The translations under genes and the position numbers were made by a program. From Sinomicrobium soli (GTDB lineage: Bacteria; Bacteroidota; Bacteroidia; Flavobacteriales; Flavobacteriaceae): a stretch of 64,000 bases of DNA. This document shows positions 1-64,000 of this stretch, piece by piece. Position 1 is the stretch's first letter. Each line of letters opens with the position of its first letter. The stretch covers positions 62,001 to 126,000 of the forward strand of contig NZ_QLNV01000002.1 in the NCBI RefSeq assembly GCF_003285545.1. The letters are read 5' to 3'. The notes under the pieces were generated by a model. The model searched no databases and was not told where the DNA came from. It saw only the letters and a list, made by a program, of their open reading frames with translations.

Positions 1-1363
1 TATCGATCTCGTAAAAATTGGAAGTCGTAAAATTCCCTTCTTCATCCCTGACAGGCAGGGTAGGGTCCCACAGTTTGGCTGCATTAATTGCACCACCCGC
101 CGAATTTACCGTAATGCCGTTCGGGATAAAATTATCCTTGATATAACTCGTTGTCGAGCTGATCCCGAAGTGAACCTTGTCTGTTCGGTGATTGAGATTA
201 AAACGCGCACTATATCGGTTAAATTTTGAATTTTTGACCAATCCTTCCTCACGGGTATTATTAATGGAAGCCATGTAGGTAGTCGTCTCATTACCCCATG
301 AAAAATTAAAATTGTGGTTGACAAACAATGCCGCATCATTAAATACGACATCCTGCCAGTCTGTCCCGTTTCCCTCAAATTCCGCCACCCGCTGAACATC
401 GGTTCCGTTCCCGGCATCTATAAGCGCATTGATCCCCGTCCTGTATTGTTCGGCATTCAGAAGGTCCAATCGCTGGTGCACTCTGTTAAATCCTACCTGG
501 GTGCTGTAGTCTACCGCCAACTGACCCGATTTACCTTTTTTGGTAGTGATCATGACCACTCCGTTGGCTCCCCTGGCCCCGTAAATCGCTGTCGCAGAAG
601 CATCCTTTAAAATATCTATGGATTCTATATCCGAAGGGTTCAGAAAACTTATGGGGTTTCTCGGGGTCCTGCTCACCGATATCTGGCTCCCGGCAGAGGT
701 GATGGCAGGAGAATTATCAATAGGAACACCGTCAATAACATACAAGGGGCTGCTACCGGCATTGATAGATCCTACCCCCCTTATGTTAACCGACATTCCT
801 CCTCCCGGCTCACCGCTATTCTTAACGATCTGTACCCCGGAAGCTTTCCCCAGTATCATATCGTCTACATTGGAGTTGGTATTTGTACTAAAGCTCTCTT
901 CATTCAGGGAAGAAACAGATCCTGTGATTTCCTTTCTCACCTGGGTACCATATCCCACAACCACCACTTCATCCAGAAGGTCCATATCCTCTTTCATGAC
1001 GATTTCCAGGTCGGACTGAGCGGAGGCTACTTCTATGTTCTGTGTCACATATCCCACATACGACAAAACAAGTACGTCTCCCGGTTGGGCCTCGATAGAA
1101 AAATTTCCGTCGAAATCGGTCACAACTCCCCTTTGGGTACCGCTAACCACAACATTGACCCCGGGCATGGAAACTCCCTGCCCGTCTTTTACATTTCCTC
1201 TTACAGTATTTTGCTGCAATACCGTAAAACTTTCATCTTTATTCAGATAATCGGCAGCGTATCCACGAGTTGACATTCCCATACAACCTGTAATCATTAA
1301 CAGGTACATCAGACTGTTCCGATATCTAAAAAACGTCTTCACTTTTAAAGGTTTGTTTTCCAT
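1..1363 (-). CDS. SusC/RagA-family TonB-linked outer-membrane receptor, N-terminal part (cut by window edge)
   Basis: The frame is open from an ATG at 1363 to the left window edge, giving about 454 codons; the C-terminal barrel lies outside. It reads signal-like N-terminus, CarboxypepD_reg-like domain (VRGNVKDGQGVSMPGVNVVV, then TDFDGNFSI and LSYVGY), DEVVVVGYGTQ segment, then a plug domain with YVIDGVPI, DILKDASATAIYGARGANGV and TTKKG. These are hallmarks of SusC receptors that import oligosaccharides with a SusD lipoprotein. No STN domain is visible, so ECF/FecR signalling is unlikely for this copy. The SusD partner should lie to the left. It follows the kinase and fucI genes on the same strand, so fucose-containing glycans are the inferred cargo. 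Confidence 0.93.
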   Translation of the reverse strand, partial: MENKPLKVKTFFRYRNSLMYLLMITGCMGMSTRGYAADYLNKDESFTVLQQNTVRGNVKDGQGVSMPGVNVVVSGTQRGVVTDFDGNFSIEAQPGDVLVLSYVGYVTQNIEVASAQSDLEIVMKEDMDLLDEVVVVGYGTQVRKEITGSVSSLNEESFSTNTNSNVDDMILGKASGVQIVKNSGEPGGGMSVNIRGVGSINAGSSPLYVIDGVPIDNSPAITSAGSQISVSRTPRNPISFLNPSDIESIDILKDASATAIYGARGANGVVMITTKKGKSGQLAVDYSTQVGFNRVHQRLDLLNAEQYRTGINALIDAGNGTDVQRVAEFEGNGTDWQDVVFNDAALFVNHNFNFSWGNETTTYMASINNTREEGLVKNSKFNRYSARFNLNHRTDKVHFGISSTTSYIKDNFIPNGITVNSAGGAINAAKLWDPTLPVRDEEGNFTTSNFYEID

Positions 1364-1422
1364 AATAGGTTTTTAATGATTATTCTGCATTCGAAAAAAA
1401 CGTACTGATCAATTACATCAGA

Positions 1423-3111
1423 CTATAGATAATCCGATTGATTGATCTCCTGATACCTGTCTTCTTCTGCAAGCTTTTCACTAAAACTGCACAGTTTAAG
1501 GTATTGTTCATACCGGTTCCTGAGAAAAGGAGCCAGATCCGTATTCGGTTCATACCGTATGCTGCCTGGCATTGTCATATGTTCCACCGCTTCATCAACC
1601 CGGTCATACGCTCCGGATACTACGGCGGCAAAAATTCCCGCTCCGAGTGCGGAAGCCTGTCTCGAGGCACCTATATACACCGGCAATTCCAGGATATCGG
1701 ACAGGGTCTGCATGATATACCTCGATTTGTGTGCTATACCTCCCACTCCGAGAACGCTGTTTATCTCCAAACCCTCCTTCCTGAAATGTTCTACAATATG
1801 TTTCGCACCGAAACAGGAAGCTTCGACCAGTCCCTTATAAACATGCCCCGGTGCTATGCCCAGGTCGATATTGCTCAATGTCGCTTTTAAAAAGTTTTTT
1901 GCTTCCGGGGTTCTTCTCCCGTTAAACCAGTCTGTAGCGACCATATAACTATCGGCAGGAGCAATACGCTCTGCCTCCTGTTCCAGTATCCTGAGCACTT
2001 TTTGCCGTACAGCGGCATTACTCCCGTTTAAGCTGCTCCCCATTCGTTCCGTCATCCAGGAAAACTGTGCTGCATACCAGTTGAAAATATCCCCGAAAGC
2101 GGATTGCCCGGCTTCCATACCGGTCATTCCCGGTATGATGGAACCGTTTACCTGTCCGCATATCCCCCGCACAGGTTTCTCTCCGTACTCCCCGGGAACT
2201 ACCAGCATATCGCAGGTAGAAGTCCCCATCACCTTGCACAGCTGCCCGGGGGTTACACCGGCTCCCACAGCGGCAAAATGGGCATCGATACCCCCTACTC
2301 CTATCAGTACATTTTCAGGAAGCCTGAGCACAGATGCCCATTCCGGGGCAATATACCCGGCCGCTTTATCACAGGTATGGGTCGCCTTAAAAAAAACACC
2401 GGGGAACTCCCCGAATACAGGATCGATCTTCCGGAAAAATTCCCGCTTCGGCAATCCCCCGAAAGCTTCGGCCCATAATGCCTTATGTCCTGCCGCACAA
2501 CGGCTTCGCATCAGTTGCCGAACATCTTTTCCGCCGGTCAGCAGAAAAGGTACCCAGTCGCAATGCTCTACCCATGAATAACAGGCACGCCTCACTGCTG
2601 CATCCGCCCTGGTCATGTGCAGAAATTTCGCCCAGAACCATTCCGACGAATAGGTCCCGCCGACATACTTCAAATAGTCGGTTGATGACAGACTGTTGAT
2701 ATGGTTAATTTCTTCCGTTTCACCCTGTGCAGTATGATCTTTCCAGAGAAAAAACATGGCATTGGGATTGTGTTCAAACTCCGGATAAAGCGCCAGAGGA
2801 ACCCCTTTCCGGTCTACGGCAACGGGGGTGGAACCGGTAGTCCCCACGGATATCCCCCTTACCCTTTTCCTTATGGTATCCCCGGCCTGGTCCAGTACAT
2901 CGGTCACACAGAATTCGATCCCCTCAAGATAATCCCTGGGATGCTGCCGGAACTGATCTCCTAAAGGACTACAGTATCGCCCTTCCTTCCAGCGGGGGTA
3001 ATAAAATTCGGCTTCGGCAATAATATTCCCGTCTGAAGAGGATAACAGCAAGGCCCTCATCGAGTCAGATCCGAAATCAAGGCCGATAACATAATGTTCA
3101 CTGATTTTCAT
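1423..3111 (-). CDS. FGGY-family carbohydrate kinase, AraB (ribulokinase) type; probable L-fuculose/D-ribulose kinase
   Basis: The 562 aa length and the motifs fit AraB-type FGGY kinases rather than the shorter FucK (about 480 aa). The N-terminal ATPase lobe starts VIGLDFGSDSMRALL and continues with SVGTTGSTPVAVD; the C-terminal lobe has LGVGGIAHKSRYIMQTL and the ASALGAGIFAA stretch. The family phosphorylates L-ribulose, but this gene sits 23 bp downstream of L-fucose isomerase on the same strand. The inferred substrate is therefore L-fuculose or D-ribulose (FucI also isomerises D-arabinose). No AraA or aldolase gene is in view. Family assignment is secure; substrate is inference. Confidence 0.88.
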   Translation of the reverse strand: MKISEHYVIGLDFGSDSMRALLLSSSDGNIIAEAEFYYPRWKEGRYCSPLGDQFRQHPRDYLEGIEFCVTDVLDQAGDTIRKRVRGISVGTTGSTPVAVDRKGVPLALYPEFEHNPNAMFFLWKDHTAQGETEEINHINSLSSTDYLKYVGGTYSSEWFWAKFLHMTRADAAVRRACYSWVEHCDWVPFLLTGGKDVRQLMRSRCAAGHKALWAEAFGGLPKREFFRKIDPVFGEFPGVFFKATHTCDKAAGYIAPEWASVLRLPENVLIGVGGIDAHFAAVGAGVTPGQLCKVMGTSTCDMLVVPGEYGEKPVRGICGQVNGSIIPGMTGMEAGQSAFGDIFNWYAAQFSWMTERMGSSLNGSNAAVRQKVLRILEQEAERIAPADSYMVATDWFNGRRTPEAKNFLKATLSNIDLGIAPGHVYKGLVEASCFGAKHIVEHFRKEGLEINSVLGVGGIAHKSRYIMQTLSDILELPVYIGASRQASALGAGIFAAVVSGAYDRVDEAVEHMTMPGSIRYEPNTDLAPFLRNRYEQYLKLCSFSEKLAEEDRYQEINQSDYL

Positions 3112-3134
3112 AATATCGCTTTTCTACCGGAAAA

Positions 3135-4898
3135 TTATCTGTACAAAGGCCCAAAAACTTTACAAGCCCTGAAATCGGCATTTTCGGGGTCCATGCCGAA
3201 GGCTTCCCAGGTGGCCGGGCGGAAAATATGCCGATGTTCTATATTGTGATAGGAGACAGGTATTCTCAGCATGGATGCCAATGTAATTAACTCGGCCCCG
3301 ATATGCCCGTAGGAAATAGCCCCGTGATTTGATCCCCAGCGGGCCATCACGTCATAAACCGTTCTCACACCGTCCTTATCCATAGTTCTGGGAACAAACC
3401 AGGTTGTCGGCCATGTCTTATCGGTACGGTCGTTCAGCGTTTTATGTACATTTTCAGGCAGATCAGTGCTCCATCCTTCGGCGATCTGTAACGTCGGCCC
3501 CAGTCCCCTGGTCTGATTTAAACGGCACATCGTAAGCGGCATTCCTCCCCTGGTGAGAAAAGTTGAAGAATATCCTCCACCCCGGAAATACCCCAGGCTT
3601 GCCGGGCTCCAGATAGTTGCATCCAGGCATTCTTCCACTTCCCTGTCGGTAATTTCCCAATGGGGTTTGATGGCAGGATTTTTTCCTGTGGCCTGCCTGC
3701 CCGTTCCGTCCAGGCATGCCGCCCCGGAATTGATAAGGTGAATAAACCCTTTCGAGGCAATCCCTTCAGGCTGCCAACCTGTTACGCGCTCTACTGCCGA
3801 AGGGCTCCAGTACGTACGCACATCGGCAAAGATCTGGGCGGTGTTGGTCAGCAAATAATTAAAGAGCATGGATACTCCGTTAAGGGCGTCGTTCTCCGTG
3901 GCCAGTATATAAGGGGCGCGCTTCCCGTTCCAGTCGAATGAAGAATTGAGGATCGCTTCCGAAAAATCGCCGTTCGGCAGGAAGTCGGTCCACTGACGCT
4001 GTCCCTGAAAGCCTGCAGCTATGGCTTCATGGCCCATGGCTTCTTCGCCAAAGCCCATCTTATCCAGTACGGGATTTCCTGTCATTAGATCACGTATGAT
4101 CAGGGTCATTTTTACCACAAATTCCCAATCCTTATCCTTATTTTCCCGGGAACGCTGTTTGTCCTCATCGTTATAATCTACACCTTCTCTGCATTTTTCC
4201 CTGGTCCACTTCATTGCCCGGTCGAATTCCTCCCGGTCGAAAATATCCTGTTCTATTCTCCGCAATACTTCGGTAGCATCCACATATTCATTACGCATCC
4301 CCAGATATTCCTGAAAAAATGCCGAACTTACCTCAGAACCTGCAATTCCCATGGAAACGGAACCTATGGCCAGGTAACTTTTTCCTTTCATCAATGCCAG
4401 AACGAGCCCTGCCTTTGCAAAACGAAGCAGCTTCTCTCTCACATCATCCGGAATCGTATTATCATGAAGGTCCTGTACATTCTTCCCGTAAATACTGAAT
4501 ACCGGGATTCCTTTCTGGTTATACGCAGCCTTGGTCGCCGCAAGATAGACAGCCCCGGGGCGCTCCGTTCCGTTAAATCCCCAGATGGCCTTGGGATAAT
4601 TCAGGTTGTAATCCATCGTTTCCGTGCCATATGCCCAACAGGGTGTCACGGAAATGGTACACGCTATATTTTCAGTATCAAACTTTCTCTGACAGTCTGC
4701 AGCTTCCTTTACCCCTCCGATACAAGTATCTGCGATGACACTTTCCACACACGTTCCATCGGGATATCTCAGGTTTTTCCTGATCAGTTCAGATAGTGAG
4801 ACCGCCATCTGCATGGTCTTCTCTTCCAGTGACTCCCTGACCCCCCCGAGCCGTCCGTCTATAATGGGTCTGATTCCAATTTTAGGGTATGCTTTCAT
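3135..4898 (-). CDS. fucI: L-fucose isomerase
   Basis: This 587 aa protein matches the usual FucI length (about 590). It begins [21 protein letters not shown] and includes [15 protein letters not shown] and the long C-terminal [16 protein letters not shown] region. The metal ligands are recognisable: Glu in [10 protein letters not shown] and Asp in FADVRTYWS are 24 residues apart, as for E337/D361 in the E. coli enzyme, with a late His in the [17 protein letters not shown] region. It converts L-fucose to L-fuculose in the cytoplasm and also acts on D-arabinose. It leads a two-gene unit with the FGGY kinase and has a candidate LacI-family operator 9 bp upstream of its ATG. Confidence 0.96.
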
Positions 4899-4906
4899 AA
4901 GTAATA

Positions 4907-4921
4907 TTTAAACGATTAAGT
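4907..4921. promoter_or_regulatory. Candidate LacI-family operator upstream of fucI
   Basis: The site reads TTTAAACGATTAAGT. It is nearly identical to the sites at 5942 and 6187 flanking lacI and has the CG-centred symmetry typical of LacI-family operators. It lies just upstream of the fucI ATG (4898). No clear TAnnTTTG box was found beside it. Confidence 0.6.
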
Positions 4922-4943
4922 TATTATAAAAAAAGGGTTCCTT

Positions 4944-5864
4944 TCAAGGTTTTTTCCGGTTTTTGGGAAAAACTCTTTCTATCTGTACTTGCTTCCCACC
5001 GAGAAAGACATTATTAAAATAGTCAAAAACCATATCCATAGATCCGAATCGTACCCCGGCCAGTTCATGCCTGGATTGTTCATAACTATTCAGCATATAG
5101 GACACATTCAGGTTTTTTAGCCTCTTCACAATACTCTCAGGCCCATCCAGTATCAGGTAACCCGGCTCCTTAGATCCGCAATAGTGATGGGAAGCTGTTG
5201 CATAAGGGACCAGGTCATCATCCATACCGTGGAAAAAAACGGCGGGGATGGCATTTTCGGCTGTAATATATCGTACATCCGGTAAAGCTCCCGCCAATGA
5301 TAACACACCGCTAAACCTTATATCATCATAGGCTGAAGCATTGTCCAGCAGTAAATCCCTGTTGTATGCCGCACTTAAAACCGCTTCGGCTCCGGCACTA
5401 CTCCCGCCTAATATGATCCTGCCGGGATCTATGCCCAGCTCCTCTTTGTGGTCCACTATATATCGCAAGGCATCAAACAGGTCTTCGACAGCCATTTTAA
5501 AAGTATTCATCTTCTCCGTCGCTTCGCAGTCACAACCAAAACTCTTTCCTTTTCTGGTCAGCCGGTAAGAAACAGGTATGGCCACATAACCATAAGAGGC
5601 AGCCATTTCAGACAGTTTTACCACTTCTTCCTGCCTGGGACTGTATTTACTAAAACCTCCTCCGTGCATAAAGACAAATACCGGCCGGTCCCGGGCTGTA
5701 TTGTCCGGGCTGTAGATATCTGCGTATAAACTGTCTCCGTCCTTTTCTGCATAGATATGTGTCAAAGGTTTCTTTACCTTATATGCACTTTTTCCAAAAT
5801 CGTGCTGGGCCTGGACGGGAAAACCGCAAACCAGAGAAAATAGCATAATAATATGTCTCATCAT
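4944..5864 (-). CDS. Secreted alpha/beta-hydrolase (carboxylesterase/lipase-like)
   Basis: This 306 aa protein has a signal peptide ending about VQAQ (residue 20). The HGGGFSKYS oxyanion loop of hormone-sensitive-lipase-type esterases follows near residue 67, then the nucleophile elbow GGSSAGAEA. An Asp in HGMDDDLVPY and a late His (EQSRHELAG) could complete the triad. It is likely periplasmic or exported. Its promoter (TATATTTG on the minus strand at 5935-5928) has the LacI-type motif immediately upstream, so it is probably co-regulated with fucI. A role in de-esterifying acylated fucose-containing glycans is inferred; the true substrate cannot be read from the sequence. Confidence 0.85.
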   Translation of the reverse strand: MMRHIIMLFSLVCGFPVQAQHDFGKSAYKVKKPLTHIYAEKDGDSLYADIYSPDNTARDRPVFVFMHGGGFSKYSPRQEEVVKLSEMAASYGYVAIPVSYRLTRKGKSFGCDCEATEKMNTFKMAVEDLFDALRYIVDHKEELGIDPGRIILGGSSAGAEAVLSAAYNRDLLLDNASAYDDIRFSGVLSLAGALPDVRYITAENAIPAVFFHGMDDDLVPYATASHHYCGSKEPGYLILDGPESIVKRLKNLNVSYMLNSYEQSRHELAGVRFGSMDMVFDYFNNVFLGGKQVQIERVFPKNRKKP

Positions 5865-5927
5865 TCGTAACTATTACCTGTGAGGAAAATACTGGTATAA
5901 AACTGCCTTTTAAAAACAAAGCTGCTA

Positions 5928-5956
5928 CAAATATAAATACATTTAATCGATTAAGT
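5928..5956 (-). promoter_or_regulatory. Esterase promoter (-7 box) with candidate LacI operator
   Basis: On the minus strand TATATTTG (5935-5928) fits the flavobacterial -7 consensus TAnnTTTG. The operator-like TTTAATCGATTAAGT (5942-5956) lies 6 bp upstream, where it would block the -33/-7 spacer. Its core TTAATCGATTAA is a perfect 12-bp palindrome. The remaining DNA up to lacI (5957-6186) holds no gene. Confidence 0.62.
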
Positions 5957-6186
5957 AATAATTTTTTAGTTATTTTTTTGATGAATATTAATTTTTAACT
6001 CTCAAATATAGCATAATATGAATATGGTTTGTTTATTACTCCGCTACCTGGAAGCACCAGATACTTAAGACACCTGAGATTTCCATAACCCAAAAACATA
6101 AATAAAAAACTTATAATCAGATATATAAGACACATACTTTCCTTTAAAACCCTATTATGTAGTGAAAAATGGCAAAAATAAATAGC

Positions 6187-6214
6187 TTTATACGATTAAG
6201 TTATTCTATTTTTG
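6187..6214 (+). promoter_or_regulatory. lacI promoter (-7 box) with candidate operator, suggesting autoregulation
   Basis: TATTTTTG at 6207-6214 fits TAnnTTTG. Operator-like TTTATACGATTAAGT (6187-6201) lies 5 bp upstream, the same geometry as at the esterase promoter. A start codon at 6212 would lie inside the -7 box, which supports the ATG at 6254 as the true start of the regulator. Confidence 0.62.
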
Positions 6215-6253
6215 TCTGGATTTTGCCCGGTTTATCAATACAATGTTCTAAAT

Positions 6254-7270
6254 ATGAAAAACAAAGTTTCCTTAAAAGATATAGCCCAGAAAGTCGGGGT
6301 CTCAACAGCTACGGTATCCTATGTCCTCTCCAAGGGAGAAAACAGCGGGGTAAGCGAAAAGGTCGCCGAACGTGTCCGGCAGGTTGCAAAAGAACTCAAC
6401 TATCAGCCAAACCAGATCGCCAAAAGCCTTAAAATGGGGAAAACCTTTAGCATAGGGCTCATAGTTGCAGACATTTCAAACCCGTTCTTTGCCCAAATAG
6501 CCAGAATAGTAGAAGACGAAGCCAAGAAAAAGAACTACACTGTTATCTTCGGCAGCTCTGACGAACGGGCCGAAAAGTCCTGGAACCTGATAAAATTCCT
6601 TTCCAACAGACAGGTAGACGGGTTTATCATTGCCCCCACCGAAAAATCCGAAGATCAGATAAGGTACCTCAAAGAAGAAAAGATCCCGTTTGTACTGATC
6701 GACCGCCATTTCCCCGAAATACCGTCCAATTTCGTAGAAACAAAAAATTACGAATCATCATATAAAGCCGTAAAACGCCTCATCGATACCGGGAACAAGA
6801 ATATTGCCATGATCGCATACGACAATTCTCTTCATCATATGACGGAGAGAATACGGGGATATAGGGATGCACTGAAAGAGGCCGAACTCGAAAGACATGA
6901 ACAGGTTTATAAGGTAAGTTACGACAATATAGAGGCGGATATGAAAGAAGCCATAAGTCTTATGTTTTCAAAAAAATCAAGACCGGAAGCTATTTTTATC
7001 GCCACAAATTCACTGGCCGTATCCGGCCTTAAATATACGGAACAATTGGGGTATAAGGTTGGAAAAGATATTGCTGTCATCAGTTTTGACCAGGGCGAAG
7101 CCTTCGATTTTTTTTACTCTCCGCTGACCTTCATCAGGCAACCCCTGTTTAAAATAGCTCAAAAGGCAACGGAAATACTGATCCGTCAGATCAACAGCAA
7201 AAAATTCATCAATGCCCGGATATCCCTGGAGGGCGAATTGATCATACGGAAATCCTGCCAGATCACTTGA
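6254..7270 (+). CDS. LacI-family transcriptional regulator of the fucose locus
   Basis: The ATG at 6254 gives 338 aa and starts directly with the LacI HTH: VSLKDIAQKVGVSTATVSYVL, then the hinge region VAKELNYQPNQIAKSLKMGK. The periplasmic-binding-protein-like effector domain follows (SIGLIVADISNPFFAQIARIVE, GFIIAPT, IPFVLIDRHF, VISFDQGEAFDFF, TFIRQPLFKIAQKA). An upstream in-frame TTG (6212) was rejected because it overlaps the -7 box. The ligand is unknown but is likely L-fucose or a pathway intermediate, given fucI on one side and mutarotase/fucP on the other. Matching operator-like sites occur at its own promoter and at the esterase and fucI promoters. Confidence 0.94.
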   Translation: MKNKVSLKDIAQKVGVSTATVSYVLSKGENSGVSEKVAERVRQVAKELNYQPNQIAKSLKMGKTFSIGLIVADISNPFFAQIARIVEDEAKKKNYTVIFGSSDERAEKSWNLIKFLSNRQVDGFIIAPTEKSEDQIRYLKEEKIPFVLIDRHFPEIPSNFVETKNYESSYKAVKRLIDTGNKNIAMIAYDNSLHHMTERIRGYRDALKEAELERHEQVYKVSYDNIEADMKEAISLMFSKKSRPEAIFIATNSLAVSGLKYTEQLGYKVGKDIAVISFDQGEAFDFFYSPLTFIRQPLFKIAQKATEILIRQINSKKFINARISLEGELIIRKSCQIT

Positions 7271-7360
7271 TTCTTTAATCTCAAAAAGGCAACACTTCCG
7301 GGCGGATCCATTCCCTACACATCTGAAGATCAGAAATCCCAGGATACTCAAACACCAGGG

Positions 7361-7702
7361 TCACAGCGCTTCCTTAAAATCAAAGATCCTGGTCATCACC
7401 CGCCACTTTTCTCCGGGTTTGCTGTTCGGTATGGCCTGCTGGTATTTCCACATCAGTTTTTCCCACTCCTGTACACGGGGGGTGGCTGCATCGAGTGCTT
7501 CTTTCTGCTCAAACGTAAACCCGTCATCGGTTTCCATGATCATGCAGAGCCGGTTCTCCATACGGTATATTTCCATGTTTATAATACCACACTGGCAGAT
7601 GTTCCTGAGCACCTCGGGCCAAACCTGCCTGTGATGCTCTTCATACGCCGCTATAAGTTTTTTATCCGGCTTGAGATCCAGGGCGAGACAATACTTTTTC
7701 AT
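7361..7702 (-). CDS. L-rhamnose mutarotase-family protein, probable L-fucose mutarotase
   Basis: At 113 aa this is the typical size of the RhaM family (dimeric alpha-beta barrel). MKKYCLALDLKPDKKLIAAYEEHH, the LRNICQCGIINMEIYRMENRLCMIME core and the C-terminal KPGEKWRVMTRIFDF are characteristic. Enzymes of this family interconvert anomers of 6-deoxyhexoses. It is the last gene of SDR-fucP-mutarotase on the minus strand and is convergent with lacI. In this setting L-fucose is the likely substrate; this is context-based. Confidence 0.88.
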   Translation of the reverse strand: MKKYCLALDLKPDKKLIAAYEEHHRQVWPEVLRNICQCGIINMEIYRMENRLCMIMETDDGFTFEQKEALDAATPRVQEWEKLMWKYQQAIPNSKPGEKWRVMTRIFDFKEAL

Positions 7703-7772
7703 CCATATAACATTTTAATGATGTAAAAAACGGGTTACCAAAGAACGCTCTCATGCCAGACAGGCAACAAGA

Positions 7773-9095
7773 TCATCCTTTAACCGAATTGGCAGAAGCT
7801 TTTTTATTTACCCACATTCCGTATAAGCTAATATACACAAAGCAGAGCAAAGGAAGTATAAATGAAATGTTAACTTCCGGGACACCTGTAATGGAAACAT
7901 CATTTACCCCGCTTCCTCCTATGTCGATGATAAGTGCCTGTAACTGTGGCATAAGCGCCCCTCCCACTATAGCCATTACCAGTCCGGCCGCCCCGATCTT
8001 TGCTTCTTCTTCATTCAGCCCTTCCAGTGCTATCCCGTATATGGTGGGGAACATCAGTGACATGGCAAACGAAATCCCGACAATACAGTACAGACCGGCC
8101 ATGCCATGCGTCCATATGGCCCCTGCCGTAAGTGCCATGCCCAAAACGGCAAACCACATCAGCAATTTCCCTGAGTTCATAAAACGCAGCATATAGGTTC
8201 CTATGGCCCTCCCCATCAGGAACAGCACAAAAGCCGTAAACTGGTAATAGGCCGCATCGTCACTACTCATGGCTATGGCTTCGGCATACTGATAGATGTA
8301 GGTCCAGCACATGATCTGTGCTCCCACATACAGTATCTGGGCGAGTACCCCTAAGGTGTATTTCCTGTTGGTAAACAGATCGGAAAATGTTCTCTTAAGG
8401 CCCGGAACGCCGTTCTCATCCCTTACCTGGGGCATTCTGCATACGGCTATGAGTACAAATACTGCCAGGATAACGAGGCCCAGGGCCACATAAGGGTCCC
8501 TGATTACCATAAGGTCTGAAGTGCGTATCACAACTTTCGAGGCCTCATCCAGGGCGTTGAAATCGTCCACATCCACAGATTGCAGTTTCTTGAGTACAAA
8601 CTGCTGGGCAACGATCAGTCCCAATACCAGCCCCAACGGGTTAAAGGCCTGTGCCAGGTTAAGGCGCTGTGTGGCTGTTTTCTGGTCTCCCATGGCCAGG
8701 ATATAGGGGTTGGCCGTGGTTTCCAGGAAGGCCAGTCCGAAGGTAAGTATATACAGCCCCAGGCAAAAGAACCAGAACTTTTCTGTGATCGCCGCAGGAT
8801 AGAAAAGCAAGGCTCCCGCAGCATAGAGCGCCAGTCCTATGAGTACTCCTACCTTGTAGGAATACTTCCTTACAAAAAGGGCGGCCGGCAGCGCCATACA
8901 GAAATAGCCGCCGTAAAAGGCCATCTGTACCCATGAAGCCTGGGTATTGGTGAGTTCGAGAACTTTTTTAAAGGCCTGTACCATGGGATCGGTAACCGCA
9001 TTGGCAAACCCCCACAGGGCGAAAAGGGAGGTGACCAGTATAAAGGGAACCAGGTTTTTCCTGGATACTACGGGAGGTAAAGAATCTTTTTTCAC
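7773..9095 (-). CDS. fucP: L-fucose:H+ symporter, MFS family
   Basis: This 440 aa inner-membrane protein has about 12 hydrophobic segments. It starts LVPFILVTSLFALWGFANAVTD, and the pattern FALWGFAN...DPMVQAFKK is diagnostic of the FucP family of the MFS. LAFLETTANPYILAMG and LNLAQAFNPLG are further family motifs. It would import L-fucose from the periplasm. It sits between the SDR dehydrogenase and the mutarotase gene. A weaker copy of the operator motif lies 11 bp upstream of its ATG. Confidence 0.93.
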   Translation of the reverse strand: MKKDSLPPVVSRKNLVPFILVTSLFALWGFANAVTDPMVQAFKKVLELTNTQASWVQMAFYGGYFCMALPAALFVRKYSYKVGVLIGLALYAAGALLFYPAAITEKFWFFCLGLYILTFGLAFLETTANPYILAMGDQKTATQRLNLAQAFNPLGLVLGLIVAQQFVLKKLQSVDVDDFNALDEASKVVIRTSDLMVIRDPYVALGLVILAVFVLIAVCRMPQVRDENGVPGLKRTFSDLFTNRKYTLGVLAQILYVGAQIMCWTYIYQYAEAIAMSSDDAAYYQFTAFVLFLMGRAIGTYMLRFMNSGKLLMWFAVLGMALTAGAIWTHGMAGLYCIVGISFAMSLMFPTIYGIALEGLNEEEAKIGAAGLVMAIVGGALMPQLQALIIDIGGSGVNDVSITGVPEVNISFILPLLCFVYISLYGMWVNKKASANSVKG

Positions 9096-9105
9096 TGCAA
9101 TACGG

Positions 9106-9120
9106 GTGTTACGATTAAGG
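9106..9120. promoter_or_regulatory. Weak candidate LacI-family operator upstream of fucP
   Basis: GTGTTACGATTAAGG keeps the right half ACGATTAAG of the stronger sites but has a poor left half. It lies between the SDR stop and the fucP start. It could be a low-affinity site or chance. Confidence 0.35.
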
Positions 9121-9142
9121 TTGATGATCCGTTTTTTCAGGT

Positions 9143-9925
9143 TCAGGTCAATGCCCGGTCCAGGTGTACATAGCCGCCGTCAACAAAAAGCAGTTGCCCG
9201 GTGGTATGGCTCGACTTCCCGGACAGGAGAAAGGCCACGGTACTTGCAATCTCTTCCGGGAGGGTCATCCGTTTATCCAGCGGTATCCTCGAAGTTATAT
9301 CCCTCAGTTTTTCTTCGGGGTCCGGAAAACTCCCTACCCATTTCTGGTAGGCCGGGGTATAGCATTCCGAGACAATGACAGCATTGACCCGTACTCCATA
9401 GGGCAGCAGTTCTACCGCCCATTCCCGGGTAAGCGCATTTCTCCCCCCGTTTGCCGCAGCATATCCGGAAGTTCCTCCCTGTCCTGTAAGTGATGTTTTG
9501 GAGCCTATATTTACTATACTTCCCTTGTTTTTCCTGAGTTCAGGCAAGGCGTAATGTGCCATCATGAAATAATGGGTCAGATTTTTGCTGATGGAAGCCA
9601 TAAAGCTTTCATAGGTACCGTTTTCCAGGCTTACCCCGTCGTTTACCCCTGCATTATTGACCAGTCCGTCTATTCGGCCCAGGGTCTTCACTACATTCCC
9701 GATACTCTCCTTGCACATCTCGGGATCGGTGAGTTCCGCTACAAAAGAATACGCCTTCCCTCCCCTTTCGCGAATGGCATTTACAGCCTTTCCGTTATCT
9801 TCCTCCTTTCTTCCCACGATCACCGGAACAGCACCTTCACCGGCCAGCGCCTCACATATTCCGAAACCAATACCCCGGGCCCCTCCCGTAACCACGATCA
9901 CCTTATCTTTTAGTCCTAAATCCAT
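9143..9925 (-). CDS. SDR-family oxidoreductase, probable L-fucose dehydrogenase
   Basis: This 260 aa classical short-chain dehydrogenase has the cofactor motif VTGGARGIGFGICEAL near the N-terminus, NNAG (LVNNAGVNDG) and a YxxxN-type active site in GTSGYAAANGG. The catalytic Tyr is present, but the usual Lys (YxxxK) is read as Asn, with Arg two residues on. A C-terminal TTGQLLFVDGGYVHLDRAL follows. In oxidative fucose pathways an SDR makes L-fuconolactone from L-fucose, and this gene is next to fucP. The altered YxxxK motif makes exact activity uncertain. Confidence 0.82.
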   Translation of the reverse strand: MDLGLKDKVIVVTGGARGIGFGICEALAGEGAVPVIVGRKEEDNGKAVNAIRERGGKAYSFVAELTDPEMCKESIGNVVKTLGRIDGLVNNAGVNDGVSLENGTYESFMASISKNLTHYFMMAHYALPELRKNKGSIVNIGSKTSLTGQGGTSGYAAANGGRNALTREWAVELLPYGVRVNAVIVSECYTPAYQKWVGSFPDPEEKLRDITSRIPLDKRMTLPEEIASTVAFLLSGKSSHTTGQLLFVDGGYVHLDRALT

Positions 9926-10081
9926 AATCCGTTTTCTTTTTCAGGTACCATCTTAAAAGCTAAAAACAGGCTTTCGTTAAAATAACACCTAAATAATTAA
10001 CAATTTAATATTTATATTTTAAAAACACCTTCAACCTTTCTTTATTGACTGCAAAAATGATCTTTTCACCACCGGTATATT

Positions 10082-10609
10082 TTATTCCATCTCAAGGCCG
10101 CCGTTAAGCCTTATCCTTTTTCCTGCGGGCAGTTGTACCTCCTTTTCCGTACCCCCGTATAACAGTTTACAGAGCTGTGCCTTTCCGGAATACAGCGTTA
10201 ATGCAGACAATTTACCGTCTTTCCATTCCACATCCACAGTAATATTTCCCCTGGCCACAAGCCCTTTTACCTTACCCGAAGGCCAGTTTCCGGGAAGTGC
10301 GGGAAGTAAACGGATAAACCCTTCGTGCGACTGTACCAGCAGTTCGGCCACCCCGGCGGTATACCCGAAATGGAATCTTCGTTCAACTGAATTCTTTCGT
10401 GCGAAGGGTCCCCGAATACCATCGCCCCGAACCTCCCGTTCCCTATGGGAAGTGCTTCCATCCAGCCCCGGGCGGGCTGTTCGTACCAGAACTCGTCAGC
10501 ATTGCGCTGCGCTGCTCCTTTCGGGGGTCCCTCCGGTGTGCGGTTACAGGAAACTGTAAAAGACCACAGCGGCATAAAACAGTGCTTTTCCGTACCTGTA
10601 ATGTTTCAT
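10082..10609 (-). pseudogene. GH95 alpha-L-fucosidase remnant with large internal deletion and two frame changes
   Basis: The ATG at 10609, 12 bp downstream of the GH29 stop, opens a lipoprotein-like leader ([15 protein letters not shown]) that hits a stop. One frame over it continues with a Cys (FTVSCNR) and then the GH95 N-terminus ([40 protein letters not shown]). Around 10365-10377 this joins, in a third frame, the extreme GH95 C-terminus ([39 protein letters not shown]). Family members are about 780-820 aa, so roughly 600-700 residues including the catalytic barrel are missing. It cannot make active enzyme. The GH29 gene upstream is intact. Confidence 0.88.
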
Positions 10610-10621
10610 GGGCGCCTGTTT

Positions 10622-12031
10622 TTATGCTCCGGCCTTTACCTTAAACGTCCAGCCCTGTGTATCTCCTATCGCGTTCAGTGCTTCTTCGGGAACAGTGATC
10701 TCCAGCCCTTTTTCCTCATCGTATTTCCATTCCAGGGGCGTTTCATACCCCAGCAGTACCACCTGCGATCCTTCTTCGGGTTTCAGTTGTTCCAGCCGCA
10801 CTGTCTTCCCCGGTTTTTCAAAGGTAACGGCATAGTAAAAAGGAGTTCCCCTTTTCCGGGTAAACCGTATGTTTTCTCCCTGCTGATACCCGGATTCCGG
10901 ACTTTCGGTACCGTAAACAGCTTCCCCGTTCACCTTTATCCACGCTCCTATCGCATCAAGGCTTTTTACACTGGCCTCCGGGATACGGCCTTCGGCATCC
11001 GGTCCTATATTCAACAGGTAATTACCTCCCTTGGCCGCCGCATCTACCAGGTTGCGGACAAGTACGGCCGGGGATTTCCAGTTGTTGTCATCTGTTTTAT
11101 ATCCCCAGGTATCATTCATGGTCATACACGACTCCCAGTCCAGGTCCGAAGTCCCGTCCAGGATCTCCTGTTCCGGTGTCCCGAAGTCTCCCGCATAGTC
11201 ACTGTCTCCCTTATTCATGCCCTGCATCCCCTGTCTTCCCTTGTCTACCCGGTTATTGATAATGATATCCGGCTTCAGCCGGCGAACGTACTGATACAGG
11301 TCCAAACCCTGTTCATGGGTAAATTCTTCCTCCCACTCCCCGTCGAACCACAGAATGGCGGGATCGTATTTCTCGACCAGTTCTTTCAATTGTGGTTTCA
11401 GGTAGTTTTCCAGGTAATCTGCAAAACGCCGCTCATTATTTTCAGACGCTTCTCCCCCCGCATAGGTGTCGGCATGGGCATCCGGATGATGCCAGTCTAT
11501 AATGGAATGATACAGCCCGAATTTTACTCCCTGTGCCTTACAGGCATCCGCCAGGGCCCTGAGTATATCCTTGCCATAAGGAGAGAAATCAACCACATCG
11601 TAATCGGTCAGCCCCGAATCCCACAAACAGAATCCGTCGTGGTGTTTGGAGGTAAATACCATATATTTCATCCCCGCATCCTTCATCCGGCTCACCCATT
11701 CGTCGGCGTCAAATGCGGCGGGATTAAACTCCCTGGCATAACCTTCGTAGACCTCAACGGGGATCCCGGCATTACGCATGATCCATTCCCCGGCACTTTT
11801 CACCTCTTTTCCCTCATATCTACCCGCAGGCACGGCGTATGCTCCCCAATGTACGAACATCCCGAACCGGGCTTCGCGCCACCATGCCATTCGTTCGTCA
11901 AAAGCTGCCTCCTTTTCTTCCGGGTAGTTTACTGCCTGTGTGGTTCCGGAATGTTTTTCCCCCGTTTTGGGCTTCTGCCTGCAACTTATGGCCAGTAAAA
12001 CGGTCAATACTGCAAATGGAATGATTTTCAT
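10622..12031 (-). CDS. GH29 alpha-L-fucosidase, lipoprotein
   Basis: This 469 aa protein has a lipoprotein signal (LTVLLAISC, Cys about 17), so surface or periplasmic anchoring is expected. The GH29 barrel is recognisable from WWREARFGMFVHWGAYAVPAG, YMVFTSKHHDGFCLWDS, FGLYHSIIDWHHPD and the nucleophile motif AILWFDGEW. A Glu in GDFGTPEQEIL is a plausible acid/base. A C-terminal beta-sandwich follows GNYLLNIGPDAEGRIP. It releases alpha-linked L-fucose for FucP. It lies between the lactonase gene and the GH95 remnant and probably shares a transcript with the FAH hydrolase and lactonase. Confidence 0.94.
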   Translation of the reverse strand: MKIIPFAVLTVLLAISCRQKPKTGEKHSGTTQAVNYPEEKEAAFDERMAWWREARFGMFVHWGAYAVPAGRYEGKEVKSAGEWIMRNAGIPVEVYEGYAREFNPAAFDADEWVSRMKDAGMKYMVFTSKHHDGFCLWDSGLTDYDVVDFSPYGKDILRALADACKAQGVKFGLYHSIIDWHHPDAHADTYAGGEASENNERRFADYLENYLKPQLKELVEKYDPAILWFDGEWEEEFTHEQGLDLYQYVRRLKPDIIINNRVDKGRQGMQGMNKGDSDYAGDFGTPEQEILDGTSDLDWESCMTMNDTWGYKTDDNNWKSPAVLVRNLVDAAAKGGNYLLNIGPDAEGRIPEASVKSLDAIGAWIKVNGEAVYGTESPESGYQQGENIRFTRKRGTPFYYAVTFEKPGKTVRLEQLKPEEGSQVVLLGYETPLEWKYDEEKGLEITVPEEALNAIGDTQGWTFKVKAGA

Positions 12032-12059
12032 AAGTATGGTTTTTGGTTTATCTTATATT

Positions 12060-12899
12060 TTATATTCCGGAAATCCCGTAAAATTTCACGGCATTCTGCC
12101 CCATGATCCCCGGCAATTCATCTTCGCTGTAAAAATTCCGTACCAGGCGTACCACCTCGCCGTACCGGGCAGCCACCAGGCAAACCGGCCAGTCGGAGCC
12201 GAACATGATCCGGTCTGTTCCGAAGGCTTCCGTAACCGCCTCCAGAAAAGGCTCGAAATCTCCCTGCTCCCAGCAATAGCCCTCTGTTTCCGTGACCATT
12301 CCGGATACCTTGCAGTACACATTACCGCACTGTGCCAGTTCCCGGATATGCCCGGCCCAGATACGATCCACACCTTTCGAAACGGCGGGTTTGGCTATAT
12401 GGTCCAGCACAAAAGGCTGGGCCGGAAATTGTCGCACCAGGGCTATGGCCTCAGGTAGCTGGTGTGCATGGACCAGGATATCGTAGGTGAGGCCGAAGTC
12501 TTTAAGAGCGGTGATCCCCCTCCTGAAATCAGGGCGGGACATAAACCCGTCCGGTTCGGCCTGTACGATATGGCGCACCCCCCGGAAGAAGACATTTTCC
12601 GAAAAGTGCTCCAGTCGTTCCCCGGCCTTGTCCGACAGGAGGTCCACCCAGCCTGTCACCCCCTTTATAAAAGCGTGCTCACGGGCACATTCCAGGAGAA
12701 ACCGGGTTTCGTCCTCAGACTGGCTTGCCTGGACTGCTATACACCCCTGTATCCCGTGTTCCCGCAGTACGGGTTTGAGGTCGGAAGGCATAAAATCGCG
12801 GCGTATAGCCTTCATGGAATCGTCGATCCATCCGTCCCGCTGCGGGTCGTATTGCCAGAAATGCTGATGAGCATCTATATACATAGCGTTATCGGTCAT
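12060..12899 (-). CDS. Amidohydrolase-family lactonase, probable L-fuconolactonase
   Basis: The 279 aa TIM-barrel amidohydrolase is of the COG3618 type. The metal-site motif YIDAHQHFWQYDP is near the N-terminus, followed by GCIAVQASQSEDE, RGVRHIVQAEPDGFM, FVLDHIAKPAV, VYCKVSGMVTE and the terminal IMFGSDWPVCLV. These enzymes open sugar lactones such as L-fucono-1,5-lactone to the aldonic acid. Its ATG overlaps the stop of the FAH-family gene by 4 bp (ATGA), which indicates translational coupling. A second ATG five codons in (12884) is an alternative start. Confidence 0.9.
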   Translation of the reverse strand: MTDNAMYIDAHQHFWQYDPQRDGWIDDSMKAIRRDFMPSDLKPVLREHGIQGCIAVQASQSEDETRFLLECAREHAFIKGVTGWVDLLSDKAGERLEHFSENVFFRGVRHIVQAEPDGFMSRPDFRRGITALKDFGLTYDILVHAHQLPEAIALVRQFPAQPFVLDHIAKPAVSKGVDRIWAGHIRELAQCGNVYCKVSGMVTETEGYCWEQGDFEPFLEAVTEAFGTDRIMFGSDWPVCLVAARYGEVVRLVRNFYSEDELPGIMGQNAVKFYGISGI

Positions 12900-13756
12900 T
12901 TTTCCTGGTATGCCACAGCTTCCTGCCTGGCCTCTCCCAGTCCTTCTATTCCGAGTTCCACCACATCTCCCGGTTTCAGGTACCTGGGCGGCTGAAATCC
13001 GAGTCCCACACCTGCCGGGGTTCCGGTAGAGATTACATCTCCGGGAAGCAGGGTCATAAATTCACTCAGGTGGCTTATCACTTCGGGAATATTAAATATA
13101 AAATCCGAGGTATTGGAATCCTGCATCAATTCTCCATTGACTTTCAGCCACAGGCGAAGGTTATGCGGATCGAGATCTTCATCAGCCGTTACCAGGTAAG
13201 GCCCGAGCGGAGCAAAAGTATCACAGCTTTTTCCCTTTACCCATTGCCCACCGCGCTCCAACTGATATTCGCGCTCACTATAATCGTTGTGCAATGCATA
13301 CCCGGCCACATAATCCATTGCTTCTTCTTTACTTACATAAGATGCTTTTTTTCCGATGACCACGGCAAGTTCCACTTCCCAATCGGTTTTTTGCGAACCA
13401 CGGGGAATAATTACCGGGTCGTTAGGGCCTGTAACAGACGAGGTTGCTTTAAAGAAAACCACCGGTTCCTCAGGGGCTTTCATCCCGCTTTCCGCAGCGT
13501 GTTTTGCATAGTTAAGCCCGATACAAATCAGCTTGGAAGGCCGCTTTACCACGGGGCCGAAACGAAATTCCCCCCTTATCACGGGGCATGTGTCCTGATG
13601 CTCCCCTAACCAGGTTTTCAGACGGGCAATCCCGTTGTTCCCGAAAAAGTCTTCGGTATAGTCCTCCCCGAAAGCGCTTACGTCCAGCTGTTTGCCACCA
13701 GGAAATTCCACTCCCGGCTTTTCGCTGCCTTCCGGTCCGAATCTGAATAATTTCAT
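12896..13756 (-). CDS. Fumarylacetoacetate hydrolase-family protein, probable 2,4-diketo-3-deoxy-L-fuconate hydrolase
   Basis: The 286 aa protein carries the FAH fold signature: LICIGLNYAKHAAESGM, PVVFFKATSSVTGP, metal ligands in WEVELAVVIGKKA and YALHNDYSERE, GKSCDTFAPLGPYLV and the C-terminal TGTPAGVGLGF. The enzyme of this type in oxidative L-fucose catabolism splits 2,4-diketo-3-deoxy-L-fuconate into pyruvate and L-lactate. Overlap with the lactonase and proximity to the GH29 gene and two SDRs support this role. FAH proteins act on various diketo acids, so exact substrate is inferred. Confidence 0.88.
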   Translation of the reverse strand: MKLFRFGPEGSEKPGVEFPGGKQLDVSAFGEDYTEDFFGNNGIARLKTWLGEHQDTCPVIRGEFRFGPVVKRPSKLICIGLNYAKHAAESGMKAPEEPVVFFKATSSVTGPNDPVIIPRGSQKTDWEVELAVVIGKKASYVSKEEAMDYVAGYALHNDYSEREYQLERGGQWVKGKSCDTFAPLGPYLVTADEDLDPHNLRLWLKVNGELMQDSNTSDFIFNIPEVISHLSEFMTLLPGDVISTGTPAGVGLGFQPPRYLKPGDVVELGIEGLGEARQEAVAYQEK

Positions 13757-14033
13757 CTGTTCTTTTTTATTTGTTTTTCATAGGTCAGATGGAATGCCCA
13801 ATGATCATTTCGGTTGGTATCCGAAAATCTTGGTTATGGGCATTTCATATGAATAAAGTTAGTTTAAACTGTTTATCAACAATATACAATATTAATGTTA
13901 GCGGGCTTCCCTTTTCCTGGTCCCGGTTACAATCCCCTCATCTCCCGGTCTCCCCTTCCCTACAAACATATATCCAGATCAGCAACCACAACATTCAAAA
14001 TTTAAAATTCAACATCCATCCCGCCCGGTCCGT

Positions 14034-14786
14034 TCAGCTGTTTAGCCTAATAAACCCTCCGTCCAGGGGGTAATCCGTTCCCGTAGTGAAAGAAGCATCG
14101 TCCGAACAAAGGAAATAAGCCAGCCTGGCCACCTCTTCCGGCCTGGCCATTCGTCCTATGGGCTGTGTCTTCGACAGTTTATCGTACATTTCACTTTCTT
14201 TTCCCGGGTAATTTTGAGCCAGGAAACCATCCACAAAAGGGGTGTGTACCCTGGCCGGGGAAATACTGTTACAGCGGATACCGTCTGCCACATAATCCTT
14301 TGCCACGGAATATGTCATCGCAAGCACGGCCCCCTTGGTCATGGAATAGGCAAAACGGTCGGCTATTCCCACATGCGATGCGATGGAAGCCATATTCAGG
14401 ATCACCCCGCCCCCGTTTTGTCTCATATGGGGAATGGCCGCGTGGATACAGTGGTACACTCCCTTTACATTGACTGCAAACAGCTTGTCCATATCCGCTT
14501 CCGAAGTGGTCTCTACGGTACCTATATGCGATATCCCGGCATTATTGACAAGGACATCAATGGTAGCGGAAGCGGCAATATCGTCCATAACCGCTGCCAC
14601 CCGGGCCTGGTCACTGACATCACAGGAAATGATGTGCAGATGCGCTCCCGCACCGGCAAAGACCTTTTCGGCAGCCCCGGTATCCCGTTCCAGTATAAAA
14701 ACGGTATGTCCCTTGTCGAGGAATACGCGGCTGATCGCCGCTCCTATCCCCGATCCTCCTCCGGTTACAATTACATTTTTCGGCAT
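14034..14786 (-). CDS. SDR-family oxidoreductase, probable 2-keto-3-deoxy-L-fuconate dehydrogenase
   Basis: The start at 14786 (MPKNVIVTGGGSGIG) places the Rossmann motif directly at the N-terminus and gives 250 aa; an upstream in-frame ATG would add 17 unlikely residues. Motifs are TGGGSGIGAA, LVNNAGISHIG, the active site YSMTKGAVLAM (Tyr-x3-Lys) and TGTDYPLDGGFI. It resembles NAD-dependent keto-deoxy-acid dehydrogenases. Between the UxaA-type dehydratase and the FAH hydrolase it fits the step making 2,4-diketo-3-deoxy-L-fuconate. The 277-bp gap on its downstream side (13757-14033) holds no gene. Confidence 0.88.
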   Translation of the reverse strand: MPKNVIVTGGGSGIGAAISRVFLDKGHTVFILERDTGAAEKVFAGAGAHLHIISCDVSDQARVAAVMDDIAASATIDVLVNNAGISHIGTVETTSEADMDKLFAVNVKGVYHCIHAAIPHMRQNGGGVILNMASIASHVGIADRFAYSMTKGAVLAMTYSVAKDYVADGIRCNSISPARVHTPFVDGFLAQNYPGKESEMYDKLSKTQPIGRMARPEEVARLAYFLCSDDASFTTGTDYPLDGGFIRLNS

Positions 14787-14897
14787 GTTCCTGGTATTTA
14801 TGTTTATTACGGTACCTGTCGGAATACCATACATCACCGTATTCCCGGTACCTTATTAATGTTTTTCTGTCGCTATTTCTTCTACAGCCCTTCTCCC

Positions 14898-16520
14898 CTA
14901 CAGGGATATCCCTCTTTTCCAGGGAATAAAGTCGTCCTGCCCCAGCCTCCCGGCACAGGTTTGCCGCTCCCCGCCGGCCACTGCAATGATCAGCTCCATC
15001 AGCTCGTCTGCCAGGGCTTCCTGCGACATCCCTGCAGAAAAAAGCCTTCCGGCATCAAAATCTATAATATCCTTCATCCGTTGCGGCAATGCGGAATTGG
15101 AAGAGATCTTGATCACGGGACAAACCGGGTTGCCGGTAGGCGTGCCCAATCCTGTGGAAAAGAGCGTGATATTCGCCCCTGCCCCTGCCAGCCCGGTAGT
15201 CGACTCCACATCATTCCCCGGGGTACATAACAGGTTAAGCCCTCGCCGGACCGCATATTCCCCGTAATCCAGTACATCCGACACCGGACTTCTTCCTCCC
15301 TTGGTCGCCGCCCCGGCCGACTTGATAGCATCTGTTATCAGTCCGTCCCGGATATTCCCCGGAGAAGGGTTCATATCGAATCCCGATCCTACCCCGAGGG
15401 CCCTGTGTTCATAATTTTTCATAAGGCGGACAAATTTTTCTGCAGTACTCCTCTCCGTACAGCGATCGATAAGGTCCTGTTCCACTCCGCATAATTCGGG
15501 AAATTCGGCCAGGATACTTTTTCCTCCCAGGGCATTGATCCTGTCGGCCACCTTCCCTATGAGCGGATTTGCCGATATCCCCGAAAAACCGTCAGACCCG
15601 CCGCATTCCAGTCCTATCGTAAGTGCTCCCAGCGGGGCCGGGGCACGACGGCAGGTATCGGCCTGTTGCAGGCCTTCAAAGGTAGTGCGGATCACCTCTT
15701 TCAACATAAGTGCTTCGGAACCGTACTGCTGCTGTTCGAAAAAATACAGGGGTTTTCCCGGCCCTCTCCCTTCTTTCCCGAGAGCTTCTTTCAGCATGTC
15801 TGCCTGGGCGTGCTGGCACCCCAGGCTCAATACCGTTGCACCGGCCACATTCGGGTTTTTGATATAACCGGAAAGCAGGTTTACCAGTAATTGTGTATCC
15901 TGCCGTGTGCCCCCGCAGCCCCCCTCGTGAAGGAGAAACTTTATGCCGTCCACATGCTCAAAAAGCCTTGTCCCTACCACGGCAGCCTTTACCTCATTTC
16001 CATTGTCTTTTCCACAGGCCCCCGCCAGTTCCCGAACCAGTAACCGGTAAGGGTTTTCCGGGCGAAACCCCAGTTCGGTTTCCAGGGCTTCCTGCAAAAC
16101 CCGGAGATTGCGGTTCTGGCAAAAGACCAGGGGTATAAAAAGCCAGTAATTCGCCGTTCCCACCTGGCCGTCCCTCCTGTGATATCCCATAAAGGTACGC
16201 TGTTCAAAAGCCCCTACCGGCGGAGGGGTGTATTCATACTCCTTATCATGTATATTATAGGGAGCCGCCACATGGCTGGTATTTCCGGTGGTGATCATAC
16301 TTCCTTCAGGCAGTGATATCCCGAGTTTCCCGACGGGTACTCCATACATATACAGGATGTCTCCTTTTTCCAGGGAAACAAGGGTAAACTTATGTTTCAC
16401 CGGGATATGATCTGCCAGCCGGATCTCCCTTCCGCCTGCGAATATTGTTTCCTGCTCCTCAAGATCGGTCAATGCAACCGCAACATTGTCTGCAGGGGCT
16501 ATTCTTAAAAATCGTTCCAA
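14898..16520 (-). CDS. UxaA/altronate-dehydratase-family protein, probable L-fuconate dehydratase
   Basis: The 540 aa single-chain protein has an N-terminal SAF domain (about residues 1-95, MERFLRIAPADNVAVALTDL to GDILYMYGVPVGK) and the large altronate dehydratase domain (TFMGYHRRDGQVGTANYWLF, LLHEGGCGGTRQDTQ, LGLECGGSDGFSGISANPL, AGAGANITLFSTGLGTPTGN). The known family dehydrates altronate or galactarate, and split UxaA-like genes occur in the Campylobacter jejuni fucose locus. Here it most likely converts L-fuconate to 2-keto-3-deoxy-L-fuconate. No enolase-superfamily fuconate dehydratase is present in the window. It is divergent from the AraC regulator. Confidence 0.87.
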   Translation of the reverse strand: MERFLRIAPADNVAVALTDLEEQETIFAGGREIRLADHIPVKHKFTLVSLEKGDILYMYGVPVGKLGISLPEGSMITTGNTSHVAAPYNIHDKEYEYTPPPVGAFEQRTFMGYHRRDGQVGTANYWLFIPLVFCQNRNLRVLQEALETELGFRPENPYRLLVRELAGACGKDNGNEVKAAVVGTRLFEHVDGIKFLLHEGGCGGTRQDTQLLVNLLSGYIKNPNVAGATVLSLGCQHAQADMLKEALGKEGRGPGKPLYFFEQQQYGSEALMLKEVIRTTFEGLQQADTCRRAPAPLGALTIGLECGGSDGFSGISANPLIGKVADRINALGGKSILAEFPELCGVEQDLIDRCTERSTAEKFVRLMKNYEHRALGVGSGFDMNPSPGNIRDGLITDAIKSAGAATKGGRSPVSDVLDYGEYAVRRGLNLLCTPGNDVESTTGLAGAGANITLFSTGLGTPTGNPVCPVIKISSNSALPQRMKDIIDFDAGRLFSAGMSQEALADELMELIIAVAGGERQTCAGRLGQDDFIPWKRGISL

Positions 16521-16587
16521 TGGACAACTAATGCTTTATATCCGTATTTTTTCCGTAATGCTTTCCGGAAGCAGTGCCTTTCTAACC

Positions 16588-16613
16588 CCCCGGGAGATTT
16601 AAAAATCCCGGGG
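16588..16613. promoter_or_regulatory. Inverted repeat between the divergent dehydratase and AraC genes
   Basis: Perfect 8-bp arms CCCCGGGA and TCCCGGGG are separated by GATTTAAAAA. The site lies 67 bp upstream of the dehydratase ATG, where it could be an operator or a hairpin in its leader. No T-run follows on either strand. Confidence 0.4.
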
Positions 16614-16677
16614 ACTGGTGAGGGGTAAAACCGGTCAACTTTCAAAAATATAATCTTTATACTGTTAAAAGTTCTTA

Positions 16678-16685
16678 TATCTTTG
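16678..16685 (+). promoter_or_regulatory. Putative -7 box for the AraC-family gene
   Basis: TATCTTTG matches TAnnTTTG exactly. It overlaps an in-frame TTG (16683), so that codon is probably not the start. No convincing -33 TTG was found at the expected spacing. Confidence 0.5.
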
Positions 16686-16736
16686 CGTTTTATTGTACAA
16701 TATTTGCATTTCTGCGATGCTATCAGGAAATACACT

Positions 16737-17582
16737 GTGAATTTACATTTTTTACATAAAAACCTGGAAACGAACTTTAAAGTTTCCATTCATAACCAAC
16801 CGGAGTTTCTCAAGCTCTGGCATTATCACCCGGAATATGAACTGGTATACATTTCCAGGGGAAGAGGGACTATTTATGTAGGAGACCACATAGGGCCCTA
16901 TAACCCGGGAGACATCTTCCTGATCGGCTCCAACCTCCCTCATATGTTTGAGACCACAGCAGTTACGGGAAGTGAAGAAGACATTGTTTCGGAGTCATAC
17001 GTAATTCATTTCAGGGATTCGTTTTTGAGGGAGTTTCTCCGGCTCCCCCTCGAATTCGGATACATCCCGACCCTGTCTGAAGCAGCAGTCGCGGGACTGT
17101 CCTTTCCTTCTCCGGCTCCCGGTATATCCGGGTCACTCCGAAAACTCGCCCACGGCAGCATCAGGGAAAACACCCTGGATATCCTGCGAATATTGTACCA
17201 ATTGGAGCAACAGGAAAAAACAACGCTTGCCAGCCCTGCCTGGATAGACCAGTTCAATTCCCGCGACCGTAAACTGAACCGGATACTGCAATACATCATG
17301 CTCCATTTTCAGGAAGACCTTTCACTGGAAGCCGTAGCCTCGTATTCCGGTATGAACAGAACGGCTTTCTGCCGGTACTTCAAGGGTAAAACAGGGAAGT
17401 CCTTTATTACTTTCCTCAACGATCTGCGTATCAGTTTTGCCTGTAAGGCACTGCTGGAAGATATTCCCTCCCGGTCTGTTTCCGAGGTTTGCTATGCCTC
17501 CGGGTTTAACAGTCTCTCCTATTTCCACCGTATTTTTAAAAGGCATAAGGGAGTAGCCCCTTCGGAATACCAGGGAGGTTAG
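16737..17582 (+). CDS. AraC-family transcriptional regulator (cupin sensor plus HTH)
   Basis: From the GTG at 16737 the product is 281 aa. The N-terminal cupin-like sensor has LWHYHPEYELVYISRGRGT and GDHIGPYNPGDIFLIGSNLPH. The C-terminal HTH pair has LSLEAVASYSGMNRTAFCRYF and VCYASGFNSLSYFHRIFKRH, ending GVAPSEYQGG. An upstream TTG (16683) lies in the -7 box and would add 18 residues. It is divergent from the UxaA-type dehydratase, so it probably senses a fucose-pathway metabolite. This gives the locus a second regulator beside LacI. Ligand is unknown. Confidence 0.9.
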   Translation: MNLHFLHKNLETNFKVSIHNQPEFLKLWHYHPEYELVYISRGRGTIYVGDHIGPYNPGDIFLIGSNLPHMFETTAVTGSEEDIVSESYVIHFRDSFLREFLRLPLEFGYIPTLSEAAVAGLSFPSPAPGISGSLRKLAHGSIRENTLDILRILYQLEQQEKTTLASPAWIDQFNSRDRKLNRILQYIMLHFQEDLSLEAVASYSGMNRTAFCRYFKGKTGKSFITFLNDLRISFACKALLEDIPSRSVSEVCYASGFNSLSYFHRIFKRHKGVAPSEYQGG

Positions 17583-17586
17583 ACGG

Positions 17587-17606
17587 TGTTTGCCTACCGG
17601 CAAACA
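17587..17606 (+). terminator. Hairpin after the AraC gene (weak terminator)
   Basis: TGTTTGCC and GGCAAACA form an 8-bp perfect stem with a TACC loop, 4 bp after the araC stop. Only a poor T-run follows. The rest of the 228-bp convergent gap to recQ shows no gene. Confidence 0.4.
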
Positions 17607-17810
17607 GTTATTAGGTTATTGGGTTACTAAATTATTTAGTCAACACTCAATAACTCAAGAACCTGTAACCAAAGGATATACAAAAATGTATAGGACCTAA
17701 AATACTATAATGGAATTGCAGGCCTGCCTGCCGGCGAAGACAGCGTTTTTAACCTTTAATTTGAAATAAACCGGTCTCTCTCCACGTGGTTTCCTCCGGG
17801 GTGCCCTCTG

Positions 17811-19907
17811 CTATACCGTCTGTTCGATAAGGTACAATCCGAATTTTATTTTCCAGTACGGCAACGCTCCCTTAAAGTGATCGTAATAAGGTTTAAGGGC
17901 CTCTTTCTCTTCGAGTACTTCCCTGGCCTCTCTCAGTAATTTCACTTCATCTTCCGTGATAAAGCCCATCAGGTCTATGGCTTCGCCCTGCTGGTGCTTT
18001 TTCAGTAAATGGCCCATGACGGTCTCTTCCTTCAGCATCCTTTTTTCTGCAATATAGCCAACATCATGCCCCTGTTTATAGAGTACAAAAGTCTGGTCTT
18101 CAGTAGCCAGTTTTTTCTGCTGTTCTGCCTTATACCCGGCGATAACTTCCAGGAAACGGTCGGCATATTTTTCCAGTTTCACCTGTCCTACGCCCAGTAT
18201 CCGGCCAAACTCTTCCCGGTCCGAAGGGCATTTGGACTCCATATCCCTCAGGGAAGCATCGTTAAAAATGATATAGGCAGGCATCTTTTCTTCTGAAGCG
18301 ATCTCCGACCGCAGTTTTTTAAGGCGTACAAAAAGTCCGTCGTTACCTTCCGTCGTCCGGTCTGCCGGCGACACTTTCTTTTTCTTTGCGGAAGGCGTTT
18401 CGGTATGTGCCAGCTTAACCGTTCTTCCGTTAAAAAGAACCTCCCTGGCCGCATCCGTAAGCAACAATCGGCCGTGTTCCTGAAAACGGACCTCGAGTAT
18501 GCCCTGGTTGATCATCTGGATGATATACTGCTGCAACTGCCGCCAGGCCACATCTCTTGCGGCACCATAGGTCTTCAGGTGCTGGTAGCCCTTGTCAAAA
18601 ACCGCGGCATTCTGTGCTCCCCTGAGGACATCGGTTACCATTCCCAGGGCTTCCTGCTCCTTTAACCGGGCCACTGCAGAGCATACTTTCTGCGCCAGCA
18701 CGGTACCGTCGAAATAACGGGGAGGGGACTTACACACATCACAATGCCCGCAGCCTTTCTCCAGTTTTTCCCCGAAATAATGGAGCAGGGTAATCCGCCG
18801 GCAGTGGAGGGTTTCGGCAAACTGCTGCATGCGTTCCAGCTTGGCCGACTGCACCTCCTCCGTAGGCGTATTTTCTATAAATCTCCGCTGCTGTATCACA
18901 TCGGCATAACTGTAAAACAGCAGTGCATGTGCCGGTAAGCCATCGCGCCCGCTCCGGCCTATTTCCTGGTAGTAACCTTCCACGTTCCTGGGCATGTTGT
19001 AATGAATCACCCAGCGCACATTGCTTTTATCTATTCCCATCCCGAAGGCTATCGTAGCCACGACAACGGGTATCCTGTCATTCACGAAATCCTCCTGTAC
19101 CCTGCTCCGCTCTTCCGGCGTCATCCCTGCGTGATAGGCCGCCGCATCCACCTCCCGGTCCCGCAGTTTTGCCGCGAGCTGTTCCGTCGATCTTCGGCTC
19201 AGGCAATATATGATTCCGCTCTCGCCGGGATGCTCATGAAGGAAAGACATGATCTGCGTAAAACGGCTGGTTCCGGGCCTCACCTCGAGGAAAATGTTCT
19301 CCCGGTCGAAAGAAGCGATATGGGTATGAGCTTCCCGGATATTGAGCTGAAACAGGATATCCTCACGGGTAGCCGCATCGGCAGTAGCGGTAAAAGCCGC
19401 TACCGGAACACCGGGAAACCTCTCTTTCAGGTCCTGAAGCCGGGTATAGGCCGGGCGGAAATCATGCCCCCAGGAAGAGATACAATGCGCTTCATCCACT
19501 GCGATCATACTTATTTTATGCTGCCCGAACTCCTGTACCAGGTGCTGAAGGCTTTCCGGGGCTATATACAACAACTTTAAGGTCCCCGCCCTCAGACCGG
19601 CCCATAGCTCAGACTGAGACTCGGGGGTCTGGTTGCTGTTATAGCAGGCCGCTGCGATCCCGTTGGCACAAAGTGCATCCACCTGGTCCTTCATCAGTGC
19701 GATAAGGGGCGAGATCACTATGGCCGTACCCTCCGACACCAGCGCCGGCAATTGAAAGCACAGTGATTTCCCACCGCCCGTAGGCATTACGGCGAGTACG
19801 TCCTTACCTGTAAGGATATGCTTTATAATATCCTCCTGTCCCGGACGAAAATCGTCATAACCAAAATATTTCTTGAGATATGTCTTAAGATCATGAGTAA
19901 TGGCCAT
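17811..19907 (-). CDS. recQ: ATP-dependent DNA helicase RecQ
   Basis: The 698 aa protein has the full RecQ layout. The SF2 helicase core starts YFGYDDFRPGQEDIIKHIL, with Walker A AVMPTGGGKSLCFQLPAL, DEAHCISSWGHDFRPAY and motif VI (YYQEIGRSGRDGLPAHALLFY). The RQC zinc module (CGHCDVCKSPP) comes next, followed by an HRDC-like region (PAYIIFNDASLRDME) and a C-terminal helical extension. It unwinds recombination intermediates and stalled forks. On the minus strand TAATTTTG (19919-19912) sits only 5 bp from the ATG, so the message may have almost no leader. Confidence 0.96.
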   Translation of the reverse strand: MAITHDLKTYLKKYFGYDDFRPGQEDIIKHILTGKDVLAVMPTGGGKSLCFQLPALVSEGTAIVISPLIALMKDQVDALCANGIAAACYNSNQTPESQSELWAGLRAGTLKLLYIAPESLQHLVQEFGQHKISMIAVDEAHCISSWGHDFRPAYTRLQDLKERFPGVPVAAFTATADAATREDILFQLNIREAHTHIASFDRENIFLEVRPGTSRFTQIMSFLHEHPGESGIIYCLSRRSTEQLAAKLRDREVDAAAYHAGMTPEERSRVQEDFVNDRIPVVVATIAFGMGIDKSNVRWVIHYNMPRNVEGYYQEIGRSGRDGLPAHALLFYSYADVIQQRRFIENTPTEEVQSAKLERMQQFAETLHCRRITLLHYFGEKLEKGCGHCDVCKSPPRYFDGTVLAQKVCSAVARLKEQEALGMVTDVLRGAQNAAVFDKGYQHLKTYGAARDVAWRQLQQYIIQMINQGILEVRFQEHGRLLLTDAAREVLFNGRTVKLAHTETPSAKKKKVSPADRTTEGNDGLFVRLKKLRSEIASEEKMPAYIIFNDASLRDMESKCPSDREEFGRILGVGQVKLEKYADRFLEVIAGYKAEQQKKLATEDQTFVLYKQGHDVGYIAEKRMLKEETVMGHLLKKHQQGEAIDLMGFITEDEVKLLREAREVLEEKEALKPYYDHFKGALPYWKIKFGLYLIEQTV

Positions 19908-20084
19908 GGCACAAAATTATAAACATTTTCCCGGATTATTGATATGCTGAATTTTTGTACGGAATCCGGAGCCTGAAGTCCGAAACCAGAGGGTTAAAGG
20001 GTGCTGCTTGCAGGTTGTCACACAAAGGAACGCAGAGCCGGAGCTAAAAACATGGCAGAAGCCGTTGATCAGGATCAGGGCCCG

Positions 20085-20111
20085 AAAAAACGGCCCGCCA
20101 CATTTCGGGCC
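20085..20111 (-). terminator. Rho-independent terminator of the ssb gene
   Basis: Read on the minus strand, GGCCCG and CGGGCC pair around an 8-nt loop and are followed by G then six Ts. It starts 19 bp after the ssb stop. The rest of the 222-bp gap to recQ (19908-20129) has no gene, but 19961-19987 holds a degenerate AGTCCGG/AGCCTGA-like stretch. Confidence 0.7.
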
Positions 20112-20129
20112 TTCCCCGGAGGAGAATCC

Positions 20130-20462
20130 CTATTTCCCCAGTAAAAGCAATTCATTACACTGTATTTCGGTAATGTAATGACGCTGCCCGTTGCTGTCTT
20201 CCCAGGAGCGGGTGGTCAGTTTGCCCTCTACAGCAATTTCCTTTCCCTTGTTCACATAACTCTCCACGACATTCACCAGCCCGCCCCGCACCACGATATT
20301 GTGCCAGTGCGTGCGGTCTACCTTCTGGCCGTCCCTGTCTTTGTAACTGTCGTCGGTGGCCAGCGGAAAACGGGCTATGCGATTCCCGTCCTTAAAACTC
20401 ACATACTCGGGGTCCTGCCCCAGTCTCCCGATCAACTGAACCTTGTTTCTGATTGCATTCAT
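20130..20462 (-). CDS. ssb: Single-stranded DNA-binding protein, short form without acidic tail
   Basis: The 110 aa OB-fold protein has the SSB pattern (NKVQLIGRLGQDPEYVSF, ARFPLATDDSYKD, THWHNIVVRGGLVNVVESYV, KEIAVEGKLTTRSWED, YITEIQCNELLLLGK). It ends right after the OB fold and lacks the flexible linker and acidic DxxPF-like tip that recruits replication and repair proteins in the main SSB. It is therefore probably a secondary SSB, with the replicative copy elsewhere. It is monocistronic, with a TATGTTTG box at 20530-20523 on its strand and a terminator downstream. Confidence 0.92.
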   Translation of the reverse strand: MNAIRNKVQLIGRLGQDPEYVSFKDGNRIARFPLATDDSYKDRDGQKVDRTHWHNIVVRGGLVNVVESYVNKGKEIAVEGKLTTRSWEDSNGQRHYITEIQCNELLLLGK

Positions 20463-20522
20463 GATATTGTATTTAAAAGTTAGACTTCAATGCTGCCGTC
20501 CGGTTTGTCCCTTTTGGCAATA

Positions 20523-20530
20523 CAAACATA
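20523..20530 (-). promoter_or_regulatory. Putative -7 box of ssb
   Basis: TATGTTTG on the minus strand matches TAnnTTTG, 61 bp upstream of the ssb ATG. No clear -33 TTG was found. Confidence 0.4.
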
Positions 20531-20628
20531 AATGCCTTTTTCCCTTTTATTCGGTAGTTAATTATTTACTTTCGCTTGTAAACGGTTATACATGACTAAA
20601 AATATATTTTTCACTCAAATACAGGTAG

Positions 20629-21708
20629 TTACATCTTCTCATACATCCCCCTTAATTTTTGAGGAGTGATCACATGCTGCCAGTCTTTTCCCAGGGCATT
20701 TTCCCATAAGGGGACCATTCCCAGGGATACGTTTATGATGGTATCAAGGTCGTCATCGCCGAGCCCCTCACAAATACCGCGGGGGATCTCCACGCCGTGT
20801 TTATCCACCATTTTCCTGAAGTGTTTAACGCCCTCGGGATAGAATTCTTCAAGCTGGTTAAACACGATACAGTTTCCTATACCGTGACGTGTGCCGAGAA
20901 GATAGGAAAGTCCGTAACTCATGGCATGTGCCACTCCCACCTGTGAATACGCAATACTCATTCCCCCGTGCCAGGAAGCCATCATCAGTTTGCCTCTCAG
21001 GTCTTCATCCGGAAGTGAATTCCCCAGGAATACTTCATTACACAGCTCCTGGGCTTTCTCACCATAACTTTGACTAAAGGCATTGAGATAGGTCCCGGTA
21101 AGGGATTCCACACAGTGGATATAGCAGTCCATCCCCGTGTAAAACCATTGGTCGAGAGGAACCCCCGCAGTGAGGTCGGGATCCAGCACCACCTGGTCAA
21201 AGGTGGTAAAATCCGAATTTATTCCGAGTTTCTTTTCCGGTCCCGTAAGTACGGTGGTCCTGGAAACTTCTGCCCCGGTACCGCTTATGGTCGGGATACC
21301 TACATGAAATACAGCCCGGTGCTTCACCAGGTCCCATCCCTGGTAATCTGCAGAAGACCCTTCATTGGTCAGCATCAAAGCCACTGCCTTGGCCAGGTCC
21401 ATCACCGTACCTCCGCCGATCCCTATAATCCCGGAGGGCAATGTTTCGAAATCATGTCTTATCCGGTCCCTGATGGCGTCTACCTGTGAGGTTTTAGGTT
21501 CTGCCAGGGAGTTTATATATAGTATACTGTCTTTCCCGTAAAGCGGGATTCGCTGTTCCAGGGGACTCCCTTTAAAAACATCGTCCAGCAGAAAAATAAA
21601 CGGGGCTTTTTCACTATCTCTCTTCGGAGCCAGGATCTCTTCCAGCTGGTCAAAACTACCACGCCCGAAGATCACCCGGGGTACCATCGGGAAATTTTTA
21701 AACTTCAT
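20629..21708 (-). CDS. Iron-containing alcohol dehydrogenase, probable Kdo 8-oxidase (KdnB-like)
   Basis: The 359 aa group III Fe-ADH fold has the nucleotide-binding GIIGIGGGTVMDLAKAVAL, the substrate region GSSADYQGWDLV and PTISGTGAEVSRTTVL. Metal ligands are plausible in DCYIHCVESLTG, VGVAHAMSYGLSYLL and TRHGIGNC. This motif set and the nearby kdsB point to KdnB, which in Shewanella oxidises C8 of Kdo so that KdnA can aminate it to 8-amino-8-deoxy-Kdo. No aminotransferase KdnA is in this window. It is the last gene of kdsB-HAD-Fe-ADH. Generic Fe-ADH is the fallback assignment. Confidence 0.75.
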   Translation of the reverse strand: MKFKNFPMVPRVIFGRGSFDQLEEILAPKRDSEKAPFIFLLDDVFKGSPLEQRIPLYGKDSILYINSLAEPKTSQVDAIRDRIRHDFETLPSGIIGIGGGTVMDLAKAVALMLTNEGSSADYQGWDLVKHRAVFHVGIPTISGTGAEVSRTTVLTGPEKKLGINSDFTTFDQVVLDPDLTAGVPLDQWFYTGMDCYIHCVESLTGTYLNAFSQSYGEKAQELCNEVFLGNSLPDEDLRGKLMMASWHGGMSIAYSQVGVAHAMSYGLSYLLGTRHGIGNCIVFNQLEEFYPEGVKHFRKMVDKHGVEIPRGICEGLGDDDLDTIINVSLGMVPLWENALGKDWQHVITPQKLRGMYEKM

Positions 21709-21807
21709 AACATTGCTTGCTTTTTGCGTTTTTTATTCCAAAACTTCGAAACACATAAGTTCTTTCAACCACATCAACCTATGCATTTCAGGGCGTACTC
21801 CCCGTGG

Positions 21808-22509
21808 TTACTGCAGAAAACGCAGTATTTCCTTAATATTACTTACCGTATCATACCCCCCGTTATCATCTTTCTCATCTATCGTTTCATGCAGCCATGT
21901 AGTATGGAAAGGCACATGTATGGCATGCCCTCCCAGGCCGATCACGGGCAGGATATCCGATTTAAGGGAATTTCCTACCATGAGAAATTCAGTTACGGGA
22001 ATTTCCAGGTGATCCAGCAAATTGCTGTAATTCTCTTCCTTCTTATCACTCAATACTTCTATATGATGAAAATACTCCGACAGTCCGGAACGTTCCATCT
22101 TTCTCTCCTGGTCGAGAAGATCTCCCTTGGTGAGCAATATAAGCCGGTACCGGCCGCTCAACTGTTCAAGAACCTCTTTTACCCCGTCGAGCAGTTCCAC
22201 CGGTTTGGTGATCATCTCTTTTCCAAGATGCAGGATTTCCGATATGGTTGCGGTAGTAATCTTTCCATTTGACAAATCCAGGGCACTTTCTATCATAGAC
22301 AGGACAAACCCCTTGATCCCGTATCCGTAGAGCCCGAGATTCTGCATTTCCATCCTGAACAGTTCCTGATCTATCTTGTTCTCGGTTTCATACCGGGACA
22401 ACAGGCGGGCAAATTTCTGTTCGGTTTCCCTGAAGTATGTTTCATTTACCCACAGTGTGTCATCGGCATCAAAACCGATAACCTTTACGCCTTTATATTT
22501 TATTTCCAT
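21808..22509 (-). CDS. HAD-superfamily hydrolase (phosphatase-like)
   Basis: The 233 aa protein has the HAD nucleophile motif [14 protein letters not shown] (DxDxT), motif [10 protein letters not shown], and the late acidic motif [20 protein letters not shown] helical cap lies between. It is of the common C1-cap type, not the short tetrameric KdsC type. Its start overlaps the 3' end of kdsB by 10 bp. It could dephosphorylate a Kdo-pathway or nucleotide intermediate, but the substrate is not deducible. Confidence 0.87.
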
Positions 22510-23228
22510 AACTTCCTTGCTCGTTCCAGGTCATCGGGAGTATCGATCTCCACCCCTTCCACATCCGTTTCCACCATCTTTATTTTCTTGCCGTATTCCA
22601 GGTACCTGATGGCCTCGATTTTTTCCGAGGCCTCCAGGGGCAACATGGGCAGGTGGTAAAAATCCATAATCGCACTTTTCCTGAAAGCATATATTCCCTT
22701 GTGTTTAAAATACCGCGCTCCTACATCCCTCGCCCTGGGATAAGGGATGGGCGAACGGGAAAAATAGAGTGCGAACCCCTGGTGGTCCGTGATCACTTTC
22801 ACGATATTGGGATTGCTGATCTCTTCCCAGTCTGTAATCTCGGTCATCAGTGAGGCCAGGTCAATTTCCCTTTTTACATCTTCCCCGAAGACCTCTACCA
22901 CCTTCTTCAGGCTTTCCTTTTCCGTAAAAGGCTCGTCTCCCTGTACGTTCACCACAATATCCACATCCATCTTCTCCACCGCTTCGGCTATCCGGTCACT
23001 TCCGCATTCGTGCTCCCTTATGCTCATTATGGCCTTTCCGCCGTTAGCTACAATTTCCCTGAAAATAACCTCACTATCCGTCACCACATATACATCACTA
23101 AAGAGTCCGGTCCGTAAAGCCGCCTCATAGGTCCGGACAATAACAGGCTTTCCGTTGAGGTCCTTCATCAGCTTTCCCGGAAGACGGGTAGCGGCATACC
23201 GGGCGGGTATCATGGCTATTATTTTCAT
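22500..23228 (-). CDS. kdsB: 3-deoxy-manno-octulosonate cytidylyltransferase (CMP-Kdo synthetase)
   Basis: The 242 aa length is typical. Motifs are [24 protein letters not shown] near the N-terminus, [32 protein letters not shown] and the C-terminal [20 protein letters not shown]. It activates Kdo, or possibly 8-amino-Kdo, as the CMP sugar for lipopolysaccharide inner-core assembly in the cytoplasm. It is the first gene of a tight unit with the HAD hydrolase and KdnB-like gene. In Shewanella a KdsB homologue next to kdnAB uses the amino sugar. Confidence 0.94.
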
Positions 23229-23229
23229 T

Positions 23230-23267
23230 TTTAGTTTTTTAGTTTGTAGTTCTTAGTTGTTAGTTTA
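23230..23267. repeat. Copy of a degenerate ACTAACA/ACTAAAA-type intergenic repeat
   Basis: Read on the minus strand it is a run of 7-8-nt units such as ACTAACA, ACTAAGA, ACTACAA and ACTAAAA. Similar runs occur at 27700-27739 and 52080-52113. It starts just upstream of kdsB. The rest of 23229-23447 shows no gene. Confidence 0.6.
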
Positions 23268-23447
23268 TGGTTTGGGCATTGGGCTTCCCTCCGGTCCGGA
23301 TGACAACTCCCGACTATTTTACCCTTTCTCCTGTATACGGATGATTTTTACGGAAGGCCAAAATTAAGCTATTTCTCCTCATCCTTAAAAATTATTGCTC
23401 CGGCTTTTGCTGTTTTACAGCTGCGGGAAGCATCCCGGGTAAAAATA

Positions 23448-24017
23448 TCAGCGGGATTTTCGCGGCCTGATGCGGTGATAGAAGCGATACACCACCACAA
23501 GAATAAGAATGACAAACACAACAGCTATCACAGGCACTATTACGGACAATACCGAGAGTACTCCCGATACCAGTGTCTCTATTACCGTGATCAGGGGGTT
23601 TCCGAAGCCTGCCGTTGTTACGGAAGAAGTTGCCCTGGTAGTTACCGACGCGCCTTTTATCGCCGCTGCCGTACCTCCGCCGGCGATCAGCCCGATCGTC
23701 CAGGTCATCGCGGGGTCCAGGCCGGCCAGGGTAGAGACCACTACCAGTGTCCCCGCAACTCCGGCCAGGGGAAGCGCTATGCTGTCGAGCAGGTTATCTA
23801 CCCACGGAATAAAATAGGCGAATACTTCTGCCACTACGGCCACTACGAGAATGATCAGTGCAGGCCATCCCCCGAGCCATTGCCAGTTTTCATTGAGGTC
23901 CCACACACCGAAATGTGCTGCCAGGCTCAGCACCAGCAGCGGAACAAAAACGCGGAACCCCGTACTTGCTGCAAGCCCGATCCCCAGAAAAATGCTTATA
24001 ACGGTTTCTGATGTCAT
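23448..24017 (-). CDS. DUF4126 family membrane protein
   Basis: The ATG at 24017 gives 189 aa; an upstream TTG (24044) would add nine non-hydrophobic residues. The protein is almost entirely hydrophobic, with a start ETVISIFLGIGLAASTGFRV and internal GLIAGGGTAAAIKGASVTTRA typical of DUF4126, plus a C-terminal TM and basic tail (YHRIRPRKSR). It is an inner-membrane protein with several TM helices and no known activity. It follows the helicase gene by 37 bp and may be co-transcribed. Confidence 0.82.
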   Translation of the reverse strand: MTSETVISIFLGIGLAASTGFRVFVPLLVLSLAAHFGVWDLNENWQWLGGWPALIILVVAVVAEVFAYFIPWVDNLLDSIALPLAGVAGTLVVVSTLAGLDPAMTWTIGLIAGGGTAAAIKGASVTTRATSSVTTAGFGNPLITVIETLVSGVLSVLSVIVPVIAVVFVILILVVVYRFYHRIRPRKSR

Positions 24018-24054
24018 ACCTCTCTTTTTTTGTAACCGAACCAAATTTAAGGAA

Positions 24055-25482
24055 TCATTCCCCTACAAAAAAATCATCCTTAAAACCGATGAGGTAAAGC
24101 TTGTGCCTGGCCCGGGTTACCGCAGTGTACAACCACCTCAGGTAGTCCCTGTCAATGCCGTCGGGAAGATACGGCTGCTCGACGAATACCGTATCCCATT
24201 GCCCTCCCTGGCTTTTATGACAGGTTATCGCATAGGAAAATTTAACCTGCAGGGCATTGAAGTACTTGTTGTTCTTCACTTTGAGAAACTTTTTATAGCC
24301 CGACCTCTCCTCTTCATAATCCTTCATCACCTCCTGGTACAGCCTGTTGGAATCTTCATACGACAGCGATGGTGTCTCGGCATGAATGGTGTCGAGCAAC
24401 AGCACGGTTTCCAGCGGGGACATATCCGGATAATCGATCATGCGGACCTTTACTTCGGCAAACTTAAAGCCGTAAAGTTCCTTTATCGCAAAGATCTCGA
24501 GCACTTCGACAATATCTCCGTTCGCAATAAACCCCGCCTCACTGCTGGTCTTTACCCAGAAATAATTGTTTTTTACCACCATCAGCAGGTCACCGGCGGT
24601 AAGTTCGTTGTCGTGAAACAGTATCCTGCTCCGTATCTGCTGGTTATACAGGTTGGCACGTTTGTTCGAGCGTACGATAATAACCGTCTCTTCCTGCCCC
24701 CTGTTGCCATATGCCTCATCAATCGCACTCTGGATATCGTATCCGTCGGTAAGCCGGACAATATCGTCAAAACCCCCCAGTTCGAATTTGAAATCAAAGA
24801 TCCCGTCATCGCCCAGGCATTCCCTGATACCGGTAGCATTGTAGAGAATCCCCGAATGCAGCTGCTGCCGCACTACCTCGTCCAGTTCTATCATCCCCAC
24901 TTCCTTGTTGTAATGAAGTCCGAGCGTATTTTCGTCCAGGGCCGGGCTTATATCCAGGTTCACCGGGGGCAACTGGGCAGTATCCCCGATAAGCATGAGT
25001 TTGCAATTATGCCCTGAATATACGTAATACATCAGGTCGTCGAGCAAAGAACCGTTTTCAAACAGCCTGGAATCTCCCGGCAGGTCGGGGATCATGGAAG
25101 CCTCGTCTACGATAAAAAGCGTATCGCGGTGCTTGTTGGGCTGCAATACGAATTTCATGGCTCCTCCCTTCCCCTTTTTGGGGAAATAGATCTTCTTGTG
25201 GATCGTAAAGGCCCTGGTACCTGCATACGAAGTGATCACTTTGGCCGCCCGGCCGGTGGGGGCCAGCAATACCGTCTTTTTATAGCTCCCCTTCATCTGT
25301 CCCACCAATGCCCCGATGATAGTCGTCTTACCGGTTCCGGCAAACCCCTTCAGCACAAAAACCCGGTCTTCCCCGGTCGAAAAGACATACCCGGACAACT
25401 GTTGCAATGCCTCTTCCTGTTTTGAGGTAGGCGTATGCGGAAATTTGCTGACCAGGTCTTTGTAAAAGGAAGATACATCCAT
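24055..25482 (-). CDS. RecD-like SF1 DNA helicase (AAA family ATPase)
   Basis: The ATG at 25482 (MDVSSFYKDL) gives 475 aa; a longer start adds nine residues. Motifs are Walker A LKGFAGTGKTTIIGALV, TPTSKQEEALQQL upstream of it, LLAPTGRAAKVI, Walker B TLFIVDEASMIPD, LMLIGDTAQLPPV, and the C-terminal UvrD-like YAITCHKSQGGQWDTVFVE and RWLYTAVTRARHKLYLIGF. These order it as an SF1B RecD2/Dda-like helicase rather than the RecD subunit of RecBCD; no recB or recC is nearby. A genome-maintenance role is expected. Confidence 0.88.
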   Translation of the reverse strand: MDVSSFYKDLVSKFPHTPTSKQEEALQQLSGYVFSTGEDRVFVLKGFAGTGKTTIIGALVGQMKGSYKKTVLLAPTGRAAKVITSYAGTRAFTIHKKIYFPKKGKGGAMKFVLQPNKHRDTLFIVDEASMIPDLPGDSRLFENGSLLDDLMYYVYSGHNCKLMLIGDTAQLPPVNLDISPALDENTLGLHYNKEVGMIELDEVVRQQLHSGILYNATGIRECLGDDGIFDFKFELGGFDDIVRLTDGYDIQSAIDEAYGNRGQEETVIIVRSNKRANLYNQQIRSRILFHDNELTAGDLLMVVKNNYFWVKTSSEAGFIANGDIVEVLEIFAIKELYGFKFAEVKVRMIDYPDMSPLETVLLLDTIHAETPSLSYEDSNRLYQEVMKDYEEERSGYKKFLKVKNNKYFNALQVKFSYAITCHKSQGGQWDTVFVEQPYLPDGIDRDYLRWLYTAVTRARHKLYLIGFKDDFFVGE

Positions 25483-25636
25483 AAAAAACTTCTTTTGCCA
25501 AAAGTACAAATAGATTTAGGATTGACCATTTTCCCGCTCTTCCGGGAATTCACTTACTGCTATCTGCTTTCTTCCCGTTTCTTCCCGCTACCTCTCATTT
25601 TTAGGAAGAAAAACTTTTCCGAATAAAAAAAAATTG

Positions 25637-25644
25637 TAGTTTTG
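25637..25644 (+). promoter_or_regulatory. Putative -7 box upstream of the 215-aa gene
   Basis: TAGTTTTG matches TAnnTTTG, 37 bp upstream of the ATG at 25682, which begins a three-gene plus-strand unit. Confidence 0.45.
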
Positions 25645-25681
25645 CGTAAAACCTCTTTAATTTTTAAATCGAAAAAACAAG

Positions 25682-26329
25682 ATGAAGACAGCGATACAGA
25701 TTGCTTTATGGCTCCTTAGTATTTTCTTTGCCTATAAGATTTACCGGTCGGTAAATGACCCCATTCAGTTCGACAAGGTAAAAAGGGAGCGTTATGCCAA
25801 GGTAATCGACCGTATGAAAGACATCAGGGATGCCCAGGAAGCATACCGTACCGTAACCGGCAGGTTTGCAAAAGACTTTAACAGCCTGGTCAAGTTTGTA
25901 GACACTGCGGAATTCGCCATCACCCAGCAAAGGGACACCAGTTGGGTAGAATACGACCCGGTCTATCGCATCGACATGCCCAGGGAAATGAAAATTATCG
26001 ATACACTGGGGTTCATAGCTATCAAAGATTCCCTTTTCAAGAATTCGGATAGTTATAAAAACATGATGAAAGTTCCTTATACGGAGGGAGAGGAATTCAG
26101 CATGAAGGCAGGGACCATCAACAGGAGTGGTTTTACGGCGCCTGTATTTGAAGCCAAGGTAACTAAGGAGGCTATCCTTCACGATCAGCCCAAAGACCTG
26201 GTGGCGCGTGAAAACCAGGTGATATCTGTTGATGATGTCAATGGCCCCGAGATTATTGTCGGGTCTATGAAGGAAGTAAAAACGACAGGTAACTGGCCGA
26301 TGATCTATGACTCTAAACGAAAAAACTAA
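25682..26329 (+). CDS. Membrane-anchored hypothetical protein conserved near rsmD in flavobacteria
   Basis: The 215 aa protein has one N-terminal TM segment (IQIALWLLSIFFAYKIYRSV) followed by a soluble part. A helical DKVKRERYAKVIDRMKDIRDAQEAY is followed by the GRFAKDFNSLVKFVDTAEF motif. The layout resembles a type II secretion/pilin-like short anchor, but no prepilin cleavage site was recognised. Its 3' end overlaps the DUF3822 gene by 23 bp. No function can be assigned. Confidence 0.82.
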   Translation: MKTAIQIALWLLSIFFAYKIYRSVNDPIQFDKVKRERYAKVIDRMKDIRDAQEAYRTVTGRFAKDFNSLVKFVDTAEFAITQQRDTSWVEYDPVYRIDMPREMKIIDTLGFIAIKDSLFKNSDSYKNMMKVPYTEGEEFSMKAGTINRSGFTAPVFEAKVTKEAILHDQPKDLVARENQVISVDDVNGPEIIVGSMKEVKTTGNWPMIYDSKRKN

Positions 26330-27137
26330 TACATACACTACAAATTATAACGAATTGTCCATTCAGGTAAGCTTGAGTGGACTTTCTTTTTGTGTGCTGG
26401 ATGAATTGAGTAAAACCATTTATGCATACGAAAACCATTCTTTCGGGGAAAAAGTGACCCCGAAGGCCCTGCTCAGGAACACGGAAGCCCTTTTTACCGA
26501 AAAGGAGATACTGCAACAGCCCTTTAAAAAAGTGCATGTGATCCATCGGAACAATCTCTCCGCGTGGGTTCCCCGGCCCCTGTTTGATGAAAAAAAATTA
26601 TCGGAATACCTGAAATTCAATATCAGGATATTCGAAACGGATTTTGTGACCTACGACGATCCTGATATTTCAGGGCTTATTAATGTATATGTTCCGCTGG
26701 TTAATATAAACAACTTCATTTTTGACCGTTTCGGCGAATTCGAATACCGGCATTATTCGAGCATCCTGGTAGAAACCCTGATCCGTCACAGTCCGGAAAA
26801 CGGGGAACCGCTCATGTATGTACACAAGCAGGACACTCATTTTGAAATAGTGATCCTGAAAAATCGCAGGCTCCTCCTGTACAACTCGTTCGAATACGGC
26901 AATGAGATCGATTTTATATACTACATCCTTTTTACGGCAGAACAATCAGGGCTCGATCCCGAAACGTTCCCGTTGTACCTGCTGGGAGACATCACCCCGG
27001 AAGACACGTTTTTCAATATGGCTCACACTTATGTAAGAAAGGTTTCATGCGGGCAGCACCATTGTCCGTATAAACTGGACGACGGGATACTCCCCGTAAA
27101 ATCTCACGAGTCACCTGTTTTACTAAACTCCTTTTAA
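26307..27137 (+). CDS. DUF3822 family protein
   Basis: The 276 aa protein is of the actin-like/ASKHA-looking DUF3822 family of Bacteroidota. Recognisable parts are YNELSIQVSLSGLSFCVLD at the N-terminus, VHVIHRNNLSAWVPRPLFDE, SSILVETLIRH and YVHKQDTHFEIVILKNRRLLLYNSF. It starts inside the upstream gene and stops 1 bp before rsmD, so the three genes are translationally linked. Function is unknown; the constant company of rsmD suggests a ribosome or housekeeping link. Confidence 0.86.
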   Translation: MTLNEKTNTYTTNYNELSIQVSLSGLSFCVLDELSKTIYAYENHSFGEKVTPKALLRNTEALFTEKEILQQPFKKVHVIHRNNLSAWVPRPLFDEKKLSEYLKFNIRIFETDFVTYDDPDISGLINVYVPLVNINNFIFDRFGEFEYRHYSSILVETLIRHSPENGEPLMYVHKQDTHFEIVILKNRRLLLYNSFEYGNEIDFIYYILFTAEQSGLDPETFPLYLLGDITPEDTFFNMAHTYVRKVSCGQHHCPYKLDDGILPVKSHESPVLLNSF

Positions 27138-27138
27138 C

Positions 27139-27672
27139 ATGCGTATTATTTCCGGTAAATACAAGGGAAAGAGATTGCTCGCCCCAAAAAAACTCCCCGT
27201 ACGCCCTACTACCGATTTTGCAAAGGAAGGATTGTTCAATATCCTGGAAAATCACTTTTACCTCCAGGACCTGATAGTAACCGACCTGTTTGCCGGAACG
27301 GGAAATATCAGCTACGAATTTGCCAGCAGGGGGACTACCAGGATTACCTGTGTAGACGCACATCCGGGCTGCATACAGTTTATTTATAGAACAGCCGAAA
27401 GCCTGAACTTTCCCATCAGGGCCATAAAAAGCGATGTCTTCCGCTTTCTCGACAAGGTGAAATCAGGAAGCGATATCATTTTTGCAGACCCTCCGTATGA
27501 TCTCCCCGAAGAAGAGTTTGCCAGAATACCCCGGATAGTCTTTGAGAACGGGCTGCTGGAAGACGACGGTTTTCTTATCGTGGAACACTCCCGCCACACC
27601 CGTATGGACCACCTCCCCCGCTTCGCCTTTGAGAAAAAATACGGCAATTGTATCTTCAGTTTTTTTGAATAA
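27139..27672 (+). CDS. rsmD: 16S rRNA (guanine966-N2)-methyltransferase
   Basis: The 177 aa class I SAM methyltransferase starts MRIISGKYKGKRLLAPK, as is typical of RsmD. RPTTDFAKEGLFNIL, the SAM site VTDLFAGTGNISYEFASRG and the catalytic IIFADPPYDLP (DPPY) follow. It methylates G966 in the small-subunit rRNA. It closes the three-gene unit and is followed by a bidirectional terminator shared with the convergent M1 peptidase. Confidence 0.95.
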   Translation: MRIISGKYKGKRLLAPKKLPVRPTTDFAKEGLFNILENHFYLQDLIVTDLFAGTGNISYEFASRGTTRITCVDAHPGCIQFIYRTAESLNFPIRAIKSDVFRFLDKVKSGSDIIFADPPYDLPEEEFARIPRIVFENGLLEDDGFLIVEHSRHTRMDHLPRFAFEKKYGNCIFSFFE

Positions 27673-27699
27673 AGGCCGGAATGCTCGCAATGAAAGCCC

Positions 27700-27739
27700 A
27701 CTAAAAACTAAAAAACTACGAACTAACAACTAAAAAAAA
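27700..27739. repeat. Copy of the degenerate ACTAACA/ACTAAAA-type intergenic repeat
   Basis: The plus strand carries a run of units ACTAAAA, ACTAAAAA, ACTACGA, ACTAACA and ACTAAAA between rsmD and its terminator. It is close in sequence to the copies at 23230 and 52080. Confidence 0.6.
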
Positions 27740-27764
27740 CCGCCCCGAATAAAATTCAGGGCGG
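27740..27764. terminator. Bidirectional terminator between rsmD and the M1 peptidase
   Basis: CCGCCC-CGAAT and ATTC-AGGGCGG pair around a short A-rich loop. A-run on the left and T-rich DNA on the right allow termination in both directions between the convergent genes. Confidence 0.75.
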
Positions 27765-27797
27765 CCTCTTTTATTATTTTTTTCAGGAATGCCCCGG

Positions 27798-29738
27798 TCA
27801 GAATCTGGGCCATACATTATTGGAAGTATTCGCGTCCGGAATTATTTTATCCGGGTCTATTTCCACGCTTTTTACTTCCTTGGTGGTTTTCAGCAGGTGC
27901 ACCCACTCCGAGCCCCGCTGCCATATTTCCACCGGTAAGGTCTTACGCTCCTTACTTCCGTCTGCATAAGTTACCTCATACACCACGGGCATGGGAATAC
28001 CTCCCCTGTTGCTGAAGCTCATCACGAAATTCTCTCCGTAGGGCCTTGCATCATCGATGGAAAGGTCTATATTTTCATCACCGTAAAACCATCCTTTCCA
28101 GAACCAGTTGAGATTTTCTCCCGAGACATTTTCCACAATATTGAAAAAATCCCTTGGCTGCGGGTGCTTATAGGCCCACGCCTCGATATAAGCCTTAAAG
28201 GCATTGTCAAAGCGTTCCTCCCCGAGGATATATTCTCTAAGCATCAACAACCCCAGGGCCGGTTTGTAATAGGCCACCATTCCCAGGTTATGGCTCTGGC
28301 TTATATCGGGATAGGTGGATATCGGCTCTCTCCCGCTGTTGGTAAGCCATCCTACCATGCCCATGGGCTTTGCCAGCCTGGAAGAATACTCCCCGTTGTT
28401 AAATGCCAGCGTACTGTAGTGGTTGATAAAGGTGTTGAACCCTTCATCCATCCAGGCATAACGTCTTTCGTTGCTTCCCACGATCATGGGGAACCAGATA
28501 TGTCCGAACTCGTGGTCGGTGACGCCCCACAGCGAACCGGACTGCGATTTATAGCTGCAGAATACGATCCCGGGATACTCCATCCCTCCTACATTGGAAG
28601 CTACGTTAACTGCTACCGGGTAGGGATACTCATGCCATTTCTCCGAGTAATACTCGATGGAAGCCTTGGTGTATTCCGTAGAGCGCGTCCATGCCTCCTG
28701 CCCGTCGCTTTCCTTGGGGTATACCGACTGGGCCATGGCCTTTTTGCCACTGGGAAGGTTGATCCGCGCGGCATCCCAGATAAATGATTTTGACGTTGCA
28801 AAAGCCACGTCCCTTGTATTTTTCATCCTGAAATGCCAGGTGAGCTTCCCGTCCTGTTTCGGGCGGGTTACCTCAGTATTCCCCACTTCATCGGGGCTGA
28901 TAAGGTATACCGTCTCATCGCTCTGCATGGCCTTCTCTACGCGGTTCTGCTGCTCTCTGGTCAGCACATCTTTAGGGTTAACCAGCTCTCCCGACCCTAC
29001 TACAATATGGTCGTAGGGCACGGTCACCTTAAAATCAAAATCACCGTATTCGAGATAAAACTCTCCTGCTCCGAGGTAAGGTTCTACATTCCATCCTTCC
29101 ACATCGTCAAAAACCGCTACCCTGGGATACCATTGCGCCAGGGAATAGATGGTTCCCTGCTCCGTATCCAGGCGTCCCATCCTGTCCATTCCCTTTTCGG
29201 GGATCTTGTATTCGAAATTCATCGATACCGTAGCGGTTCCCCCGTTGGCAGCAACAGCTTCGTCAAAAAATACCTGCATACGGGTATCGGTAATGATATA
29301 TTTACCGGAAGCCTTTCCCCTGCGCCCTGTTTTGGCCACAACGTCAGAAATTTTATATCCCCCGTCCACATCTCCCGAATAGCGGTTACCCTGAACCGGG
29401 GTGGTCAGTGTTCCCCTGGAATCTTCCGTAAAACGGTTCTGGTCCATCTGTAACCAGATAAAGTCCAGGGCTTCCGGGCTGTTGTTATGATAAGTTATGG
29501 TTATTTTTCCCCTGAGTTGATCGGAAGTATCATCCAGTTCCGCTTCAATGACGTAATCGGCCCCGTTCTGCCAGTATTCCGGTCCCGGAACCCCGGATGC
29601 CGAACGGTACGCATTGCCGGACCTGTCCATAAACTCTCCAAACAGATCCTGGTTATTGCCATCGGTCTCCTGGGCGTGCGCACCCAGGCCCATAAAAGCC
29701 ATAACCACCAGGATACTCCCCATAATTTTTCTCCTCAT
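27798..29738 (-). CDS. M1-family zinc metallopeptidase, secreted
   Basis: The 646 aa protein has a signal peptide ending about GAHAQ. The N-terminal beta-sandwich is followed by the exopeptidase motif VGGMEYPGIVF and the gluzincin site VTDHEFGHIWFPMIVGSNERRYAWMDEG, that is HExxH with a Glu 18 residues further. It is a family M1 aminopeptidase-like enzyme, probably periplasmic or secreted, cleaving N-terminal residues of peptides. It is a single gene, convergent with rsmD and divergent from the ABC importer. Confidence 0.93.
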   Translation of the reverse strand: MRRKIMGSILVVMAFMGLGAHAQETDGNNQDLFGEFMDRSGNAYRSASGVPGPEYWQNGADYVIEAELDDTSDQLRGKITITYHNNSPEALDFIWLQMDQNRFTEDSRGTLTTPVQGNRYSGDVDGGYKISDVVAKTGRRGKASGKYIITDTRMQVFFDEAVAANGGTATVSMNFEYKIPEKGMDRMGRLDTEQGTIYSLAQWYPRVAVFDDVEGWNVEPYLGAGEFYLEYGDFDFKVTVPYDHIVVGSGELVNPKDVLTREQQNRVEKAMQSDETVYLISPDEVGNTEVTRPKQDGKLTWHFRMKNTRDVAFATSKSFIWDAARINLPSGKKAMAQSVYPKESDGQEAWTRSTEYTKASIEYYSEKWHEYPYPVAVNVASNVGGMEYPGIVFCSYKSQSGSLWGVTDHEFGHIWFPMIVGSNERRYAWMDEGFNTFINHYSTLAFNNGEYSSRLAKPMGMVGWLTNSGREPISTYPDISQSHNLGMVAYYKPALGLLMLREYILGEERFDNAFKAYIEAWAYKHPQPRDFFNIVENVSGENLNWFWKGWFYGDENIDLSIDDARPYGENFVMSFSNRGGIPMPVVYEVTYADGSKERKTLPVEIWQRGSEWVHLLKTTKEVKSVEIDPDKIIPDANTSNNVWPRF

Positions 29739-29834
29739 GTCTTAGTCTTTTAGTGATTATTTTAAGTTAATTAGAAACATTCGTGCTAAAATACACAAAC
29801 ATTCGGACTGGCCATAAAAGATTTAACATAGGGT

Positions 29835-29842
29835 TAACTTTG
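29835..29842 (+). promoter_or_regulatory. Putative -7 box of the ABC importer operon
   Basis: TAACTTTG matches TAnnTTTG, 83 bp upstream of the ATG at 29925. A second match, TACTTTTG (29912-29919), sits only 5 bp before that ATG. No cobalamin riboswitch pattern was recognised in this leader. Confidence 0.4.
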
Positions 29843-29924
29843 TGAATGATTGATTTCCCTGCAACCTCCAACAACTCCCCTGCAACATTACCGCTTCTTG
29901 ATTATTTATTTTACTTTTGAACCT

Positions 29925-31067
29925 ATGATGAGATTTTTTCTATGTACGATCATTACCCTGTTCCTGTTTACTTCCTGTAAAAGGAAAAAAGCGGAACATT
30001 CCGCGAATACGGGAGAAGTGGTAAATATTGTGCACGCCCGGGGTTTTCATATCACGAAGTTCAACGGTTATACACAGATAGACGTTACCTCTCCCTGGCC
30101 GGATGCCGGGAAAGGATACACCTATATCCTTTATGAAAAGGAAGAAAATATCCCGGAAGGGGTTCGCAGTGATGCCAATATACAGGTACCCGTAACCAGC
30201 CTGGTAGTCACTTCCACCACTCACATCCCTGCCCTGGAGGCTCTTGGAGAGGAAATCCGGCTGACCGGGTTTCCCGACACCAGGTATATCTCTTCCGAAA
30301 AAACCCGTGATCTCGTAGACAAGGGACAGGTCCGGGAGATAGGAAGCAATGAGAACCTGAATACCGAAGTACTCATAGACCTCCAGCCGGATGTTGTTAT
30401 AGGTTTTGCACTTAATAGCAGTAACAAGGCATATAATATCATACAGCAATCGGGGATCCCCGTGGTCTTTAACGGCGACTGGATGGAAGAAACTCCATTG
30501 GGAAAGGCGGAATGGATAAAGTTCTTCGCTCCCTTTTTCGGTAAGGAAGCCGAGGCCGAAAGCATATTCGAACATATTGAGTCAGAATACCTCAAGGCAC
30601 GGAAACTGGCCGAAAATGCGGGTGAAAAACCTACCGTATTAAGCGGTAGCATATACCAGGATTCCTGGATACTGCCGGGCGGGAAAAGCTGGGCGGCACA
30701 ATTTATAGCGGATGCCGGGGCCGATTATATCTGGAAAGATACCGAAAATACCGGAAGCCTCTTTCTCAGCCTGGAAAGCGTGCTGGACAAGGCAGGTGAT
30801 GCCGACTTCTGGATAGCCCCCTCCCTGTTTACCAGCTATAAAGAGCTTAAAGAAGCCAATCCGCATTATGCGCAGTTCAGCGCATTCCGCCGGCATCGCG
30901 TCTTTACCTATGCCAGGACCAGGGGAGCGGGAGATGGGCTGCTGTATTTTGAACTCGGTCCCAATCGCCCGGATATCATCCTGAAAGACCTCATCAGTAT
31001 CTTTCATCCCGAAATACTTCCGGGCTACGAACCTTTTTTCTTCAAACCACTGGATAATAACCAATAA
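29925..31067 (+). CDS. ABC transporter substrate-binding lipoprotein (BtuF/FepB-like)
   Basis: The ATG at 29925 gives 380 aa and a clear lipoprotein signal (MMRFFLCTIITLFLFTSC); a longer in-frame start adds a non-signal stretch. The mature part has the helical-backbone metal-receptor fold: VVTSTTHIPALEALGEEIRL, DLQPDVVIGFAL, GIPVVFNGDWMEETPLGKAEWIKFFAPFFG, and the C-terminal FELGPNRPDIILKDLISIFHPE. It delivers a corrinoid or ferric siderophore to the FecCD-type permease encoded 9 bp downstream. Which ligand cannot be told from the sequence. Confidence 0.9.
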   Translation: MMRFFLCTIITLFLFTSCKRKKAEHSANTGEVVNIVHARGFHITKFNGYTQIDVTSPWPDAGKGYTYILYEKEENIPEGVRSDANIQVPVTSLVVTSTTHIPALEALGEEIRLTGFPDTRYISSEKTRDLVDKGQVREIGSNENLNTEVLIDLQPDVVIGFALNSSNKAYNIIQQSGIPVVFNGDWMEETPLGKAEWIKFFAPFFGKEAEAESIFEHIESEYLKARKLAENAGEKPTVLSGSIYQDSWILPGGKSWAAQFIADAGADYIWKDTENTGSLFLSLESVLDKAGDADFWIAPSLFTSYKELKEANPHYAQFSAFRRHRVFTYARTRGAGDGLLYFELGPNRPDIILKDLISIFHPEILPGYEPFFFKPLDNNQ

Positions 31068-31076
31068 CAAGATCAT

Positions 31077-32099
31077 TTGAAACCGGAAAGACCATATTAC
31101 CTTCGCTTCTCGATCTTTGTCCTGCTCCTCGCAACCTGCTTTCTGGTCAATATCGGGCTGGGGTCCGTAGACATTCCGTTCGGGAAAGTATGCGCCGTAT
31201 TGTCCGGAGGTACTTCGGGCAGACCGTCATGGGATTATATCATTCTCCATTACCGCCTTCCGAAAGCACTTACCGCCGCTTTTTCAGGGTGCGGGCTGGC
31301 CGTCAGCGGACTGATGATGCAGACGCTGTTCAGGAATCCGCTCGCCGGACCGTTCGTACTGGGCATCAGCTCGGGGGCAAGCCTCGGGGTCGCACTGCTC
31401 ATCATGGGAGCCTCATCTCTCGGCATTTCACTGTTTACAAGCGGCCTCTCACTGGCCGTGGCCGCCACGGCAGGAAGTTTCCTGGTGCTGCTTGCGGTAA
31501 TGGCTGTCGCTTTCAGGATAAAGGACACCATGGCCATACTCATCATAGGCCTGATGTTCGGAAGCATCACCTCTGCCGTGGTCAGTGTCCTCTCGTATTT
31601 CAGCAGTGCGGAAAAATTACAGCAGTATATTTTCTGGTCTTTCGGTAGCCTCGGGAACCTGGGATGGGACGAACTGATCATACTGTCTGTCCTTTTGCTC
31701 ACCGGTATCCTGATGAGCATCTTTTGCATCAAGAACCTGAACGCCCTGTTACTGGGAGAAACATATGCTTCGAGCCTGGGGATGAACATACGGCGGAACA
31801 GGATCGTACTGATCCTGGCCACCAGTATACTGGCAGGGGGAATAACGGCTTTTGCAGGCCCCGTGAGTTTTATCGGCCTGGCCGTGCCCCATCTCACCAG
31901 GCAGGTCTTCAACACCACCAACCACAGGATACTGCTCCCCGCGGTAATCCTTTACGGCGCCATCCTGATGCTGGTCTGCGATACCATTGCGCAGTGGCCT
32001 GCAAGCGACGATACCTTGCCCATCAACGCCATAACTTCCCTGGTAGGAGCCCCCGTAGTGGTATGGCTACTGGTCAGAAAACGAAGAATGATCTTTTAA
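31077..32099 (+). CDS. FecCD-family ABC importer permease
   Basis: The 340 aa multi-TM protein follows the BtuC/FecCD pattern: VDIPFGKVCAVLSG, HYRLPKALTAAFSGCGLAVSGLMMQTLFRNPLAGPFVLGISSGASLGVAL, FWSFGSLGNLGW, and GPVSFIGLAVPHLTRQ with the C-terminal coupling segment. The only start that preserves the N-terminus is a TTG at 31077. It lies between the binding lipoprotein and the ATPase, forming a complete BtuFCD-like system for iron-siderophore or vitamin B12 import. Confidence 0.92.
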   Translation: MKPERPYYLRFSIFVLLLATCFLVNIGLGSVDIPFGKVCAVLSGGTSGRPSWDYIILHYRLPKALTAAFSGCGLAVSGLMMQTLFRNPLAGPFVLGISSGASLGVALLIMGASSLGISLFTSGLSLAVAATAGSFLVLLAVMAVAFRIKDTMAILIIGLMFGSITSAVVSVLSYFSSAEKLQQYIFWSFGSLGNLGWDELIILSVLLLTGILMSIFCIKNLNALLLGETYASSLGMNIRRNRIVLILATSILAGGITAFAGPVSFIGLAVPHLTRQVFNTTNHRILLPAVILYGAILMLVCDTIAQWPASDDTLPINAITSLVGAPVVVWLLVRKRRMIF

Positions 32100-32120
32100 C
32101 CCCGTAAAAACACATTGCTC

Positions 32121-32924
32121 ATGTCCGGTAAAACACCTGTGGAAAAAGAAGAGGTCCTGAGAGCAGAACAGCTCCGTATCGGTTATAAAAGCCGCAGGAA
32201 AACCGATATTATTGCTTCCGGCATCTCCTTTGCTGCCCTGAAAGGAGAACTTACGGCCATTATCGGTGCCAACGGAATGGGAAAGACTACCCTGCTCCGG
32301 ACCCTGGCCCGGATACTCCCTGCGATCTCCGGAAATATCACCCTGCACCGGAAACCGCTCGGAAAATTCAGTGCCTCCGGACTGGCACGGGAGATCGGCC
32401 TGGTCCTAACCGGTCATCACCCGTCAGGCAACCTTACCGTAAACGAGATCATCGCATTGGGGAGACATCCGTATACCAACTGGATGGGGACCCCCGGCGC
32501 AGAAGACCGGGCCAAGGTCGATGAAGCAAAAAAACTGCTCGGTATCGAGCCACTGGGGACCGAAAAATGTTATACCCTGAGCGACGGACAACTGCAAAAA
32601 GTAATGATCGCACGGGTCATAGCACAGGACACCTCGGTCATTATTCTCGACGAACCTACCACCCACCTCGATGTCTACCACAAGACCCATATCCTCAAAC
32701 TGCTGCGGACGCTGGCCCACAAGACCGGAAAAAGCATTATCTTTTCTTCACACGAGATAGAGCACTCCATACAGCTATGCGACAAGATACTTGTGCTACA
32801 CCGCGGCGGAGCCGATTTCGGCACCCCGCAATCACTGGTACGGAACGGTACCTTTAACCGGCTCTTTCCCGAAGACCTGATCACTTTCGACCCCGAAACC
32901 ACATCATTCCGCATCAGGGAATAA
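32121..32924 (+). CDS. ABC importer ATPase of the FecCD/BtuD type
   Basis: From the ATG at 32121 the product is 267 aa. It has Walker A IIGANGMGKTTLLRTLA, the Q-loop region GLVLTGHH, a signature variant TLSDGQLQKVMIARVIAQD (LSDGQ rather than LSGGQ), Walker B VIILDEPTTHLDV and the H-loop IFSSHEIEHS. It energises the permease encoded just upstream. The LSDGQ form is seen in iron/B12 importer ATPases. Confidence 0.93.
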   Translation: MSGKTPVEKEEVLRAEQLRIGYKSRRKTDIIASGISFAALKGELTAIIGANGMGKTTLLRTLARILPAISGNITLHRKPLGKFSASGLAREIGLVLTGHHPSGNLTVNEIIALGRHPYTNWMGTPGAEDRAKVDEAKKLLGIEPLGTEKCYTLSDGQLQKVMIARVIAQDTSVIILDEPTTHLDVYHKTHILKLLRTLAHKTGKSIIFSSHEIEHSIQLCDKILVLHRGGADFGTPQSLVRNGTFNRLFPEDLITFDPETTSFRIRE

Positions 32925-32972
32925 AATCAGCACCAGCCATCCGTAACAACCCGGTCGTATCTCAAAAAATTC

Positions 32973-32980
32973 TATCTTTG
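32973..32980 (+). promoter_or_regulatory. Putative -7 box of rmuC
   Basis: TATCTTTG matches TAnnTTTG, 19 bp upstream of the ATG at 32999, giving a very short leader. Confidence 0.5.
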
Positions 32981-32998
32981 AAGTGTTAAAACACATTG

Positions 32999-34330
32999 AT
33001 GGACAACAGTCTCCTTTTACTCATCATCGCTGCAACAGCCCTGATAGCCGGTATACTGACCGGGGTGTTCCTCCATCGCTTAAGGCAGGGGCGGCACCTG
33101 GCTGCGGGGGAAGAACGGGAAAGGGCCCTCAGGCAGGACAACGACAGGCTTCAACGGGAAATCAATGACCTCAGGGCCGAAAGAACAGCATTACAACAGG
33201 AAAAGGAAAACACGGGATTCCGGCTTGTCCGCCGGGAAGCCGAACTGGAAAACCTGCAGAAAAAACATATCGAACAAAAAGAAGAAACCCGGGAACTCAG
33301 GGAAAAATTTACCCGGGAATTCGAAAACCTGGCCAACAGGATACTGGAAGAAAAGAGCACCCGGTTTACACAACAGAACAGGGAAAACATCAAAAACATC
33401 CTCACCCCGCTTCACGAAAAGATACAGCACTTTGAAAAGAGGGTCGAAGACAGCCAGAAAGAAAGTATCAGCATCCACTCGGCACTTCGGGAACAGCTCC
33501 TTCAGCTGCAACACCAGAACCTCAGAATAACGAAGGAGGCCGAAAACCTTACCCGGGCACTTAAGGGAGACAGTAAGATGCAGGGGAACTGGGGAGAACT
33601 GGTACTGGAACGCGTACTGGAAAAAAGCGGCCTGGAAAAAGGGCGTGAATATGAGGTACAGCAGGGCTTTACCAGGGAAGACGGCTCAAGGGTACTGCCC
33701 GATGTGATCATATACCTCCCGGACGGAAAGAAAATGATCGTGGATTCGAAGGTAAGCCTCACGGCTTACGAACGCTATGTAAATGCCGGTGAGGAACAGC
33801 AGGAATCCTGTCTCAGGGAGCATATCGCCTCCATCAGACGACATGTGGAGCAACTATCTGCAAAACGGTATGAAGACCTGTACCACATGGAAAGCCCGGA
33901 TTTTGTCCTGATGTTCATCCCCATAGAGCCCGCCTTTGCCCTGGCTGTAAACCACGACAATACCTTATACAACAGGGCTTTTGACAAAAATATAGTCATT
34001 GTCACCCCTTCCACGCTCCTCGCCACCCTGCGCACCATAGATACCATGTGGAGCAACGAGAAACAACAGCGCAATGCCGTTGAAATAGCCCGGCAGGCAG
34101 GAGCGCTGTATGACAAGTTCGAAGGACTGGTGACCGATCTCACCAGGGTAGGTAAAAAAATGGAAGAAGCGGGAAAGGAATACAAGGGGGCCATGAACAA
34201 GCTTGTCGAAGGAAGGGGAAATATTATTTCCGGGATTGAAAAACTGAAAAAAATGGGGGCCAAAGCAAAGAAATCCCTCCCCCGGACCCTGCTGGAAAAA
34301 GCTGAAGAAAACGAAGAAAAACCACGTTAA
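32999..34330 (+). CDS. rmuC: DNA recombination protein RmuC
   Basis: The 443 aa protein has an N-terminal TM segment (LLLLIIAATALIAGILTGVFL) and a long coiled coil (about residues 35-190, rich in Glu, Lys, Arg). The RmuC nuclease-like core then follows: MQGNWGELVLERVLEKSGLEKGREYE, DVIIYLPDGKKMIVDSKVSL, DFVLMFIPIEPAFALAV and IVTPSTLLATLRTI. It limits recombination at inverted repeats and acts in phage/foreign-DNA restriction in other bacteria. The in-frame TTG directly before the ATG was not chosen. Confidence 0.94.
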   Translation: MDNSLLLLIIAATALIAGILTGVFLHRLRQGRHLAAGEERERALRQDNDRLQREINDLRAERTALQQEKENTGFRLVRREAELENLQKKHIEQKEETRELREKFTREFENLANRILEEKSTRFTQQNRENIKNILTPLHEKIQHFEKRVEDSQKESISIHSALREQLLQLQHQNLRITKEAENLTRALKGDSKMQGNWGELVLERVLEKSGLEKGREYEVQQGFTREDGSRVLPDVIIYLPDGKKMIVDSKVSLTAYERYVNAGEEQQESCLREHIASIRRHVEQLSAKRYEDLYHMESPDFVLMFIPIEPAFALAVNHDNTLYNRAFDKNIVIVTPSTLLATLRTIDTMWSNEKQQRNAVEIARQAGALYDKFEGLVTDLTRVGKKMEEAGKEYKGAMNKLVEGRGNIISGIEKLKKMGAKAKKSLPRTLLEKAEENEEKPR

Positions 34331-34349
34331 CTACAAACCTGTCTACCAT

Positions 34350-34715
34350 ATGAAAAAAGCCGCCATTATTGTTCTGCTATCCGTTACTGCCCTTTTTCTG
34401 ATCTACTATGCCTTTGTCTATTTTGTGCCTTACAGCCAGGGAGTACGCGCCGGGGAACTCATCAAGATAAGTCACAGGGGCGTTATGGTAAAAACATGGG
34501 AAGGCGAGATAAGCCAGGGAATATCGGGAGCACAGATCTTCAAATTCTCCGTATTGCCCAGGGACAAAAAGGTTATTGAAGACCTTAAAAAATTCCAGGG
34601 AAGATACGTCAAGGTAGATTACATTGAACGGCTGGCCAGGTTTCCCTGGCTCGGAAATACCAAATATTTTGTAACCAATGTAGTGGAAGAACAATCCCCC
34701 CACCAAAGAAACTGA
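34350..34715 (+). CDS. Small membrane-anchored hypothetical protein
   Basis: The 121 aa protein has one N-terminal TM (AAIIVLLSVTALFLIYYAFVYF) and a compact exported or periplasmic part with YSQGVRAGELIKISHRGVMVKTWEGEIS, FSVLPRDKKVIEDLKKFQGRYVKVDYIE and FPWLGNTKYFVTNVV. Similar short proteins in flavobacteria are sometimes labelled 6-phosphogluconate dehydrogenase, but no such domain is present. The last part looks like an OB/beta-barrel. It lies between rmuC and the thioesterase, 2 bp from the latter. Confidence 0.8.
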   Translation: MKKAAIIVLLSVTALFLIYYAFVYFVPYSQGVRAGELIKISHRGVMVKTWEGEISQGISGAQIFKFSVLPRDKKVIEDLKKFQGRYVKVDYIERLARFPWLGNTKYFVTNVVEEQSPHQRN

Positions 34716-34717
34716 AT

Positions 34718-35263
34718 ATGAATACCAGCTTTAAGACGGTCGAAGAATCGGCCGTAACCATTTCCGTACTCATGCTGCCCTCACATACCAATTTCAGCGG
34801 AAAGATCCACGGGGGCTATATCCTGTCTCTGCTCGACCAGATAGCCTTTGCCTGTGCCTCCAAACATTCCGGGGCCTATTGTGTAACCGCATCGGTAGAT
34901 ACCGTGGATTTCCTGAATCCCATAGAGGTCGGAGAACTGGTAACCCTGAAAGCATCCATCAATTTTGCGGGGAACTCCTCCATGATCATCGGTATACGGG
35001 TAGAAGCGGAAAACATCCAGACCGGAAAAGTAAAACACTGTAATTCCTCCTACTTTACCATGGTAGCCAAAGACGATTCCGGGAAAAATGTCAGTGTCCC
35101 GGGGATTATCATCAGGAATGACAAGGAATTACAGCGTTTCCACAAGAGCCTTAAGCGTATAGAACACAAAAAGGAAAGAAATGCCCATGCCTTTGCCGTA
35201 CGTTTTAAAACAGATACCGAAGACCTCTATAGAAATTATAAGGTAAAACTCGATATGCAGTAA
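34718..35263 (+). CDS. Hotdog-fold acyl-CoA thioesterase (YciA/BFIT type)
   Basis: The 181 aa protein has the acyl-CoA hydrolase hotdog signature: MLPSHTNFSGKIHGGYILSLLDQIAFACASKHSG (with the usual Asp), TASVDTVDFLNPIEVGELVTL and SMIIGIRVEAENIQTG. It hydrolyses acyl-CoA esters in the cytoplasm. A C-terminal basic extension after KSLKRIEHKKERNAHA is longer than the YciA core. It is probably cotranscribed with the small membrane protein. Confidence 0.9.
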   Translation: MNTSFKTVEESAVTISVLMLPSHTNFSGKIHGGYILSLLDQIAFACASKHSGAYCVTASVDTVDFLNPIEVGELVTLKASINFAGNSSMIIGIRVEAENIQTGKVKHCNSSYFTMVAKDDSGKNVSVPGIIIRNDKELQRFHKSLKRIEHKKERNAHAFAVRFKTDTEDLYRNYKVKLDMQ

Positions 35264-35286
35264 GCCGGTATGATCAGCCCAGCACA

Positions 35287-35375
35287 CGATATTTTATTAT
35301 ATCGTCTATAAAAACGATAATTCAAAATATCGCCTTTTAAGACGATATTTTGAATTATCGTATAATTAACCGATA
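35287..35375. promoter_or_regulatory. Array of three CGATA-N8-TATCG palindromes plus an in-phase half-site
   Basis: CGATA-N8-TATCG occurs at 35287-35304, 35315-35332 and 35343-35360. The spacing is exactly 28 bp each time, and a lone CGATA follows at 35371-35375, again 28 bp on. The second and third sites form a 19-bp inverted repeat with each other (35314-35332 and 35343-35361, 10-nt loop). The array ends 9 bp before the SatD-like ATG. It is the likely binding site of an HTH regulator, most simply the SatD-like protein itself. Confidence 0.75.
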
Positions 35376-35379
35376 TTTG
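35350..35379 (+). promoter_or_regulatory. Putative promoter of the SatD-like gene, overlapped by the palindromes
   Basis: TTG (35350-35352), 19 bp, then GATATTTG (35372-35379; one base off TAnnTTTG). Spacing is right for a flavobacterial promoter. The third palindrome covers the -33 element and the half-site covers the -7 box. Transcription would start near the ATG at 35384, suggesting a leaderless message. Confidence 0.5.
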
Positions 35380-35383
35380 TGTT

Positions 35384-36019
35384 ATGACCAGTGTGATTAC
35401 AGGAGATATTATCAATTCCAGAACATCAGGTTCTCCCGGGCTATGGCTTATTCCCCTCAAAAAGGCCCTGTCTGAATTAGCCGTATCCGAAAAGTACTGG
35501 GAAGTTTTCCGGGGCGACAGTTTCCAGGTAGAAATACAGGATTATTACAATGCCTTCCGGGCGGCGGTATACATCAAGGCCTGTATAAAAACCCTCAGGG
35601 AACTCGATGTACGCATGGCCATAGGGATAGGTGACAAGACCCACGAAGGGGCCTCCGTATCAGAATCCAACGGGAAGGCCTTTATCTTTTCCGGAGAACT
35701 CTTTGAACGGTTAAAAAAGGAGAAGACGAACCTGGCCATTAAAACGGGAATTCATCAAACGGATGAAGAGCTCAACCTCTATTTCCGTCTCGGTCTCATC
35801 GCCATGGACAACTGGACCCAAAATTCGGCAGAGATCGTAAAACTCACCATAGAACATCCCGGGTTATCACAAAAGGAGATCGGGGCAATGGCAGGGATCA
35901 AACAAAATACGGTGAGCGAACGGCAGAAGCGCGCCTATATCGACGAGATCATGGCCCTCGATACCATGTACCGGCAAAAAACAGATTACCTGAGATATCA
36001 TCACAATGCCTCCGGGTAA
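35384..36019 (+). CDS. SatD-family-like protein with C-terminal HTH
   Basis: The 211 aa protein starts MTSVITGDIINSR, the N-terminal pattern of the SatD family, with YWEVFRGDSFQVEI and MAIGIGDKTHEGASVSESNGKAF, which resembles a degraded nucleotidyl-cyclase-like fold. The C-terminal LTIEHPGLSQKEIGAMAGIKQNTVSERQKRAYIDE is a helix-turn-helix. The product could sense a ligand with the N-terminal domain and bind DNA with the HTH. The DUF3307 membrane gene follows at 31 bp, a pairing seen for this family. The palindromic array upstream suggests autoregulation. Confidence 0.8.
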   Translation: MTSVITGDIINSRTSGSPGLWLIPLKKALSELAVSEKYWEVFRGDSFQVEIQDYYNAFRAAVYIKACIKTLRELDVRMAIGIGDKTHEGASVSESNGKAFIFSGELFERLKKEKTNLAIKTGIHQTDEELNLYFRLGLIAMDNWTQNSAEIVKLTIEHPGLSQKEIGAMAGIKQNTVSERQKRAYIDEIMALDTMYRQKTDYLRYHHNASG

Positions 36020-36049
36020 AAACAGTGACCAACAGCAAAGCCTACTCTT

Positions 36050-36751
36050 ATGGAACTCTTTTTAAAATTACTGTTCGCACACCTTATCGGCGATTTTATA
36101 GTACAACCGGACAGCTGGGTCAGTGAAAAGGAAGCAAAGAAACTGGCCTCTGCAAAACTATACCTGCACGCCCTGATACACGCCCTGCTCGTCCTGGTCC
36201 TTACCTGGAACACCGGGATGTGGTACCTCCCGGTCGCCATAGGGGTCACACACCTGTTTATAGACGCCGGAAAACTGCTGTTACAGCGCCCGGAAAACAA
36301 ACGCCTCCTTTTTTATGCCGACCAGGTATTACACCTGCTGGCCATCGCCGTAATATGGGGCCTTGCCACGAATACTCCCCCTGCCTTCTCACTCTCCCAA
36401 AACCAGTGGCTCCTTCTTACCGGAGCATTATTCCTCACCTTCCCCACCTCCATCCTCATCAGGGTCACCATATCGATATACACTCCCGAAACCGGAATGG
36501 CACAGGACGCCTCCCTGCAGAATGCCGGCAAATATATCGGCATACTCGAAAGGTTGCTGGTATTTGTGTTTATCATCAGTGACCACTGGGAAGGCGTCGG
36601 TTTTCTCATCGCTGCCAAATCGATCTTCCGGTTCAGCGACCTTACCCGCTCCAAAGACCGCAAGCTTACCGAATATATCCTTATAGGTACCCTGCTCAGT
36701 TTCGGTACGGCCATAGCCACAGCCATAGCGTGCTCCGTATTCCTGTCGTAA
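36050..36751 (+). CDS. DUF3307 domain membrane protein
   Basis: The 233 aa protein carries the DUF3307 N-terminus (LLFAHLIGDFIVQPDSWVSEK, YLHALIHALLVLVL, GVTHLFIDAGKLLLQ) and several TM helices to the C-terminus (FIISDHWEGVGFLIAAKSIFRF, TAIATAIACSVFL). It is an inner-membrane protein of unknown activity. Its His/Asp-containing TM motifs hint at metal binding but nothing firm. It forms a unit with the SatD-like gene and is followed by a terminator hairpin. Confidence 0.86.
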   Translation: MELFLKLLFAHLIGDFIVQPDSWVSEKEAKKLASAKLYLHALIHALLVLVLTWNTGMWYLPVAIGVTHLFIDAGKLLLQRPENKRLLFYADQVLHLLAIAVIWGLATNTPPAFSLSQNQWLLLTGALFLTFPTSILIRVTISIYTPETGMAQDASLQNAGKYIGILERLLVFVFIISDHWEGVGFLIAAKSIFRFSDLTRSKDRKLTEYILIGTLLSFGTAIATAIACSVFLS

Positions 36752-36792
36752 CAGGGCCCCGAAAAAACAGGGGTATCCGTACAAACAAAAAA

Positions 36793-36817
36793 GAGACCGC
36801 CCTTCGCAGGCAGTCTC
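36793..36817. terminator. Terminator-like hairpin between DUF3307 gene and hcp
   Basis: GAGACCGCC and GGCAGTCTC form a 9-bp stem with one mismatch and a 7-nt loop. An A-run precedes it and CTT follows, so it may serve both convergent genes. Confidence 0.6.
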
Positions 36818-36863
36818 CTTATACAACATTTGACCTGATCTGAAAGATCAATAATCAGCTATA

Positions 36864-37250
36864 CTATACCCATTCATTAAGGTGCTCGCCGCCGCCGCTG
36901 GAAATTGCACGGCATGAAATGGTAAATGTTTCGGTCAACGGGTTCCTTCCCGAGGCATCAAAAATTTCCTTGTACTTCACCATATACCCTTCCGTAAAAT
37001 GAACCTCCCTGAGTTTGGCATCGGTATCGCGCTTGATATAGGTTATTACCCCGTTCTTGCGCTCGAAATTATTGGTCATCCACTCAAAGAAAAACGAGTC
37101 TCCGGTAGATTCGACGGTCAGGTATATCCTTCCCCCTCTCGTGACGGAAGAAGGGCGCCCGGTAGCATCCACTTCCTGGGCCATATCGTAATTGGCAGAG
37201 AGAATATTCACTTTCTTCCCGCCCACTTCCAAAGTTGCTTTAAATGACAT
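36864..37250 (-). CDS. Type VI secretion system tube protein (Hcp/TssD), orphan
   Basis: The 128 aa protein has the size and beta-barrel look of Bacteroidota TssD/Hcp: SFKATLEVGGKKVNILSANYDMAQEVDATGRPSS, GGRIYLTVESTGDSFFFEWM, and a C-terminal TFTISCRAISSGGGEHLNEWV. In T6SS it stacks as hexameric rings to form the inner tube and can carry effectors. No sheath, baseplate, ClpV or effector gene is near; its neighbours are DUF3307 and a lactonase-fold gene. The full system, if any, must lie elsewhere. Confidence 0.85.
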   Translation of the reverse strand: MSFKATLEVGGKKVNILSANYDMAQEVDATGRPSSVTRGGRIYLTVESTGDSFFFEWMTNNFERKNGVITYIKRDTDAKLREVHFTEGYMVKYKEIFDASGRNPLTETFTISCRAISSGGGEHLNEWV

Positions 37251-37457
37251 AATAAATACGTTTTAAAAAATTAAGGTTAAATAAAAAAATACCAAATCAA
37301 ATATTGAACTATTTACTTCTGCAAGGTATTAAAGATTAAGAGACTTAACAACTGATTAAAGTTATTTTTTTATATAATAGTAAGAAATTACCTTTAACAA
37401 AACACTAAAAAAACGGATATCACTTTTAAAAGCGGGTCGACTTTATCAAAAAAAAGC

Positions 37458-37465
37458 TATTTTTG
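37458..37465 (+). promoter_or_regulatory. Putative -7 box of the lactonase-fold lipoprotein
   Basis: TATTTTTG matches TAnnTTTG, 56 bp upstream of the ATG at 37522. The 271 bp between hcp and this gene are AT-rich with no other gene. Confidence 0.45.
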
Positions 37466-37521
37466 AAATACCGTTTTTACAGCCTTCCTGTAAAATCATA
37501 AACCAGCTAAAGAAAGTACTC

Positions 37522-38730
37522 ATGACCAGAACACTCATCCTGTATTTTTCCCTGGCCCTCTTTTGTACGGCCTGTAAAGAACGCAAAAAACAGGAGTCCG
37601 CTCCTCTTCCGGAACATACGATCCCTACAGACACCTCCAGCATGGAAAAGCCCAGGGATACCTCCCTGGTTTTTACCGGTACATATACGCGCAATGAAGG
37701 ATTTGTAGACGGCCGTGCAACGGGGATTGCCCTGCTCGAACGCAAAAGGGGGACCGGTCAGCTCCGCTACCTGGACACCCCCGATACCCTGACCAATCCT
37801 TCCTATCTCGCGATATCCCCCGACCGGAAAAATCTCTATGCCGTAAGTGAAAAGGCGCAAAAGGGCGAAACCGGGGCGCTGTTTGCCTACGACCTGGAAA
37901 ACCCGGAAAAACCTGTTCCTGTAGGACACTGGTCTACAGGGGCCCAGGCGCCCTGTTATGTGAGCCTTGACAGCGAAGGTACATACGTTTTTGTGGCCAA
38001 TTATGTAGGAGGTGTGGTAAAGATGTACAAAAGGCTCGGTGATGGAAAACTGCAACCCTCCGATGCTGTTCAGCTACATGGTTCCGGACCGGACAAAAGC
38101 AGGCAGGAAGCCTCTCATGCCCATTCGGCCATTGTTTCACCGGACGACAGGTTTCTCTTTGTTCCTGACCTGGGAAGCGACAAGATCTGGTGTTTTGAAA
38201 TAGACCGCAGTGCCGGGAAACTGGTTCCCGTGTCAGACGCCTTTACCTCCACGGCACCGGGGGCCGGCCCGAGACATATGGTATTTCACCCCAATGGAAA
38301 ATACGCTTATGCTATTAACGAGCTTCAAAATACGGTAGATGTATATAACTATGAGGCCGGACAAGGAAAACTACAGCACATCCAGACCATTTCCTCTTTG
38401 CCCGATGATTTTGAGGGGGAAAGTGCTGCAGCCGATATCCACATACACCCCAACGGCAGGTTCCTCTATGCCTCCAACCGGGGGCACAACAGCATTGCCG
38501 TATTTACAATCAGGGCTGAAAACGGACAGCTGAGCCCGGTACAATACCAGAGTACCGGCGGTGATTTCCCGAGAAACTTTGCCCTCTACCCTACGGGCAG
38601 GCAACTGTATGTAGCCAATCAGAATTCGGATAATATCGTTCAGATGGGCATTGATCCCGATACCGGAAAACTCACCCCCGAATCGGAACTGGAAGTAAAA
38701 ACTCCTGTCTGTATTGTTTTTTACCCGTAG
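37522..38730 (+). CDS. Lactonase-family seven-bladed beta-propeller lipoprotein
   Basis: The 402 aa protein has a lipoprotein signal (LYFSLALFCTAC) then the 6-phosphogluconolactonase-like propeller of family PF10282. Repeated blades read HPNGKYAYAINELQNTVDVY, HPNGRFLYASNRGHNSIAVF and YPTGRQLYVANQNSDNIVQM. GAGPRHMVFHP is typical of the family. Because it is exported, cytoplasmic 6-phosphogluconate metabolism is unlikely; an extracytoplasmic lactonase or binding role is more likely. It is monocistronic. Confidence 0.88.
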   Translation: MTRTLILYFSLALFCTACKERKKQESAPLPEHTIPTDTSSMEKPRDTSLVFTGTYTRNEGFVDGRATGIALLERKRGTGQLRYLDTPDTLTNPSYLAISPDRKNLYAVSEKAQKGETGALFAYDLENPEKPVPVGHWSTGAQAPCYVSLDSEGTYVFVANYVGGVVKMYKRLGDGKLQPSDAVQLHGSGPDKSRQEASHAHSAIVSPDDRFLFVPDLGSDKIWCFEIDRSAGKLVPVSDAFTSTAPGAGPRHMVFHPNGKYAYAINELQNTVDVYNYEAGQGKLQHIQTISSLPDDFEGESAAADIHIHPNGRFLYASNRGHNSIAVFTIRAENGQLSPVQYQSTGGDFPRNFALYPTGRQLYVANQNSDNIVQMGIDPDTGKLTPESELEVKTPVCIVFYP

Positions 38731-38746
38731 TTTTTTACTAATTTTG
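38714..38746 (+). promoter_or_regulatory. Putative promoter of the ClC gene
   Basis: TTG (38714-38716), 22 bp, then TAATTTTG (38739-38746), matching the flavobacterial TTG-N17-23-TAnnTTTG form. The TTG lies inside the end of the upstream gene; the leader would be about 120 nt. Confidence 0.5.
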
Positions 38747-38874
38747 CTCCTTGTTATCACATTAGTGGCAATGGTGTCTGCCGGAAACCGCCTTTATACA
38801 AAGGATGATGGCGCCTGTATCAAGCCTCCCGCCACAGCGGGGCCGGCCTGATATATGATTAACCCGGTTTTAAT

Positions 38875-40176
38875 ATGACACGTAAAGACCTCTCCTCAGA
38901 ATTTCGGAAAACGGTAAAGATCTCCTCGCTCCTGTTTTTAGGAAAATGGGTGCTGCTGGCCATGCCCATAGGTATTCTCGCAGGTTCTGCTTCGGCCCTG
39001 CTCCTGGCCTCCCTGCAATGGGTTACCGACTATCGCACTGCTCACAGCTGGATCATCGCGCTGCTGCCCCTGGGCGGACTGGTTATCGGGCTTACCTATC
39101 ACTATTGGGGGCAGGATGTCGTAAAAGGCAACAACCAGCTCCTTGAAGAATTCCACCGCCCCCGACAGATCATTCCGCTCAAAATGGCTCCCCTGGTCCT
39201 TTTCGGCACCGTAGCTACCCACCTTTTCGGCGGATCTGCGGGAAGGGAGGGCACTGCCGTACAGATGGGCGGGGCCATCGCCGACCAGTTCACCAAAATA
39301 TTCCGGCTTTCCCCTTCAGACCGCCGGATACTCCTGGTATCGGGTATCAGTGCGGGTTTTGCTTCCGTATTCGGCACCCCGCTGGCCGGGGCGGTCTTTG
39401 CCCTGGAAGTACTGGTTATCGGAAAAATGAGATACGAGGCCCTGGTCCCGGCATTTATCACGGCCATTATCGCAGACTATACCTGCCGGTGGTGGCCCAT
39501 AGGACATTCGCATTACACCGTAGACCTCGTACCCGGCATGGCCCCGTCGCTCCTCTTCTGGGCATTGCTGGCAGGGCTGTGCTTCGGGCTTACCGCACTG
39601 CTCTTTTCCCGGGCCGTGCACTTTTTCGGGAACTTTTTCCGTTCCGTCATAAAATACCCCCCTTTCAGGCCGGTACTGGGAGGTGCCGTAATCGCCCTGG
39701 TCGTATTCGCCACGGACAATACCCGTTACCTCGGGCTCGGACTGCCCGTGATCTCCGAAGCTTTCGACTCCCCCGTGCTCCCCTACGATTTCATCCTCAA
39801 GCTGCTCTTTACCACCTTTACCCTCGGGGCCGGTTTTAAGGGAGGTGAAGTAACCCCTCTCTTCTTTATAGGGGCCACCCTGGGCAATGCCCTTGCCCTG
39901 TTTATTCCCCTGCCCGCGGCATTACTTGCCGGAATGGGTTTTGTCGCCGTATTTTCCGGGGCCACCAATACCCCCCTGGCCTGTACCGTAATGGGTATGG
40001 AGCTATTCGGTATGGAAAGCGGAATCTATATCGCCCTGGCCTGTATCACGGCCTATCTCTTTTCCGGGCACTCCGGCATCTATTCGTCCCAAATCGTGGG
40101 CAGCGCAAAACAGCCTTCCTATAACGGAGACAAGGGAAAAACCCTGCATGAAATACATCCCGATAAAAAACGTTAG
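38875..40176 (+). CDS. ClC-family chloride channel / Cl-/H+ antiporter
   Basis: The 433 aa multi-TM protein has the ClC filter sequences GGSAGREGTAVQMGGAIADQF (usual GREGP, with the gating Glu kept but the last residue Thr) and GSVFGTPLAGAVFALEV-like FASVFGTPLAGAVFALEVL. GAGFKGGEVTPLFFIGATLGNAL and GMGFVAVFSGATNTPLACTVMGMELFG follow. It moves chloride, probably in exchange for protons, across the inner membrane; fluoride-specific forms differ. No CBS domains are present. Confidence 0.92.
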   Translation: MTRKDLSSEFRKTVKISSLLFLGKWVLLAMPIGILAGSASALLLASLQWVTDYRTAHSWIIALLPLGGLVIGLTYHYWGQDVVKGNNQLLEEFHRPRQIIPLKMAPLVLFGTVATHLFGGSAGREGTAVQMGGAIADQFTKIFRLSPSDRRILLVSGISAGFASVFGTPLAGAVFALEVLVIGKMRYEALVPAFITAIIADYTCRWWPIGHSHYTVDLVPGMAPSLLFWALLAGLCFGLTALLFSRAVHFFGNFFRSVIKYPPFRPVLGGAVIALVVFATDNTRYLGLGLPVISEAFDSPVLPYDFILKLLFTTFTLGAGFKGGEVTPLFFIGATLGNALALFIPLPAALLAGMGFVAVFSGATNTPLACTVMGMELFGMESGIYIALACITAYLFSGHSGIYSSQIVGSAKQPSYNGDKGKTLHEIHPDKKR

Positions 40177-40240
40177 AAGAGAGGTCACCCCGTTTCAAAG
40201 CTGTTAAAACCCGGCAATCCCGTATTGCCACTTAAAAACA

Positions 40241-40309
40241 TTGGGTTAACTTGCAGGGTGGAAGCACGAAGTTCGAATCGAAGCCACCGACCTGCAACCT
40301 GTAACCCAA
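40241..40309. repeat. Imperfect inverted repeat before the alpha/beta hydrolase gene
   Basis: TTGGGTTA...TTGCAGG (40241-40257) pairs with CCTGCAA...TAACCCAA (40291-40309). A smaller hairpin GGCAAT/ATTGCC with a 5-nt loop is at 40213-40229 behind the ClC gene. A related AACCTGTAACC string occurs near 17667. Confidence 0.45.
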
Positions 40310-40348
40310 CATAATTATTAACAAACAGTTTAAACCAAATTCATTCGC

Positions 40349-41218
40349 GTGAAAAAAAATAAAAAAGCCACGGGATACCGGCAGACCATAGAAATACCGA
40401 AAAGCATCCGGCTTACCGGGAAGGTCCTGCAGTCGCTTTCCCCGGCGCTGGCTACCCGGTATGCTGCCCGGCTTTTTATCAGTCCGTTCCGTTATCCGCT
40501 ACCCGGAAGGGAGCAGCATATGGACGAGCGGAGCAGGCAGCATAAACACACCGTTTCCGGAATTGGCAAGGAAATTGTAGTGTATGAATACGGCGAGAGT
40601 GTGCACAGGGTTTTGCTGGTACACGGATGGAGCGGGAGGGGCACCCAACTGGTAAAAATTGCCGATGCCCTGCTGGAAGCCGGGTACGCCACGGTGAGTT
40701 TTGATGCTCCCGCTCATGGCAAGGCCCCCGGAAAAACCTCCGATATGTCTGAGTTTATCGATGCCGCAATGATGCTGGAAAAGGAGTATGGCCCCTTTAA
40801 GGCTGCCATAGGGCACTCCCTCGGGGGGATGACCCTGCTCAATGCGGTTAAAAAAGGAATGCAGCTCGAAAAGCTCGTCACCATAGGCGCGGGGGACATG
40901 GTAGAGGATATCGCGGTAGATTTTGTACGGATGCTGCAACTCAGGGATGACATAGGCATTCACATCAAAAAGGATTTCGACCGGCGGATAGGTTTCGATA
41001 TCAATCAGTTGTCGGCCAGTATTGCTGCTCCTGAAGTAGACATCCCTACGCTGGTCATACACGATGAAGACGACCTGGACGTACCCGTGAGTGCCGCGCG
41101 GAATATTGCAGCACACCTGCCGGACGGCAGACTGACCATTACCAGCGGACTCGGTCACCGCAAAATCCTCGGTGATCCCGGGGTTATTGAGAAAATTATT
41201 ACCTTTATCAACAATTAA
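40349..41218 (+). CDS. Alpha/beta hydrolase
   Basis: The GTG at 40349 gives 289 aa. Motifs are RVLLVHGWSGRGTQLVKIADAL, VSFDAPAHGKAPGK, the nucleophile elbow AAIGHSLGGMTLLNA, Asp in VIHDEDDLDVPVSAARNIA and His in SGLGHRKILGDP. This completes a Ser-Asp-His triad. No signal peptide, so it is cytoplasmic. The substrate is unknown. It precedes a small lipoprotein gene by 11 bp and may be co-transcribed. Confidence 0.87.
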   Translation: MKKNKKATGYRQTIEIPKSIRLTGKVLQSLSPALATRYAARLFISPFRYPLPGREQHMDERSRQHKHTVSGIGKEIVVYEYGESVHRVLLVHGWSGRGTQLVKIADALLEAGYATVSFDAPAHGKAPGKTSDMSEFIDAAMMLEKEYGPFKAAIGHSLGGMTLLNAVKKGMQLEKLVTIGAGDMVEDIAVDFVRMLQLRDDIGIHIKKDFDRRIGFDINQLSASIAAPEVDIPTLVIHDEDDLDVPVSAARNIAAHLPDGRLTITSGLGHRKILGDPGVIEKIITFINN

Positions 41219-41229
41219 AAACAAAAGCG

Positions 41230-41751
41230 ATGAAAAGAATTCTTGCAGTATTATTGGCATTACCCCTTGTATTCATATCCTGTGAAGGCGACCAGGGACC
41301 TCCCGGGGAGAATGGTCAGGATGCATTTATAGGTCTTACCTATGATTTCTTTATAGACCTTAATGAGCAGAATAATTTCAGCTACACTCTACCCTTCGGA
41401 GAAGAAGGCATAGAAGTATATGAATCAGATGCCGTTTTGGTATATCACTCGTCAGAATTTTATGAAGACCCGGAAGGCGACATTAATGTCTGGAAACTCT
41501 TGCCGCAAAGTGTGTATTTCACTAACGGGGATATTCTGGAGTACAATTACGATCATACCTTCGAGGAGGTCAGAATATTCCTTGACGGAAACATCGCTGA
41601 CCTCGGAACACTGGATACCGGGTATACGCACGACCAGCTTTTCAGGGTTGTGGTAGCCCCTTCCGATTTTATTGCAGAATCCAAGGTAGACGTCAGTGAT
41701 TACCAAGCAGTGGTCCGGGAACTGAAATCCTATAATCCGGATCACCAATAG
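41230..41751 (+). CDS. Small lipoprotein with short collagen-like segment
   Basis: The 173 aa protein has a lipoprotein signal (LLALPLVFISC, Cys 17) followed by EGDQGPPGENGQDAF, a short Gly-X-Y stretch seen in many Bacteroidota surface lipoproteins. The remainder is an acidic beta-rich domain (FSYTLPFGEEGIEVYESDAVLVYHS, VRIFLDGNIADLGTLD) with no recognised family. It is followed by a strong terminator. Function unknown. Confidence 0.82.
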   Translation: MKRILAVLLALPLVFISCEGDQGPPGENGQDAFIGLTYDFFIDLNEQNNFSYTLPFGEEGIEVYESDAVLVYHSSEFYEDPEGDINVWKLLPQSVYFTNGDILEYNYDHTFEEVRIFLDGNIADLGTLDTGYTHDQLFRVVVAPSDFIAESKVDVSDYQAVVRELKSYNPDHQ

Positions 41752-41780
41752 ACCGGGACATATATCCTTTACAATATAAG

Positions 41781-41820
41781 CCGGAAGTCCGCCAACATCC
41801 TTTTGGTAACGGGCTTCCGG
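41781..41820 (+). terminator. Rho-independent terminator after the lipoprotein gene
   Basis: CCGGAAGTCC and GGGCTTCCGG form a 10-bp stem (one G-U pair) with a 20-nt loop, followed by TTTT. Confidence 0.75.
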
Positions 41821-41957
41821 TTTTACTTTGTCCATTACGGTATTATGGCAGACATTCAGATGATAAACTGTTACAATAGGAAACATACGTGTCGAATACC
41901 GTAAAAATCACCTCAAAATTCTTCCCGGTTTATCGGTTATAAACTTTTTGTATTTCT

Positions 41958-41965
41958 TACCTTTG
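41958..41965 (+). promoter_or_regulatory. Putative -7 box of the P5C dehydrogenase gene
   Basis: TACCTTTG matches TAnnTTTG, 88 bp upstream of the ATG at 42054. The 302-bp intergenic stretch from 41752 holds only this box and the terminator at 41781. Confidence 0.5.
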
Positions 41966-42053
41966 ACTACAACTTTGTTATATTATCGTTGTCATTACCT
42001 GTATTTTACAGGATCGGAAAAAAATACACTAATCACTAAAATTTAATCTGAGA

Positions 42054-43679
42054 ATGGGAAAAGGTTTTTTTCACGTTCCCGTGGCGGTCAATGAGCCTGT
42101 AAAGTCATACGCCCCGGGCAGTCCGGAAAGAGAGGAAGTTTTAAAACAGTACAAGGAATACTTTAATGGTTCGGCCGATATACCCCTGTATATAGGAAGC
42201 GAGGAGATACGTACCGGAAATACCCGGTCCATCACTCCCCCGCACGACCATCAGCACGTGGTAGGGCAGTATCACCTCGCCGAGAAATCCCATGTGGAAA
42301 AAGCCATTTCCGACGCCCTTGAAGCCCGTAAAAAATGGGCCGCACTTTCCTGGGAGCAACGTGCCGCCGTATTCCTGCGTGCCGCCGACCTTATCGCGGG
42401 GCCTTACCGGGCCAGGATGAATGCCTCTACCATGATCGGCCAGTCGAAGAACATTCACCAGGCGGAGATCGATTCGGCATGTGAGATCGTGGATTTCCTG
42501 CGGTTCAACGTGGAATACATGACACAGATCTACAACGACCAGCCCGAATCGTCGGAAGGAATATGGAACCGTGTGGAATACCGCCCGCTCGAAGGCTTCG
42601 TATATGCCATCACGCCTTTCAACTTTACGGCCATTGCGGGCAACCTGCCTTCCAGTGCCGCCCTTATGGGGAACACCGTGGTGTGGAAACCCAGCGACAG
42701 CCAGGTATTCTCGGCCAAGGTTATCGTAGACGTATTCAGGGAAGCCGGAGTACCCGACGGGGTGATCAACGTGGTGTACGGCGACCCGGTTATGATCACC
42801 GATACCGTACTGGCCAGTCCGGATTTTGCCGGAATACACTTTACCGGGTCTACCAACGTATTTAAAAGTATCTGGGCCAAAATAGGGGCCAATATCAATA
42901 CCTATAAAACCTATCCCAGGATCGTGGGGGAAACCGGGGGAAAAGATTTTATTATCGCACATCCCAGTTCCAATCCCAAACAGGTGGCTACGGCCATTTC
43001 AAGGGGGGCTTTCGAATTCCAGGGACAGAAATGCAGCGCGGCCTCCAGGGTATACCTGCCGAAATCACTGGCCGGGGAGGTCCTCGGTTTCGTAAAAGAG
43101 GACCTCGCTTCCTTCAAGATGGGATCGCCGGAAGACATGAACAATTTTATTACGGCCGTTATCCATGAGAATTCCTTCGACAAGCTGGCCAGTTACATCG
43201 ACCAGGCCAAGGCAGACCCGGAAGCGGAGATCGTGGCCGGCGGAAATTACGACAAGTCTAAAGGATATTTTATAGAACCCACGGTTATCCTTACCACAGA
43301 CCCGAAATACAAAACCATGACCACGGAATTGTTCGGCCCGGTGGTTACCGTTTATGTATACGAAGACGACCAGTGGGCGGAAGCCCTTAAACTGGTAGAC
43401 GGCACTTCGGAATACGGACTTACCGGGGCAGTGTTCTCCAATGACCGGTATGCCGTTGAAGAAGCCACAAAAGCACTGGAGAACAGTGCCGGGAACTTCT
43501 ACATCAACGACAAGCCCACAGGCGCCGTGGTAGGGCAACAGCCTTTCGGTGGTGCCAGGGCCTCGGGAACCAATGACAAGGCAGGGTCCCCGCTCAACCT
43601 GATGCGATGGATATCTCCCCGCCTTATCAAGGAAACCTTTGTGTCTCCGGAAGATTACAGGTATCCCTTCCTGGGCTGA
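42054..43679 (+). CDS. pruA: L-glutamate gamma-semialdehyde (1-pyrroline-5-carboxylate) dehydrogenase
   Basis: The 541 aa length fits the eukaryote/Bacteroidota type of P5CDH. Motifs are VGQYHLAEKSHVEKAI, VEYRPLEGFVYAITPFNFTAIAGNLPSSAALMGNTVVWKPSD, the catalytic Cys in GAFEFQGQKCSAASRVYLP and the general base in RIVGETGGKDF. It oxidises the product of proline oxidation to glutamate with NAD+. It is monocistronic; no proline dehydrogenase is nearby. A perfect terminator palindrome follows. Confidence 0.95.
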   Translation: MGKGFFHVPVAVNEPVKSYAPGSPEREEVLKQYKEYFNGSADIPLYIGSEEIRTGNTRSITPPHDHQHVVGQYHLAEKSHVEKAISDALEARKKWAALSWEQRAAVFLRAADLIAGPYRARMNASTMIGQSKNIHQAEIDSACEIVDFLRFNVEYMTQIYNDQPESSEGIWNRVEYRPLEGFVYAITPFNFTAIAGNLPSSAALMGNTVVWKPSDSQVFSAKVIVDVFREAGVPDGVINVVYGDPVMITDTVLASPDFAGIHFTGSTNVFKSIWAKIGANINTYKTYPRIVGETGGKDFIIAHPSSNPKQVATAISRGAFEFQGQKCSAASRVYLPKSLAGEVLGFVKEDLASFKMGSPEDMNNFITAVIHENSFDKLASYIDQAKADPEAEIVAGGNYDKSKGYFIEPTVILTTDPKYKTMTTELFGPVVTVYVYEDDQWAEALKLVDGTSEYGLTGAVFSNDRYAVEEATKALENSAGNFYINDKPTGAVVGQQPFGGARASGTNDKAGSPLNLMRWISPRLIKETFVSPEDYRYPFLG

Positions 43680-43700
43680 TCCGAAATTTGAAAAAAGATG

Positions 43701-43736
43701 CGAATGCCGCACCCGGAATTCCGGGTGCGGCATTCG
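43701..43736. terminator. Perfect palindromic terminator after pruA
   Basis: A 36-bp perfect palindrome, with half-site CGAATGCCGCACCCGGAA, is followed by a T-run. This gives an 18-bp stem with almost no loop, unusually long for a terminator. Confidence 0.85.
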
Positions 43737-43869
43737 TTTTTTCCGGCAGGGCACTTCCTTAAAAGTGTTAACGTGTACATTTAACAAACATTTAACCATG
43801 TCCCCTTAAACCATAGGCTACATTTACGATCTAACTCAAAAAACTTAATAACTCACCCAAAAAAACGAG

Positions 43870-46305
43870 ATGAAAAAAAACCTGTTAATCTTAAGCATTT
43901 TTCTTATTCAGTATTCCCTGTTTGCCCAGCGATCGGTTACCCTGACAGGAACCGTTATAGACCAGGAATTCAATACCCCGCTCGAATATGCGACCGTTGT
44001 GGTAAAAAGCCTGGACAATCCCGAGGTGGTCACCGGTGGCATGACCGATACGGAGGGGAAATTCAGTGTTTCCGTACGCCCCGGAAAATACGACATCAGC
44101 GTGGAATTCATCTCTTATAAATCATACACCCTTAACAATCAGGACATCACCAGGTCAAGAGACCTGGGTACTATCCCCCTTAATGTCGATGTGGCACAGC
44201 TCGACGAAGTAGAGGTCGTAGGCCAGCGCACTACCGTGGAACTGCGGATGGACAAGAAAATATACAACGTGGGGCAGGACCTTACCGCAAGAGGGGGCTC
44301 GGTTTCCGACGTGCTCGATAATGTACCTTCGGTAATGGTTGATGTAGAAGGCAATGTGAGCCTTCGCGGTAATGACGACGTCCGTATCCTGATCAACGGC
44401 CGGCCTTCCAGCATGGTAGGGCAGAGTTCTACCGACGTACTCCGGCAGCTTCCCTCCGACGCCATAGAAAAAGTGGAGGTCATAACGAGCCCCTCGGCCC
44501 GTTATGACGCCCAGGGTACGGGAGGGATCCTCAATATCGTACTGAAAAAGGGAAGACTGGAAGGATTTAACGGCTCCGTAGTGGTCAATACGGGGATTCC
44601 CGACAACCACGGGGTTTCTGCCAATGTAAATTACAAAACCGGGAAATTCAACTTTTTCACCACCACGGGATATCAGTACCGCGACTCCCCCGGCAACTCT
44701 TTAGACAAGACCGAATACCACGCTGACGTTGACAACAAGTTCCTGGAAGAGACCAGGGACCGCAACCGGAGGGGAAATTCGTTCAATACCAATTTCGGTA
44801 TCGAATATGAGATAGACGACAAAAACTCCATCATAGGATCCGTATTCTACAGGGATCAGAACGGCGACAATATTACCAAAAACTACACCGACAAGTTCGA
44901 TGCCGGCAGAACCCTGACCAGCCAGGTCTTTCGCCATACCGGGGAAGATGAAGATGACAAAACACTCGAATTTAATCTCAATTACATCCACAAATTCAAC
45001 GAGGACGGCCATGAGCTGAAGGTAGACATGCAATACAGTAAGGACGACGAGGACGAACGTTCGCTGATCAGGGAAGAAACTACCTACCCCGACATTCAGT
45101 ACCCTGTTTTTGAAAAGCTCAGCACCCTGGAAGGACAGAAAGACATCCTGCTTCAGGCCGATTATGTACTTCCCATTGACGAAAACAGCCAGTTTGAAGC
45201 CGGATACCGGGGTACCATGACCGACCTTTCCAACGATTATACGGTGGAAAACCAGGATGAAGACGGCAACTTCTACATCAATACCGACCTGACCAACCTG
45301 ATGAACTACACCGAAGATGTTCACGCTTTCTACGCCCAGTACGGTACCAAGTTTTTTGAAAAACTGTCCGTTCTGCTCGGGTTGCGGACAGAGATCACCG
45401 ATATCTCCATAGGTGTGGAAGGCTTCGACCTCGATGCCAAAAAGAACTACAGCAAATTGTTCCCTACGGTAAATCTCGGCTATGAACTCAGGGAAAACGA
45501 AACCATAACCCTGGGGTATAACCGCCGTATCCGCCGGCCGTGGTCCCGCTTTCTCAATCCTTTTCCGTCGCGGGAGAGTAAAACCAACTTTTTCCAGGGA
45601 AATCCCGACCTCAACCCCAGCTATTCCGATGTATTCGACCTCGGGTACCTGAGACAATGGGAGAATTTTACCTTCAATACTTCCGTATACTACCAATACG
45701 GCACGGATGTGATGGAATTTATTTCCGAACCGACGGGAGAAGAAACCAATGAAGGTGACCAGATCATCAGAAGAATGCCTGTAAACCTGGCTACCGACAG
45801 CCGTTTCGGGTTTGAACTGGCCCTGATGTACTCCCCTTTCCGCTGGTGGAGGCTCAATACCGATTTCAACCTGTTCAGGTCCACGCTGAGAGGTGATTAC
45901 AACGAACAGAGCTTCGACGCCGACAATACCAGCTGGTTTTCCAGGTTTAACTCCAAGATAAACCTGCCGGCAGAAATAGACTTTCAGACCATAGTGATGT
46001 ACCGCGGGCCTTCTAAAAATGCCCAGAACGAGAACAAGGGAGAGTTTTCCACCAACCTGGCCTTCAGCAAGGATGTCATGAAGGACAACGGTACTATTGC
46101 CCTGAATGTCAACGACCTTTTCAACTCCCGGAAACGCAGAATGGAAACCTTTACCGATTCCTTTTACAGGGAGAGCGAATTCCAGTGGAGGGAACGCCAG
46201 ATCACCCTGTCGTTCACCTACCGTTTCAATCAGCCCAAGAAAAGGGAAAGGGATTTTGACCGTCAGAACGGCGGCCCGGATGAGATGGGAGGTTTTGAAG
46301 GCTGA
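43870..46305 (+). CDS. TonB-dependent receptor, outer-membrane beta-barrel family
   Basis: The 811 aa protein has a signal peptide (ending YSLFAQ), a CarboxypepD_reg domain (VTLTGTVIDQEFNTPLEYATVVV, TDTEGKFSV), a plug (DLTARGGSVSDVLDNVPSVMVDVEGNVSLRGN, ARYDAQGTGGILNIVLKKGRL) and a barrel of the OMP_b-brl_3 type with GYNRRIRRPWSRFLNPFPS. It resembles receptors without a SusD partner, so the cargo is uncertain. The C-terminus is rich in charged residues (RERDFDRQNGGPDEMGG). It is monocistronic. Confidence 0.92.
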   Translation: MKKNLLILSIFLIQYSLFAQRSVTLTGTVIDQEFNTPLEYATVVVKSLDNPEVVTGGMTDTEGKFSVSVRPGKYDISVEFISYKSYTLNNQDITRSRDLGTIPLNVDVAQLDEVEVVGQRTTVELRMDKKIYNVGQDLTARGGSVSDVLDNVPSVMVDVEGNVSLRGNDDVRILINGRPSSMVGQSSTDVLRQLPSDAIEKVEVITSPSARYDAQGTGGILNIVLKKGRLEGFNGSVVVNTGIPDNHGVSANVNYKTGKFNFFTTTGYQYRDSPGNSLDKTEYHADVDNKFLEETRDRNRRGNSFNTNFGIEYEIDDKNSIIGSVFYRDQNGDNITKNYTDKFDAGRTLTSQVFRHTGEDEDDKTLEFNLNYIHKFNEDGHELKVDMQYSKDDEDERSLIREETTYPDIQYPVFEKLSTLEGQKDILLQADYVLPIDENSQFEAGYRGTMTDLSNDYTVENQDEDGNFYINTDLTNLMNYTEDVHAFYAQYGTKFFEKLSVLLGLRTEITDISIGVEGFDLDAKKNYSKLFPTVNLGYELRENETITLGYNRRIRRPWSRFLNPFPSRESKTNFFQGNPDLNPSYSDVFDLGYLRQWENFTFNTSVYYQYGTDVMEFISEPTGEETNEGDQIIRRMPVNLATDSRFGFELALMYSPFRWWRLNTDFNLFRSTLRGDYNEQSFDADNTSWFSRFNSKINLPAEIDFQTIVMYRGPSKNAQNENKGEFSTNLAFSKDVMKDNGTIALNVNDLFNSRKRRMETFTDSFYRESEFQWRERQITLSFTYRFNQPKKRERDFDRQNGGPDEMGGFEG

Positions 46306-46327
46306 TTAAAACCAAAAAATTATTCAG

Positions 46328-46344
46328 GCCCCGCTGTGCGGGGC
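46328..46344 (+). terminator. Rho-independent terminator after the TonB-dependent receptor
   Basis: GCCCCGC and GCGGGGC pair around TGT and are followed by seven Ts. Confidence 0.9.
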
Positions 46345-46500
46345 TTTTTTTATGTCACTTAGTGAACCCTCCTTAAGCAGAGTAAGCAAAACACATAATT
46401 TTAACAAAAAAACATATAATTCAATACACTATTCGTATATTACGAAGCGATATTATGGGTTGCAGGTTTGAATCATCATAACTCTGAACCGGTTATAATT

Positions 46501-46598
46501 GTCATTCCGACCGTAGCGGAGGAATCTCCGTTGCCTCACTTATGCTCTTGAAGTTACTTAGGGCGGGAGTATAGATTCTTCACTTCGTTCTGAATGAC
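46501..46598. repeat. Bacteroidota intergenic repeat, copy 1
   Basis: It begins GTCATTCCGACCGTAGCGGA, continues with GGAATCTCCG, and ends with AGATTCTTCACTTCGTTC and GAATGAC. The terminal GTCATTC and GAATGAC are inverted. With copy 2 it fills most of the 545-bp gap between the receptor and the sigma-factor gene. Confidence 0.75.
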
Positions 46599-46604
46599 AG
46601 CATT

Positions 46605-46736
46605 GTCATTCCGACCGTAGCGGAGGAATCTCCGGGTTTTTCGTTGTGCTGTTGAAGTTCCCTTAGGCCGGGTTGGAGATTCTTCCCCCGACCAGGAGCC
46701 GGGGCAGGGACTTCGCTGCGCTTCGTTCTGAATGAC
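46605..46736. repeat. Bacteroidota intergenic repeat, copy 2
   Basis: The first 30 bp are identical to copy 1. The middle is longer and carries an insert rich in C and G (46685-46709) before the shared CTTCGTTCTGAATGAC end. Terminal GTCATTC/GAATGAC are again inverted. It lies 6 bp after copy 1 in the same orientation. Confidence 0.75.
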
Positions 46737-46850
46737 AGGACTTCGGGCTTCCGACTCCAAATCATTTCATCGTTTACAAACTAACGATGGTTTGTTAAAG
46801 ATTAATTAATAAAGAACTCCTTTAAATTTTATACTATTGCCGGTATCACT

Positions 46851-47417
46851 ATGGAAGTTTCAGACCAAAAACTACTTCGCCTCATAAAGAACAATAACGA
46901 GCTTGCTTTTCAGGAGCTCTACAACCGTTATTGGGAAAAACTGTGGCACATATCTTCGGGTATACTCGACGACGAGGATATGGCAAAGGATACCGTACAG
47001 GACGTATTTATCAATGTCTGGCTAAAAAGGAACGAATTACATATTTCCAACCTCAATGCCTATCTCTACCAGGCCGTTAAACTCAGGTGCTTCGAGCACC
47101 TGAGAAAAAACAGGATCCACCGGAAACTGCTGGACAGGGTAGCGACCCTGCTTCCCAGAAACGACGTGGAGGAAAACATCAACTTCAACGATACCCGCAA
47201 CATCCTTTCCCACAGTTTACAATCCATCCCTCCAAAAAGCCTTGCCATTTTCCGGATGAGCCGTGACCACGCCATGACCCACAGGGAAATTGCCGATGAA
47301 CTGCAGATCTCGACAAAAACGGTAGAATACCACATCAGCCTGTCCCTGAAAAGGTTAAGACAGCTACTCGCCAAATCCTCTGTTCTCATTATTACATTTT
47401 TTTCACTTTTTCATTAG
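46851..47417 (+). CDS. ECF-type RNA polymerase sigma factor
   Basis: The 188 aa protein has sigma region 2 (LLRLIKNNNELAFQELYNRYWEKLWHISS, DDEDMAKDTVQDVFINVWLKR) and region 4 (SRDHAMTHREIADELQISTKTVEYHISLSLKRLRQLLA). It is of the Bacteroidota FecI-like group. A C-terminal hydrophobic tail (SVLIITFFSLFH) is present. It should drive the downstream susC operon when FecR releases it. FecR starts 44 bp downstream. Confidence 0.94.
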   Translation: MEVSDQKLLRLIKNNNELAFQELYNRYWEKLWHISSGILDDEDMAKDTVQDVFINVWLKRNELHISNLNAYLYQAVKLRCFEHLRKNRIHRKLLDRVATLLPRNDVEENINFNDTRNILSHSLQSIPPKSLAIFRMSRDHAMTHREIADELQISTKTVEYHISLSLKRLRQLLAKSSVLIITFFSLFH

Positions 47418-47461
47418 GGTCTTTCCCTTTTCGTGCATCTATACCATAGAAATACGCATGA

Positions 47462-48451
47462 ATGAACGAGAAAGAACTACATCAGCTCCTGGACAAATAT
47501 CTCAACGGCCAATGCAGTAATGAGGAAAAGGAACTGCTCGACAAGCTGTTTGACAGCTATGACAGCAGGAATGTATATTCACTTTCCGAAAGGCAGGATA
47601 CAGCCATAGCCGTCAAAAAGGAGATGTTCCTGAATATCAAAAGGGATATCCGGGCAAAGGAACAACGATCAAAAAGAAACAGGATCAGATACCGGGCGGT
47701 AATCGTCGCAGCATCCTTTCTCCTGCTGGTAGGCCTGGGTACAGGGATATGGCAGTACCGCAACCACCTGCCCTCTCAACAGCTTGCCCTTCATACCGTT
47801 TCCTCGCCTTTTGGGGAAAAATATACGGTAACCCTGGAAGACGGTTCCGTTATAAAGCTCAATGCCGGAAGTACCCTTAGTTTTCCGGAAAAGTTTAGCG
47901 GCCCGGTACGCCGGGTAGAACTCACCGGAGAGGCTTTTTTTGAGGTGACTCCCGATCCGGAGAGACCGTTTATAATTTTGGCGCAGGGACTGCGCACAAC
48001 CGTATTGGGCACCTCGTTTAACATACAGGCCTATCCCGAAAGAAAATCAGTTGAAGTAACCGTCGCCACCGGAAAAGTAAGGGTAAGCAACGACACGGCG
48101 GACAAACCGGCCACCCCTCACTTCCTCACTCCCGACCAGCAGGCAGTATACGACAAAACGACCGGGAATGTCCGGACCAGGACCGTAAGCACAAGTGAAA
48201 TAACCGGCTGGACCCGCGGTATATTACAGTTTGATGATACCCCCCTGCAAGAGGTAGTCCCGGTGCTGGAACGGTGGTATGGGGTAAGTATCTCACTGGA
48301 TAAGGCCCTGGAACAATGCCATATCAGTGCCACCTTCGAAAATGCCGGACTGGAAGTAGTGCTCGAAAGTATCGCCTTTACCAAAAAAGACATGCAATAC
48401 GAATTTATAACCGAAAAGAAAATACACCTGAAAGGACAATGCAGTCACTAA
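47462..48451 (+). CDS. FecR-family anti-sigma factor
   Basis: The 329 aa protein has a cytoplasmic N-terminus (ELHQLLDKYLNGQCSNEEKELLDKLF), one TM (AVIVAASFLLLVGLGTGIW), a periplasmic FecR domain (VSSPFGEKYTVTLEDGSVIKLNAGSTLSF, VELTGEAFFEV, TTVLGTSFNIQAYP) and the C-terminal DUF4974-type domain (LQFDDTPLQEVVPVLERWYGVSIS). It receives the signal from the STN domain of the downstream SusC and controls the sigma factor. Confidence 0.94.
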   Translation: MNEKELHQLLDKYLNGQCSNEEKELLDKLFDSYDSRNVYSLSERQDTAIAVKKEMFLNIKRDIRAKEQRSKRNRIRYRAVIVAASFLLLVGLGTGIWQYRNHLPSQQLALHTVSSPFGEKYTVTLEDGSVIKLNAGSTLSFPEKFSGPVRRVELTGEAFFEVTPDPERPFIILAQGLRTTVLGTSFNIQAYPERKSVEVTVATGKVRVSNDTADKPATPHFLTPDQQAVYDKTTGNVRTRTVSTSEITGWTRGILQFDDTPLQEVVPVLERWYGVSISLDKALEQCHISATFENAGLEVVLESIAFTKKDMQYEFITEKKIHLKGQCSH

Positions 48452-48500
48452 CCCTGAAAAAACATATGCCTATGACATAAAGCGCAGTAAAAAGCACCTC

Positions 48501-48650
48501 ATGGGGCTATCCCGAAGCATGTATCGGGAAAACCCGGAACAAATGCCAGGCCTCATTTAATCAGGAACCCCGGGGGCAAACCTCGGAGTTAAATCCCGGT
48601 TATCGGGTAAAAAGGCAGCCCGCATCACTTTGGCGAGCAGAGCGGGCCAC
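48501..48650 (+). promoter_or_regulatory. Hairpin-rich leader between fecR and susC
   Basis: Four stem-loops can be drawn: TCCCGA/TCGGGA (48510-48529), AACCCCGGGG with CCTCGGAGTT around GCAAA (48566-48590, one mismatch), CCCG/CGGG (48595-48607) and GCCCGC/GCGGGC (48618-48647). The DNA is non-coding and lies before the susC ATG at 48704. It could end the sigma/fecR transcript or control susC. No known riboswitch matches. Confidence 0.4.
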
Positions 48651-48703
48651 CGGAGCCTAATAGCATTGCAGCATACAATAACCATTAAACATTCTGTAAA
48701 AAT

Positions 48704-51700
48704 ATGAATTCGTTAACTGTTAAACAATTCCTCAGCGTGACATTCCATATATTTTGCTACCTGATCCTTTTTTCGCTGTTCAACCCTCTCCTGGCAGCAG
48801 ACAGCAAAGGTCAGAGTCTCTCAGATATCACCGTAAACCTCTCCCGGCAGGAAGGCCTGGTCACGGAGATACTCGAAGATGTGGAAGCACAAACCGATTT
48901 CCGTTTTATCTACGACAGGAAAACAAAGAACATCAGTCAAAAACTCCATATCGGGGAAAACCGGCTTACTCTCCTGGAACTGCTCCGGATAGTATCGGAA
49001 AAAACCGGGCTCAGGTATAAGAGAATAAACCGGTATATCTCCATAGGCGCCGGAGATCTTTACGGTACCAATCATTCCTTTTTTCACGTGGTGAAAGGTA
49101 CCGTAACCGATGAGAACGGGCAGCCGCTTCCCGGGGCCTCCGTGGTAGAAAAAGGAACCTCAAAAGGAACATCCACAGATTTTGACGGGAACTTCACCAT
49201 TGACGTGGCAGGCCCGGAAAGCATACTCCTGGTTTCGTATATGGGCTATGTACAGGCAGAAATCGGGGTAAGGGGGCGCACTTCGGTCACCGTTACCATG
49301 CAGCCCGACAACGAATTGCTGGACGAGGTCGTTGTGGTGGGCTATGGCCGGCAGCAACGACGGGAGGTTTCCAGCGCCATCTCATCCTTTAAGCCCACAC
49401 AGGAGAATGCCAGGCCGGTACTGGGCCCGGACCAGATCATGCAGGGGCGAATGCCCGGAGTACTGGTCGGTTCCGGCGGAGGTACCCCGGGGAGCAACAT
49501 GAGGGTCAGTATCCGCGGAATCGGTTCGCTGAGCGGGCAGAACGAACCCCTGTACGTCATAGACGGGATACCCCTCATAAAACACAATGCCGCCATGTAC
49601 GACCTGGGAGAGGGCATGAACCCCCTGGCAGAACTCAATCCCAACGATATAGAATCCGTCGAGGTACTGAAAGACGCGGCTTCCGCAGCCATATACGGTT
49701 CCAGGGCTACCAACGGGGTAGTGATCATCACCACCAAATCAGGGAAAGAAGGACAGTCAAGGCTCGATGTCAACCTGCGCTCGGGAGTACAATACCTCCC
49801 CAACCTGGATAAACTCGGCATGGCAGGGTCAGACCTTTACCTCGACGTGCTCAACGAGGCGGTAAACAATTACAACCAGCAAAACGGGTACGCGCCGGGA
49901 GACAGTAATTTTGTGCGGTACTATGAAAACCCCTATCCCGGACTGCCGGATACCGACTGGCTCGATCTGGTTACCAGGCAGGCCTACGTTACAGACGCCA
50001 ATATCTCCTTTTCGAGCGGGAGCGAAAAGACCAGGCTGTACCTGTCTGGAGGGTACCTCAACCAGGAAGGGGTGATCAAGACCAATAAGTTCCGGAAATA
50101 TACCGCAAAGGTCAATGTAAGCCATAATCCCCTGAAGTGGCTCGAAATCGGGGCAAATACCACGGCGAGTTTTACACGTAACAACAGGATACCCAATGGC
50201 GATTTCGGTTCGGCCATCATGCTCAGGAGCGTAGGACAACGTCCTTTCGACCGGCCGTATAAGCCCAACGGCGATTATTACCGGGGGGGCACCGAAGAAC
50301 TCAAATACCACAACAACCTCCAGATCCTCAACGAGCAGGATACACAACTCGACAATTACAGGTATCTCGGAAACTTTTATGCCGATTTCACCTTCAGTCC
50401 CGATCTTCACCTCAAGAGTTCCGCCGGGGCCGATATCATCCATACCGAAGATTTCCTGTACTATACCGAAAATCACCCGTACGGCGCCGGGCAGGGGAGA
50501 ATACTGGACCGCAGAAGGACCATAAAGAACATGCTCGTAGAGAACACGCTTTATTTCGACAAGACGCTCGGGAACCTGAAAATAAATGCCCTGGCAGGGC
50601 ACTCGTTCCAAAAGGTAACAACCAGTACATCCTATATCGACGGGAGAGGGTTCCCCTCCCCTTCCTTCGATGTTATTTCCGTGGCCAGCGAAATTGCCGA
50701 TGCCTCTACGGGATATGGTGAAAGCGCCCTGGAATCCTATTACAGCCGCCTGAACCTGGCCTGGGCAGACAAATACCTCCTGTCGATGTCCATACGGGCA
50801 GACGGTTCTTCCAAATTCTCTCCCGAAAAACGTTACGGGGCCTTTCCTTCGGTCTCCGCAGGGTGGAATATTTCAGAAGAGCCTTTCTGGAAATCAGAAG
50901 CTTCCGACCTGAAACTCAGGGCCAGCTTCGGGGCCACCGGTAACCAGGACGGGATCGGGAGCTATGCCTTTCAGGCCCTGATGAGCGGGGGAGCCAATTA
51001 TTCCAACAACAGCGGGATCGCCATTACTACTTTCGGCAATCCCGACCTCACCTGGGAAACCGCGGAGCAGTTTAATATAGGCAGCGACCTTTCCCTCTTT
51101 AACGGCAAACTGAACCTCACTGCCGATTATTTTGTGAAAAACACCAAAAACCTGCTGTACAGCAGGCCCATCCATGCCACCAGCGGATTCTCCAGCATTA
51201 CAAGTAATATCGGCTCCATGCAGAACAAGGGGGTTGAGTTTGCCGTACACCTGAACCAGGATCTCGGCCCCGTACAGTGGACCAGTGATTTTAATATTTC
51301 CTTTATCAAAAACAAGCTGACTTCCCTCCTCGGGGACGAAGCGCTGCTTATCGGTGGTAACCGTACCCTGCAGGTCGGTGAAGAAGTGGGAAGTTTCTAC
51401 CTGTATAAAATGCTGGGCATATTCCAGTCTGACGAAGAAGTTCCGGAGCCGCAATACCAGGAGGGGGTGCGCGCCGGTGATGTACACTACGAAGACCTCA
51501 ATGGTGACGGACTGATCAATGTGGACGACCGGCAGATCGTGGGTACCTCAAATCCCGCCTATTTCGGCGGATGGTCTAATATGTTCAGGTATAAAGGATT
51601 TGACCTGAGCGTATTCTTTACCTATTCCTATGGCAGTGAAATATATGCTACCTGGAGAAAAACAACAGACCGGATAGGACTGGGAAACCAGGGGTTCAGG

Positions 51701-52054
51701 AAAGAGGTAGCCCTGGAACGATGGACAGGCCCGGGAAGCAGCAACAAAGTGCCGAGAGCCATACACGGTTATGGCCACAATCTCGAAAATTCCAGCCGCT
51801 TTCTGGAAGATGGCTCCTTTATACGCCTCAGGACCCTGACCCTCGGATACAATCTACCGGCATCCTTACTGGATAAAATAGGGGTCTCCAGGCTGAGAAT
51901 GTACCTGCAGGGAGACAACCTCTATCTCTGGACCAGGTATTCGGGAATAGATCCTGAAGTATCCAAAGACTATGACGCGAGATTCCTGGCCGATGACAAC
52001 ATGAACCTGCCACAGCCGCGAACCATCAGTTTCGGGATCAATGCGACCTTTTAA
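48704..52054 (+). CDS. SusC-type TonB-linked receptor with STN signalling domain
   Basis: The 1116 aa protein has a hydrophobic leader, an STN domain (about residues 40-110: VNLSRQEGLVTEILEDVEAQTDF to SEKTGLRYKR), CarboxypepD_reg (VKGTVTDENGQPLPGASVVEKGT, TDFDGNFTI), DEVVVVGYGRQQRREVSSAIS, a plug with VLVGSGGGTPGSNMRVSIRG and VEVLKDAASAAIYGSRATNGVV, and a TonB-dependent barrel. The STN domain is what contacts FecR, so this receptor should report its substrate to the sigma factor upstream. SusD follows. Confidence 0.95.
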   Translation: MNSLTVKQFLSVTFHIFCYLILFSLFNPLLAADSKGQSLSDITVNLSRQEGLVTEILEDVEAQTDFRFIYDRKTKNISQKLHIGENRLTLLELLRIVSEKTGLRYKRINRYISIGAGDLYGTNHSFFHVVKGTVTDENGQPLPGASVVEKGTSKGTSTDFDGNFTIDVAGPESILLVSYMGYVQAEIGVRGRTSVTVTMQPDNELLDEVVVVGYGRQQRREVSSAISSFKPTQENARPVLGPDQIMQGRMPGVLVGSGGGTPGSNMRVSIRGIGSLSGQNEPLYVIDGIPLIKHNAAMYDLGEGMNPLAELNPNDIESVEVLKDAASAAIYGSRATNGVVIITTKSGKEGQSRLDVNLRSGVQYLPNLDKLGMAGSDLYLDVLNEAVNNYNQQNGYAPGDSNFVRYYENPYPGLPDTDWLDLVTRQAYVTDANISFSSGSEKTRLYLSGGYLNQEGVIKTNKFRKYTAKVNVSHNPLKWLEIGANTTASFTRNNRIPNGDFGSAIMLRSVGQRPFDRPYKPNGDYYRGGTEELKYHNNLQILNEQDTQLDNYRYLGNFYADFTFSPDLHLKSSAGADIIHTEDFLYYTENHPYGAGQGRILDRRRTIKNMLVENTLYFDKTLGNLKINALAGHSFQKVTTSTSYIDGRGFPSPSFDVISVASEIADASTGYGESALESYYSRLNLAWADKYLLSMSIRADGSSKFSPEKRYGAFPSVSAGWNISEEPFWKSEASDLKLRASFGATGNQDGIGSYAFQALMSGGANYSNNSGIAITTFGNPDLTWETAEQFNIGSDLSLFNGKLNLTADYFVKNTKNLLYSRPIHATSGFSSITSNIGSMQNKGVEFAVHLNQDLGPVQWTSDFNISFIKNKLTSLLGDEALLIGGNRTLQVGEEVGSFYLYKMLGIFQSDEEVPEPQYQEGVRAGDVHYEDLNGDGLINVDDRQIVGTSNPAYFGGWSNMFRYKGFDLSVFFTYSYGSEIYATWRKTTDRIGLGNQGFRKEVALERWTGPGSSNKVPRAIHGYGHNLENSSRFLEDGSFIRLRTLTLGYNLPASLLDKIGVSRLRMYLQGDNLYLWTRYSGIDPEVSKDYDARFLADDNMNLPQPRTISFGINATF

Positions 52055-52079
52055 CCGAAACTATTGTTAGCCAAACCAA

Positions 52080-52113
52080 ACTAAGAACTAACAACTACGA
52101 ACTAACAGACTAT
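52080..52113. repeat. Copy of the degenerate ACTAACA/ACTACGA-type intergenic repeat
   Basis: The units ACTAAGA, ACTAACA, ACTACGA and ACTAACA run head to tail between susC and susD. The same unit types occur at 23230 and 27700. Confidence 0.6.
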
Positions 52114-52177
52114 AACCCCGAACACCGCCGACACCAACACTTTATGTTAAACCTATTGATATGAAAAACAAAAACAG

Positions 52178-53476
52178 ATGAAATTACTTTCGACAATATA
52201 TCTCGTTGCGGTCCTGGGCATGCTGTTTTCCTGCAGCAGCGAACTGGACCTGTATCCCAGATCTGCGGTCTCTGCCGATGCGGATCTGAGCGAAGCCGAT
52301 GTAGAACCCTTTTTGATGGGGGTATACAATTCGGTACAAAATGACCCCGGAAGGGAATCGTATATTCTCTCCGACCTCCTCGGGGGGGACCTCAACAGTG
52401 CAAGTGCCACCAACGGCGGGGGCACCAATGCCTTTATAAGCAACATATTACGACCGGAACACGCCTTTATCAAAAACATATGGATCGGTTATTACGAGGC
52501 CCTCTACCAGGTAAACACCCTGATCGGGAGCCTGGATGCCCTGGCGCCGGATGACCGCCTGCGGGAAGTGAAGGGTACGGCACATTATTTCAGGGCCTAC
52601 CTGTACTACAACCTGGTCACCAGGTACGGAGGGGTGCCCGTCCTGAAAGAAAACACCCTCGAAACCGTTCCCAGGAACAGCCCGGAAGAAGTCTGGGAGT
52701 TTATCGAGGAAGACCTGGAGATTGCCATCGCCCGGGCACCCTCTTTCGGACAAGGCAACGCCGGTGATTTTTACTATGTTTCTTCCGAAGCTGCCACGGC
52801 CCTGATGGCCAGGGTAAAGCTGGCCACAGGACAAAAGGAAGAAGCTGCCGCCCTTGCCGAGCAACTGATTACCTCTCCCTTATTCTCCCTAGATAATTTC
52901 GACAAAATATTCCGCAGGCAGGATAATACGGAGGTCATTTTTGCTTTCGAAAACCTCACAGAAGAATCCTCCGTCACCATTTCCACCCTGTTCTATACCT
53001 ATGCCCATCCGCAAAGCGGATCGTATGTGTACAAGCCCAATCCCGGGGCTATGGAAATGTACGGCGATAACGACCTGAGAAAGAGTATTTCCATAGACAC
53101 CTACGACGGGCTCGATGTTGTCAACAAATACAACAGCGGACAAACGGGTACCGATCCGGTAATTGTAAGCCGGCTCGGGGAACTCTACCTGATCAGTGCC
53201 GAGGCCAGGGGAACGGAAGGATTGCAACGGCTCAACGAACTCCGGGAATTCAGGGGGCTCGGGCCCGTGGAAGCCGCTTCAGAAAGCGAATACCTCGATC
53301 TTATACTCGAAGAACGCCGGCGTGAACTCTTTGCCGAAGGTTTCCGGTGGTACGACCTCGTACGTACCGGGAAAGCACAGGAAACCATCGGTATCGCGGC
53401 GCGGGAAACCCTGCTGCCCATTCCCGAAACGGAATTGCTGCTGAACGAAAAACTCACACAAAATCCGGGGTATTAA
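52178..53476 (+). CDS. SusD/RagB-family nutrient-binding lipoprotein
   Basis: The 432 aa protein has a lipoprotein signal (YLVAVLGMLFSCSSELDLYP) and the SusD helical repeats: NIWIGYYEALYQVNTLIGSLDAL, GTAHYFRAYLYYNLVTRYGGVPVL, and the C-terminal LILEERRRELFAEGFRWYDLVRTGKA with PIPETELLLNEKLTQNPGY. It is shorter than usual (about 500-600), so the surface loops may be small. A six-codon reading frame (52161) ends in ATGA overlap with its start, which may couple translation. It partners the SusC just upstream. Confidence 0.94.
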   Translation: MKLLSTIYLVAVLGMLFSCSSELDLYPRSAVSADADLSEADVEPFLMGVYNSVQNDPGRESYILSDLLGGDLNSASATNGGGTNAFISNILRPEHAFIKNIWIGYYEALYQVNTLIGSLDALAPDDRLREVKGTAHYFRAYLYYNLVTRYGGVPVLKENTLETVPRNSPEEVWEFIEEDLEIAIARAPSFGQGNAGDFYYVSSEAATALMARVKLATGQKEEAAALAEQLITSPLFSLDNFDKIFRRQDNTEVIFAFENLTEESSVTISTLFYTYAHPQSGSYVYKPNPGAMEMYGDNDLRKSISIDTYDGLDVVNKYNSGQTGTDPVIVSRLGELYLISAEARGTEGLQRLNELREFRGLGPVEAASESEYLDLILEERRRELFAEGFRWYDLVRTGKAQETIGIAARETLLPIPETELLLNEKLTQNPGY

Positions 53477-53530
53477 CGCCCGGGAAACACATTCAGATAT
53501 AAATATCACCGTATTTTAAACCTTATACCG

Positions 53531-54448
53531 ATGAAAACATATATAAAATATCACACTTCCCTCTTCCTCGTTCTCTTCCTGGTATTTACCACGGCGAGCT
53601 GCCAGAACGACGACGATACTTCCGGTCTTGTTGTCCGGGAATACACACCCCTTACCCAAACTCTGGCCGAAAATACGGAACTCATTGACCGCGTGTTTTC
53701 AGATACCACGTTTACCGTAGCCCCGGGAGTCGAGGAAACGGACATTCACTACCTGTCTTCCAAAGGGCTCACCATGCGCCTGTTCATACTGAAAGCCGAC
53801 CTCGGCCGTGACGATGTACACCTGGCTCCCATAACTCCCTACGGAAGTACGGGCTATGCCATGCAAACCGTCCCGGACATGCTGGAATATGTCGACATCG
53901 CCGGGCAGAAACCTGTAGCGGCGGTCAATGCCGATTTTTTTAACATGACTACGGGAGAACCCAGGGGTATTGTTCATCTCGGCGGTGAGGCCATACGGAC
54001 CACACCCCTCGCAGGAAGGTCGTTCCTGGGAATGACCAAAGACGGGGAGATCATTATCGAACATACCGACGATTACCCGGCTTTCAGCGACGAGTTACAG
54101 GACGCCCTCGGCGGCGGCGACCTCCTGATCAAAGATGATACCCGCGCTCCCATAAGCAATGAAGACGTGCACCCGCGCACTGCAGTGGGGCTTACCGCAG
54201 ACCATGTACTCTATTTCATTGCAGTTGACGGGAGACAGTTCGACTATTCCAACGGCATGACACTCGCCGAGGTGGCCGATGTACTGGAAGGCCTCGGTTG
54301 CAGGGATGCAGCCAATCTCGATGGCGGAGGCTCTACCACCTTTGTCACGCTACACTCCCTGGCAGAAGTATTCCATATAAGAAACCGGCCTTCCGACGGG
54401 GCCCCGCGCCCGGTAGGTAACGGATGGGCCATTACCGTATCTGAATAA
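53531..54448 (+). CDS. Phosphodiester glycosidase-domain (NAGPA-like) lipoprotein
   Basis: The 305 aa protein has a lipoprotein signal (FTTASC) followed by an acidic linker (QNDDDTSG) and the NAGPA domain (PF09992 type): KPVAAVNADFFNMTTGEPRGIVHLGGEAIRTT, HPRTAVGLTADHVLYFIAVDGR, LGCRDAANLDGGGSTTFVT. The conserved N-A-DFFN and NLDGGGSTT motifs are intact. The mammalian homologue removes GlcNAc from GlcNAc-1-phosphodiesters; bacterial members act on unknown glycans. Here it is the only enzyme-like gene of its PUL. Confidence 0.9.
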   Translation: MKTYIKYHTSLFLVLFLVFTTASCQNDDDTSGLVVREYTPLTQTLAENTELIDRVFSDTTFTVAPGVEETDIHYLSSKGLTMRLFILKADLGRDDVHLAPITPYGSTGYAMQTVPDMLEYVDIAGQKPVAAVNADFFNMTTGEPRGIVHLGGEAIRTTPLAGRSFLGMTKDGEIIIEHTDDYPAFSDELQDALGGGDLLIKDDTRAPISNEDVHPRTAVGLTADHVLYFIAVDGRQFDYSNGMTLAEVADVLEGLGCRDAANLDGGGSTTFVTLHSLAEVFHIRNRPSDGAPRPVGNGWAITVSE

Positions 54449-54500
54449 TCCGGTATAACATACAATGAAACGACAAAATGGTCAGAAGCCGGCAGTCCGG

Positions 54501-54526
54501 AGCCGGAAGTACATGTACTTCCGGCT
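54501..54526. repeat. Perfect 26-bp palindrome between the NAGPA-like and NHL genes
   Basis: The half-site is AGCCGGAAGTACA and the whole 26 bp is a perfect palindrome, flanked by AGTCCGG-like repeats (54481-54556). It lies inside the operon gap. It may be a partial terminator/attenuator or a repeat element. Confidence 0.7.
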
Positions 54527-54562
54527 TCGGACCCCGGACTCCGGACCTCAAAAACAAACACA

Positions 54563-55882
54563 ATGAAAAACACAATTATTTATATATTCGTCCTGTTCCT
54601 GGCCCTGACAGCCTGTAATAATGACGACGATACCCCAACCCGGGATATGTTGCCCGTGGTCATGTCGGTAGCCCCGGTACAGGGCTCTCCCAACGATGTC
54701 ATCGTGATATACGGGAAAAACTTCAGCACTTCACGTACGGGCAACAAGGTCACTATCGGCAACATGCCGGCCACGGTACTGGAAGCCTCCGAAAACCGGC
54801 TCGAAGTGGTGGTCCCGGAAGGGGAAGGCAAACAGGAAGTAAAGGTTGAAACCGGCGGCGCCCCGGTATCCGGGGATTTTCCGTTTTTCAGTTATGCTGT
54901 TCCCCAGGACATATATATCGTTTCCACGCTGGCCGGAAACCTGGAATACGGCCTGATCGACGGCCCTCCCGGAACGGGACGTTTCAGGGGGCCGGAAGGA
55001 GTGACGATGGCCCCCGACGGCAGTGTCGTGGTTACCGACCGTACCAACAATGCCATCCGGAGGCTTACTCCCGACGGCCTGGTCGGTACCATTGCAGGAA
55101 ATGGCACCAAGGGATACCAGAACGGTCCGGCAAACCAGGCACTGCTCAATTACCCCTGGAAATCCTGTGTGGATTCCGAAGGGAACATATATATTGCCGA
55201 GAGGGATAATCACGTGATCCGGAAAATCGATATCAACGGTATCGTCAGTACCATTGCGGGTAACAGCAGCAGAGGGTTTAAAGACGGGGCCGCACTGGAG
55301 GCACAGTTCAACCAGCCTCTCGACATCGCAGTCGACAACGACCGGAACCTGTATATTGCCGATAACCTCAATCACCGTATCCGGAAACTGACCCCCGACG
55401 GGCAGGTGACCACCATAGCCGGATCGGTTTCCGGATTTAAGGACGGGAATGGCTCCGAAGCCCTGTTTGCCAATCCGTCCGGTGTATGCACCGATGCCGA
55501 AGGCAATGTTTTTGTCGCAGACCGGTTCAACCACCGCATACGCAAGATCAATACCGAAGGACAGGTATCCACCGTCGCAGGCAGCGGAAGTACCGGGGCT
55601 ACCGACGGGGAATCGCCTGATGCGGAATTCAACAACCCTTACGGAGTAGACATCAATACAGACGGTGACATTGTAGTGGCCGACCTGTCCAATCACAAGA
55701 TAAGGCTGATATCAGAAGGTAAGGTCACCACCGTAGCCGGGACTTCTTCGGGCTTCTTAAACGGTACGGGAAATGCGGCACAGTTTTACAACCCATCCGA
55801 TGTCACCTTTGCCGGCGATATCATTTACGTCGCCGACCTGGGGAACAACATGGTCCGGAAAATCGTAAAAAAACAGGAATAA
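54563..55882 (+). CDS. TIG/IPT plus NHL-repeat beta-propeller lipoprotein
   Basis: The 439 aa protein has a lipoprotein signal (YIFVLFLALTAC) and acidic DDDD linker, then an IPT/TIG domain (about residues 30-110: VMSVAPVQGSPNDVIVIYGKNFS, VEVVVPEGEGKQEV-like) and five to six NHL repeats, e.g. FRGPEGVTMAPDGSVVVTDRTNN, QPLDIAVDNDRNLYIADNLNHRIRKL and NPSGVCTDAEGNVFVADRFNHRIRKI. It probably binds glycans at the surface, as SusE/F-type proteins do. It ends the operon before a hairpin. Confidence 0.9.
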   Translation: MKNTIIYIFVLFLALTACNNDDDTPTRDMLPVVMSVAPVQGSPNDVIVIYGKNFSTSRTGNKVTIGNMPATVLEASENRLEVVVPEGEGKQEVKVETGGAPVSGDFPFFSYAVPQDIYIVSTLAGNLEYGLIDGPPGTGRFRGPEGVTMAPDGSVVVTDRTNNAIRRLTPDGLVGTIAGNGTKGYQNGPANQALLNYPWKSCVDSEGNIYIAERDNHVIRKIDINGIVSTIAGNSSRGFKDGAALEAQFNQPLDIAVDNDRNLYIADNLNHRIRKLTPDGQVTTIAGSVSGFKDGNGSEALFANPSGVCTDAEGNVFVADRFNHRIRKINTEGQVSTVAGSGSTGATDGESPDAEFNNPYGVDINTDGDIVVADLSNHKIRLISEGKVTTVAGTSSGFLNGTGNAAQFYNPSDVTFAGDIIYVADLGNNMVRKIVKKQE

Positions 55883-55896
55883 GAATGATTTCAGGA

Positions 55897-55923
55897 CAGG
55901 CCGGACTACAACCTTCCGGCCTG
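55897..55923. terminator. Hairpin between the convergent NHL and CE12 genes
   Basis: CAGGCCGG and CCGGCCTG (perfect 8-bp stem, 11-nt loop) are followed by a T-rich tract on the plus strand. It probably terminates the plus-strand operon and may serve both. Confidence 0.65.
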
Positions 55924-55966
55924 CTTACCCTTTTCTTTTCCAACCGGAAACATCCCTTCCCGTTCC

Positions 55967-56761
55967 CTATTTCAGATAAGAACCAATCCCGGAAACCGTT
56001 TTTTTCAATTCCTTTACCGCCAAACCGGCAACTTCTCTTGCCCCCTTGACGGAATAATGTGTGTTATCCTCCTTTCCCTCCTGGTAAAACGGGATCTCCC
56101 CCGGGGCATACCACAGGTGCAACTTCTTAGACCGTTCCGGTCCGTAGGCCATTTCCAGGTTTTCCGTCAGCCTTTGCAGGTCGACCAGGGGAACCTTCAT
56201 GGCTTCGGCGACCATGCGAACTACAAGGGGATAATCTCCGTGAGTATCAACCAGGGTGCCGTATGAATTAAAATTCCGTCGTACTACAGAAGTAAAGAGA
56301 ATGGGGATGGCTCCCTTTTTCCGGGTTTCCTTCACATACCTTTCCAGGTTTTGCCTATAGCCTGTATACGGATTGGTATATCTCGAACTGTCTTTTACCT
56401 TCTGGTCGTTATGCCCGAACTGTATAAAGACATAATCTCCTTCACTAAGCTGTGATAACACCACTTTCCACCGCCCTTCTGCAATAAAACTTCTGGAACT
56501 CCTGCCGTTCACGGCATGGTTCTCTACTCTTACCGTACCTCGGACAAATTCGGGTAGCAGCTGGCACCAGCCCCGCTCCGGATTTCCCCCTTCCGTGGGT
56601 TTATCGGCCATGGTAGAATCGCCTATGGTAAATATAGTCACTGTTTTCTCCTGTTTCTCTCCGGTTTCCCGGGCCATTGCCAAAAACAGGCACAGGAACG
56701 AAAATATGCTGATACTCTCTTTTTTAAGCCAGGCCGGATATTTTTTCACCAATGTAGGCAT
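55967..56761 (-). CDS. Rhamnogalacturonan acetylesterase-like SGNH hydrolase (CE12)
   Basis: The 264 aa protein has an N-terminal hydrophobic segment (ISIFSFLCLFLAM, signal-like). SGNH blocks follow: IFTIGDSTMADKPTEGGNPERGWCQLLPEF (block I Ser), VENHAVNGRSSRSFIAEGRW (block II/III), IQFGHNDQK and the C-terminal DNTHYSVKGARE (block V Asp-x-x-His). This is the CE12 rhamnogalacturonan acetylesterase pattern. It removes acetyl groups from pectic backbone. It is the last gene of the minus-strand PUL. Confidence 0.9.
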   Translation of the reverse strand: MPTLVKKYPAWLKKESISIFSFLCLFLAMARETGEKQEKTVTIFTIGDSTMADKPTEGGNPERGWCQLLPEFVRGTVRVENHAVNGRSSRSFIAEGRWKVVLSQLSEGDYVFIQFGHNDQKVKDSSRYTNPYTGYRQNLERYVKETRKKGAIPILFTSVVRRNFNSYGTLVDTHGDYPLVVRMVAEAMKVPLVDLQRLTENLEMAYGPERSKKLHLWYAPGEIPFYQEGKEDNTHYSVKGAREVAGLAVKELKKTVSGIGSYLK

Positions 56762-56780
56762 ATTCGATTAATATTACTGT

Positions 56781-58409
56781 TCATTGCTCTATACGAAACC
56801 AGTCGATATCCGCAAAACCGGAATCATTGATCTTCGTATCTCTTATGGCAAAAAGTCCCACTTTGGTTCCTATCCATTTTCCGGGAACCGCCGTGAAAGT
56901 CTTTCCCAAAGACTTAAACTTCCTTCCATTGGTACTATAGCCGAAGGTACATTTCCCTCCTTTGGTCACTTCTACCCGGAACTGAACTTTATTTCCTTTC
57001 AGTTCCACTGTCTCTGCAATTCTTTCCGGTTTACCGTGTTCCGCATCTTCGCAGATCACCTGGCTGATATGTATTTCACCGTCTTTACTTTCCAGCGAAA
57101 TGTAGGCATAGCTCATCCCCATGACGATGAGTCCTGCTTTTTCATTATCCAGTTTGGGATTAGGATGAAATTCCAGTGCGGTAGTGACTTTAAATTCTTC
57201 CGCCGGAAATTTTTGCAGAAACAGGTTCGGCGCATCCCAAAGGTTTTTGCTGTCATCCGGCAATTTATCGGTGAATAAACGCAGTTTTCCATCGGCAGGG
57301 TTGGCAAAAGCCCATGTTGCCCTGGGATTTGCGTGCCATTGCCATTGCAGGCTAATGTCATTTCCGTCAAACTCATCGGAATCCTGGGGGGTTTCTATGG
57401 GATATAACCTTCCCACATCCGGTTTTTTATGCCTTAAAACAGGCTGACCTTTTCCGTCCCCGTCACGATCTTCACCTATTACCGGCCAGTCATTTTTCCA
57501 TTCCATCGGCTGCAGGTGTACAATACGTCCATATGCTTCCTTGTCCTGAAAATGTACAAACCAGTTTTCGCCATTGTCGAGTTCTACCCATCCGCCCTGG
57601 TGTGGGCCATTGATATCGGTTTTTCCCTGGTCCATTACTATTCTTTCTTCATAAGGCCCATACGGATGTTTTGCCCTCATGGCCAGTTGCCACCCGGTAG
57701 AAACGCCCCCGGCCGGGGCAAATATGTAGTAATAGCCGTTCCTCTTGTAAAATTTGGTTCCTTCTACGGTAGGATGAGCATCGTGACCGTCAAAAACCAG
57801 TTTACCTGCCCCGGTAACTTTTGTCCCCTCGGCATTCATGGGTTTTACGACAACAACACTTTTTATCCCGGCCCGGCTTCCCGCGTAAGCATGCACCAGG
57901 TATGCTTTTCCGTCGTCATCCCAAAGCGGGCAGGCATCGATAAGGCCTTTCCCCTCTTCCACCAGTACGGGCTCTTCCCACGGTCCGGCCGGATCTTCTG
58001 ATTTTATCATATAAATGCCAAAATCCGGGTCGCCATAGTAGATGTAAAATTCTCCGTTATGATGTCTAATGGCCGGCGCCCATACCCCGTTACCGTGCTG
58101 TGGCTTACTGAAGTGCTCGAAAGGTGGCTGGCGGTCCAGCGCGTAACCTATCAGCTTCCAATTGACCAGGTCCTTCGAATGCAATATGGGCAATCCGGGA
58201 ATGGCATTAAAACTGGATGCCGTCATGTAAAAATCATCGCCTACCCTACAGATGTCCGGATCGGAATAGTCGGCATGTAAAATAGGATTTTTATAGGTTC
58301 CGTCTCCCTGGTCGGATACCCAGGCCGCAGATACAAATTCCTGGGCAAACAGTGCAGACCGGAACAGGAATACGGAAAACAAGGCGATGGTGATGGTGAT
58401 TTTATGCAT
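56781..58409 (-). CDS. GH43-family glycoside hydrolase with C-terminal concanavalin-like domain
   Basis: The 542 aa protein has a signal peptide (LFRSALFAQ). The five-bladed GH43 propeller has the base in NPILHADYSDPDICRVGDDFYM, the pKa-modulating Asp in GLIDACPLWDDDGKAYLVHAY and the acid Glu in HPTVEGTKFYKRNGYYYIFAPA. The C-terminal part (from about residue 345) is the beta-xylosidase-type jelly roll (FDGNDISLQWQWHANPRATWAF, KAGLIVMGMSYAYISLE). It cleaves arabinose, xylose or galactose side chains from pectin or xylan. Context favours rhamnogalacturonan side chains. Confidence 0.92.
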   Translation of the reverse strand: MHKITITIALFSVFLFRSALFAQEFVSAAWVSDQGDGTYKNPILHADYSDPDICRVGDDFYMTASSFNAIPGLPILHSKDLVNWKLIGYALDRQPPFEHFSKPQHGNGVWAPAIRHHNGEFYIYYGDPDFGIYMIKSEDPAGPWEEPVLVEEGKGLIDACPLWDDDGKAYLVHAYAGSRAGIKSVVVVKPMNAEGTKVTGAGKLVFDGHDAHPTVEGTKFYKRNGYYYIFAPAGGVSTGWQLAMRAKHPYGPYEERIVMDQGKTDINGPHQGGWVELDNGENWFVHFQDKEAYGRIVHLQPMEWKNDWPVIGEDRDGDGKGQPVLRHKKPDVGRLYPIETPQDSDEFDGNDISLQWQWHANPRATWAFANPADGKLRLFTDKLPDDSKNLWDAPNLFLQKFPAEEFKVTTALEFHPNPKLDNEKAGLIVMGMSYAYISLESKDGEIHISQVICEDAEHGKPERIAETVELKGNKVQFRVEVTKGGKCTFGYSTNGRKFKSLGKTFTAVPGKWIGTKVGLFAIRDTKINDSGFADIDWFRIEQ

Positions 58410-58493
58410 CGGAATATTTATTTTTCATGGATCTGATCTCAGGATATTATCGGTCCCGGAACACAAAGGCCCGGCCCCGACAAACTCATCGTG

Positions 58494-59744
58494 TTATCTG
58501 TCCAGCTCCAGGCTGGCCATAATAAATGGCCCTGTACCCTTCGGGTCGTTGGAACGAATCTTCTCGTTTACATAATATTCATAGGTGCCGTCGCGGTAGG
58601 GATTTCCTCCCAACCCGGCCACGGCGCATACCTGTGTAAGGTTTACCACGCCGTTATCCTCCACTTCTATAAGCCTGTCCAGCACTCCCTGATATCCTTT
58701 CCGGGCAACCTCCGAATACGATTCCGGCAGGTATCCCTTTCGCACACCCTTGGCCAGCGAATAGATAAACATACAGGAACCGGAAGCTTCCAGGTAATTG
58801 TCTTCTTTACCTCCCATATCCGTTACCTGGTACCACAAACCGGATTCCTTGTCCTGGTATTCCGCAAGGGCTGCAGCCAGCCGGTTAAGGTAGCCCACCA
58901 TATCCTTCCGGGAAGGATGGTCTTCGGGAAAATAATCCAGTACATCTACCAGGGCCATGGCATACCACCCGAGGGCCCTCGACCAGAAATGCGGTGAAGT
59001 CCCGGTCTTCCGATCGGCCCATTGTTGCTCCCGGCTTTCGTCCCAGCCGTGATACAGCAGTCCCGTTTCCTCGTCCAGCGAGTGTTTCTGGATTTCGCTG
59101 AACTGCAGGGCGATATCATTCCATGCCTTTCCGGCCTCATCCCCTTCAGAAAACCTCCCGGTATACTCCGCATAGAACGGCTGCCCCATATACAATCCGT
59201 CGAGCCACATCTGCCACGGATAGATCTTCTTGTGCCAGAACCCGCCTTTTGAAGTGCGGGGATGCGCGTCCAGCTGTTCCCGCAAGGTGCGGATGGCTAC
59301 CAGGTATTTCTCTTCGCCCGTCTTGTCGTAGAGGTAAAAAAGTATTTTTCCGGTATTGACCATATCGATATTGTATTTTGCCATATCATAGGTCAGGATC
59401 TCCCCCTTCGGGTTTACCATAGTGTCTCCGAACTCTTTGATATAATCGAAATACACTTCTTTCCCGGTCTTGTCATAAAGGGCTGCAATACCCTTGAGTA
59501 CCACACCCTGGGTATAACTCCATTTCGGTTTGCGGTGAAAGTCGAGCTGCCAGGCCTCCGGAAAACGGTGAATTTCAGAAAGCGCCATACGTTCCGACCA
59601 TTTGAGATCTTCGGGCACCAGTTGCTGTTTTTCTGTTTTTTGAGGGACCGCTTCTCCCCCGCTGTCTTTTTTATTCCTTTGCCCGCAGGATATCAGAGAA
59701 AGTGCCAGAAGCAGTATTATCGCTTTCAGATGTGTAAATGTCAT
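58494..59744 (-). CDS. GH105 unsaturated rhamnogalacturonyl hydrolase
   Basis: The 416 aa protein has a lipoprotein signal (LLLALSLISC, Cys 20). The (alpha/alpha)6 barrel is recognisable from KWSYTQGVVLKGIAALYDKTG, GFWHKKIYPWQMWLDGLYMGQPFYAEY (catalytic Asp), LDEETGLLYHGWDESREQQWADRKTGTSPHFWSRALGWYAMALVDVL and YLEASGSCMFIYSLAKGV. Such enzymes remove the unsaturated uronic acid left by rhamnogalacturonan lyases. A lyase is expected outside the window. It follows susD. Confidence 0.93.
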   Translation of the reverse strand: MTFTHLKAIILLLALSLISCGQRNKKDSGGEAVPQKTEKQQLVPEDLKWSERMALSEIHRFPEAWQLDFHRKPKWSYTQGVVLKGIAALYDKTGKEVYFDYIKEFGDTMVNPKGEILTYDMAKYNIDMVNTGKILFYLYDKTGEEKYLVAIRTLREQLDAHPRTSKGGFWHKKIYPWQMWLDGLYMGQPFYAEYTGRFSEGDEAGKAWNDIALQFSEIQKHSLDEETGLLYHGWDESREQQWADRKTGTSPHFWSRALGWYAMALVDVLDYFPEDHPSRKDMVGYLNRLAAALAEYQDKESGLWYQVTDMGGKEDNYLEASGSCMFIYSLAKGVRKGYLPESYSEVARKGYQGVLDRLIEVEDNGVVNLTQVCAVAGLGGNPYRDGTYEYYVNEKIRSNDPKGTGPFIMASLELDR

Positions 59745-59798
59745 GGTTACGGTTTTATAATAAAGTAAATTTCGGAAACTTATCCTTCCTATATCCGG

Positions 59799-61448
59799 TT
59801 ATCTGTTATAACCTTCATTTTGTGTAAACTCGCTTTTATTGGTCACCGCATCGAGCTGGGACTGCGGTATGGGCCTCACCGCGTGATAGGGCTGTATATT
59901 AGCCGAGGCATCCGGATTCCACTGCTGTACCCTTTCGATGAGTTTGCCGGTACGTTTAAGATCGAACCATCGCAATTGCTCTCCTGCAAATTCCCTTGCT
60001 CTTTCGTCAAGTATCATGTCTATATCGAGGTCGCTCTCCGAAATTTCCATATCTCCTTCGTGTCCGGGAAGGGCAGCCCTTCTTCTCACCTCGTTGAAAT
60101 ATGTGACAGCATCTCCCGTATTTCCCAGGTTCATTTCGGCTTCGGCCACAATGAGGTACATTTCCGCGAGCCGGATCACAAAAGCATCCCTTTTCCCCTG
60201 TTGCTGCGATATGGTCTGACGTGAAGGGTCGAGAAACTTTTTCAGTGACACATAACGATCCCTTACCTGCGGGGCATCGTTTTCACCATAGGTCCGGCTG
60301 CGGTCTATCACCGTATAGCGTTTACTATCCTTTTCCGCCTGCGGGATCACATATTTGGTAGCATATACGGCGGTATCGCCGAGCTGCATGCCTGCGGGGG
60401 CATTGCTCAGGTTATTGCAATACCAGACACTCTGAAAGGTCGCATCAAAACGGGAATCGACGGTTTCGTCAAAAAGGTCCAGCAGATGCGCAGTAGGCAT
60501 AAACCTCGCAAAGGGCCGGCCGTTCTCTATATCCCTGGTCATGCCGGGTAGCTGATCGTAGGTCATCAGGAAAAACAGGTGAGCATTATTTCCCCCGTCC
60601 CTCAGGAGTATATCTTCATCCGGATGTTCCAGTTCCAGGTTGAGTACCAGGTCGGCCGTAAAGTTTACCAGCCATACGATCTCCGGGTTTCTTACATTGT
60701 CCATGTCCCACAGGTCGGCATAATCGTCTACCAGTGAAAACCCGTAATCGTCTATGACATTCCTGGCGTGTTCGGAAGCGAGCTGATCCTCTCCCCTGGT
60801 GAGATACATTCTTGCCAGGAAGGCTTCGGCTGCCGCTTTTGTAGCCCTTCCGTAATCGTCGGATGAAGGCGGAAGGTGCTCAACGGCAAATTCCAGGTCG
60901 TCGAATATCTGGTTGTAAAATTCGTCTACCGGCGTACGGGTAGCGGTTTCCTGGATGTTTTTTACCTCTTCGGTAAACAAATGCACATTGCCCCAGGTCT
61001 CTGCGATATGCCACAGATAGAAGGCGCGAAGAAATCTCGCCTCTGCTTCCCTGACCGGCTTCAGGCTTTCTTCAAGCGGTGAATCCGCTATGCGTTCTAC
61101 AGCCGCATTACAGGTATTCAGTGCCGAATAAAACCGGGTCCAGTAAAATTCTATAGGTTCATTGGCTCCCGAAAGATCGGAATTGTATAAGGCTACGGGA
61201 GGGTTTTCCATACCGTTTCCCCGGGTAAAAATATCGGTCCCCGTTTCGGTCAGGGCTATTCCGTTTTCTTTCCCGTACCAGAAACGCATGGGAGTATAGC
61301 AGGCGTTTACCAGGGCTTCGATTCCTTCCTCCGTAGCATAGTAGGCATCGGCTGTAAGGCCGGACTTGTTATCTTCTTCCAGAAAGCTTTCACAGGCAGT
61401 GAACATTCCGGTGGCTAATAATACGTATATGATGATTCTTGAATTCAT
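59799..61448 (-). CDS. SusD/RagB-family lipoprotein of the pectin-type PUL
   Basis: The 549 aa protein has a lipoprotein signal (YVLLATGMFTACESFLEEDN). SusD features are GIEALVNACYTPMRFWYG, FYSALNTCNAAVERIAD, RFLRAFYLWHIAETWGNVHLFTE, RATKAAAEAFLARMYLTRG and the C-terminal MILDERAREFAGEQLRWFDLKRTGKLIE with PIPQSQLDAVTN. It captures pectic oligosaccharides at the outer membrane with SusC. It is 23 bp downstream of the susC stop. Confidence 0.95.
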   Translation of the reverse strand: MNSRIIIYVLLATGMFTACESFLEEDNKSGLTADAYYATEEGIEALVNACYTPMRFWYGKENGIALTETGTDIFTRGNGMENPPVALYNSDLSGANEPIEFYWTRFYSALNTCNAAVERIADSPLEESLKPVREAEARFLRAFYLWHIAETWGNVHLFTEEVKNIQETATRTPVDEFYNQIFDDLEFAVEHLPPSSDDYGRATKAAAEAFLARMYLTRGEDQLASEHARNVIDDYGFSLVDDYADLWDMDNVRNPEIVWLVNFTADLVLNLELEHPDEDILLRDGGNNAHLFFLMTYDQLPGMTRDIENGRPFARFMPTAHLLDLFDETVDSRFDATFQSVWYCNNLSNAPAGMQLGDTAVYATKYVIPQAEKDSKRYTVIDRSRTYGENDAPQVRDRYVSLKKFLDPSRQTISQQQGKRDAFVIRLAEMYLIVAEAEMNLGNTGDAVTYFNEVRRRAALPGHEGDMEISESDLDIDMILDERAREFAGEQLRWFDLKRTGKLIERVQQWNPDASANIQPYHAVRPIPQSQLDAVTNKSEFTQNEGYNR

Positions 61449-61471
61449 GATTTCCAGCTTTTCTTCAGTTC

Positions 61472-64000
61472 TTACAATTCCAGGTTGATCCCGAACACCA
61501 GTTGCCGTGTCATGGGAAAGCTCAGGTTTCCGCCCCTTTCGGGATCGTAGGGGTCTATTTTGCTAAATACGAAATAATTCTTGGCCGTGGCATAACAGCG
61601 AAGCTTTGATATTTTCAGGTATTCCGTTACAGCCTGCGGAAAGCTATATGCCAGGGTAATATCCCTGATCTTCACAAAAGAACCGTCTACATATTGCAGG
61701 GTAGAATAGTATTGCGTACTTGCCCTGCTGGTCCCTGCATCCGGCCTGGGATAGGCATTGGTAGGATTTTCCGGGGTCCAGTAATCTACCTTCGGCCCGT
61801 TCTCCAGGGCATCTATCTTATAGGAGCCCGCAGCTTCGCTGATAATGGTCTGCCCCTGCCGTGCATACACAAAGACATTAAGTTCCAGCCCCTTATAGCT
61901 AAACCTGTTATTAAAGCCCAGGGTGTAATCCGGTACGGTACTGCCTATGATCTCCCTGTCTTCCGGGGTGATCACCCCGTCCCCGTCCCGGTCCATCACC
62001 TTTATGTCTCCCGGGTCCTGCCCGTAGGACTCCGCCTCCCCGGCTTCGTCCAGCTGCCATATCCCTACTTTTCTGTAATCGTAAAAAGACGAAATGGGAG
62101 ACCCTACAAACCAGCCGTTGGCCAGGTCCCTGTCGCCTTCGGGAAGCTCCCTGATCTCTTCCTTATTGGTCGTAAAGGTAATATCGGAACTCCAGCCGAA
62201 ACCGTTGTCCTGCGAAACGATGTTCAAGGTACTGATATAAAGTTCCAGTCCCCTGTTACGGGTTTTCCCGATATTGTCCCAGGCCGTACTGAACCCGGAA
62301 GACGTAGGCAATGCCCTTTGCATGAGAAGGTCGCTGGTATTCTGCTGGTAAAGATCGAGAGACCCGGAGATCCTGTTATTGAAAAAACCGAAATCCAGCC
62401 CCAGGTTGGTCGTTGCGGTAGTCTCCCAGCTCAGGTTACCGGAAGCTATGAGCGACGGGTAATAACCGAATGCCGGGCTTTCATCCGTGCCCTGGTCATA
62501 GGCATAGGTACTTTTGGAAAGGCTCCCGAGAGTCTGGTAGGGCGACACCGCACTGTTACCGGATATCCCGTAACTCACCCTGGCTTTCAGCTGGGAAATG
62601 GTATTGTTTTCCTTCAGGAAGTTTTCTTCCTTCAGGACCCACGAAAATGCTGCAGAAGGAAAATATCCCCACTTGTTGCCCGGGGCAAGTACCGAAGAAC
62701 CATCGGCTCTCATCAGGAGGGTAACCAGGTATTTATCGGCATACTTATAATTTAACCTGCCGAAAAAAGATGCCAGTTGTTTTTCTTCAAGGCTGCTGTT
62801 TACACGCACCTGGGTCTGCAATCCGCCAAGGTTGTGAAACAGCATGGTGGCCGATGCAAGGTCCCTTCCTTCGGCCATATAATTTTCTTCCACCGTTTTC
62901 CAGATACTGGTTCCGAGCAGGCCGGATATTTCATGTTTTCCGGCGGTATACGTATAATTGGCAAAATTCTCCCAGGTAGTGCGGTTAAAGGTCCCGTTTT
63001 CTGCCCGGGCCAGCGACAGTCCGTCTGCCCCTACTTCCAGGGTATTGGTAGCGGAAAATATACCTCTGCGGAAATTCATATGGTCTATCCCGAGACGGGA
63101 CGTGAACGTAAGGTTTTCAACCGGGGTCCAGTCGAGGCTGATGTTCCCGAAAAAACGCTTGTTGTCTTCATTGTCCGTATAATTTCCCGGTTGCTGGTCT
63201 GCCAGCGGGTTCAGGGTAGAACTATCTCCGACGGGAAACGTAATCACATTTCCCTCATCGTCATAGGGCCTGCCCAGCGGGCTCATCTTGTTGGCCTGGT
63301 TGAGCGGGTCCCTCCTCCGGTCGTGGTCTTTCACGGTATACATTATGTTGGTGGAAAGTTTCAGGTTGTCGAGCACCTTGTGGTCTACGGTCAAACGCCC
63401 GCTGTAACGGTCCAGGTTATCATTTTCTAAAAGACCTTCTTCCCGGAAGTATTCCATGGAGAAATAGTACGTGGTCTTTTCAGACCCCCCGGAAACGCTT
63501 ACCTGGTGGTTTTGCTGGCTCCCGGTTCCCAGAAGCCGGTCTGCCCAGTCGGTCCAGATCCCGTTCTGAAAATTTTCCAGTTGTGTGGGGTTAAAGATAT
63601 TGGCATCATCTTCCGGACCGCTCCATTCCCCTACGGTCCTTCTCGATTCCCTCCTGAGCTGTACCCATTCGGGGCCGCTCATAATATCGGCATATCCCCC
63701 GAGGCTCTGCACACTGTAATAACTATTCAGGGAAACCTTACTTTTCCCCGAACGTCCCCTTTTGGTGGTAATAAGCACCACGCCGTTCGCTCCCAGCGTA
63801 CCGTAAATAGCCGTTGCGGAAGCATCCTTAAGAATTTCCACCGAAGCGATATCATTCGGGTTCACATCGAGTGTGGAACCATAGATCATCCCGTCTACCA
63901 CGACCAGCGGACCGTTATCGGCATTCAGGGAACGGTTCCCGCGAATGGAAAAATTGAGTCCCGCCCCGGCCTGCCCGCTGGTTTTTGTAAGATCGACCCC
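61472..64000 (-). CDS. SusC-type TonB-linked receptor (N-terminus beyond right edge)
   Basis: The frame runs from the stop at 61472 to the window edge (843 codons) without interruption; the true start lies to the right. An in-frame GTG at 63901 is internal to the plug. The visible part has SGQAGAGLNFSIRGNRSL, VEILKDASATAIYGTLGANGVVLITTKRG, then the barrel with SSVLAPGNKWGYFPSAAFSW and the C-terminal ISKLRCYATAKNYFVFSKIDPYDPE to LVFGINLEL. It imports oligosaccharides with SusD for GH105/GH43/CE12 processing. The STN domain, if any, is out of view. Confidence 0.95.
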   Translation of the reverse strand, partial: GVDLTKTSGQAGAGLNFSIRGNRSLNADNGPLVVVDGMIYGSTLDVNPNDIASVEILKDASATAIYGTLGANGVVLITTKRGRSGKSKVSLNSYYSVQSLGGYADIMSGPEWVQLRRESRRTVGEWSGPEDDANIFNPTQLENFQNGIWTDWADRLLGTGSQQNHQVSVSGGSEKTTYYFSMEYFREEGLLENDNLDRYSGRLTVDHKVLDNLKLSTNIMYTVKDHDRRRDPLNQANKMSPLGRPYDDEGNVITFPVGDSSTLNPLADQQPGNYTDNEDNKRFFGNISLDWTPVENLTFTSRLGIDHMNFRRGIFSATNTLEVGADGLSLARAENGTFNRTTWENFANYTYTAGKHEISGLLGTSIWKTVEENYMAEGRDLASATMLFHNLGGLQTQVRVNSSLEEKQLASFFGRLNYKYADKYLVTLLMRADGSSVLAPGNKWGYFPSAAFSWVLKEENFLKENNTISQLKARVSYGISGNSAVSPYQTLGSLSKSTYAYDQGTDESPAFGYYPSLIASGNLSWETTATTNLGLDFGFFNNRISGSLDLYQQNTSDLLMQRALPTSSGFSTAWDNIGKTRNRGLELYISTLNIVSQDNGFGWSSDITFTTNKEEIRELPEGDRDLANGWFVGSPISSFYDYRKVGIWQLDEAGEAESYGQDPGDIKVMDRDGDGVITPEDREIIGSTVPDYTLGFNNRFSYKGLELNVFVYARQGQTIISEAAGSYKIDALENGPKVDYWTPENPTNAYPRPDAGTSRASTQYYSTLQYVDGSFVKIRDITLAYSFPQAVTEYLKISKLRCYATAKNYFVFSKIDPYDPERGGNLSFPMTRQLVFGINLEL

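Follow-up and report, generated by a model that had tools for sequence, protein, structure and literature searches.

A conserved array with a 28-bp step upstream of SatD-like/DUF3307 gene pairs is a probable operator of the SatD-like protein

Our analysis implies that an array of inverted repeats with a 28-bp step, found upstream of a satD-like gene of Sinomicrobium soli, is the operator of the SatD-like protein itself, which would bind it as dimers and regulate its own operon, probably as a repressor; we put the probability of this reading at roughly three in four. The gene lies in the window, by which we mean the whole stretch of 64,000 nucleotides that was analysed (contig NZ_QLNV01000002.1, positions 62,001 to 126,000 of the forward strand). 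The reading builds on features that were computed, namely the array, its step, the gene pair, the co-variation between the recognition helix and the operator, and the protein fold. Autoregulation had been proposed in the original prediction, and the array is indeed conserved at SatD/DUF3307 pairs, while the recognition helix of SatD co-varies with it, from which we infer the binding itself. Autoregulation by the SatD-like protein is thereby strongly indicated at the level of sequence.

A sequence scan of the window shows that, in the intergenic region before the satD-like gene (35264-35383, 120 bp, 31% G+C), exact copies of CGATA-N8-TATCG begin at 35287, 35315 and 35343 and another CGATA follows at 35371, each of them 28 bp after the one before. 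These three sites and their step had been predicted from the letters alone and are exact, and so is the 19-bp mirror image that had been noticed between the second and the third site. When the intergenic region was shuffled 200,000 times by mononucleotides, at least one such site arose in 31 shuffles and two or more in none. The CGATA at 35371 does continue the 28-bp step, but it is not the lone half-site it was taken for: it forms the right arm of a complete TATCG-N10-CGATA, and it is the 5'-most CGATA of the array (35287-35291, plus strand) that is the orphan, its left arm having no match. The window thus holds three putative operators of the pattern TATCG-N10-CGATA, to which no strand is assigned: operator 1 at 35300-35319, operator 2 at 35328-35347, 28 bp from the first, and operator 3 at 35356-35375, 28 bp from the second, which sits between the putative -33 element and the -7 box and runs into the latter. 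The pattern is observed three times in the window, against an expectation of 0.01.

Half-sites with a score of at least 15 were called in 101 loci (L033, L046, L068, L093 and L096 were dropped), 94 of them with a clear h3 position, by a caller that favours an ATA anchor and G or C at two positions and mis-registers some loci, for instance L008 and L071 as judged by eye. The N8 palindrome, which had been put forward as the operator unit, was rejected in favour of the N10 dyad on the ends of these arrays: a left half comes first in 91 of the 101 and a right half comes last in 89. Runs of six half-sites are the commonest (49 loci), followed by runs of eight (18), four (12) and seven (11). Since the arrays are bounded in this way and runs of six prevail, the N10 dyad is the unit and most often occurs three times per array. 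The window array (L005), a run of seven half-sites of which the first is a right half, is an exception to the left-half start at its own 5' end. The distance from dyad to ATG equals 18 bp (modulo 28) in 28 of the 101 loci.

The conservation of the step was examined in 110 loci including the window's own, 109 of which had enough upstream DNA and 106 of which were distinct; they come from the best 80 of 290 loci and from 30 of the 108 satD-positive family genomes. As similarity to the two window proteins served to find every homologue, the sample leans to their relatives. Stretches of at most 200 bp before satD were tested at lags of 10-60 bp against dinucleotide-preserving shuffles, with 184 random pieces of the same loci as controls. 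A repeat lag of 28 bp scores best in 99 of the 106 distinct upstream regions, compared with 5 of the 184 control pieces, and the seven regions with another best lag are L008, L033, L046, L068, L096, L107 and L110. At lag 28 the z-score is at least 3 in 101 of the 106 regions, and in 96 the lag-28 score is above the highest score that any lag reaches in 95% or more of the shuffles. The mean z is 16.5 at lag 28 and 6.9 at lag 56, and lies between -0.41 and 0.38 at all other lags from 10 to 60; the controls give 0.03. The letters of the half-sites change from clade to clade: ACGATA in Sinomicrobium and Mesonia, CCGATA in Pedobacter, TGATA in Mariniflexile and Confluentibacter, GGCATA or GGAATA in Winogradskyella, CAGATA in Parapedobacter and Imperialibacter, and in Tenacibaculum CGAAT in several loci and GTTATA in two others. 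A comparison of upstream regions, as the original prediction had suggested, recovers its 28-bp phase (99/106), but the literal CGATA-N8-TATCG is confined to some clades. The data support the array as a conserved feature of SatD/DUF3307 pairs, with its geometry kept and its letters varying by clade.

SatD and DUF3307 are found as a pair across several bacterial phyla as well as haloarchaea, and distant pairs were collected from plasmids and predicted viral contigs; 17 of 19 loci (leaving out L129 and L143) were tested for the step, with mononucleotide shuffles as in the window intergenic region. A step of 28 or 29 bp is present in 14 of the 17, although the independent number of loci is lower than 17 because some are close relatives of one another. 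The best lag is 28 in six loci (one from Vibrio, two each from Salinivibrio and Pseudoalteromonas, one from Segatella) and 29 in eight (L125, L130, L131, L132, L135, L140, L141 and L142), namely four viral contigs, two haloarchaea, an E. coli plasmid (p 0.045) and an Enterobacter plasmid (p 0.025). The upstream lag test found no array in the remaining three of the 17 (L133, L134 and L139). Both haloarchaeal proteins are full-length members of the SatD family PF16264 (E 2.7e-32 and 8.5e-32), with DUF3307 downstream and the 29-bp repeat upstream. On the E. coli plasmid pEC34A (L125, 1792-3481), which is mobilizable and 3.8 kb in size, the SatD-like/DUF3307 pair is the main cargo and the 29-bp repeat is weak (p 0.045). 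Six plasmid records of Klebsiella, one of them 4.4 kb long and the other five 3.8 kb, contain SatD-like matches as well. On a plasmid of Sphingomonas insulae (L139, 1072-4546), the pair adjoins genes annotated as a Pycsar effector and a cyclase, and its upstream region is without the array.

Within the genome of S. soli, exact CGATA-N8-TATCG occurs four times, three of them in this array (the fourth is L004), against one match of the reversed control pattern. TATCG-N10-CGATA occurs 17 times, three in the array and 14 scattered, against five for its reversed control. The one scattered copy that was inspected (L144) lies within a coding sequence, and there may be further single-site targets of the SatD-like protein among the remaining 13. 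A strict array pattern of three half-pairs was also searched in 199 genomes of the family: it matches in eight, adjoining satD in seven of them and not in G144, and its reversed control matches in four of the 199; this test covers the CGATA type only, because most clades use other letters.

The change of letters is accompanied by a change in the protein. Structure alignments comprised 78 of the 110 SatD and 37 of the 110 DUF3307 proteins, and 169 variable SatD columns were tested for co-variation with the operator core (h2-h4) over pairs with less than 60% N-domain identity, stratified by that identity. The top three of the 169 columns are residues 179 (0.385), 175 (0.234) and 176 (0.209), all of which fall in the helix modelled at residues 174-183. 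The corresponding recognition-helix codons (QNTVSERQKR), designated on the basis of the model helix and the operator co-variation, lie at 35903-35932 on the plus strand, with the codon of residue 179 at 35918-35920. The 107 N-domain columns used as a control give a mean of 0.003 and a maximum of 0.127, and the 179 DUF3307 columns used as a second control give 0.010 and 0.245. The DUF3307 column at 0.245 lies above residues 175 and 176; the stratification therefore leaves some shared history, and only residue 179 stands clear of both controls. Its value was reached by none of 500 permutations.

At this residue a glutamate (E179) pairs with C at h3 in 43 of 47 loci, whilst a lysine (K179) pairs with G in 24 of 26, and the exceptions are G179 with C in three loci, K179 with T in two and E179 with A in three. 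In edge-disjoint tree contrasts, residue 179 differs in 9 of 11 contrasts with different h3, versus 17% of the 18 with equal h3 in the same distance range. Among 164 columns ranked by these contrasts residue 179 is first and residue 167 second, and residues 175 and 176 rank 12 and 16. Taken together, residues 175, 176 and 179 predict h2, h3 and h4 at 77, 79 and 72% (101 loci, donors below 55% N-domain identity), compared with 45, 44 and 49% for the nearest N-domain donor.

The satD-like gene (35384-36019, plus strand, ATG at 35384) encodes 211 residues which, judged by the reading frame, Pfam, homologues and the structure model, consist of a cyclase/GGDEF-like palm at about 1-140 and an HTH at about 145-184. 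The C-terminal HTH (residues 145-184) matches Sigma70_r4 of Pfam with E 2.1e-5 and 24.4 bits against a cut-off of 24.1, and the N-terminal part has no Pfam match at E<=1. The predicted likeness to the SatD family holds through the relatives, as 63 of the 78 homologues in the alignment reach E<=0.1 against PF16264, with 4.2e-13 as the best value, but the window protein itself gives no match to this profile at E<=1. A PF16264 profile search at E<=0.001 found nothing in the organism's own genome (0/1) or in the control genomes (0/14). Four A1 members compared with the profile comprise two above its 29-bit cut-off across nearly the whole length (L090 and L086) and two below it (L114 and L101).

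The model of the SatD-like protein (pLDDT 96.2) resembles, by Foldseek, structures of GGDEF proteins, class III cyclases and GTP cyclohydrolase III, with TM-scores of about 0.4-0.5. The best match is 4zvh (E 7e-4), the sole one with E<=0.001, and others include the M. avium adenylyl cyclase Ma1120 and the GTP cyclohydrolase III MJ0145. A degraded cyclase fold had been suspected here: the fold agrees with the confident model and with its best PDB matches among GGDEF and class III cyclase structures, albeit at modest TM-scores, but the word degraded is only partly right, as all 23 members compared (17 distant and six nearer ones, including the window's) share D8, S12, G44, D45, Q48 and R77. The haloarchaeal proteins among them read GDEFQ. 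By analogy, D8 and D45 could serve as a metal-binding acidic pair, and the N-domain is, on the model, a palm of the cyclase/GGDEF type; two of its acidic positions do not vary among the members.

The gene that directly follows (36050-36751, plus strand) encodes the DUF3307 that had been predicted, a membrane protein with a match to PF11750 at E 8.4e-30 and 103.8 bits against a cut-off of 23, and the same order is kept throughout the sample: DUF3307 is downstream of satD on the same strand in all 110 loci, with a gap of -4 bp in 64 and of at most 145 bp. Of the 199 family genomes that were sampled, 108 contain a satD relative. The DUF3307 model is all-helical (pLDDT 89.9) and gave no useful match when compared with the PDB (best E 0.88). 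Its sequence carries four i/i+4 pairs of His and Asp, of which H11/D15 is identical in 25 of 25 proteins and H40/H44, H68/D72 and D91/H95 are kept at 80-100%, and DUF3307 may accordingly be pictured as a candidate membrane metalloenzyme. In Fusobacterium vincentii (L143, 2038-2794) several of the conserved His/Asp positions of a DUF3307-like protein appear by eye to be changed, and the preceding gene has GDEIQ. In the window, a gene for a TssD/Hcp-type protein (36864-37250, minus strand; PF17642, 8.6e-47) is convergent with the DUF3307 gene, and an rmuC-like gene, recognised by eye, lies upstream at 32996-34330 (plus strand). The DNA just before satD in some Winogradskyella loci (for example L051, L055 and L073) also resembles by eye the tail of an rmuC-like gene, which suggests that the rmuC-like gene and satD form a conserved neighbourhood. 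Our literature search, thin on subscription journals, returned one paper that mentions DUF3307 by name, but no described function for the SatD/DUF3307 pair and no SatD operator array; the streptococcal sat operon is reportedly linked to acid tolerance.

Under the 3' end of the array, TTG-N19-GATATTTG is present as originally claimed, with TTG as the putative -33 element at 35350-35352 and GATATTTG as the putative -7 box at 35372-35379, both on the plus strand. It may be a promoter of the Bacteroidota sigma-A type, from whose -7 box, TAnnTTTG, it departs by one mismatch at the first base. Operator 3 fills the spacer of this putative promoter. An exact TAnnTTTG is found within 75 bp of the ATG in 33 of 106 upstream regions, 18 of which have a TTG at 17-23 bp, and the box starts at one array phase in 25 of the 32 loci that have both a box and a callable array, a fixed phase that follows in part from the half-site itself, which contributes the TA of the box. 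According to the excerpted text of PMC9723704, the -7 box occupies -12 to -5 relative to the transcription start, and leaderless mRNAs make up only 5.5% in F. psychrophilum. From this position of the box, transcription of the satD-like gene would start at the ATG itself (35384) and the mRNA would be leaderless.

In the mechanism that we propose, each SatD dimer would take one 20-bp TATCG-N10-CGATA site, a geometry suited to two recognition helices on one face of the DNA because the h3 positions of the half-sites are 11 bp apart, about one helical turn. Neighbouring dimers, 28 bp apart, probably touch each other and would bind cooperatively along the ladder. Because the last site spans the spacer of the promoter and reaches into the -7 box, bound SatD would block RNA polymerase and hold down the satD-DUF3307 operon, that is, act in negative autoregulation. 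The palm-like N-domain, whose invariant acidic pair resembles those of metal-nucleotide sites, probably binds a nucleotide, which would change the dimer contacts and thereby release or tighten the ladder, and the output of the module would be the DUF3307 membrane protein. It is from the computed features that we infer binding, the sign of the regulation, cooperativity, the ligand and the activity of DUF3307. A broader picture is tentative, and we consider it possible but not probable: SatD/DUF3307 would be a bacterial and haloarchaeal two-gene signalling module in which a nucleotide-binding palm repressor coats a 28- or 29-bp ladder, the step would be set by dimer contacts and outlast a near-complete turnover of letters, and the nucleotide state would melt or build the filament and so govern a membrane metalloenzyme of new fold, DUF3307.

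It might be argued that the array is bound by another regulator and that SatD is merely encoded beside it. Arrays for unlinked regulators exist in principle, and the binding by SatD is a predicted one; however, the strict pattern is nearly private to satD (seven of the eight matching genomes) and residue 179 tracks the operator letters best of all tested SatD columns in two tests, and we regard such a regulator as very unlikely. Still less probable is that the repeats are not protein sites at all, being instead RNA hairpins, replication or partition iterons, or duplicated promoter units. Were a TAnnTTTG box repeated at 28-bp steps, a TTG would fall 20 bp ahead of each following box, which is a workable promoter spacing, so that promoter units stacked in this way would show the step; related pairs also reside on small plasmids. 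Nevertheless, the 28-bp step is kept in clades whose inner copies are, by eye, without TTTG, the array would not be transcribed if the mRNA is leaderless, and all these readings leave the co-variation of helix and operator unexplained.

SatD could also bind the array and activate the operon, or switch with its ligand, for example from the upstream sites. The array of Tenacibaculum loci, which by eye lies upstream of a promoter-like sequence, would suit this, but in the window, and likewise in the 25 of 32 boxed loci that have the -7 box at one array phase, a site and the promoter overlap, as is usual for repression, and activation thus seems unlikely to us. A different matter is the role of the module, where repression by SatD would be compatible with a toxin-antitoxin-like or anti-phage unit in which SatD is the autoregulating control partner and DUF3307 the effector. 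The weakly HipB-like HTH with its 28-bp operator step, the related pairs that are carried by mobilizable plasmids of 3.8 kb or by predicted viral contigs, and the one pair that adjoins a Pycsar locus point in this direction. However, PADLOC gave no match at E<=1 for either window protein and, for the SatD-like protein of the plasmid, matches in the HTH part only, and the presence of satD in 108 of the 199 sampled family genomes is more like core physiology; such a role therefore appears rather doubtful. A search of named phages with both window proteins gave no match at E<=0.01.

Repression by the SatD-like protein through the array remains our preferred reading, and the array provides a handle on SatD/DUF3307, since it points to a DNA target, allows base preferences to be predicted from a few residues and opens the regulation of the pair to tests in many species. 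It also constitutes a natural series suited to studies of how regulator specificity evolves, with a constant operator geometry and with recognition letters and helix residues that change in concert.

Among known systems, GGDEF and class III nucleotidyl cyclases share with the SatD-like protein the fold of its N-domain and the acidic pair in GD-x-x-x-S and GD-x-FQ-like motifs, but the TM-scores against the N-domain are only about 0.4-0.5 and the comparison of catalytic residues consists of the acidic pair alone. Transcription regulators of the CdaR/PucR class pair a GGDEF-like domain with a C-terminal HTH, and one regulator of this type, BAD_0249 (3onq), is among the Foldseek matches at rank 33 with a probability of 0.66, a weak match that extends over 232 columns at 15 A rmsd.

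The closest described case is HipB of E. coli, an HTH autorepressor that, in the excerpted text of PMC3376134, binds cooperatively to four upstream operators with the consensus TATCCN8GGATA. Counted in the O1O2 oligonucleotide printed there, O1 and O2 of hipBA are 28 bp apart (PMC3376134), the same step as in the window array. HipB chains are also the best PDB sequence matches of the SatD profile, although weakly (E 0.013, profile positions 148-183). The arms of the HipB operator are N8 apart, 2 bp shorter than the N10 of the window operator, and HipB is partnered by the kinase HipA, whereas the partner of the SatD-like protein is DUF3307 in 110 of 110 loci, with no HipA next door. The matched HipB chains in the PDB are 71-91 residues long, and the palm domain belongs to the SatD-like protein; to our knowledge, HipB has no cyclase-like domain. 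What the window array has in common with arrays of the HipB type is several inverted-repeat operators, placed at 28-bp steps upstream of the gene for the protein that is predicted to bind them.
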